Below are positions 1 through 29,556 of a stretch of 29,556 nt of DNA, piece after piece. How positions within the stretch are numbered: position 1 is the stretch's first letter; each line of letters starts with the position of its first letter. The DNA is taken from positions 1 to 29,556 of IMG/VR virus record IMGVR_UViG_3300025449_000040, one strand, 5' to 3'. Made by a program: the position numbers and the translations under genes. The notes beneath the pieces were generated by a model. It ran no database searches. It had not been told where the DNA came from and was given only the letters and a program-made list of their open reading frames with translations. The DNA comes from a virus.

Positions 1-338
1 AATTTATATGCAGTTGGGTTTTCTTCCTCTGCGGTTTGCATCCGTTGTTGGTATTCACCAAGCTTTTGCTTAGCGTATTCGTCTTTACCTAAGACAGATG
101 CACCTAATGCCGGAAGCAATTCTGAAAATGTTCCTTTAGTACCTTCCCATCCACGTTTAGCGCCACCGGCAATAAGTTGCCCTATACCAAGTTCACGAGG
201 GTCAGGTTGCCAATCCGCTTCTTGTTGCTTAGTCATAGCCGCTTGTTGCATAGCGGTAGCACGAGCCATAATTTCATCTCTTGGCATAGAGTCAGGCATC
301 ATTACATCGCCGACCCCCGGTATAGTTACCCGTGGCAT
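1..338 (-). CDS. Putative large internal virion / DNA-ejection protein, N-terminal part only
   Basis: The frame is open from an ATG at 338 to the window edge, giving 112 codons with no stop. The start follows a GGAAG ribosome site just behind the stop of the 1007-aa gene. The product begins MPRVTIPGVGDVMMPDSM and continues into a helical Gln/Ala/Met-rich stretch (about residues 20-45). From memory, an N-terminal 'PGVGDV-x-PDSM-x-R-x-E-I' segment recurs at the start of very large phage virion proteins (ejection or internal core proteins); no search was run. Its place as the last gene after the nozzle and other internal-protein candidates fits that role. The rest of the protein lies outside the window, so length and any lytic transglycosylase domain cannot be judged. 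Confidence 0.6.
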   Translation of the reverse strand, partial: MPRVTIPGVGDVMMPDSMPRDEIMARATAMQQAAMTKQQEADWQPDPRELGIGQLIAGGAKRGWEGTKGTFSELLPALGASVLGKDEYAKQKLGEYQQRMQTAEEENPTAYK

Positions 339-347
339 AGTGCTTCC

Positions 348-3300
348 TTATTCAAATGGGTTGGCTAATTCTGATGTTGGCGCAGCAGATTTTCTATTAA
401 CTGCTGACATTCTAACCATTTCATTTTCCATATATTTATCCGCAAAAGCATCAAAATCTTCCCTAGCTTTTTTATATGTAGATGTTTTAGGTCCATAGTT
501 AGTAAGACCATCTTGAATTTTTGCGGGTAACTTTGAAAAGAACGGCGCAGATGATGGCATAGCTTTATATCCATCATATTTATCCTCAAGTTTCATATAC
601 GCTATGTTACCAATACCACCACCAAGTCCAGCCGCACTAGTACGAGGACGTTCTTTCATGTAGTTGCCAGTTTGCGTTGCTTGGTATGCCTGTGCCGCAC
701 GGAGATCATTAATGCCCGGCGTTTCAGAAATCTTATTGTTAACATCAGCAATTTGTGCATTAGCTTGGGCAATACGAACTGGAAGTTCTGCTTTGGATAT
801 ACCAAGTTTTTCAGCTTCCATTTTAAGTTGTTCACCAGTAAGACCAAGAGCCAATAGCTGTTTGACCTTATCATTTTTTGCCGTATTAATTTTGTCAATG
901 TCAGACATATATCCCTGGAACGCAGGTTCTGCGCCTTCAGCCCAACTACTAAAAGCAGTTTGAACTTTACCAGGTTCGACTTTACCCGCTTTACCTGCTG
1001 CGCCCATAGCACCTTGAATAAGACGCATTAACATAGCGTTAGACCTTGCTTTCTCTGGATCTTCAGCATTGTCGTTAATCATCTTTTCGTACTTAGTTAA
1101 TAATGAAGTAACGCCAGATGTATCCCCCCTAGGCGCATCTGCACTTAAATAACTAAGGGGGCTGGCAGTAGTCGTGCTTGGCGTTGCGGGTGCTCCCTCT
1201 CTGGCTTTTACTGGGGTATCATGGATAACAATACCAGTATCTGTTGGTGTAGGGGTAGTAGTTGTATTTGTGGATGGTGTGTAACTTTTTTCACTAGGTG
1301 GGGCTGTTCTTTGTGCTTGTTCCGCAGCAATAATTGCTTTTGGATCAATTTTTGTACCTGCACCTAAATTAAATAACCTAGCCAAAATACCAGGGCTTGT
1401 ATCTTGTTTTTCATTTTCATACATCCCAGTTTCTGGGTCTAAGTATGGGTTAGTACCACCAGCCAAACGCATAACCCCACCCTCTGCCGCCATTTGTGTT
1501 GGCAAGTTAGACGGTGCTTGGTCAATACCTTGAGGAGGTTGTTGTGGAGCAGGTTGTGGTGGCGCAGCTTGAGATATACCTTGTGGTTGCGCAGGGGATG
1601 CTGGATTCATACCGCCTGTAGGTGCAGGCGCACCGCCTTGTTGGGCAGAAAGTATTTGATCAAGTTTAGCCAAATCAGCCGCATACTTATGCGCTTCGTC
1701 ATTGTGCCCTTCTTCAACCGCTTTTTCTAATTTAGCTTCGATAGTAGATTTTAACAATTCAATTTGTTTAGCTGAGTTAACTTGCGCAACTTTAGCTTTT
1801 AGGTCGTCTATTACAGTAGATTTAGGTGGTGGAGTTTTAGGAGCCGAATCCGCTTGTTCGCTAAGTTGAATCGCCTCGGCAATGCCCCCGGCAGGTTTAG
1901 ATATTGTTCCGTCCTGCATACCCTTATCAATAGTTTGTTTAGAGTATTTATCAGGAGCTAACATAACTTTGCGGTTAATAGCAGCAATACCGCCACTATC
2001 AAAACGCTTGGCTTTTAAAATACCACCTTCAGCTTTATTAGCTAAAGCCACACCAGCCGCCGTTGCACCAGCAAGGGGAGCTATTTGACCAAACACGGTT
2101 GGAGCCGCAGCTTGTTGGGTAGTTGTTACATCTGTAATTGGTGTACCAGAAATTAAATTCTTAAGCTGACCAAGTTGCGTCATCGGATACTGCTGTGCAG
2201 TATTGTAATTTTGCATTCCTTGGTTAATGATATTTTGCTGTTGCTGTTGCTGTTGTCCGCCAACAGTACCTTGCATATTAAGAATGTTTTGCTGAGCACC
2301 CAACTGCTGTGTGCCAATATTTGCAAGGTTTTGTCCCTGTGTGCCCGCAAGACCATATCCAGATTGTTGAGCCCCAACTCCTGCAAGACCCGCATTGGCT
2401 CCTGCAATACCTAAATTACCAGCTTGTTGCGCACCAGACAAGCCCAATCCATACCCTTGCAGTGCTTGAGACCCTGCTTGATTGGCACCTTGTAAACCTT
2501 GTGCATTACCTGTTAAAGCGTTTTGCAAACCCTGCATTTGGAACGTACCGGCTTGGTTGTATTGGTTTTGGGCTGCAGTGAAAGCATTGTTATATGCATT
2601 ACCTACCAGTTGATTTTGCGCCAACATTTGATTTTGTTGGTTTAATCCTTGCATCAAAGCTTCTCTACTTCCGCCAAAAGCTCCAGCAGATGTGGCAGCA
2701 CCTTGTTCAGCAGCTCCCTGCATTCCATATTGTTGGTTAAGCAATTGCATTGATGGTGCAAGAGCTTGATTTATATATGGATTCATATATCCACCAACTT
2801 GATTTTGGAAATCTTGTGGTGTAGCACTAGCACCTAAAGCAGCCGCCTGTTGACCAATTTGGGAACCTTGTTGTCCATAGCCTAAAGATTGTCCCGCATA
2901 TTGCTGTCCAGTATTAGCTCCCAATCCGCCATATATATTAGATAGTCCAGCATTTTGCTGAGCGGCCCTAGATCCTTGTTGACCATATTGGGCAGCGGTT
3001 TGTGTTGTGCCCAAAGCTCCCGCTCCGGCTTGATTAGTTAGATCCGTAGCTGTTCCGTATTGACCTGGTGTTTGTAAATTAGCTACAGACTGTTGTTGCT
3101 GTTGTTGTAGCGGAGTAAACCCAGCTACAGATGCATTGGCTGCGCTTTGATCAGAAGCGCTCATCCCGTATTGACCGCCGGCAGGATTTATACTTCCATA
3201 GGCTTGGTAAGGGTTTACACCAGTAATCTGACCGGTATTGGGATCTGTATTAAATACTTGTTGCTGAGCCGCACCAAGATATGACGAGACATATGGTTGC

Positions 3301-3371
3301 GCCCAAGGCGATAAACTTGTATATTGATTTTGTTGTTGCGTTTGTCCGCCGCCGCTTGATCCACCGCCCAT
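348..3371 (-). CDS. Gln/Ala/Gly-rich internal virion protein candidate (1007 aa)
   Basis: Starts at an ATG after AGGAG with 6-base spacing. About residues 1-420 are low complexity, built from Q, A, G, N, Y and L, with Gln runs encoded by CAA/CAG repeats (near 2231-2256 and 3090-3110). A short hydrophobic Ala-rich stretch follows, then a 'KAEGGILKAKRFDSGG' segment, a Pro/Gln-rich linker (about 575-625), an 'AAEGGVMRLAGG' segment, a Thr/Pro linker (about 690-715) and a helical charged region (about 760-950). No enzymatic motif is seen. The position between a GNAT-like protein and a second large gene, after the tail nozzle, resembles the internal core or ejection block of podoviruses. It is clearly coding; the role is inferred from place and composition. 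Confidence 0.75.
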   Translation of the reverse strand: MGGGSSGGGQTQQQNQYTSLSPWAQPYVSSYLGAAQQQVFNTDPNTGQITGVNPYQAYGSINPAGGQYGMSASDQSAANASVAGFTPLQQQQQQSVANLQTPGQYGTATDLTNQAGAGALGTTQTAAQYGQQGSRAAQQNAGLSNIYGGLGANTGQQYAGQSLGYGQQGSQIGQQAAALGASATPQDFQNQVGGYMNPYINQALAPSMQLLNQQYGMQGAAEQGAATSAGAFGGSREALMQGLNQQNQMLAQNQLVGNAYNNAFTAAQNQYNQAGTFQMQGLQNALTGNAQGLQGANQAGSQALQGYGLGLSGAQQAGNLGIAGANAGLAGVGAQQSGYGLAGTQGQNLANIGTQQLGAQQNILNMQGTVGGQQQQQQQNIINQGMQNYNTAQQYPMTQLGQLKNLISGTPITDVTTTQQAAAPTVFGQIAPLAGATAAGVALANKAEGGILKAKRFDSGGIAAINRKVMLAPDKYSKQTIDKGMQDGTISKPAGGIAEAIQLSEQADSAPKTPPPKSTVIDDLKAKVAQVNSAKQIELLKSTIEAKLEKAVEEGHNDEAHKYAADLAKLDQILSAQQGGAPAPTGGMNPASPAQPQGISQAAPPQPAPQQPPQGIDQAPSNLPTQMAAEGGVMRLAGGTNPYLDPETGMYENEKQDTSPGILARLFNLGAGTKIDPKAIIAAEQAQRTAPPSEKSYTPSTNTTTTPTPTDTGIVIHDTPVKAREGAPATPSTTTASPLSYLSADAPRGDTSGVTSLLTKYEKMINDNAEDPEKARSNAMLMRLIQGAMGAAGKAGKVEPGKVQTAFSSWAEGAEPAFQGYMSDIDKINTAKNDKVKQLLALGLTGEQLKMEAEKLGISKAELPVRIAQANAQIADVNNKISETPGINDLRAAQAYQATQTGNYMKERPRTSAAGLGGGIGNIAYMKLEDKYDGYKAMPSSAPFFSKLPAKIQDGLTNYGPKTSTYKKAREDFDAFADKYMENEMVRMSAVNRKSAAPTSELANPFE

Positions 3372-3380
3372 AATAGACTC

Positions 3381-3794
3381 CTAAATATCTGATTGCACTA
3401 CTGTGTAGCGCTTTGCAAAACTATACCGTCTCAGTAATCTAGCCACAGAATCTCTTACCGCACCCTGTATTCTAGTTGCTCCCATGTTTTTTACTATTTC
3501 TTTCATTTGATTAAAAGTATCGTGGTTCATAATTAACTTACCACCTATCGTTGTAAAAAACGCCACCCTGTGAGTCGGATAGTTTATAAATGAAACTGTT
3601 CCTGCCCCATGAATCACATTGTTTTCATCAACCGCAACCAATAAAACCCAAGTTCCAAGATTTACAAACATTTGGATTTGGTCCATACTATAATCACCGC
3701 CCCCATGCTTATGTGCTTCAGCAATAAAACTTTCAACTAAAGGCCAAGTTTGGGCGCAATAGTTTGTAGCGACGTGCTTTATAGTTAATGTCAT
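3381..3794 (-). CDS. GNAT-like small protein in the internal-protein block
   Basis: 137 aa. The pattern of N-terminal 'ATNYCAQTWPLVESF', central beta strands (WVLLVAVDENNVIHGAGTV), a strand 'HRVAFFTTIGG' and a helix followed by 'GATRIQGAVRDSVARLLRRYSF' looks like a degenerate GNAT acetyltransferase fold; the usual R/Q-x-x-G-x-G/A acetyl-CoA loop is not convincing. T7 gp13 is a GNAT-like protein needed for the internal core, so a structural or assembly role is as likely as catalysis. The start ATG overlaps the stop of the 423-aa gene (ATGA), which suggests translational coupling. I am sure it is a gene and moderately sure of the fold. Confidence 0.65.
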   Translation of the reverse strand: MTLTIKHVATNYCAQTWPLVESFIAEAHKHGGGDYSMDQIQMFVNLGTWVLLVAVDENNVIHGAGTVSFINYPTHRVAFFTTIGGKLIMNHDTFNQMKEIVKNMGATRIQGAVRDSVARLLRRYSFAKRYTVVQSDI

Positions 3795-5062
3795 GCAGGT
3801 ATATATTTTTCGGGTTGAATTTGTTTACCTTGTTTTGTATTCCCTGTTCGGGCTTTACGAACTTTGTCCATCATACTGTAAAGATGCCTAGCACCAGCAT
3901 CAGTAGACCCATTACCAAGATGAGACACAACATCAGCAGGAACAACAAACTCTCCATCAGCCAATCTTGCGGGTTGTTTATCGGCAATACTAGCGGGTAT
4001 ATGATCTGACATACCGTCGCCCGGGCCTTTAAGTAGTCGTCCACCATCTGAATAGCCCCCTAGATTATAAGTTCCATCAGTATGTCCACCACTTGATAAA
4101 GCCATAATTCCACCTTCAGCCGCCATGGTAGTAGGTAAACTAACTCCATATTGAGATGCCAAAGCAGCTAGTTGTGCGCCTGTACTATTATTAGAAGTAT
4201 TTGGCGTGTAAATATTTAAACCGTTACCAGTAGATTCTCCCGCTGCAGTTATACCCGTTGAACCACCACTTGCCATATTTTGTTCTAACGCACCAGATAA
4301 TGGCGTGTTGCTAGGTTGATATCCTGCCATTTGCATAGCAGAAGTAGGCATTTGAGTTGGTGTGTTATATCCGTTGTAATTGATTTGACTCATTGGATAC
4401 TGCTGTCCAGGCATACCGCCAACTGCTAATGAAGTTATACCACCTTCTGCCATTGGACGGACGGGCTGATATTGTGGAGATAAAGTCCTACCTAAACCCA
4501 CCTGTTGCGCAGTTTGAGGTTGGTATGGGGACATAAAGTTAGCTTTAAATGCATTTGCTTTCATTAAAGCCGCCAAGCCAGCAATACCACCAACAGCAAC
4601 TTTTTGTGCTGTGCTCATGCTGTTCCAGGTACTCATTAATTTACTGCCTATACCTGATAATGGGTTTGCATCTGTACCAGCTTGACCAAGTTCCCCCGCT
4701 ATAGTTCCAGCAGATATAGTAGAAGGAGGACCCATAAATTCAGAACCAGGCAGTCCAGCAGTGCTAGGGTTAAATTGACTTGCTTGGTTAGCAGCAGTAA
4801 CTGCTTGTTCCGCCACTTTTGGCGCAATACCCTGCGGCGTTCCCGGCCCTTGCGGTATGTTAGATAAGTTTTGTGGTAAATTAGCAGACTCGGGAGACGC
4901 TAAATCCATAGGACTTACTCCGTAGCTAGATAGTGCTCCACCACCAATAGCATTTGCTCCGCCCATGCCGGCATCAGCGGCTAAGTCCATGCCACTAACA
5001 GCCCCTGCATCAGCGCCGGCTTCGCTTAATAAAGCTGCTTCTCCAATTCCACCATCTGCCAT
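3791..5062 (-). CDS. Virion protein with GG-motifs and C-terminal 'DGEFVVPADVV' segment (423 aa)
   Basis: The N-terminal third is rich in Ala and Gly. One hydrophobic segment (KVAVGGIAGLAALMKA, about residue 155-170) could be a membrane segment. 'AEGGITSLAVGG' (about 205) and 'AAEGGIMALSSGG' (about 315) precede a C-terminal block holding GDGMSDHIPASI, ARLADGEFVVPADVVSHLG and a basic tail. From memory this C-terminal block is widespread in uncharacterised phage virion proteins, often near tail or internal proteins. Its function is unknown to me. It lies between a 112-aa protein and the GNAT-like gene, overlapping the latter by 4 bases. The GG-containing segments resemble those in the 1007-aa protein and several small proteins of this window. 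Confidence 0.7.
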   Translation of the reverse strand: MADGGIGEAALLSEAGADAGAVSGMDLAADAGMGGANAIGGGALSSYGVSPMDLASPESANLPQNLSNIPQGPGTPQGIAPKVAEQAVTAANQASQFNPSTAGLPGSEFMGPPSTISAGTIAGELGQAGTDANPLSGIGSKLMSTWNSMSTAQKVAVGGIAGLAALMKANAFKANFMSPYQPQTAQQVGLGRTLSPQYQPVRPMAEGGITSLAVGGMPGQQYPMSQINYNGYNTPTQMPTSAMQMAGYQPSNTPLSGALEQNMASGGSTGITAAGESTGNGLNIYTPNTSNNSTGAQLAALASQYGVSLPTTMAAEGGIMALSSGGHTDGTYNLGGYSDGGRLLKGPGDGMSDHIPASIADKQPARLADGEFVVPADVVSHLGNGSTDAGARHLYSMMDKVRKARTGNTKQGKQIQPEKYIPA

Positions 5063-5071
5063 AATTTTCCC

Positions 5072-5410
5072 CTAAGATGTTCTTACTTTTAGCACATTAC
5101 CTGCGCTTGTGTCTACATAAATATCACCCACTCTAAGCAGTCCAGCTGAATAATCAGCCTGTGTAGGTAAACTTAAAACTTGTCCAGTTCCACTTGTCCC
5201 GGGTTGACTGAAATTAACTGCTGAAATAACCTGAGATGTCGTTGTTGAATTAGGAGCCGTTACCCTTTGGGTTGACATTGCACTTGGGCCTGGATTGTCT
5301 AATTGAGCAAAGTACAAACGCAAAACGTTTGCAAACTTATTCATATAGTCCTGGTCATACTCAACAGGAGCAATGGGTAAGTTAGGTGCTTTTGTAGTCC
5401 CAGTACTCAT
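5072..5410 (-). CDS. Conserved small virion-associated protein (112 aa)
   Basis: 112 aa. A helical N-terminal part ([20 protein letters not shown], then [10 protein letters not shown]) is followed by a Ser/Thr/Pro linker and a short beta-rich C-terminus ([19 protein letters not shown]). The start codon overlaps the nozzle-gene stop (ATGA at 5410-5407). I recall similar small proteins directly downstream of the nozzle protein in environmental podoviruses but know no assigned function. A role in the tail tip or in ejection-protein assembly would be guesswork from position alone. Confidence 0.6.
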
Positions 5411-7866
5411 CGTCTACCGTCCGGTCTAATGTCAATCCTAGGAACACCAAGCTGCCAAGATGTTCCAATCGTATTGGACTCTATTCTAAAGCTCATCTGA
5501 CGACCACGCAATCTGGTATAAACCTGACCTGTAAACTGCTGAATATCGTATTCGCTTTGTGCAGCATAATTATTAGCGCTTATTACTTGTGGGTTGTCCG
5601 CCACACCATATGCTGATCCTGAGTTTTGTCTAGGCTTGACCGTCATTGTAACCAATGGTTGGCTAATGTTAGATCCGTTGAAATTAACGTCAGGCAGTAT
5701 TCTCCACACAAACCCAAAGTTATGCCCTTCACTAATTTCAAAGTCTGATGATTGCACAAACGCATCAATAGGTAATGTTGCTGCAGTAGAGTTGTCGTCT
5801 GTTCCGTTTTCATGGTTTACAAGAACCCCATTGCCGCTAGTTGCAATAATTGGCGTGGATGCAACAGTTTGATTAGGTGTAATTGTATAAGTGCCGATAC
5901 CACCAGATCCGGTAATAATAGCTGTAATTGTAGTATTAGGAGCAATACCGGTTCCAGTAATAGTTTGACCCACCGCCAAAGCACCAACAGTAGGGACCGC
6001 ACTAACCGTTAATGTTGACCCAGAAATAGAACCTGTGCAGACACAATTGGTATAGTAACAAGCCGCAATAGGGTATTGGTTAATACCAGTTTGGAACCAA
6101 GCCGTGCGGCTCATCTGCCCTATGCTCCAAGTTCTTTCTAAGTAGTTATAGATGACATAAGAATCAACTATTGTGTTTGGATTAGTTGTTGTACCAGTTC
6201 CGTTTGGTCCGGTAATAGAACAATAGAACCACCATACTTCATTAAACTGCTCATTAGCTCCGGCAAAGATTTGGTAGTTTTGATATTGATTTATATTTTG
6301 GAACACATATTGACGCACTGAGCAAGGTAGTGTTTGCACCGTACCTGTATAAATATAAAATTTATTTTCACCCATCCAATACGTTACGTTATTAACTGTC
6401 ACCATGCAGTTAGGCGATACGGTAGAGATGTTATCCATCAATAACTGGAAGCCCCAAACATAAGGAGCACCTACATACTGCATAGAGTAAAGCGCAGAAT
6501 CAGTCCAGATTAATATCTCTTGACGGGTAGACCTTGCTCCAACAATGTAAGATCCATTGGTTAAGGTATAGTCACCAGACTGATTGGTAACGCTAGGAAC
6601 CCACTGATAAGGGTTAGCCTGATCCGACCAACGCACACACATAGGATTAAAGTTTGACGCGCCGGTTAGCGGATAAGGTTGTGAGCCAAATGCAATAATA
6701 AATTGCTGTACGGCAGAAGTAATAACTTGAAATGTTGTTGTTGGAATAGCTGACCCGGTAAACCCAGCAGTATTAGCTAGATTAACCAAGGATTGCGCTC
6801 TAGTTCCTACGCCGTTTTGATCTTGCCAATAATAAATGCCCCCGCCTCTAGGAGCAATAACCAAATCCTGACCAAAGTTATCATTTGACCAAAGCCTGAG
6901 CTGGGTTCCGGTTGTAACTGTTCCAGTATAAGCAGTGCTCCATCCGCGAGATCCTGACTGCACCAAAGCTAAAACGCTAATTCCACCACCAGAAGTTGTA
7001 GATGAAGCTAAAAGAATTGTCCCTGCATTACTATTGCTTGTGTTATTGCCAGGCGTTAGGATTGTATAAGTGTTTGTGCCAGTGACTGTAATCGGAAACG
7101 TATCATTAAGCACAGAGGCTGGAATGTTCCCGACTGCTGTAGCGCCTGTAAAAGATACGAAATTACCTGTAGAAAGTCCATGCGCTGTCTGTGTTACCGT
7201 TATTGTTCCACTACCACTTGTGATAGCAAAAGGATTTGTTCCAAGAGTTACTGTTACCGGAGTAGCTACCCCACCGTAAGGACCGGTTCCATATCCGTTT
7301 CCAAATGTGTAAATATCTAAGCCTACCGGGTACTCATACTGAGCAGTAACCGTGCCACCCCCTGTTGCACCAGAAGAAGCATTAGATGCTGCTGTAATCT
7401 GATATTGCGTAGCAGAAATAACATTGGTGATCTTATATTCACCGTTTAAAGTCAAACCACCTACCGCTGTTGCACCAGAAAAGATAACATAATCCCCAAT
7501 ATTGGGAGAGTAGTTTCCATCCGTTACCGTAACAACTGGGCTTGCATTTGTGGTTGTAAATGGGTTAGTTAATGTATCTGTTTGATATATCGGAGTAATA
7601 TCGTAATACGTACCACCCTGGTATATATAATACTTAAGTTGAGTGCCTAGACCAATAAAAATATTACCGGATATATCTGCCCAAGTCCATAAAGACCGGG
7701 CATGACCTAAGAATTGATTTGGACTAACCTGCGTCCATCCACCTATCTTTTCTGGAAATCCTGAACGAAATCTTATGTTGTTACAGTCGTACCACCCGCC
7801 CGTGTTTGCATAATCAGTGCCTTCACGATTAATACCTGCGCGAAATTGTAGTTTCTGTAAAGGCAT
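5407..7866 (-). CDS. Tail nozzle / tail tubular protein B-like (P22 gp10 / T7 gp12 type)
   Basis: 819 aa. The N-terminus ([32 protein letters not shown]) is the recognisable start of podovirus tail-nozzle or stabilisation proteins, which form the beta-propeller-like distal tail tube. The middle holds core segments such as '[16 protein letters not shown]' and 'WIGEN'-like text ([13 protein letters not shown]). Three Gly/Thr/Ser-rich beta modules interrupt it: about residues 105-177 and 217-285 share 'SGATAVG' and related text, and about 612-678 carries 'GQTITGTGI...[11 protein letters not shown]'. These look like inserted domains. Downstream come small and internal virion genes; upstream is the endolysin. 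Structural role is confident; exact orthology is not. Confidence 0.8.
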
Positions 7867-7873
7867 AGGTTCC

Positions 7874-8479
7874 TCAAGCTAAAACAGACATGGCGTGTTC
7901 ATACCGAGCCATACGATCTTCTAACCCAATTGTCCCACCATTTATGACTTTTGTCAGCCCTACAAAGTCATTATTATCTACATGGCGGTTAAGCTGATGT
8001 TTTTCCCAAAATATGGCTGCGGATAGGGCTGCTCCGTCCGGCGTAGCTACGACATCTGGATTGCTCAGGAAATCAATCTGGGTAGCATCTGATAGCTCCT
8101 CATATCCTGCACGACCGGTAGTCTGTAACCATCCTCTGCCTCGGTAGTTCCATCCGTCCCCAGATTCCTCATCACCATTTTTCATACGATGAGCATAGGC
8201 GCGGTTAGCTATTTTCTCTGGGTTATGGGCGTATTCGGAGGCGTTTTCAGCGTTAAAGTGAGAGGGCCATGTCCTGCAAAGACTCTCAGCCTTGTAGTTT
8301 AGGTTTTCTTCCATGTACTTGAAGTTACCAGATTCATGTCCGCATTGGGCGATAAAAGCAGCTAACCTTGCTGGGGTGGATAAATCAGCCTTTTCAATAG
8401 CTACATTCATTGGCTCAATAAGAGCTTCTGCATGGATTAAATCTATTTTTGCTGCTTCAGCGAGTTGTTGGGCTTCCAT
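7874..8479 (-). CDS. Endolysin, glycoside hydrolase family 19 (chitinase-like)
   Basis: 201 aa, a single catalytic domain. '[10 protein letters not shown]' (Glu49) and 'MEENLNYK' (Glu58) give the two acidic residues of the GH19 active site; '[15 protein letters not shown]' (112-126) and '[12 protein letters not shown]' (178-189) are further hallmarks of this fold in phage lysozymes that cut peptidoglycan. There is no signal peptide or transmembrane segment, so it should need the holin to reach the periplasm. The ATG at 8479 follows an AAAGGA site. The gene begins inside the last 23 bases of the i-spanin gene, so the order here is spanins before endolysin. Confidence 0.9.
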
Positions 8480-8930
8480 TTATAAGTTCCTTTACTTGGT
8501 TGTAGGTTGCGATACAGGCGTTGAGCTTTCTGATGGCGAGGTCGCCATCGTCTGTGACGGCGACAAGAGATTTAGCAAACGTTGGGTCAAGTTGGGCGTT
8601 TGTGGAGTCAGATCCGCTGGGAGTGGTGGCATCTTTGGAGGGGCATACGGGGGACTTAGTTTTGACGTAGAGCTGCAACTTACCAGTAGCAATGTCAGCA
8701 TCACGTTGAGCAATCTGTTTCTTAGCATCATTTTGCACCTTTGAGAGTTGGGTTGATAGGTCTGATATCTTTCCGTTGAGTTCTTGCTCCGTCATCCGAG
8801 CCGCCGCGTTTGCCTCATCTATTGCGCCTTGAACATTTTGCCGCTCTTCTTCATAACCAGCGTGATGGCCATAAGTATAAGATCCAACAATAATCCCAAT
8901 AGCAGCCAAGACTGCGTATAAATACATCAT
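8457..8930 (-). CDS. Rz: Inner-membrane spanin (Rz-like)
   Basis: 157 aa. Residues 3-20 form one N-terminal membrane segment (LYAVLAAIGIIVGSYTYG), followed by a long charged coiled coil (about 30-95) and a periplasmic C-terminal region containing two cysteines. This is the classic i-spanin layout, spanning the periplasm to meet the o-spanin and fuse the membranes in the last step of lysis. A complete o-spanin frame lies inside it in the +1 frame. The start overlaps the stop of the putative holin (ATGA). Assignment rests on topology, nested partner and lysis context rather than on sequence similarity, which is weak in this family. Confidence 0.85.
   Translation of the reverse strand: MMYLYAVLAAIGIIVGSYTYGHHAGYEEERQNVQGAIDEANAAARMTEQELNGKISDLSTQLSKVQNDAKKQIAQRDADIATGKLQLYVKTKSPVCPSKDATTPSGSDSTNAQLDPTFAKSLVAVTDDGDLAIRKLNACIATYNQVKELINGSPTTR
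8492..8731 (-). CDS. Rz1: Outer-membrane spanin lipoprotein (Rz1-like), nested in the i-spanin gene
   Basis: 79 aa, entirely inside the i-spanin frame and shifted by +1. It has a short basic hydrophobic signal ending in the lipobox LVSC (Cys19), then a Pro-rich stretch 'PPYAPPKMPPLPADLTPQTP', as in lambda Rz1. After lipidation it would sit in the inner leaflet of the outer membrane and bind the i-spanin. The start ATG (a second ATG follows at once) has an AAAGG site 6-7 bases upstream. The lipobox, proline content, size and nesting together make the call strong. Confidence 0.88.
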   Translation of the reverse strand: MMLRNRLLNVMLTLLLVSCSSTSKLSPPYAPPKMPPLPADLTPQTPNLTQRLLNLLSPSQTMATSPSESSTPVSQPTTK

Positions 8931-9319
8931 AGTGGAGGCCTTTCGTTTGGGTTACCAAAACTGGATTTTGGCGTAAAAGTCTGCACAGATCCTACAGAAC
9001 TTTGTACGGGAGCCGGGGGCGCAGGTAATAATGTGGTTGATTTAGAAATATAGTTAGCCAAGATAGTTAATAACTGTCCGCCTATCAAAGTCAATACACC
9101 AAATATTTGCTTATCCGCCGGAGCTTCATTGAACAAAGGCTGCTCAGTAAATACTATGCTATAGCCAAAAAGTACTACGATAAATACCAAAGCTATGCTG
9201 AACGACTTGATTACAAATCGTTTGGTGTCGGCATCTTTTTCTTCAGGGCTTTGCATTGGGTCTAAAGTATTCGGGGCAAGTTTGCGTAGCCACGCAAAGA
9301 GGCGGTTTGCAATCATCAT
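8927..9319 (-). CDS. Putative holin, two transmembrane segments
   Basis: About 130 aa with a soluble basic N-terminus (ANRLFAWLRKLAPN), two hydrophobic segments (IKSFSIALVFIVVLFGYSIVF and FGVLTLIGGQLLTILANYI, roughly residues 38-58 and 74-92) and a Pro/Ser-rich tail. The position directly before the spanins and endolysin argues for a holin. The start is a GTG-ATG-ATG cluster (9322, 9319, 9316) after GGAG; the spacing best suits the ATG at 9316, but 9319 is used here. The first 80 or so bases overlap the 54-aa lipoprotein in another frame. No family signature was recognised, so the function rests on topology and neighbours. Confidence 0.65.
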   Translation of the reverse strand: MMIANRLFAWLRKLAPNTLDPMQSPEEKDADTKRFVIKSFSIALVFIVVLFGYSIVFTEQPLFNEAPADKQIFGVLTLIGGQLLTILANYISKSTTLLPAPPAPVQSSVGSVQTFTPKSSFGNPNERPPL

Positions 9320-9407
9320 CACTCCAGTGTTTTGGGTTTTGGCAGTGATAGCGGTAGCGGTCTTCGCACCCTGCTAATAACATAATCAATAAAACGCATA
9401 TTCTCAT
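9243..9407 (-). CDS. Small Cys-rich lipoprotein (54 aa)
   Basis: ATG at 9407 to TGA at 9245-9243. The product starts MRICVLLIMLLAGC, a short signal with lipobox LAGC (Cys14), followed by EDRYRYHCQNPKHWSDDDCK and then PPLCVATQTC. Four more cysteines after the lipid-attachment residue suggest disulphides in the periplasm. Its start overlaps the stop of the preceding gene (ATGA), and its 3' half overlaps the holin start. From memory, tiny phage lipoproteins with 'CEDRYRYxCQ' and 'CKPP' text occur next to lysis genes, usually unannotated. The role is unknown; superinfection exclusion or lysis control are only guesses. Confidence 0.75.
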   Translation of the reverse strand: MRICVLLIMLLAGCEDRYRYHCQNPKHWSDDDCKPPLCVATQTCPEYFRPNAKP

Positions 9408-9595
9408 TTCTCTTTCTGAGCCTCAAGTTCTTTTTTAAGTTTCTCAATTCTCTTTAAATCGTGTGCAATCAATATCCGCTCTTGCTGAATATCCATGTAC
9501 AAAAATCCCAAGACGGGAAGAATCAAAACAAATAACAACGCTAATATGATTATCGTTATTACATACCCCCATGTGCCATCCGATTTATTGCCCAC
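9404..9595 (-). CDS. Small membrane protein with coiled-coil tail (63 aa)
   Basis: The open frame reaches back to a TTG at 9658, but a GTG at 9595 has a good AGGA site 5 bases upstream and gives a sensible product: a short polar N-terminus (GNKSDGTWG), one hydrophobic segment (YVITIIILALLFVLILPVLG, with a few more hydrophobic residues after it) and a charged helical tail (LKRIEKLKKELEAQKEK). The longer version would add a stretch overlapping the previous gene by about 100 bases without typical protein character. It lies inside the lysis cassette, between a larger membrane protein and the lipoprotein, to which it is coupled by ATGA. It could be a holin partner or antiholin; there is no direct evidence. 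Confidence 0.6.
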   Translation of the reverse strand: MGNKSDGTWGYVITIIILALLFVLILPVLGFLYMDIQQERILIAHDLKRIEKLKKELEAQKEK

Positions 9596-10206
9596 ATCAG
9601 TCCTGCCATATAAATTGCCACTATGATCACCGCCACTGTGCAAGCACTCATAAACCAAGCCCTGTCAGCCATCTCCCTAGCATCTGCTTCTTTCTGTCTT
9701 TTCTTTCTAAGCTCGGCTTGTCTAGCCATTTCTTGTTTTGTCTTTACAGTCCCGATCATCTCATTGACCCGGCTATATAAATTCTTTAACTCCGGCGGAA
9801 CATGGTAAATCATATACTCCGTCAGGTTAACACGCATTTCTTCTAATTGAGTTTTAGCCATTACCAATCGAATCGCTATCTCATACGTCTCACCGTCCGG
9901 GTCATAGATCTTCTCTATCCGCTCCTCCTCAGTTCTTATAGCATCTGCACAAGCTTTGTAATTTCTAAAAAAAGCTACCAGCTTATCCCCAATCTCAGTG
10001 TAAATGGCTTGCTCATCAAACTTAACCTTCTCAGCCTTCTTCGGTCTTATGTCTTGCAGAGTTTTCTGTTCTTTCTTTGGCTCTGCAAATAAGGATGTGA
10101 TCCATCCCCATAAACCCGTTACCTCTTTACCTATCTGCTTGACTTCACCAATTGTCTTTTGTACATCTTTTACAAGCGCCTTGCCTTCGTTGTACATACT
10201 GCACAA
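9559..10206 (-). CDS. Helical membrane-anchored protein of the lysis region (215 aa from TTG)
   Basis: The product is mostly helical and charged (coiled coil about 60-190) with one C-terminal membrane segment (SACTVAVIIVAIYMAGLMWA) just before the end. The only ATG near the front is at 10197; a TTG at 10206 has AGGGG 8 bases upstream. The frame stays open further upstream to about 10270 and encodes a hydrophobic, helix-like segment (FLLLFQAANAAFAGVKEL) that looks like real protein, so the true start may be a rare codon such as the ATT at 10263, right after the oxygenase stop. I recall comparable proteins ending 'RQ-x-ELRKKR...W' plus a TM in environmental phages, without a function. Confidence 0.65.
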   Translation of the reverse strand: MCSMYNEGKALVKDVQKTIGEVKQIGKEVTGLWGWITSLFAEPKKEQKTLQDIRPKKAEKVKFDEQAIYTEIGDKLVAFFRNYKACADAIRTEEERIEKIYDPDGETYEIAIRLVMAKTQLEEMRVNLTEYMIYHVPPELKNLYSRVNEMIGTVKTKQEMARQAELRKKRQKEADAREMADRAWFMSACTVAVIIVAIYMAGLMWAINRMAHGGM

Positions 10207-10264
10207 CTCTTTGACCCCTGCAAAAGCAGCATTGGCAGCCTGGAAAAGAAGTAAGAATTCAATT

Positions 10265-10810
10265 TTATCTAAACCTCGGTCCTGATAACCACATAGTTGA
10301 AGAATACCTTACACCTTTTGTGACTGGCGTAACTCTGTGTTCTAGCACAGAAGGAAATGCAATAAGCGAACCTTTTTTAAGTTCTGGTGTAAATTCACCA
10401 TAAAGACGAATTTGTAATTCGCCCCCTTCAAACTCGCTAGGGTCATTCATTAAACAAATAACCGTAATTTTTCGATCTGTAGGCGCACCCGACAAAGGGA
10501 AATTATCAACGTGCCAATTGTATTTTTGATTGATACCGTACTCTGCAAATTGCACAGCTTCATGGTCATTAACTTCCCAACCCCAACTACAATCCACGTT
10601 TGCCAAAAGCGCATATTTATACATCATATGCCCAAACCAATTTTCTTTATCAGAAAATCTAATAGTTGTATTGCGTTGAGAGTGGTCTACGTTATCTGAC
10701 TTGATACCCATAGTAGCGTTTCTTGTTGGTAAAAGCATGTACTCTGCAAATGCCTTATCGCAATCCTCAATAGATGCTTGACCTAAATACCAAATGGGTA
10801 AATGCGACAT
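10265..10810 (-). CDS. 2-oxoglutarate/Fe(II)-dependent dioxygenase, prolyl-4-hydroxylase-like
   Basis: 181 aa, close to the size of one catalytic double-stranded beta-helix domain. The iron-binding triad is visible: HVD (His100, Asp102) in 'NWHVDNF' and the distal His158 in 'FPSVLEHRVTPV', followed by Arg168 (KGVRYS) for the 2OG carboxylate. 'EFEGGEL' (126-132) is the usual strand before it. The substrate is unknown. Such enzymes are common in environmental phages and could hydroxylate a virion or host protein. It sits between tail-fibre accessory genes and the lysis block, downstream of a 72-aa gene. Family call is firm. Confidence 0.88.
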   Translation of the reverse strand: MSHLPIWYLGQASIEDCDKAFAEYMLLPTRNATMGIKSDNVDHSQRNTTIRFSDKENWFGHMMYKYALLANVDCSWGWEVNDHEAVQFAEYGINQKYNWHVDNFPLSGAPTDRKITVICLMNDPSEFEGGELQIRLYGEFTPELKKGSLIAFPSVLEHRVTPVTKGVRYSSTMWLSGPRFR

Positions 10811-10813
10811 AAT

Positions 10814-11032
10814 TTATTCTGGTAATTTAATGGCTTGTAAATCGCTAGTGCTTGTGGCATTAGAAATAGCAGTTCGGTCAGAATTCAATTGCGCTAAAAA
10901 AGTTGCATCATCTGGGGTGTTAGTAATACCTACCAAAGTATTCGCAGCTCTTTCTTTGGCAACTGAAACTGCAGCGGCGTTATAACGTTCCAAATGAATA
11001 GCTTTGGCTTTATTTAAATTAACGGTGATCAT
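10814..11032 (-). CDS. Small helical protein, possible tail-fibre accessory (72 aa)
   Basis: The product (N-terminus MITVNLNKAKAIHLERYNAA) is predicted all helical with two or three helices and a central 'NTPDDATFLAQL' turn. Similar short proteins starting 'I-x-V-N-L-x-K-A-K-x-I' occur next to tail fibre genes and may act as assembly helpers, as I recall. The start overlaps the stop of the preceding 103-aa gene by 4 bases. No catalytic motif is present. Confidence 0.6.
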   Translation of the reverse strand: MITVNLNKAKAIHLERYNAAAVSVAKERAANTLVGITNTPDDATFLAQLNSDRTAISNATSTSDLQAIKLPE

Positions 11033-11340
11033 TGTATTTGCTCCTCTTTTCTAAGAATTGGCGTATTGTCAGAAGTCCAACCACTTATAGCGTAATATGA
11101 ACCGTAGCCATAATTAGCACCTGCTCCGTGTGGTTGAGAAAAATCTGCCTCCCATGCCGCAAGATACATTGCATCTGCCCCCGTTGGTACATCTGCTTTA
11201 TTCATAATAATATAAGGCACTGATGGCGGTACATCTTTTAAAGCAATTTGCTCTACGGTTAGTCCGCAATTCATATTTGGGTATATAACGACTATTTCAC
11301 CTTCTAGCGTTTGATGTGGGTAAACAATTACTTGGTCCAT
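11029..11340 (-). CDS. Tail-fibre-associated conserved protein (103 aa)
   Basis: Begins 'MDQVIVYPHQTLEGEIVVIY', with 'LTVEQIALKDVPPSVPYIIM' after it, and ends in a Gly/Tyr-rich section (GAGANYGYGSYY). The 'A-x-K-D-V-P-x-x-x-P-Y-x-I' text is familiar from short proteins placed after tail fibre genes, some annotated as fibre assembly proteins. A good AAAAGGA site precedes the ATG. It follows the collagen-like fibre gene and is coupled to the 72-aa gene. Function unproven. Confidence 0.6.
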   Translation of the reverse strand: MDQVIVYPHQTLEGEIVVIYPNMNCGLTVEQIALKDVPPSVPYIIMNKADVPTGADAMYLAAWEADFSQPHGAGANYGYGSYYAISGWTSDNTPILRKEEQIQ

Positions 11341-11355
11341 TTTGTATCCTTTTAA

Positions 11356-12510
11356 TTAAGCAAATGCTGCCATACTATACGCTGCTGGAACTTGTACGTA
11401 TGCTCCAGTAACTCCCGCATTTCCAACTTGTACAGAACTTGTACTTGGGTTTTGAAACAAACCAATTGCAGGGGTATTATTAATACCATAACCTGATGCC
11501 ACTACAGCAGGGGTACCAGATAAACTTGTTAAAAAAGTAACTGTATATGTAGCGCTAGAAACTGAAACGCTAGCCACATTAAGTGTATTTATGATAGTCC
11601 CTGAAGAATCAAAGTATGCCCATGCTCTTAGCGTATTATTTCCAGAAGGTCCAGTTGGCCCAGTTGGTCCAGTCGGCCCGGTAGGACCTGTTCCACCAGG
11701 AGAACCTGTAGGTCCAGTAGGTCCAGGAGAACCTGTTGGTCCAGTAGGTCCAGTAGGTCCAGTAGGTCCAGTAGGTCCAGTAGGGCCTGATATACCCACA
11801 GACCAAGTTCCATCACCTCTTAAGAAATTTCCACTAGACGGCGTACCCGTTACAACTGGAATAGCTGTTGAGCTGCTAACCAATGTTCCAGATATTGGTA
11901 ATGTTACGTTTGTAGCCGCTGTTGCTGTTAATGTTGTGTTGTATGCACCAGAAGTGGTTAAGTTACCACCTAAAGTAATTGTTTTAGATCCATTGTTTAC
12001 CCCTGTTCCGCCGTAAGTAGGGCCAATAATTCCAGCATTCCAAGTGCCTGTCGTGACCGTTCCAAGCGTTATGGTACCAGGTAAATAATTACTTAGAGTA
12101 TAAAAACCTGCGCCATTTCCTGTAACGTTTGACGCGTCGCAAAAACATTGCGTTGTTGTATTAGCAACTACGTTAAAAGATTGTGAACCACCCGTTGCGG
12201 ACATGGTTACTGTTTGTCCAGTTAAATTAACAACCGTATAAAGCTTATTTACTAAAGGCGCAACGATTGTTACTGTAGAGCTAGGCGTACCTGTAAACAC
12301 CAAAACAGCATTACGCTGATCGTCTAATGTGCCGTTAAAGTTAGTAAGTGTGTATGTGGTTAAACCAGTTAAACTAACCGCCCCCACGCCGGTAATAGCT
12401 TGCTCCAGTAAAGTACCTATGTTGGTATTTGTAGTTTGACCCCATGTACCGGACTGATCTCCCGTGCCCATTAAAGCTAGTTTTAGAGATGTTGAGTATG
12501 TAGTTGACAT
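11356..12510 (-). CDS. Tail fibre with collagen-like segment (384 aa)
   Basis: The N-terminal region ([20 protein letters not shown], about residues 14-33) is typical of phage tail fibre proteins; 'LNDYE'-type or repeat beta segments follow (about 40-200). About residues 240-289 are some 16 Gly-X-Y triplets, mostly GPT, which should form a collagen-like trimeric rod. The C-terminal ~95 residues (from [13 protein letters not shown]) form a beta-rich tip with 'YVQVPAAYS', plausibly the receptor-binding head. Strong site and ATG at 12510. The gene follows the 20-residue-repeat protein and precedes two small accessory genes. Trimeric fibre role is inferred from sequence style. Confidence 0.82.
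11644..11790 (-). repeat. Tandem 9-base repeats encoding Gly-Pro-Thr triplets
   Basis: On the plus strand the unit is close to 'ccagtaggt', repeated with third-base drift across the collagen-like part of the fibre gene. The copies at 11741-11790 are nearly identical, so copy number could change by slippage or recombination, altering rod length. Confidence 0.85.
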
Positions 12511-12519
12511 GATAAGTCC

Positions 12520-13521
12520 TTACTGGGTATTATTTATTAAAGTCCAAGGGGTTGTTTCAGAGTCGTTTATATTGTTCCAAATAACAATAGGCGTTAATCC
12601 AAGTGGCGTGTTTATGGTTGTTGTAATGCTGATTGACCCAGCAAATGGAGCCATACCAAACATAAAGTCCCCAGGCATTGCGTAGCCTGTAACCGTAACA
12701 ATTTTACCACCCCATATTGGGTCTTGTACATCTGAAATTGTTGACCATCCCCTGGTTTGGGTTGATTCCAGAATAGATAAAGCCTCAATAATGCTTGCCT
12801 GAAACGCAGAATTGACTGTATTGCTATCGGCTGAGCTTATAGATTCAGATACATTGAATGGGAATACAAACGGAGCGACATAAGAATCACCAGATGTAAC
12901 CGCCTCTATTGTTGCAAAGAAATAAGCTGACCCAATTGTCTCTTGATCTGCACTTGTTACCGCCTCTACGATACCGAAATAGAAAACATCCTGCTCTGAG
13001 TCTGTATTGTTAGCTGTTAGTGCTTCTGTGATCGCCTCTTTAAACTGGGCAGCAAATAACTGTGTATCGGCGGGTGAGAGGTTTTCACTGATGGATTCTA
13101 AGAACGCACTGATCTGAGTGCTGGAGTCGGCGATTGTTGTGGCTTCGGTCCTAGTCAGGTTGAACTGGGCGGCTATAGACTCTGTCTCGGCACTTGTTAG
13201 GGCTTCGGTGAGCGATGTTAAGAACTGCGCTGTAATGGTCGGTGTGTCTGCAGAAGTCCAGGCTTCAGTGATTGAGTCTAGATATGCAGATGTTTGAGTG
13301 CTTGAGTCCGCCTGAGAGATACCCTCGACTATGCCCTCGTAGAAGACATCGACTTCGGAATCGGTATTGTTAGACGTTAAAACCTCCGTGATGGAGGTCA
13401 GGAAAGCTGCAGTATCGACGTAGTTGTCGCCTAGTCCCGAGTCTTCAGTAATGGATAGGGGATAGTAATTCCCGCCAAGCGCAGCGAAGGGTGACTGAGC
13501 AAAAGCGGAAATTCCATACAT
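12520..13521 (-). CDS. Virion protein with twelve-fold 20-residue repeats (333 aa)
   Basis: After a short start (MYGISAFAQSPFAALGG), residues 24-243 divide exactly into eleven 20-residue units, with a broken twelfth to about 253. The approximate pattern is I-T-E-A-L-T-S-A-D-x-x-T-x-x-A-x-F-x-x-S. The Glu at position 3 is kept in all units. The C-terminal 70 residues (DPIWGGKIVTVTGYAMPGDF onward) are beta-rich and different. Two copies (units 2 and 8) share 'NNTDSE-x-DVFY', a sign of an older larger duplication. The place between small genes and the collagen-like fibre suggests a tail appendage or baseplate component. I do not know a named family. Confidence 0.7.
   Translation of the reverse strand: MYGISAFAQSPFAALGGNYYPLSITEDSGLGDNYVDTAAFLTSITEVLTSNNTDSEVDVFYEGIVEGISQADSSTQTSAYLDSITEAWTSADTPTITAQFLTSLTEALTSAETESIAAQFNLTRTEATTIADSSTQISAFLESISENLSPADTQLFAAQFKEAITEALTANNTDSEQDVFYFGIVEAVTSADQETIGSAYFFATIEAVTSGDSYVAPFVFPFNVSESISSADSNTVNSAFQASIIEALSILESTQTRGWSTISDVQDPIWGGKIVTVTGYAMPGDFMFGMAPFAGSISITTTINTPLGLTPIVIWNNINDSETTPWTLINNTQ
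12793..13452 (-). repeat. Eleven 60-base coding repeats (20-aa period)
   Basis: The repeats were read from the protein: units begin at residues 24, 44, 64 and so on up to 224 with no insertions or deletions. DNA copies have drifted, so the regularity is held at protein level. The two 'NNTDSE' units lie near 12960-13030 and 13320-13390. Confidence 0.8.
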
Positions 13522-13523
13522 GA

Positions 13524-13691
13524 TTAGCTTGCTGTGGTTTCAGCAGGTGGTGTGTTATTGGCGGCGGGCTGTTGTGCCTGCACTTCCTTATTGACCAACT
13601 CGACGATTTGGAATACCTCTTGGAACGGCTTTGTCCCAATGTAAGACATGATTGCGTTAAGGGTTTGTACGGATAGTTTTATTTCTTGCAT
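13524..13691 (-). CDS. Small conserved protein (55 aa)
   Basis: The frame extends to a TTG at 13721, but the ATG at 13691 has AGGG 7 bases upstream and removes the overlap with the preceding gene, so it is chosen. The product starts MQEIKLSVQTLNAIMSYIGT, continues KPFQEVFQIVELVNKE and ends in a Gln/Ala/Pro/Thr tail. It is one helical domain with a flexible end. I recall similar 'L-x-x-L-N-x-I-x-x-Y-I-G-x-x-P-F-x-E-V' peptides in environmental phages; function unknown. Confidence 0.6.
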   Translation of the reverse strand: MQEIKLSVQTLNAIMSYIGTKPFQEVFQIVELVNKEVQAQQPAANNTPPAETTAS

Positions 13692-13692
13692 A

Positions 13693-13887
13693 TTAATTCC
13701 CTGTAGGTTGGTTAAGTTCAATGTATCGCAGTAATACCACGACCACGGAAATTATAATGCCCACTAACATCTGGTGAACAGGAGTCAGCGGAAAGACAAA
13801 TAAGAAACCCTGCATCACGGACAGCACCGCAATAAACAACGCCCAAAGAACGTGCTTGTCTTTTAATAGTGTGGTGAGTTGGTTCAT
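13693..13887 (-). CDS. Two-transmembrane small protein, possible holin (64 aa)
   Basis: Residues about 12-32 (HVLWALFIAVLSVMQGFLFV) and 37-54 (VHQMLVGIIISVVVVLLRY) form two membrane segments with a short 'PLTP' turn; both ends are short. This size and hairpin topology suit a class II or III holin, although the gene sits among tail fibres rather than with the endolysin. The start is coupled to the preceding 81-aa gene by ATGA. The window's other holin candidate is at 8927-9319. Confidence 0.55.
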   Translation of the reverse strand: MNQLTTLLKDKHVLWALFIAVLSVMQGFLFVFPLTPVHQMLVGIIISVVVVLLRYIELNQPTGN

Positions 13888-14129
13888 GGTTTAGCTTGTT
13901 GAGCTTGGTAAGCTGATATTACTTCTTGTGTCCATACTGCCGCACTGATTGCGGGTACGGGTGCTGGATCTGTTGCCGCCGCAGTATCCCCTGGGTGTCT
14001 AACCCAACGGCTAAAGTTTCTTGCAATCTCAACACCGTCTTTGGTGATGATCTCTGCTTGACGTACCTGGATAGATCCGTCTTCTAAAACTTCTGTTTTG
14101 TCGATTGTTGTGCGTGATGATAATGTCAT
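13884..14129 (-). CDS. Fibre-linked small protein, paralogue A (81 aa)
   Basis: Clearly homologous to the 86-aa protein at 14695-14955: by eye about 85% of aligned residues match, including 'IDKTEVLEDG', 'IQVRQAEIITKDGVEIARNF' and 'RWVRHPGDTAA'. Each copy directly follows a fibre-tip gene, which suggests a fibre-specific assembly helper or tip component. Known phage proteins with 'V-L-E-D-G-x-I-Q-V-R' text also sit beside fibres, from memory. No catalytic residues are apparent. Confidence 0.7.
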   Translation of the reverse strand: MTLSSRTTIDKTEVLEDGSIQVRQAEIITKDGVEIARNFSRWVRHPGDTAAATDPAPVPAISAAVWTQEVISAYQAQQAKP

Positions 14130-14138
14130 TTTGACTCC

Positions 14139-14693
14139 TTAGAATGTTGCTTGGTATGTAAATTGAAATGGGTATGTATAGTTGTTACTCCAAGCAATAG
14201 CTACCCCACTATTCCCTGAAATATTGCCTGTTGTAGCACCACCTGCAAACCATCCAATATATGTAGTTCCAGTATACGCAGATTCTCTAACGGTAAAAGT
14301 AATTTGCCCTTTAGACGCATTTGAGTTTCCGCCAATAGTGAACGGCAATCCTGATAAGTTTAGTATTCCAGAAGCGGTTCCTGCATTTGTAATTGTTATT
14401 TGACCATTAATATATATCATTTGCCCAACTTTTACATAGTATCCAGTACTTGTATAGCTTGTTAGAGAACCACCTGCTGGACCTGCAATTGGAGTCCAAG
14501 TCCCTGTCTCATAATCATTGAGCGTACTGTTTATAGCGGCACTACTATTGTTAAATACTATTCCATTAGTACCAGTAGCAAAGGTTAAATTGCCACTTAG
14601 CTGACCGCCCGTCAAAGGCAAAGCCGCAGTAGACTGTGTTGTTGAGTCACTAAACGTAATTGATGCGGATGATCCCCCAATAACTGTTGTCAT
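14139..14693 (-). CDS. Short tail fibre / receptor-binding protein, copy A (184 aa)
   Basis: Begins MTTVIGGSSASITFSDSTTQ, then a leader of beta turns and the conserved hinge 'NSTLNDYETGTWTP' (about 57-70), followed by a beta-rich head containing 'YYVKVGQMIYINGQI' and ending 'FQFTYQATF'. The hinge is shared with the 197-aa fibre upstream; the heads differ. This is the pattern of interchangeable receptor-binding tips. It is followed by its small partner (81 aa). Confidence 0.75.
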   Translation of the reverse strand: MTTVIGGSSASITFSDSTTQSTAALPLTGGQLSGNLTFATGTNGIVFNNSSAAINSTLNDYETGTWTPIAGPAGGSLTSYTSTGYYVKVGQMIYINGQITITNAGTASGILNLSGLPFTIGGNSNASKGQITFTVRESAYTGTTYIGWFAGGATTGNISGNSGVAIAWSNNYTYPFQFTYQATF

Positions 14694-14694
14694 A

Positions 14695-14955
14695 TTAAAC
14701 TCCTATAGGTCTTTGTGCCGCTTGTGCCGCCTGATAAGCTGAGACTACTTCGGATGTCCATACTGCACTAGCTATTGCAGGTACTGGAGCAGGATCAGAT
14801 TGAGCAGCAGTGTCACCGGGGTGACGTACCCAACGATGAAAGTTTCTTGCAATCTCAACACCATCTTTGGTAATGATTTCTGCTTGGCGTACTTGAATAG
14901 TGCCGTCTTCTAGCACTTCTGTTTTGTCGATAATTGTGTTTGATGCGAGTGTCAT
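14695..14955 (-). CDS. Fibre-linked small protein, paralogue B (86 aa)
   Basis: Paralogue of the 81-aa protein at 13884-14129 (shared 'DKTEVLEDG', 'KDGVEIARNF', 'RWVRHPGDTAA', 'SDPAPVPAI'-like text), with a slightly longer Ala/Gln tail. It lies between two fibre genes in the repeated order fibre then small protein. The ATG at 14955 follows AAGGAG. Confidence 0.7.
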   Translation of the reverse strand: MTLASNTIIDKTEVLEDGTIQVRQAEIITKDGVEIARNFHRWVRHPGDTAAQSDPAPVPAIASAVWTSEVVSAYQAAQAAQRPIGV

Positions 14956-14964
14956 TGTGACTCC

Positions 14965-15558
14965 TTAGAATTGAGCTTTGTATACCATTGTTATGATAAA
15001 TCTTTTACCGCTTACTGTTGCATTTGATAATTGTGCAAAATTTGAATTTGCAATTGTCATGGTAGATGAGTTAGTTGTATTTTCAAAATAAAGTGCAGTT
15101 GCGGTATAACTTGAATAACCAACATAACCATTTGCATAATTTGTACTGACAAATGGCATACTAAATTGAGCATTTGAACCATTGGAATTTGATGGATATG
15201 TAATATCGCAAGAAGCAAAAACCATATTGCCAATTTTTGTATAAAAAGCAAATTGATTTGTAATTGTCAATCCTGCTCCACTTACATCCGTTGGTGTCCA
15301 AGTCCCTGTCTCATAGTCATTAAGCGTACTATTTGTAAGAGCAGAAGAGTTGTTAAAGGTTATACCCGCATTAGAACCAAACCCTATCGTATTTGCAAAC
15401 GTAACCTTCTGACTATTATCTATCGTTATTGCAGTAGTTGCCGTACCACCTGAAGTGGTCGTAGCTAGTTGTAAAGTTCCATCGTTACCAGCGGTATAGA
15501 CTAGACCCGTTGTGCCACTTGACACGCCATTGTCCGCCTTGAGAATATTGGATGACAT
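14965..15558 (-). CDS. Short tail fibre / receptor-binding protein, copy B (197 aa)
   Basis: The leader (SSGTTGLVYTAGNDGTLQLA, then ITIDNSQKVTF) is shared in style with the 322-aa fibre; the hinge 'NSTLNDYETGTWTP' matches the 184-aa fibre, and 'FYTKIGNMVFASCDITYPS' continues into a beta-rich head. No S74 chaperone or enzyme motif is present. The gene lies just after the HNH endonuclease, 1 base from its stop, and before an 86-aa partner. Likely a fibre tip or short fibre. Confidence 0.75.
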   Translation of the reverse strand: MSSNILKADNGVSSGTTGLVYTAGNDGTLQLATTTSGGTATTAITIDNSQKVTFANTIGFGSNAGITFNNSSALTNSTLNDYETGTWTPTDVSGAGLTITNQFAFYTKIGNMVFASCDITYPSNSNGSNAQFSMPFVSTNYANGYVGYSSYTATALYFENTTNSSTMTIANSNFAQLSNATVSGKRFIITMVYKAQF

Positions 15559-15559
15559 A

Positions 15560-15982
15560 TTATGCTACCTTTGCTTCTAGAGCTGTTACTTTTGCTGATA
15601 GTTCTTTTCTTCTTGTTGGAACTTTTAATACTCTGTAAGCATGAAGTCCATTTTCAGACCTTGTGACCCATTCAAGATTATCTACATTGTTATTATGTTT
15701 GTTGCCATCTTTATGATTAACTTGTGGTTTGTTTGATTCATTTTCAATAAACGCTCTTGCAACCAATCTATGCACACTTTGATTGCTTTTTACACCATCA
15801 ATACAAAAAGAAACAGTTAAATAACCACTTTTACTTTTGCCTGCTTTCAAAATAGTTGATGGGTTAACTTTTGAACCCCCACAATAATGATTAACCATTC
15901 TTTCAATAGAACGAACATTTCCTAAATTACTAACTTCGTAATGCGTTTCAAATCCTGCACATGGATGCCATATTTCGTTCAT
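15560..15982 (-). CDS. NUMOD4/HNH homing endonuclease with fibre-derived C-terminus
   Basis: 140 aa. The N-terminus 'IWHPCAGFETHYEVSNLGNV' followed by RS is a NUMOD4-type DNA-binding motif; 'VHRLVARAF' (70-78), 'VNHKDGN' (88-94) and 'NNVDNLEWVT' (98-107) form the HNH nuclease core, with His90 and Asp92 in place. The last residues 'ELSAKVTALEAKV' (127-139) match the end of the upstream fibre 'ELSAQVTALQAKV', so the gene seems to have landed at the fibre's 3' end and carries a copied coiled-coil tail. The ATG overlaps the fibre stop (ATGA). Base content looks AT-rich. Confidence 0.9.
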   Translation of the reverse strand: MNEIWHPCAGFETHYEVSNLGNVRSIERMVNHYCGGSKVNPSTILKAGKSKSGYLTVSFCIDGVKSNQSVHRLVARAFIENESNKPQVNHKDGNKHNNNVDNLEWVTRSENGLHAYRVLKVPTRRKELSAKVTALEAKVA

Positions 15983-16947
15983 ATACCCACCTTTGCTTGT
16001 AATGCGGTAACTTGTGCTGACAACTCCTGAATGGACTTTAACATTGCGTACTTCAAATCTGTTTCGTAAATAGCAAGTTTGACATTAGGAGCTTCTTTTG
16101 TTCCTATGTCCATTATTCCAACTAACTCAGGAGCTACTGACTGTACAGATTGAGCAGTTACACCAATATTTAAATCTGTATCAGTTTGGTCGTTAAATAA
16201 AAATGTAACAACTGGTATTTGATTAAGAATAGACAAATAACTCTTTGCGGGAGTTATATCTTTTTTCATGGTTGCATCAGAGAGATTAGTATTATTTGCT
16301 TGATAGTTAGCAACACCACCATTTGAATTGACTACAAATCTATTTGTTGGTCCATTATCTTGACATTGAATAAAATTTGCTCCAGCAGAATTTGGAGATG
16401 CACCTGTATATTTTATAAATAATCCTTGGGGATTACTTGACGCACTATTTGTAAATTGAGAAGTGTAATTTCCTGAGCTTTGTGTAATTCCAAATATTTC
16501 ACTATTGTTTTGCGATGTTTGACCAACTAATAATGCACCACTATTAAGTAGTGTCATTGCTTGGGTAAATGTAATAGCATTACCAGCAGTTCCTGATGGC
16601 GCTACATACCAAGCGTGTTGACCAGTACCCGCACCTTGAGAATAATAAGTTGCATACCCGTTATTTTGATATAAATTATTGGATGTTCCGTTTATAGTAT
16701 TGAAATACAAAGATATTTGATTTCCTGCGGTATTTCCAAATAAAGAACCAGCTCCAGAAAACTGAACACCTTTCCAATTTGTAGCCCAACTTGCACTAGG
16801 AGTAACTCCCACACCCACGTTTTGAGCTGTATCTATTGTTACCGCAGTAGTCGTACCATTAGTCTGTAGCTGAAGTACGCCAGATGTATCCGCTGAGTAA
16901 ACCAGTGCGGTGGTGGTAGTGAGGCCGGCGGAGATCGTTGAAGCCAT
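15979..16947 (-). CDS. Tail fibre with C-terminal S74 intramolecular chaperone (322 aa)
   Basis: The N-terminal leader 'TTALVYSADTSGVLQLQTNG' is the generic attachment segment of these fibres; a beta-rich body follows. The C-terminal third is a peptidase S74 domain: 'LSDATMKKDI' (222-231) corresponds to the S-D-x-R-L-K-x-x-I motif, with Ser223 and Lys228 as the expected self-cleavage pair, though the usual Arg and Leu are Thr and Met. 'NIGVTAQSVQSVAPELV' and a final coiled coil (LKYAMLKSIQEL onward) complete it. The domain trimerises the fibre and is cut off. Confidence 0.88.
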   Translation of the reverse strand: MASTISAGLTTTTALVYSADTSGVLQLQTNGTTTAVTIDTAQNVGVGVTPSASWATNWKGVQFSGAGSLFGNTAGNQISLYFNTINGTSNNLYQNNGYATYYSQGAGTGQHAWYVAPSGTAGNAITFTQAMTLLNSGALLVGQTSQNNSEIFGITQSSGNYTSQFTNSASSNPQGLFIKYTGASPNSAGANFIQCQDNGPTNRFVVNSNGGVANYQANNTNLSDATMKKDITPAKSYLSILNQIPVVTFLFNDQTDTDLNIGVTAQSVQSVAPELVGIMDIGTKEAPNVKLAIYETDLKYAMLKSIQELSAQVTALQAKVGI

Positions 16948-16956
16948 GTTATTTCC

Positions 16957-17631
16957 TTAAATGATTACCCATCTCTGGCTTGAGCTCACCGTGACGCTAA
17001 CTCCAGATGCTGTTGTGATTGGACCAACTGAGAAACCGTTTGTGCCCGTTGCGATGGTATAGCTAACGCTTGCTGTCGTGTTGTTAACTTGAATAGCGCC
17101 GCCCGCTTGAGCACCACCAATACCGCCCCAGATCGTTCCGTTGTAACCTTCAAACTGAGCAAGCGTTGTGTTATACCTGAACATGCCCGTTGCAGGAGAG
17201 CCTGATCTTTGTGCCGTCGTACCCGCAGCTACTTGGATTTCTCCAGTGCCAGACATCGTAATATCGCCCGTAGTAGAAAGCGTTGCAAGCGATACGTTAC
17301 TTGTTGTTGGGTCTATATAGACAGCTTTTTCAGACGGGTATGTTAAAAATACGTTCTGTGTACCAGACGCAAAATTAGTTAAAGACCCTGCATTGCTAGA
17401 AGACAGTACTGTGGTACGGCTTAACGTATTGCCTGTGTTCCAAGTGCCAAGACCCACTTCCCAATTAGCGCCGCCTTGGTCTGCAATACAGTAATATGTA
17501 GTTGTGCCGTTAACAGAACCAAACGCCGCGCTAAAGGCTTGATACCCCGTAACAGCACCAAGGAGCGTAACTACGCCCGTGCCCGGCGCACTACATGTCT
17601 CTAAAACCCTGTCTTTGACTAGAAAGGCCAT
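16957..17631 (-). CDS. Tail fibre base / fibre-attachment protein (224 aa)
   Basis: The N-terminus 'FLVKDRVLETCSAPGTGVVT' and 'GWNTGNT'-like text (GLGTWNTGNTLSRTTVLSSS), with 'NVFLTYPSEKAVYID', is a common phage fibre start domain. A second section, 'TGMFRYNTTLAQFEGYNGTI' plus a few residues, is a widespread fibre repeat. The C-terminus is beta-rich (GPITTASGVSVTVSSSQRW). It is the first fibre gene of the array and may be the proximal piece that anchors the later tips. Confidence 0.78.
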   Translation of the reverse strand: MAFLVKDRVLETCSAPGTGVVTLLGAVTGYQAFSAAFGSVNGTTTYYCIADQGGANWEVGLGTWNTGNTLSRTTVLSSSNAGSLTNFASGTQNVFLTYPSEKAVYIDPTTSNVSLATLSTTGDITMSGTGEIQVAAGTTAQRSGSPATGMFRYNTTLAQFEGYNGTIWGGIGGAQAGGAIQVNNTTASVSYTIATGTNGFSVGPITTASGVSVTVSSSQRWVII

Positions 17632-17644
17632 ACATACCCCTTAA

Positions 17645-18247
17645 TTAAGACGTAGCGGTGGTCGAAAAAGTAACGCTGACAGTATCTCCAGATGTCGTTG
17701 TTTTCGCTGTACCAAAGTTTCCTTCAGAATACAAAGTACCGCTTGTATTGCTTTGAGCACTAGAAGCGCCTGTACCAAGTACCAAGAAACATCCGTATAC
17801 CGTACCACCACTACCTGTGATTGTATAGGTAATAGCCGTTGCTGTGGAAGATGTTACGTTAGAAGGAGTTGATCCTGTACTGGTAGATGATGCAAAAACT
17901 GCTGTACCGCGAACGGCTGATCCGCCCACTGTATAAGCTATAAACTCTTTAGACGGAACGATTGTGCTCATAACGTCTGTTGCAGCGGGTGTAATGCTTG
18001 CATTGAGCAAACCAAGGTAAGGTCCGGTCACAGAGTAGCTTGAGCCTCTAAGTAAAGTATCAAGCATTAACTGCTTTCCTACTGCTACCACTAGGTTGGG
18101 AAACTCTTCTTCCCATTTAATGTTTCCGTCTTTGTCGCGGCAAACAACGTGATACCAACCTTCAACGCCCATTCCTTCTGGGATCTTAGCATTAGCTTGT
18201 AATGTAGCAACTGCATGGTCGCCAAATTTTGAAAGTTCGTTAGTCAT
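17645..18247 (-). CDS. Phage virion protein, beta-rich (200 aa)
   Basis: The first ~60 residues (EGWYHVVCRDKDGNIKWEEE, FPNLVVAVGKQLMLDTLLRG) are a recognisable opening for proteins placed next to tail fibres in environmental phages. The rest is Ser/Thr/Gly-rich beta sequence. A minor tail or appendage protein is probable; no enzymatic motif is present. Sits between a 142-aa beta protein and the fibre base gene. Confidence 0.65.
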   Translation of the reverse strand: MTNELSKFGDHAVATLQANAKIPEGMGVEGWYHVVCRDKDGNIKWEEEFPNLVVAVGKQLMLDTLLRGSSYSVTGPYLGLLNASITPAATDVMSTIVPSKEFIAYTVGGSAVRGTAVFASSTSTGSTPSNVTSSTATAITYTITGSGGTVYGCFLVLGTGASSAQSNTSGTLYSEGNFGTAKTTTSGDTVSVTFSTTATS

Positions 18248-18256
18248 CTTGACTCC

Positions 18257-18685
18257 TTAAGAAATGGTAATAACCGCAGTAGTTGATGTTGCGGCAGGCC
18301 AGGTTATGGTGAAATTGTTCATGGTAATGTCGTTACCAAAGTTTAAAACGAAAACAGAATTACCCGTAGTTGCATTGTAAATTAAAGCTCCTCTTGCGGT
18401 AATAGTTGCGCCTGTCCAGGTCACATTATTAAAGTAAGGAAAAGCTACGTTGTTAGCCAAATCCTGTCCCGGATTAGCAGATATCGTAATGACATTACCA
18501 CCTGCCGTATACCCATTAGCCACAACCTCTGCCGTTGTACCAGAATAAGTCGCTGTCGTATTGTTAAGATTGCTCAAAGCAGTATACAAAGCCACCTTAT
18601 AGGTATACGGAGAAGTCGTTGTGAAGTTAACCAGACCGTTCAAGCAGTCTGATTTAAACTGGGTAGTCTGGGTTTGGATGATCAT
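18257..18685 (-). CDS. Phage virion protein, beta-rich (142 aa)
   Basis: The N-terminus 'FKSDCLNGLVNFTTTSPYTY' and internal 'VALYTALSNLNNTTATYSGT' continue to 'GYTAGGNVITI'. From memory this style is found in small tail-associated proteins next to the connector. The start overlaps the 316-aa adaptor stop by 4 bases. Likely part of the tail-fibre attachment; role not established. Confidence 0.65.
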   Translation of the reverse strand: MIIQTQTTQFKSDCLNGLVNFTTTSPYTYKVALYTALSNLNNTTATYSGTTAEVVANGYTAGGNVITISANPGQDLANNVAFPYFNNVTWTGATITARGALIYNATTGNSVFVLNFGNDITMNNFTITWPAATSTTAVITIS

Positions 18686-19632
18686 ACTGCTGCATTACCT
18701 CTAATATTAGTATTCAGCTTAGTTTGACCATCCCTATACGCATCACCTCTTTCAAGTCCATCTCCGAGGCGTTTAGCAAGCATAAGCGCTTCTGAGTACT
18801 TATCTTCATAGTACTTAACTAAATCTTGCTCACCCTTCATAAACAACATGGCTTCGCGCATAGATCCATAAAGAAGTACTGGATCAAAGTTATCGCCCAA
18901 CCAGCTTGTTCCATTTGAGTTGTTAATCGTATTGACATTGATAGCAAAGCCCGATCCTGATCCGCCAAGGCTAGATGCAGATACACCTAAAGAATCTCCA
19001 ACAGCATAAAAATTGCCACCGTTTTGAAGTGTAAAGGAAGTTACTGTTCCGCTAGATCCCACTAAAAAGTCGGCATAAGCACTCTGCCCAGACCCACCGG
19101 TCAAAGGAATATTTTGATACAAACCAGGAGCATAACCAAATCCTGAATTGGTAACGTTGGTTACAGAAGTAATAATACCTTGAACTATTGAAGGGGGGTA
19201 AAAGAAATAATGTAACTCTACGTTATAAGATTGATCCGGCGTAGGCCCAAGAATACAAGACAATTCATTTTGATTATTGTATTGAGGTCCAAAGACTGCA
19301 TAGTATTTAGGCGTTCCTTGCGCCGTTGGATTTGGATATGCCTCTCGAATAAAGTTTACATCCTTATTAAGAAGGTAGGTAAACGGCACAGTCGTATAGT
19401 CTGATGTGTATATAGCTATGGAATATGTTGATAGCCAATCTATCGGTAAAGATAAATAAGAATTACTTGCGGTCAAAGTACCGGTAACATTCTTACGAAG
19501 TGACGGGAAATTAATTGTGTTGTATATACGTTCTTCGGCTTGCTGTACAAATACTGGAATGTTTGCAAGAAACAAAGACTCCGTATTCTCAGCATACGCT
19601 TGGATTGTGTTGTACAACGTTTCGTAATTCAC
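18682..19632 (-). CDS. Tail adaptor-like protein (T7 gp11-type), with inserted beta module (316 aa)
   Basis: GTG start at 19632, overlapping the previous stop as GTGA. The N-terminal helix 'LFLANIPVFVQQAEERIYNT' and segment 'SYLSLPIDWLSTYSI', and the C-terminal helices 'DPVLLYGSMREAMLFMKGEQ' with 'YYEDKYSEALMLAKRL', are hallmarks of the podovirus adaptor between portal and nozzle. About residues 152-239 are a Gly/Ser-rich beta insert (YAPGLYQNIPLTGGSGQSAY onward) that splits these conserved halves. A second adaptor-like protein lies at 20582-21514. Confidence 0.78.
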   Translation of the reverse strand: MNYETLYNTIQAYAENTESLFLANIPVFVQQAEERIYNTINFPSLRKNVTGTLTASNSYLSLPIDWLSTYSIAIYTSDYTTVPFTYLLNKDVNFIREAYPNPTAQGTPKYYAVFGPQYNNQNELSCILGPTPDQSYNVELHYFFYPPSIVQGIITSVTNVTNSGFGYAPGLYQNIPLTGGSGQSAYADFLVGSSGTVTSFTLQNGGNFYAVGDSLGVSASSLGGSGSGFAINVNTINNSNGTSWLGDNFDPVLLYGSMREAMLFMKGEQDLVKYYEDKYSEALMLAKRLGDGLERGDAYRDGQTKLNTNIRGNAAV

Positions 19633-19910
19633 GCCATTGGTCCTCTTGCAATTCTACCTTTTGTAGCCGCGCCGTTACCACGAGTTTCTATCCCAGTGGA
19701 TTTAGGACCATTTGTAATGTTGCCTAAACTTACGCGTCTTGCGGGCATGCCCCCAGGAGTAGACTCGTCTGCACGCATTGTATTTGGGTCAGTAGCATAA
19801 TGAACAGCCTCTTGTCCATTAATAACATTACCTTTCATGTTATGTGCTTGCGCATATAACGAAGCTGGACCTACTTCTTTGCCGCCTTTTTTCATGCTGA
19901 ATTTAGCCAT
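19629..19910 (-). CDS. Small basic KKGG protein (93 aa)
   Basis: Begins 'MAKFSMKKGGKEVGPASLYA', contains a polar middle and ends in a Gly/Arg/Lys-rich tail (GNGAATKGRIARG). It is strongly basic. The ATG overlaps the preceding stop by one base. One of several small Lys/Gly proteins around the tail adaptors; DNA binding, scaffolding and processing are all possible and none is shown. Confidence 0.6.
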   Translation of the reverse strand: MAKFSMKKGGKEVGPASLYAQAHNMKGNVINGQEAVHYATDPNTMRADESTPGGMPARRVSLGNITNGPKSTGIETRGNGAATKGRIARGPMA

Positions 19911-20146
19911 TATTTGCCCCTTGAAGAAGACTTCTGGTTAGTAACACGAGCCATATTACGACCCATGCTTCTAAGATTAGACTGAGTTACACCACCTTTA
20001 GCCATTTTCTTTGTAGGCATACCGCCTTTTTTAAGGACGATTTTAGTGTGCTTACCAGGATGTTCTTGAGCATCGTGCTCTTTAAAAGCTTTTTTGATCA
20101 TTGCTTTATCTTGAGCAATGTCGTTATCCATTTCTTTTTTAGCCAT
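19910..20146 (-). CDS. Small basic KKGG protein (78 aa)
   Basis: A helical N-terminal part (MAKKEMDNDIAQDKAMIKKA) is followed by 'VLKKGGMPTKKMAKGG' and a Ser/Arg/Lys-rich end with 'SMGRNMARV'. Very basic. I recall related peptides ('DIAQDKAMIKKA', 'GRNMARV') in environmental phages, unnamed. Placed after the zinc-ribbon protein; the stop overlaps the next ATG. Confidence 0.6.
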   Translation of the reverse strand: MAKKEMDNDIAQDKAMIKKAFKEHDAQEHPGKHTKIVLKKGGMPTKKMAKGGVTQSNLRSMGRNMARVTNQKSSSRGK

Positions 20147-20155
20147 AATTTACTC

Positions 20156-20578
20156 CTACGTTATTGTGACTGAATTTACCGTGCCTTTTGCAACCAAGGC
20201 ATTTGGCGTTAGGCTTCTATCAAAACCACTGGAACCACCAACCGGCATCCAGCCCCATTGAAACACTCGACTTCCAGTTTCAGGATATCCGTTCTCATCA
20301 AGTGAATTGTCAACCCCGTTTTGAATCTGCAGTCCACTACTTCCAGAACCATAATAGCTGATATCAGGTCTTGGCTCACGCACTGCTTGCGGATCATTTA
20401 CAGGATACAAACCTAATTGTAATTGCGGATGATCTGGATCCCAACACTCAGGGCATACTTTGATGCTAACTTGTTTAGTCTTAATCGTCAACTTACGAAG
20501 TTCGACAAGTTTGTACCGCTGACCGCACCGGTCGCATTCGGCAATCGCATACTTACCGGAAGAATACTTACTAGGCAT
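20156..20578 (-). CDS. Zinc-ribbon virion-associated protein (140 aa)
   Basis: 'CDRCGQRY' and 'CPECWDPDH' (Cys15/18 and Cys42/45 approximately) form a four-cysteine zinc ribbon at the N-terminus, followed by 'QLQLGLYPVNDPQAVREPRP' and a Gly/Ser/Trp-rich C-terminal half (VFQWGWMPVGG). I recall short zinc-ribbon proteins with this 'PVNDPQAVREPRPD'-like text beside adaptor genes in phages. A structural or assembly role is likely. Confidence 0.7.
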   Translation of the reverse strand: MPSKYSSGKYAIAECDRCGQRYKLVELRKLTIKTKQVSIKVCPECWDPDHPQLQLGLYPVNDPQAVREPRPDISYYGSGSSGLQIQNGVDNSLDENGYPETGSRVFQWGWMPVGGSSGFDRSLTPNALVAKGTVNSVTIT

Positions 20579-20581
20579 CCT

Positions 20582-21514
20582 TTACCTCGAATAGAAAATG
20601 TTCCTTGGAACCCACCGGATCGGAGCAGTCTCACGGTCTTCCTGGGCAGCCAAGTTAAACTGATCCTCGTAGTCCTGTTTCAAAAACAAAACGCGCTCTG
20701 GCATGACTTCTGGCTTCTTAACACTAAGAAAATAAGAAAGTCCAGCCACAAAGCAGTTAATAAATCTGAACGGAATATCTTGAACGTTGACGCCGCCCCC
20801 TGCGTCTTGTATGCGCCTCATGCGCCAGTAAACGAGTGTATAGGGGCCTCCACCTGAGTCCGGACAAGGCCAAACGGTCAGGTTAGGGAGGTATTGCTCA
20901 ATTATCGCGGCCCCTGCGGTGTGCGCTACAGCAGTTGTGCCGTTTTGTCCACGATAACAGTTTACGATCTGATTACCGCTGATATTAGCGTAACCAATAA
21001 TTTCATTATCAATCTGGATATACCCAGAACTACGCAGGTTCTGCGTTGTACTTAAAGTCAGCGTCGTATCTGTGGCTAAACAAGTAGACGCAAGAGTAAT
21101 CGTCGTTGGGTTGGCGTTACCTGTTTGGCGGTTAAACCAGACTTGAATAGGGCGCCCCGTCGTTAACTTGTTAGGTATTGTGGAATAGGTACTTTCACTA
21201 ATACGGCTTAAATTAATATCCGCCTGATTAGAGGTGCTGGTATTGCTTGTACGGGTAACTAAATCAAGGATATCAATGGTGTCATTAGGCACGTTGTAAA
21301 ACGCTTGCCCAGTAACCAAAGGGATCACACACTCCTCAACAGTCCAAAGATTAATACCTCGATTAGCCCATTCAATTGTCATCAAATTGATAGACCGACG
21401 TGCAGTACGCAAGTCATATCCAGAACGCATCTGGAGTCCACAGCGCTCAAAAGCATCCTCGACCAGTTCGGTTAGGTCTAAGTTAAATGATGCGGTTCCA
21501 GATGTTTGAGCCAT
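20582..21514 (-). CDS. Head-tail connector / adaptor (P22 gp4-like), with inserted module (310 aa)
   Basis: The N-terminus 'DLTELVEDAFERCGLQMRSG' and 'ARRSINLMTIEWANRGINLW' is a strong match in pattern to P22 gp4-like adaptors; 'LTVWPCPD' and 'YWRMRRIQDAG' with the C-terminal 'FLKQDYEDQFNLAAQEDRE' complete the fold. About residues 135-205 carry a module with 'SSGYIQIDNEIIGYANISGN' and 'CYRGQNGTTAVAHTAGA', a unit I recognise as a recurrent insert in phage virion proteins. Adaptor function is confident. Confidence 0.82.
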   Translation of the reverse strand: MAQTSGTASFNLDLTELVEDAFERCGLQMRSGYDLRTARRSINLMTIEWANRGINLWTVEECVIPLVTGQAFYNVPNDTIDILDLVTRTSNTSTSNQADINLSRISESTYSTIPNKLTTGRPIQVWFNRQTGNANPTTITLASTCLATDTTLTLSTTQNLRSSGYIQIDNEIIGYANISGNQIVNCYRGQNGTTAVAHTAGAAIIEQYLPNLTVWPCPDSGGGPYTLVYWRMRRIQDAGGGVNVQDIPFRFINCFVAGLSYFLSVKKPEVMPERVLFLKQDYEDQFNLAAQEDRETAPIRWVPRNIFYSR

Positions 21515-21516
21515 TA

Positions 21517-21837
21517 TTAATTAGCTTTGTTAGCTGCAAATTGTTTTTGTGCGTCTGTCTGTGGGGCTTCAATAGGTACGGTCGCAGGAGTCACAGACAT
21601 AGTAATTACGTTCGTATCAGCAGGGGCGGCTATAACAACAGGGGCGGCTATAACAACAGGAGCTTCAATAACAGGCGCAGCAGGTTGTGCAATCTTTAGA
21701 TGCTCTTCAATCTTATCAATAAATGCTTGAGTTTCTTTAGTAACTGCACCGTGCGCAGATTCTTGAACCTGAGCCATATGCTTAACAAGAGCATATAAGT
21801 GCTCAACATTCTCTTCAATATGCTTTAGTAAACTCAT
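21517..21837 (-). CDS. Coiled-coil protein with Ala/Pro/Val linker (106 aa)
   Basis: Residues 1-50 form a helix (EENVEHLYALVKHMAQVQES), then a Pro/Ala/Val-rich linker in which 'PVVIAA' is repeated through an 18-base tandem duplication. The end is polar (DAQKQFAANKAN). The start overlaps the previous stop (ATGA). No known function. Confidence 0.6.
   Translation of the reverse strand: MSLLKHIEENVEHLYALVKHMAQVQESAHGAVTKETQAFIDKIEEHLKIAQPAAPVIEAPVVIAAPVVIAAPADTNVITMSVTPATVPIEAPQTDAQKQFAANKAN
21623..21658 (-). repeat. Two perfect 18-base tandem copies
   Basis: The plus-strand unit 'aggggcggctataacaac' occurs at 21623-21640 and 21641-21658, with a decayed third copy just after. It encodes the duplicated 'PVVIAA' of the linker protein. 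Confidence 0.9.
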
Positions 21838-22073
21838 TTATTTCTCCTAGTTTTAGCTGATTCAATAAAATCTTGATCTGTAGGTGCGCCCTTTTGACCA
21901 GGCTTCCTCATCTTTGCTCCGCGCTTTTGCTTAGCATGAATATTGGCATAAAGTCCAACAGGTCCACCTTTTTTGTAGACCTCAACGTCATTTGGATTGT
22001 CCTTACGAACAACCGTTTTAGCTTCAGGCATTTTGGAAGGGCGGATTGCGCCCATTCCCCGACTCGCCATCAT
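21834..22073 (-). CDS. Small basic KKGG protein (79 aa)
   Basis: Basic protein with 'VYKKGGPVGLYANIHAKQKR' and a Lys/Arg-rich C-terminus (KPGQKGAPTDQDFIESA). 'GPVGLYANIHAKQKR' resembles 'GPASLYAQAHN' of the 93-aa protein, so the two may be distant paralogues. Coupled on both sides by ATGA overlaps. Confidence 0.6.
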   Translation of the reverse strand: MMASRGMGAIRPSKMPEAKTVVRKDNPNDVEVYKKGGPVGLYANIHAKQKRGAKMRKPGQKGAPTDQDFIESAKTRRNK

Positions 22074-22264
22074 TTTCTTTTAGCCATTCCACCGCCGCAC
22101 ATGGCTTTAACATGCTCGTGGTGCTTCATGTGACCAGCAGAGTGTTCACCATACATTTTGTGGTGATGAACGTGACCGCCTTCTTCCATCTTCTCCATCA
22201 TATGCACGTTGTGTGTATGAGCTGGAGCTGCTTCTTTCATTAATGGGGGATGATCATTTTTCAT
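22070..22264 (-). CDS. Histidine-rich small protein (64 aa)
   Basis: Thirteen of 64 residues are His, in clusters such as 'HTHNVH', 'HVHHHKM' and 'HMKHHEH', with Met and one Cys, and a 'CGGGMAKRK' end. Metal binding (Zn, Ni or Cu) is a natural inference, not shown. The start is an ATG with AGGAC nearby; the stop is coupled to the next gene. Neighbours are small Lys/Gly-rich proteins. Confidence 0.6.
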   Translation of the reverse strand: MKNDHPPLMKEAAPAHTHNVHMMEKMEEGGHVHHHKMYGEHSAGHMKHHEHVKAMCGGGMAKRK

Positions 22265-22273
22265 AACTAGTCC

Positions 22274-22678
22274 TTAACAAAATTTACCACGGGTCTTGCC
22301 TTTTTGAGCAATACCATCTGCACGAGCTGAGGCTGTACCGCCAGAAGCCATCTTCTTAACAGTCTTACCACCTTTTTTCATACCAGTAGTACTACCCGCC
22401 ATTTTCTCTTCGATATCTCTAGTGTGCCCACGCTTTTGAAGTTTAGACTCACCAAATTTACCATGCTTGTTAGATCCCTTTTCTACATCTTCCGACATAC
22501 TGCGGGTACCCATTGTTTCTTTTGCTGCCATATTTCCACCTTTAGAAAATTTCTTGCCTTTGTCGGCTTGACTAAAATCTTCCCCAACATTTTTGGGGAC
22601 TCCTACTTTCTTGGCGAACGCTGGGTTATGGGCCACCGCCTCCATGAAATTGTGCTGTTTTTTACTGCTACTTGGCAT
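22274..22678 (-). CDS. Basic Lys/Gly-rich protein (134 aa)
   Basis: The open frame reaches 22834, but the ATG at 22678 has GGAG 7 bases upstream and avoids 150 bases of overlap with the coiled-coil membrane gene. The product starts MPSSSKKQHNFMEAVAHNPA and contains 'FAKKVGVPKNVGEDF', 'FSKGGNMAAKE', 'MKKGGKTVKKMASGG' and a Gly/Lys/Arg tail ending KFC. 'FMEAVAHNPAFAKKVGVPKN' is recognisable from small phage proteins of unknown role. Strongly basic. Confidence 0.6.
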   Translation of the reverse strand: MPSSSKKQHNFMEAVAHNPAFAKKVGVPKNVGEDFSQADKGKKFSKGGNMAAKETMGTRSMSEDVEKGSNKHGKFGESKLQKRGHTRDIEEKMAGSTTGMKKGGKTVKKMASGGTASARADGIAQKGKTRGKFC

Positions 22679-22913
22679 TCTTAATCTCCATAAGCCTATC
22701 CAGTTTTTCGTCCAACCTATCAAGACGGTCCAAAACCCTAGTGATGTCTGCATGGACTTCTTGCTTTGTAACGTACTCTTTAGCAATCTCTTCTCTGGTT
22801 CTGTTAAGAAGGATGGTAACTCTTTGCAGTTCATTAAATTTCTCCTTAAGGAAAAACCCTATGATCGCGACAAAAAGCGATAGTGCGGAGTTCCAAAGTA
22901 TCATAACGTCCAT
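22668..22913 (-). CDS. Small membrane-anchored coiled-coil protein (81 aa)
   Basis: An N-terminal membrane segment (MILWNSALSLFVAIIGFFL) is followed by a charged helix (about 25-81) with heptad-like 'ITRVLDRLDRLDEKLDRLME'. It follows the endonuclease VII gene directly (TAAATG) and overlaps the next start by 11 bases. Comparable single-TM coiled-coil proteins are frequent in environmental phages. Function unknown. Confidence 0.6.
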   Translation of the reverse strand: MDVMILWNSALSLFVAIIGFFLKEKFNELQRVTILLNRTREEIAKEYVTKQEVHADITRVLDRLDRLDEKLDRLMEIKNAK

Positions 22914-23333
22914 TTAGATCTTTTCCCTAATTTCTTTATATTTATCCCACTTAGGTGAATCCACAGAAGCGTATAAATATTGTGCAGCGAATTCAAGTAG
23001 TGTAGGGTCGTCTCTAAAATGTCCTAAACCGCGGTTGCAATGATTACATAACATTCCACGAATTTTACCGGTTATGTGGTCATGGTCAACGACTAGTTTA
23101 GTTTCGTCTCCACATATAACACACTCTTTTGTTGTTGCTTTAAGTTCTTTTAGGGCTTCGTCTGAAATAACAGATCTATGTTTACCTCGGCAATTTTCAT
23201 TTCGATAAGAAGCACGGCAAGTACGGCACCAACTATCAAAACCTAATTTAGTTTTATTGTGTAATGGAAAATTAACCGCATCTAACGGTTTTTCTACTTT
23301 ACACTTGGTGCAGCACTTACTTAACAATTCCAT
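22914..23333 (-). CDS. Recombination endonuclease VII-like HNH nuclease (139 aa)
   Basis: 'CVICG' (71-75), 'VDHDHITGKIRGMLCNHCN' (82-100) and 'GLGHFRDD' are the diagnostic endonuclease VII motif, with zinc cysteines 71, 74, 96 and 99 and the catalytic His in DHDH. An extra N-terminal pair of CxxC motifs (8/11, 36/39) makes a second zinc site. T4 gp49 of this family resolves Holliday junctions and debranches DNA before packaging. Here it sits inside head genes with 13-base overlap at its start; it could be the packaging resolvase or a mobile HNH gene. Confidence 0.85.
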   Translation of the reverse strand: MELLSKCCTKCKVEKPLDAVNFPLHNKTKLGFDSWCRTCRASYRNENCRGKHRSVISDEALKELKATTKECVICGDETKLVVDHDHITGKIRGMLCNHCNRGLGHFRDDPTLLEFAAQYLYASVDSPKWDKYKEIREKI

Positions 23334-23572
23334 GCTTTTAAAGACAGCGCTTTACGCGTTGGCTTTCCTTTTTCATCTTTCATTGGACCAGGCATACCGC
23401 TCATTCTGGCGCAAAAAGATTTACGACGGCCTTCATCCTTTTTTGTCTTTGGATGTGGAGCTGGAGGTTTAAGGTTCATACCTTCTTTCTTAGCAGAAGC
23501 TCGTCCCTTAGCATTTAAACCGCCATTTGGGTTTTTACCCTCTTTACGTTGCCATGCTGGGGACTTAGCCAT
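23321..23572 (-). CDS. Small basic Lys/Gly/Pro-rich protein (83 aa)
   Basis: Contains 'WQRKEGKNPNGGLNAKGRAS', 'RKSFCARMSGMPGPMKDE' and ends 'LSLKAWNC'. I recall a phage family of unknown function with 'NPxGGLNxKGR' and 'KSFCARM' motifs, possibly DUF6321, but could not check. It is short, basic and probably virion-associated. The ATG overlaps the 258-aa gene stop by one base. Confidence 0.65.
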   Translation of the reverse strand: MAKSPAWQRKEGKNPNGGLNAKGRASAKKEGMNLKPPAPHPKTKKDEGRRKSFCARMSGMPGPMKDEKGKPTRKALSLKAWNC

Positions 23573-24348
23573 TATGTATTCCCTACGTCTGCTGCATTTT
23601 TAATCAGATAACCTTCTTGCGAAACTGTCAAAGCCGCAGTACCGGTACTAACTTTTGCTTGCAACTGAATGTCTGTTTTTTCAGGAACAGCCCTAGGCAT
23701 TACTCGCTGTGTATGATAGTTGTTTGTAAACGGAGCCACAATAGTAACGGTGGGCACACCTGCGCTACTTGTTTGGTAGTTCTGGTATGTTGCAAAACCT
23801 GCGGGATTAGCGTTTAAGCTGGTATTGATGTCAATACGGCTCAAGTAGAACGTGTATCCTGCGGGCACGGTGTAAATACCCATCAAAGTGCGACCGTTGC
23901 CTGCTGCAATCTCTGCGTACAGCGTTGTATCTGATGTGTCTTTTAGCGTAATGTTGCCAGTAGGGGCGCCACTAGCGACCGACATACTGTTGACACGGAA
24001 ATAAGACTTTACTGTAGTTACAGCCGTTGTACCATTAAGCTTTATATTTTCAGAAATTTGATTGTAGTTTGCGTCTAAGCCGCTGATAGTTATCAACGAA
24101 GTTGCATCTGCGCCCGTGTTAACAGAACTGACAAGGTGCATTTGAATAGCAGATGACGGGAAAGTATAGGAGCTATTGCCTTCCCATACAGGCACAAATG
24201 ATGTACCTACTGATGTTTGATAACCATAAATGTTTAAAACACTATGCCCATAAACTTGCCCGCGAGCCACTTGCAAATCAAATGGTTCTGTTTTGTTTTG
24301 ACGAGTTGTTGACGGAAGTATGCCGCCACTAGATAACGATGTTGCCAT
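23572..24348 (-). CDS. Phage virion protein, beta-rich (258 aa)
   Basis: The start 'MATSLSSGGILPSTTRQNKT' is followed by 'EPFDLQVARGQVYGHSVLNI' and several 'TISGLDANYNQISENIKLNG'-like beta segments, with a C-terminal 'RVMPRAVPEKTDIQL'. It follows the 236-aa virion protein and a hairpin, upstream of the small-gene cluster. Head decoration or minor capsid are plausible; no enzymatic residues are visible. Role inferred from position. Confidence 0.65.
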   Translation of the reverse strand: MATSLSSGGILPSTTRQNKTEPFDLQVARGQVYGHSVLNIYGYQTSVGTSFVPVWEGNSSYTFPSSAIQMHLVSSVNTGADATSLITISGLDANYNQISENIKLNGTTAVTTVKSYFRVNSMSVASGAPTGNITLKDTSDTTLYAEIAAGNGRTLMGIYTVPAGYTFYLSRIDINTSLNANPAGFATYQNYQTSSAGVPTVTIVAPFTNNYHTQRVMPRAVPEKTDIQLQAKVSTGTAALTVSQEGYLIKNAADVGNT

Positions 24349-24374
24349 GAATAATCTCCTTAAAGGTTAAAGAT

Positions 24375-24390
24375 AGGGGCCGAAGCCCCT
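24375..24390 (-). terminator. C(UUCG)G hairpin after the 236-aa gene
   Basis: On the minus strand the stem is AGGGGC/GCCCCT with a UUCG tetraloop, which is exceptionally stable. Only a weak U stretch (AUCUUU) follows, so it may be an inefficient terminator or a transcript-end/mRNA-stability element just downstream of the gene's stop. Confidence 0.6.
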
Positions 24391-24395
24391 AGAGA

Positions 24396-25106
24396 TTAGT
24401 CAAAGTTACCGTATGGGTAAGTTGTGGCGTTACCAATGTTCATGTCGTTTTGGTTGTAACGAATTGTTACTTCGACCTGACCAGAAGTAAGACCAGCCGC
24501 TGTAGTAGTCATCGCTAAAGTTACAACAATCTGACCAAACCATGCTGGGTCTTGACCAACGTTGGGGTTTTGGAAGTCTTGCAATGTAGCATTGCTGTTT
24601 GTTAGTTGTGAGCCAACAAATGTACCTGTGTATCTCTGAGCAGCAGGGCTAGAGATATTGCTAAATGTAGCGTAAACACCAGTAGATGTTGCAAAGTTGT
24701 TTGAAACGTAAGGCTGAATTGCACTTACTGCAACGGGTGTACCTGCACTGTCTTTAGGGACTGTACCAATATCAAGGATAACATCTGTGATATTGCAGCT
24801 ATAAGGAACATAAAACACAACACCACGGTATACGAGGTTGGTTGCATCTGCTGTAGGAGCAGAAGCTTTAGTAGGTCCACTATTGCTAAATACACCAGAC
24901 TGAGGAGTCCAGATCGTAGCAGCGCTATTGGGGATATTGTTAGAAGCAACAAATACACCTGAAGCGCCACCGTAGTTAGCACCGGGGGCCGTTACTGAAA
25001 AATCTAGAAGAGTCGTTTGAACGAGGTCTGTGTAACCTACATCTCTATTGGGGCCAAAACGATTTTGCCCAGAAAGAATTGGGCCGGAAAATGTGGAACG
25101 TGCCAT
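24396..25106 (-). CDS. Phage virion protein (236 aa)
   Basis: Begins 'MARSTFSGPILSGQNRFGPN', followed by RDVGYTDLVQ, a start I associate with conserved proteins near the capsid gene in environmental phages. The rest is beta-rich (VVFYVPYSCNITDVILDIG; PYVSNNFATSTGV) and ends in 'EVTIRYNQNDMN'. Probably a head or head-decoration protein. Its immediate upstream neighbour is the 28-codon remnant and the HNH endonuclease; a UUCG hairpin follows it. Confidence 0.7.
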   Translation of the reverse strand: MARSTFSGPILSGQNRFGPNRDVGYTDLVQTTLLDFSVTAPGANYGGASGVFVASNNIPNSAATIWTPQSGVFSNSGPTKASAPTADATNLVYRGVVFYVPYSCNITDVILDIGTVPKDSAGTPVAVSAIQPYVSNNFATSTGVYATFSNISSPAAQRYTGTFVGSQLTNSNATLQDFQNPNVGQDPAWFGQIVVTLAMTTTAAGLTSGQVEVTIRYNQNDMNIGNATTYPYGNFD

Positions 25107-25118
25107 GACAATGAGTCC

Positions 25119-25205
25119 TTATGCAAAAGTTACCTTGTTAATCGTTGCATCGTCTGCTGGGCCAGTGGCAACAAGGTGGAATTCCCAGATAGCCAAATAA
25201 TACAC
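25119..25205 (-). pseudogene. Beheaded gene remnant (28 codons) after the HNH endonuclease
   Basis: Immediately after the endonuclease stop, sharing one base, a frame with a GTG codon reads 'VYYLAIWEFHLVATGPADDA' and ends 'TINKVTFA' before TAA. It is protein-like and looks like the C-terminal end of a larger virion protein whose front is gone. Alternatively it is a functional tiny gene. A ribosome site for GTG is not clear. Confidence 0.5.
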
Positions 25206-25795
25206 TATTTTTGGACGGAGTCAACAAGTTTATTGGACTTTTTAAGATTTTCTGCGCGTGACATTATTTGTAAATTCCAAGGTACATGTAAACCGCAAAC
25301 CGTTTCCCCCCTCAATGGTACTATATGGTCTACGACATAAGGCGTTCCTGTAATGCGCGTAGCAGTCATAGCGTCTATGTACAGCTGTTTTATTTGTTGT
25401 TTTTGCTCAGAAGAAAGCCATGTGGGCGTAGCTTGTTTGTGTTTATCCCTACGATGTTTAGTGCTTGCTTTTACTTCGTCGGGGTGCTTTTCTTTCCATG
25501 CTTTTTTATATTGTTGCCGTTGTTCGTTAGGACGCGCCATAGCCTTTAATTTGACTATTTCTTTATTGCGCTCATAGTATTCTTTTTTAGCTTGTTGTCC
25601 TGCATCGGACTGGTTGTACTGCTTAAAATACTCTGCACGGGTTTCATTTCCTTTAGTCCATTCAACCTTTAAACATTCCGTGCATGAGCCTTTAGTTTTG
25701 CGTAAAGCTATATGCCCATGTTTGCAGGGTTGCCCAGTGAAATAGTACTTACTGCCGGTTTTCTTTGCTTCTTCTCTTGTGGTTGGGTAGTCCAT
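25205..25795 (-). CDS. HNH homing endonuclease (196 aa)
   Basis: The N-terminal 'YYFTGQPCKHGH' with 'SCTECL' (Cys24, His26/28, Cys38, Cys41) is a zinc-finger-like unit typical of phage HNH endonucleases; a long Lys/Arg/Gln helix (about 60-125) follows. The HNH core is 'VDHIVPLRG' (155-163) and 'GLHVPWNLQIMSRAENLKKS' (168-187). ATG with AGGAG 5 bases upstream. It lies between the capsid gene terminator and a gene remnant, has its own extended -10 promoter, and appears to be a recent insertion. Confidence 0.9.
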   Translation of the reverse strand: MDYPTTREEAKKTGSKYYFTGQPCKHGHIALRKTKGSCTECLKVEWTKGNETRAEYFKQYNQSDAGQQAKKEYYERNKEIVKLKAMARPNEQRQQYKKAWKEKHPDEVKASTKHRRDKHKQATPTWLSSEQKQQIKQLYIDAMTATRITGTPYVVDHIVPLRGETVCGLHVPWNLQIMSRAENLKKSNKLVDSVQK

Positions 25796-25823
25796 ATTAA
25801 CTCCTGTGACTTTGATACAGGTA

Positions 25824-25832
25824 AGTATACCA
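25824..25832 (-). promoter_or_regulatory. Extended -10 promoter before the HNH endonuclease
   Basis: The minus strand reads TGGTATACT, that is TG-N-TATACT, one base from the TG-N-TATAAT consensus. It lies just after the terminator and about 30 bases before the endonuclease ATG. A convincing -35 box is not seen, which extended -10 promoters do not need. Confidence 0.55.
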
Positions 25833-25833
25833 C

Positions 25834-25859
25834 AAAATAAAGGGGCCTAAGCCCCTTTA
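25834..25859 (-). terminator. Rho-independent terminator after the major capsid gene
   Basis: On the minus strand, TAAAGGGGC and GCCCCTTTA form a perfect 9-bp stem around a TTAG loop, followed by TTTTG. It sits about 20 bases after the capsid stop, a placement like the T7 terminator after gene 10. As a palindrome it could also act in the other direction. Confidence 0.85.
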
Positions 25860-25877
25860 TAAATTAATCATTTAAGA

Positions 25878-26780
25878 TTAATATGAGCCATAAATACCAA
25901 GTGGATCAGAATAGCCAAAGCTATAACGCTCACGGGATTTATAACGAACGTTTCCAGTGTCAAAGTCACCATCCATGGAGTTTTGCAGCGGTGTACGAAC
26001 GAAGTGCTTGAGACCGTTAGGTACATCAGTTGTCAAGAACCAAGCGTTAGGTGCTGTCAAGAAGTGGTTAATTGTGTAACCTTCTGGGACAGAACCGTTG
26101 TTCTTGATTGCGTTGATGTCGTTGTTGTTTGTACCAACACGGAGTTCTGTCTCGAGTAAACGAGTTGCAACGAACTGGAGTGCTGGAGGAACAATCAACT
26201 TCTTAGGTTTAGCAGCGATCAAAAGTCCGCGCTCGTCTGTCCAAGCAGCGATTTGAATAACAGCATTTTCAAGGGCTGTTTCGTTCAAGTCAGCAGCAGT
26301 AGAAGGAGTGTTGGAATTTGTACCACCGTTAATTAGCGGGTGAGCTGAGTTCAATAAAGAAACGCCATCACCGCCGGTATAAGCGCCGTTAAATGCGTTG
26401 TTCAATATAGCAGCAGCTTTCACTTGCTTGGTATATGCCATAGCGCGAGCCAAGCCCTTTGTATAACGTGCAGACAAAGAGTCATACAAGTTATCCTCAA
26501 TCGCCTCTTCTGTTAAGGAGAAGCCAAGAGCAATAGTCTCGTGGTTATAGCGAGCTGTCCATGCTTCTTGCGCATTGTCATAAGCGATGGCATTGCCCTC
26601 GGCCTTAACAGGTGCTGCTGAGAATCCAGACAGTTTTGTTTCTTCTTCGAATGAACGCTCAGAGGTCTCTGTTTCATAGATCTCTTTGTGCTCTTCGCCG
26701 TATCTTGCATACTCTAATCCGAACAATGCGTTCAGTCCAGGGAGCAACTCTTTCAATAGTTGTGCGCGTGAAATAGCCAT
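25878..26780 (-). CDS. Major capsid protein, HK97-like fold
   Basis: 300 aa. 'AISRAQLLKELLPGLNALFG' opens the protein; 'YDSLSARYTKGLARAMAYTK' is the spine-helix region, 'LLNSAHPLINGG' and 'KPKKLIVPPALQFVATRLLE' with 'ELRVGTNNNDINAI' lead to 'FLTAPNAWFLTTDVP' and a C-terminal 'YKSRERYSFGYSDPLGIYGS'. The last parts are characteristic of major heads in Mu gpT-like and environmental phage families. It follows scaffold and two head genes and precedes a strong terminator. No long delta domain is seen; the separate scaffold fits. Confidence 0.88.
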   Translation of the reverse strand: MAISRAQLLKELLPGLNALFGLEYARYGEEHKEIYETETSERSFEEETKLSGFSAAPVKAEGNAIAYDNAQEAWTARYNHETIALGFSLTEEAIEDNLYDSLSARYTKGLARAMAYTKQVKAAAILNNAFNGAYTGGDGVSLLNSAHPLINGGTNSNTPSTAADLNETALENAVIQIAAWTDERGLLIAAKPKKLIVPPALQFVATRLLETELRVGTNNNDINAIKNNGSVPEGYTINHFLTAPNAWFLTTDVPNGLKHFVRTPLQNSMDGDFDTGNVRYKSRERYSFGYSDPLGIYGSY

Positions 26781-26793
26781 TTTATGTTACTCC

Positions 26794-27630
26794 TTAAACA
26801 GCGGTTGCAGTGTAGTACTCATGTATACCGAAGTTAAGCTTAACAAGCACTTCAGGATAATTTGTAAACACAATAGTTGATGCGGAAGGAATAGCGGTTA
26901 TGCTACCCGGTACTGCTGGAGCCACGTTCAAAGTTCCAGATGTTGCGCCAGAAGCAATCGCTGCTGTAACAAAAGAACCTGTCTCGATAAGCTGTCCGTT
27001 GGATGCAACATAAGCTACGTCAGCACCTTGCAACACGTTACCGTTAGGTCCGGTTGTCATGGTAATAGTAGTAGAACTTGAAGATCCAGTTGCTGAATAA
27101 CTGTAAGCTGTATCACGAACGATATCAACAACGCGCACAGGGAATGTGCTTGTAGTCAAAGTTGCAGAGTACAGTAATGCGTTAGCAGAGTCACCAGTAT
27201 TGACGTTACCAGTATTGTTAATCATCTGGTAGTTTTGACCAATCATGGGGATGCTTGCTGATGCAACAGTAGTTCCAGATGAGCAAACAACAGCTTTGAA
27301 AACTGTGTCAGGATCATCACAAACAACCGCTAATGCGTCACCAGCTAAAGTGCTTGCGGGCCAGTATTGGCTAAAACGCTTTTGCTTAGTAACTGGGTCT
27401 GTATAGTTACAGCCAAGGAAAATACCAACCATTCCGGATGCTCCGCCGCCAGTAGAAACTGATTGACGGTTTACAAAACCTTGGGTCAAGTTAACGAAAT
27501 CGCCGTAGAAAATATTAGTAGCGTAGCCGTACTGGATAGGCAACTGACGTGTGCTTCCAGAAAAGACTTGTCCACCAATAAGATTTACAGGCTTTAGGCC
27601 ATATGGGGCCGATACTGTAGGATATGCCAT
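26794..27630 (-). CDS. Head-associated virion protein (278 aa)
   Basis: 'MAYPTVSAPYGLKPVNLIGG' and 'RQLPIQYGYATNIFYGDFVN' open the protein; 'VGIFLGCNYTDPVTKQKRFS' is in the core and the end is 'LVKLNFGIHEYYTATAV'. The centre (about 175-245) is a Ser/Thr/Gly-rich beta section. This pattern is familiar in proteins encoded directly before the capsid gene in environmental phages, and may be a decoration or minor head protein. No enzyme motif. Confidence 0.72.
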   Translation of the reverse strand: MAYPTVSAPYGLKPVNLIGGQVFSGSTRQLPIQYGYATNIFYGDFVNLTQGFVNRQSVSTGGGASGMVGIFLGCNYTDPVTKQKRFSQYWPASTLAGDALAVVCDDPDTVFKAVVCSSGTTVASASIPMIGQNYQMINNTGNVNTGDSANALLYSATLTTSTFPVRVVDIVRDTAYSYSATGSSSSTTITMTTGPNGNVLQGADVAYVASNGQLIETGSFVTAAIASGATSGTLNVAPAVPGSITAIPSASTIVFTNYPEVLVKLNFGIHEYYTATAV

Positions 27631-27646
27631 TTAAATCTCCAAAAGT

Positions 27647-28096
27647 TTAAGAACCTTTACCAAAGCTTACTGCAGACTGACCTTCCTTAAAGATGGGCAT
27701 CCTGCGATCACTTTGACGCATTAAATTATTGTCAACTGCTTCGGCATTCAATTTAGTTTGTTCTGCATAGTATGCAAACTGCTGCGTATCAAACTCAACT
27801 GGGCGCTTACATAGTAACAATCCGCCAATCTCAATTTCGTCTTTAAAACGGCTATTGGGATCGACTAGCAGTCTAAATTTGGGTTGCTCTTCTAGCTTCA
27901 CAGGCTCATAACCTTCACGGAATCTCGTACTGATATTTCGTGGGTCAGCTTGGTTGAGCATTGATACCCTAATCCATTTGTAACCGTATCCAGGCTCTTT
28001 GTCTGGCTCTGGAAGAAGCTCCGGTGGCATCCACTGCTTGGGACGCTCAGTTAGAGCACGAGTTGTTAAATCACGGTTAAGTTTGTTTTCAGCCAT
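27647..28096 (-). CDS. Conserved head-region protein (149 aa)
   Basis: 'WMPPELLPEPDKEPGYGYKW' and 'VKLEEQPKFRLLVDPNSRFK' are the most distinct segments; the C-terminal part is helical and basic with 'NLMRQSDRRMPIF'. Placed between scaffold and head protein genes, one base after the scaffold stop. I recognise the type as a conserved phage protein in head modules but not a function; scaffold partner or minor head component are possible. Confidence 0.65.
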   Translation of the reverse strand: MAENKLNRDLTTRALTERPKQWMPPELLPEPDKEPGYGYKWIRVSMLNQADPRNISTRFREGYEPVKLEEQPKFRLLVDPNSRFKDEIEIGGLLLCKRPVEFDTQQFAYYAEQTKLNAEAVDNNLMRQSDRRMPIFKEGQSAVSFGKGS

Positions 28097-28097
28097 G

Positions 28098-29060
28098 TTA
28101 GGCCTCCAGTTTTAAAAGTTCACGGACATATTGCTCATTAGTTAAACTCAGCTTTTTGGCTATCGCTTGCTGCGATTTTGTCAGTCTAACTTTTTGTTTA
28201 GATGCGGTCGATCTATTAACGGGCGCTACGACCGTTGAGGGTTTCTTAGAAACGTCTTTTCTAGGAGGTTCCTCTACTTCTACTTCATCCGAATCCTCAA
28301 AGTTTTCGGGGAATCTTCTTCGCATTGTTGCGTCTAACTCTGCGTAATACTTTTCAGAACCAACAACTACACCTGTGCGCTTGAGCTTTTCATGTAACCC
28401 AAGAGCTGAAGCAGTCATTTCCTCGTCTTGTCCGAACCAAGGATTTTCTGCTTGCCATTGTGCAACTCTGTCGTCTACAGGTGCACGTTGTGGTTGCTGT
28501 TGTTGCGTTTGTACCTCAAATCTATCCTCTTGTAAAGAAGGTAACTTGAAATTGTTTGCTTTTTCTAATTCAAGTGTTGCTTTTGTGAGTGCTTGTTGGG
28601 CTTCTAGAACTTTTTCAGATTCGCCAGAATCATAGGCTTCTCTGTAAGCTTTTTTAGCCATTTCAAGCTGCATTTCAGACGAAGATTTAACCGCTTGAAC
28701 GTACTCTTTTTCACCCGTTGTAAGCATGTGTCTAATACGCTTATTCTCCTCATGGAGTTTTTGGGCGGCTTCTATAGCGGCTTGGCGTTCCCTTTCGGCG
28801 GCATCTGCACGTCTGCGTTCGTCATTCCAAACCCGCTTCATGCGGATTAGTTTGTCTTTAGCTTCTTTGCTGTATTTGTCAAGATCGTCTACTTCTACTT
28901 CTAGTTGTTTGACTTTCTCGGGATCTGCTGGTTTTCTATTACGGTCTTCCTCTGGGACATCGTCTTCAATTTCTATTTCTAACTCTGTCTCTAGGGGTTT
29001 ACCCGTAGCTTCTTCTTGATCTGGATCAGGAAATGCGTTCGGTGCTTCAAATGTTGCCAT
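28098..29060 (-). CDS. Scaffolding protein
   Basis: 320 aa, highly charged. An acidic N-terminus (ELEIEIEDDVPEEDRN) leads to a long coiled coil (about 45-175), a Gln-rich linker (TQQQQPQRAP), 'WQAENPWFGQDEEMTASALG' and a basic C-terminal helical end 'LTKSQQAIAKKLSLTNEQYV'. Acidic/coiled-coil body with a basic C-terminal hook, directly upstream of head genes, is the layout of phage internal scaffolds such as P22 gp8 and T7 gp9. Confident. Confidence 0.85.
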   Translation of the reverse strand: MATFEAPNAFPDPDQEEATGKPLETELEIEIEDDVPEEDRNRKPADPEKVKQLEVEVDDLDKYSKEAKDKLIRMKRVWNDERRRADAAERERQAAIEAAQKLHEENKRIRHMLTTGEKEYVQAVKSSSEMQLEMAKKAYREAYDSGESEKVLEAQQALTKATLELEKANNFKLPSLQEDRFEVQTQQQQPQRAPVDDRVAQWQAENPWFGQDEEMTASALGLHEKLKRTGVVVGSEKYYAELDATMRRRFPENFEDSDEVEVEEPPRKDVSKKPSTVVAPVNRSTASKQKVRLTKSQQAIAKKLSLTNEQYVRELLKLEA

Positions 29061-29071
29061 GTCCGGCTCCT

Positions 29072-29473
29072 TTATTTACGTCTAATACCACGAGGATCAT
29101 CCACAATCCCTTCGACACTGTCGTCGTTGATCATGCGAAATTCCTTACCATGAATAATTAATCTGCTACCAGAATTAGGTCTAACAAGGACAAAGTCGCC
29201 TTGTTTACACCATGGACCAGATGGGAATCTAGTCTTATCTTGATAACAATCAGGCCCCAAAGAAACTACGAAGAGAACTGTTGTAAGCAACTCCTCATAA
29301 TGTATTGTGGTATCTGCTTTAATTATCCCGCTATCAAACTCTTCTTCAACGTCTGGAATTGCACAAAGAATGTGATATCCAGAGGGCTGTGGGAGTTGTT
29401 TGGCTTTTTCTTCGGCTGGTTTATTCAAGATTGCGCTTAAATCTACTGCCGTGTTTAGGTTAATATCATTCAC
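29072..29473 (-). CDS. GroES-like co-chaperonin (Cpn10)
   Basis: 133 aa with GTG start at 29473. After about 30 extra N-terminal residues, 'SGYHILCAIPDVEEEFDSGI' and 'IKADTT' match the Cpn10 start and mobile loop (Gly-Ile-Ile), and 'VVSLGPD', 'KQGDFVLVRPNSGSRLIIHG' and 'EFRMINDDSVEGIV' match the rest of the barrel. It should bind host GroEL and help fold the major capsid protein, as T4 gp31 does. The position before scaffold and capsid genes supports that. The N-terminal extension is unusual. Confidence 0.85.
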   Translation of the reverse strand: MNDINLNTAVDLSAILNKPAEEKAKQLPQPSGYHILCAIPDVEEEFDSGIIKADTTIHYEELLTTVLFVVSLGPDCYQDKTRFPSGPWCKQGDFVLVRPNSGSRLIIHGKEFRMINDDSVEGIVDDPRGIRRK

Positions 29474-29556
29474 TGTCCGAATGCTCCATTTTTTGTTTGA
29501 GGTCTATGATGATTGAACATGCGGCTTCAAGACCTCGCAACTGACCGCATATATAC
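29466..29556 (-). CDS. C-terminal end of an unknown gene
   Basis: Only 29 codons and a TGA (29468-29466) lie in the window, reading 'YICGQLRGLEAACSIIIDLK' and ending in charged residues (MEHSDSE). The stop overlaps the first codons of the GroES-like gene. Helical and small; similar short proteins with 'GQ-x-R-G-L-E-A' are seen near portal or scaffold genes, from memory. Not assignable from this piece. Confidence 0.5.
   Translation of the reverse strand, partial: YICGQLRGLEAACSIIIDLKQKMEHSDSE

Follow-up and report, generated by a model that had tools for sequence, protein, structure and literature searches.

A short Gly-Gly motif and a C-terminal tag shared by unrelated small proteins encoded between the capsid and neck genes of aquatic phages

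A minus-strand cassette next to the capsid gene

The window analysed here is a 29,556-nucleotide stretch of viral DNA (IMG/VR record IMGVR_UViG_3300025449_000040). On its minus strand, a cassette of small genes is bordered upstream by the gene of the major capsid protein (MCP; 25878..26780; Phage_capsid_4 / Mu gpT), which is also a candidate partner of the cassette's products, and downstream by that of neck protein 1, an SU10 adaptor according to PF24175 and synteny (20582..21514). The genes are arranged in the order terminase, portal, scaffold, g278, MCP, DUF6321, tag genes with module A, module B, neck1, zn140, p93 and neck2. Neck1 lies inside the cluster of motif-bearing genes, and a second SU10-adaptor-type neck protein is encoded just past the cluster (18682-19632). 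The window's capsid protein shares 70% identity with its counterpart in Planktothrix phage Pag-Yong1 and 66% with that in Pelagibacter phage HTVC023P.

That the small basic proteins of this cluster share a Lys- or Glu-x-Gly-Gly text was suggested by a preliminary description, which took the recurrence for a shared signal, namely a processing site, a docking peptide or a packaging tag. All strings it quoted are present on the minus strand where it had placed them. MKKGGK stands near the N terminus of a 93-aa protein (motif 19878..19895, protein 19629-19910), LKKGGM (20018..20035) and MAKGGV (19988..20005) lie in a 78-aa protein (19910-20146), YKKGGPV (21957..21977) opens module B in a 79-aa protein (21834-22073), MEEGGH (22172..22189) is found in a 64-aa His-rich protein (22070-22264), and a 134-aa protein contains FSKGG, a further MKKGGK (22364..22381), which forms a joint, and MASGGT. 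Related text occurs on the same strand in two large proteins, as MAEGGI (4436..4453) and MAAEGGI (4106..4126) in a 423-aa protein and as AEGGI (2019..2033) and MAAEGGV (1473..1493) in a 1007-aa protein. Both belong to the late tail/injection region, as do Pag-Yong1 proteins that carry YAEGG and YADGG, and we suspect that all of these are internal or ejected proteins.

Given how much Lys and Gly these proteins contain, the recurrence could have come from chance or composition. The pattern [hydrophobic]x[KED]GG was observed 7 times in the five motif-bearing small proteins against 0.29 expected from residue shuffles, and none of 2,000 shuffles reached that count. Across all nine small proteins of the cluster the figures are 7 observed and 0.40 expected, for AEGG in the 423-aa and 1007-aa proteins 4 and 0.10, and for [hydrophobic]x[KED]GG in the remaining proteins of the window 0 and 1.3. 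As this pattern was written after the same proteins had been viewed, fair tests were sought elsewhere, in a position-specific profile over 1,174 protein clusters and in a database scan that left GG unspecified (both described below), and the two agree with the enrichment in the window. Chance or composition thus has almost no prospect of being the explanation, and the recurring Lys-Gly-Gly text is a genuine short conserved peptide.

The 134-aa protein (22274..22678, minus strand) consists, as judged from the family alignment and an AF2 model, of module A, KGG linkers and a C-terminal tag. The open reading frame list gives it 186 aa, extending to 22834; we place the start, MPSSSKKQ, at 22678. 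Module A, MPSSSKKQHNFMEAVAHNPAFAKKVGVPKNVGEDFSQADKGKKFSKGG (22535..22678, minus strand), ends in the motif FSKGG and matches the profile of phrog_16759 with an E value of 1.7e-18, residues 53-97 of the 186-aa frame being residues 1-45 of the 134-aa protein. It is thus a member of the family of phiKZ gp165.1, to which its consensus is 77% identical, whereas gp165.1 itself has 58 aa and, unlike the 134-aa protein, carries neither KGG nor the tag. PDB and fold searches with module A found nothing. Module B (GLYANIHAK...KGAPTDQDF; 21837..21962, minus strand) belongs to phrog_16028. Module D is an 83-aa protein of the same cassette (23321..23572, minus strand) that lacks KGG itself and is a member of DUF6321 (PF19846; E value 6e-25, 88.1 bits against a cut-off of 28.5), a domain found in phages of both the sea and fresh water. 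At E<=1 no Pfam family was matched by the cluster's motif proteins, which have only the letters KGG in common with the Pfam KGG repeat (YciG/Con-10).

In the AF2 model of the 134-aa protein, helices are predicted at residues 6-17, 19-25 and 29-38, with block pLDDT values of 72-81 across residues 1-30; confidence is low for the remainder. In that of the 79-aa protein, helices are predicted at residues 41-50 and 66-78, and residues 31-46, which include the motif, score below 50. Overall confidence is low in both models (pTM 0.22-0.24), which are informative only in that the motif probably lies outside the folded core.

One motif at module joints and at the start of a tag

The open reading frames called in 235 viral loci, which we retrieved with three proteins of the window, form 1,174 clusters. 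For proteins of 45-200 aa, the profile around isolated GG is enriched in K at -5, M, Y or F at -3, A or K at -2, K at -1, K, M or S at +1 and V at +2, with z scores over the clusters of 9.4 for M at -3, 6.1 for K at -1 and 7.8 for V at +2; M at -3 is also enriched in proteins above 200 aa (z 7.7). The refined motif is [MFY]-[AK]-[K/E/S]-G-G-x-[VI]. Across the aligned 79-aa family it mostly reads [YF][AK]xGGx[VI], where position -1 can be K, E, A, S, G or D. Lysine is therefore dispensable there, and AEGG, as found in the large proteins, fits the same motif. It has two contexts, both overlooked in the preliminary description: it marks the joints between small modules, and it begins a conserved C-terminal tag.

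Modules A, B and DUF6321 are encoded by separate genes in the window, while in loci L254 and L255 they form a single polypeptide, A-KGG-B-KGG-D, joined exactly at the motif. Locus L253 keeps the front half of the module-B protein but continues, directly behind MYAEGGK, with a different module, which is also found in the marine phages MEP401 and HTVC033P. A further locus (L259), in which A-D is fused to a neck protein, was excluded as it may be an assembly or deletion artefact. Modules are thus swapped at the motif, and the alignment of the 134-aa family shows conserved ends around a variable middle.

Such swaps, together with the hypervariable bodies, are what would be seen if GG were merely a hinge where short DNA identity promotes module shuffling, with the tag as a hitchhiking domain. 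Synonymous sites, however, vary at both motif and tag, and the hydrophobic flanks are kept in families that otherwise share nothing, which argues that the peptide itself is selected and makes this explanation very unlikely. The same conclusion comes from codon choice. Many different synonymous codons encode the invariant Arg, Gly and Thr of the tag, and GGA is used for the first Gly of KGG in only 1.1% of cases, compared with 12.7% in KGx and 8.5% in xGG, a shortage that we read as avoidance of Shine-Dalgarno-like AAAGGAGG ribosome binding sites. Selection therefore acts on the peptide and not on the DNA, and codon choice rules out a DNA-level signal such as an internal ribosome site or a repeat.

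A C-terminal tag on unrelated bodies

The tag of the 134-aa protein, MASGGTASARADGIAQKGKTRGKFC (22277..22351, minus strand), recurs on unrelated proteins of abundant, uncultured aquatic phages. Its consensus, KGGxVSSASxRADG[IC]AxRGKT[RK]G, spans about 25 residues with the motif at its start. In an independent scan of IMG/VR, a DNA pattern for the core RADGxAxxGKT, with GG left unspecified, matched at least 120 stretches and gave 117 new loci among the matches listed. In these listed loci, 167 of 170 complete matches to the core lie within 25 residues of the stop codon, 166 of the 167 C-terminal tags have GG within the 16 residues before the core, and the 155 tagged bodies fall into 79 families. 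All sources together give at least 374 distinct tagged proteins, of which 317 bodies of at least 30 residues form at least 98 families. When 65 tagged proteins were aligned, invariant columns (G G ... R x D G ... G x T) were confined to the tag. The same tag is thus carried at the terminus of non-homologous bodies, as would be looked for in a cargo-loading or capsid-targeting peptide. A Pfam and PHROG scan of the 65 tagged bodies for effector domains gave no credible family and no family in common, and the impression that one body (L253:4606-5214) is an ADP-ribosyltransferase was unsupported by it.

The 93-aa protein ends in TRGNGAATKGRIARGPMA (19632..19685, minus strand), the conserved C terminus of its family, which resembles the tag core; judged by eye, the two may be kin. 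When the tag peptides and the 93-aa protein were compared by tblastn with 50,697 named phages, no match was found, which reflects a sensitivity limit because a divergent tag, YASGGMIGRDGCAKRGRTKGRFI, was found in Pag-Yong1 by reading the interval between MCP and adaptor. It forms the end of UMO75986.1 and is followed there by a GMKKGGPV protein, UMO75987.1. Pag-Yong1 has been cultured and is suited to testing hypotheses about the tag. In HTVC023P gp43, FKRGGDV is joined to what looks by eye like a DUF6321-like domain. The interval between MCP and adaptor holds no tag in the cultured relatives HTVC027P and Roseobacter phage CRP-901 or in Pam1, the last having only a cement gene there, and the tag is therefore not required for this particle type.

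Where a locus has both MCP and neck1, its tags nearly always stand between the two (159 of 161), a linkage that is partly built in as part of the loci were retrieved with cassette genes; a fairer figure comes from the tag-only scan, where neck1 was present in 99 of the 117 loci among the matches listed. The tag is present in 100 of 110 loci with MCP and neck1 and absent in 10, and one interval holds up to four tagged genes. The linkage is to one capsid type, again as would be looked for in a cargo-loading or capsid-targeting peptide. Between loci, MCP is the most conserved marker, with a median identity of 86%, compared with 58% for the portal and 41% for the scaffold.

The charge of these proteins could point elsewhere, to basic KGG and RGKTRG text serving as disordered DNA- or RNA-binding tails that, like RGG boxes, condense the genome or organise assembly sites. 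Five of the ten cluster proteins have a pI above 10, the tag is basic, predicted order is low, and clusters of tiny basic proteins are also found in HTVC033P and MEP401. On the other hand, the invariant D and T of the tag core and its fixed spacing exceed what conservation of charge would require, the EGG and AEGG versions are acidic, and there is a single tag per C terminus instead of repeats. We consider nucleic-acid binding an unlikely account of the tag.

Docking as the best reading

For a site of processing, a phage or host protease would cut at or after GG during maturation, freeing modules or removing the tag. Like cleavage sites of polyproteins, the motif does stand exactly at the joints, between modules that some phages encode separately and others as fusions, and the hydrophobic residues conserved at -3 and +2 might serve as subsites for a protease. 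Conservation is strongest, however, 6-20 residues downstream of GG, and the residue preceding GG is variable (K, E, S, A, R). No known cleavage consensus fits; in the adenain consensus, (M/I/L)xGG, the hydrophobic residue is one position nearer to GG. Peptidase_S78 (PF04586) was not found in six related viral records, a 63.5-kb sister contig included, and one MAG, where controls were detected, and no protease was found by Pfam and PHROGs among the terminase, portal, GroES-like, scaffold and MCP-flanking genes. Processing is rather unlikely on these grounds. The first of the three roles offered in the preliminary description thus lacks support; the shared signal in dissimilar proteins is strongly supported, also by an independent test, and a docking or packaging tag is the best fit to gene position, fusion partners and the virion proteomics of related modules.

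The T4 capsid targeting sequence and the head propeptides of the phiKZ/SPN3US type route internal proteins into the phage prohead. They stand at the N terminus, and a prohead protease cuts them off at defined sites. The tag described here is C-terminal, and no prohead protease was found in the records and morphogenesis genes searched. Double-glycine leaders of C39 exporters are N-terminal, are cut after GG and precede a variable core, whereas here the part after GG is conserved and C-terminal. GlyGly-CTERM and other C-terminal sorting signals are alike in being recognised as a homology block that unrelated proteins share at their C termini, but in GlyGly-CTERM a transmembrane helix and a basic cluster follow GG, while our tags are hydrophilic after GG without such a helix.

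Virion evidence comes from proteins that carry related modules. CBB_322, with module A at its N terminus, was detected in the virion by 30 peptides covering 43.57% of its sequence (PMC5259590). The virion proteome of cyanophage S-CREM2 includes gp111, gp137 and gp160, where the authors caution that some proteins were perhaps not separated from virions during purification (PMC10665884). Of these, gp111 has two QKGGEV motifs (KYQKGGEVK and KLQKGGEVK), gp137 ends in DUF6321, and gp160 has phrog_727/3477 modules. We found no virion proteomics of any tagged protein in the literature. In a Shewanella phage, module A is fused to a Nudix domain and to a region that weakly matches DUF2213/head-maturation-protease profiles; in an alphaproteobacterial contig, its fusion partner matches DUF2213. 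Modules B and D lie between the scaffold and capsid genes in T7-like cyanophage S-SBP1 and pelagiphage HTVC142P.

From position, conservation, fusions and the virion mass spectrometry of related modules, our best reading is that the motif and tag are a docking or virion-incorporation peptide whose candidate partner is MCP or the scaffold, and we give this reading a probability of about 0.5. The motif would be a short linear peptide, placed where capsid-linked small proteins are predicted to be disordered, and would provide a modular virion cassette with both its docking element and its flexible joint. The tag of about 25 residues would most likely bind one conserved morphogenetic partner, the leading candidates being MCP or its scaffold, so that small basic proteins with diverse, fast-changing bodies could be drawn into the assembling head. 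A parallel is offered by encapsulins, whose cargo-loading peptides are short, conserved and C-terminal, follow a flexible segment on unrelated proteins and are paired with a conserved shell of the HK97 fold. The likeness lies in the terminal peptide on unrelated proteins and the conserved shell. The sequence is different, the particle here is that of a tailed phage with putative docking to the shell, and the bodies, unlike encapsulin cargo, are fast-changing, have no recognisable domain and are not known enzymes.

The tag is previously undescribed: our literature search, made largely outside subscription journals, found no published description of it, and nothing relevant on the motif strings, DUF6321 or PHIKZ165.1. 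We tentatively propose that in a lineage of very abundant aquatic phages, which are freshwater relatives of the HTVC023P-type pelagiphages, a universal address tag at the C terminus might load fast-evolving small proteins into the capsid for delivery to the host, as a counterpart of the encapsulin cargo system. If the tag is a virion address, several hundred orphan phage genes without a domain would become predictable virion proteins, and the short peptide would be worth trying for cargo loading in this capsid type. The tag would also give a rule for spotting such proteins in metagenomes.

Recurrent elements of the tagged proteins

The small proteins that end in the conserved KGG-opening peptide have a second recurrent element, K[RK][FY]x[ED]GG, which is found at the N termini of many of them (e.g. 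L368:5791-6510 and L330:3865-4302, in two of the viral loci compared). This N-terminal element looks like an acidic form of the same GG motif, and the tagged proteins may carry EGG in front and KGG behind. C termini ending in cysteine (GKxC, WNC, WKC) occur in several unrelated modules of the tag and DUF6321 families, where the terminal residue could possibly bind a metal or form a disulfide once the particle is outside the cell.

Other genes of the window

Three genes of Endonuclease VII/HNH type lie amid structural genes: the one at 22914-23333 matches PF02945, and those at 15560-15982 and 25205-25795 look like free-standing homing endonucleases. Collagen-like GPTGPTG repeats (11591-12016) fall within a putative tail protein of 384 aa. 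Between portal and scaffold lies a gene for a GroES-like co-chaperonin (29072-29473, 133 aa, phrog_3188), whose position is kept in the cultured relatives Pag-Yong1, HTVC023P and DSL-LC04.

Related genomes

Limnohabitans phage DC33 (PQ492659.1) is publicly classified in Inoviridae, a label that looks like a taxonomy error for a 39-kb genome with a gene for the LYANIHAK module (phrog_16028) and a portal-like protein.

The window's sister contig encodes a 1521-aa protein (L262:10371-14936) with matches to LPD39 and to a DarB-like antirestriction PHROG. Since DarB is packaged and injected by phage P1, the 1521-aa protein is, by analogy, likely to be ejected.
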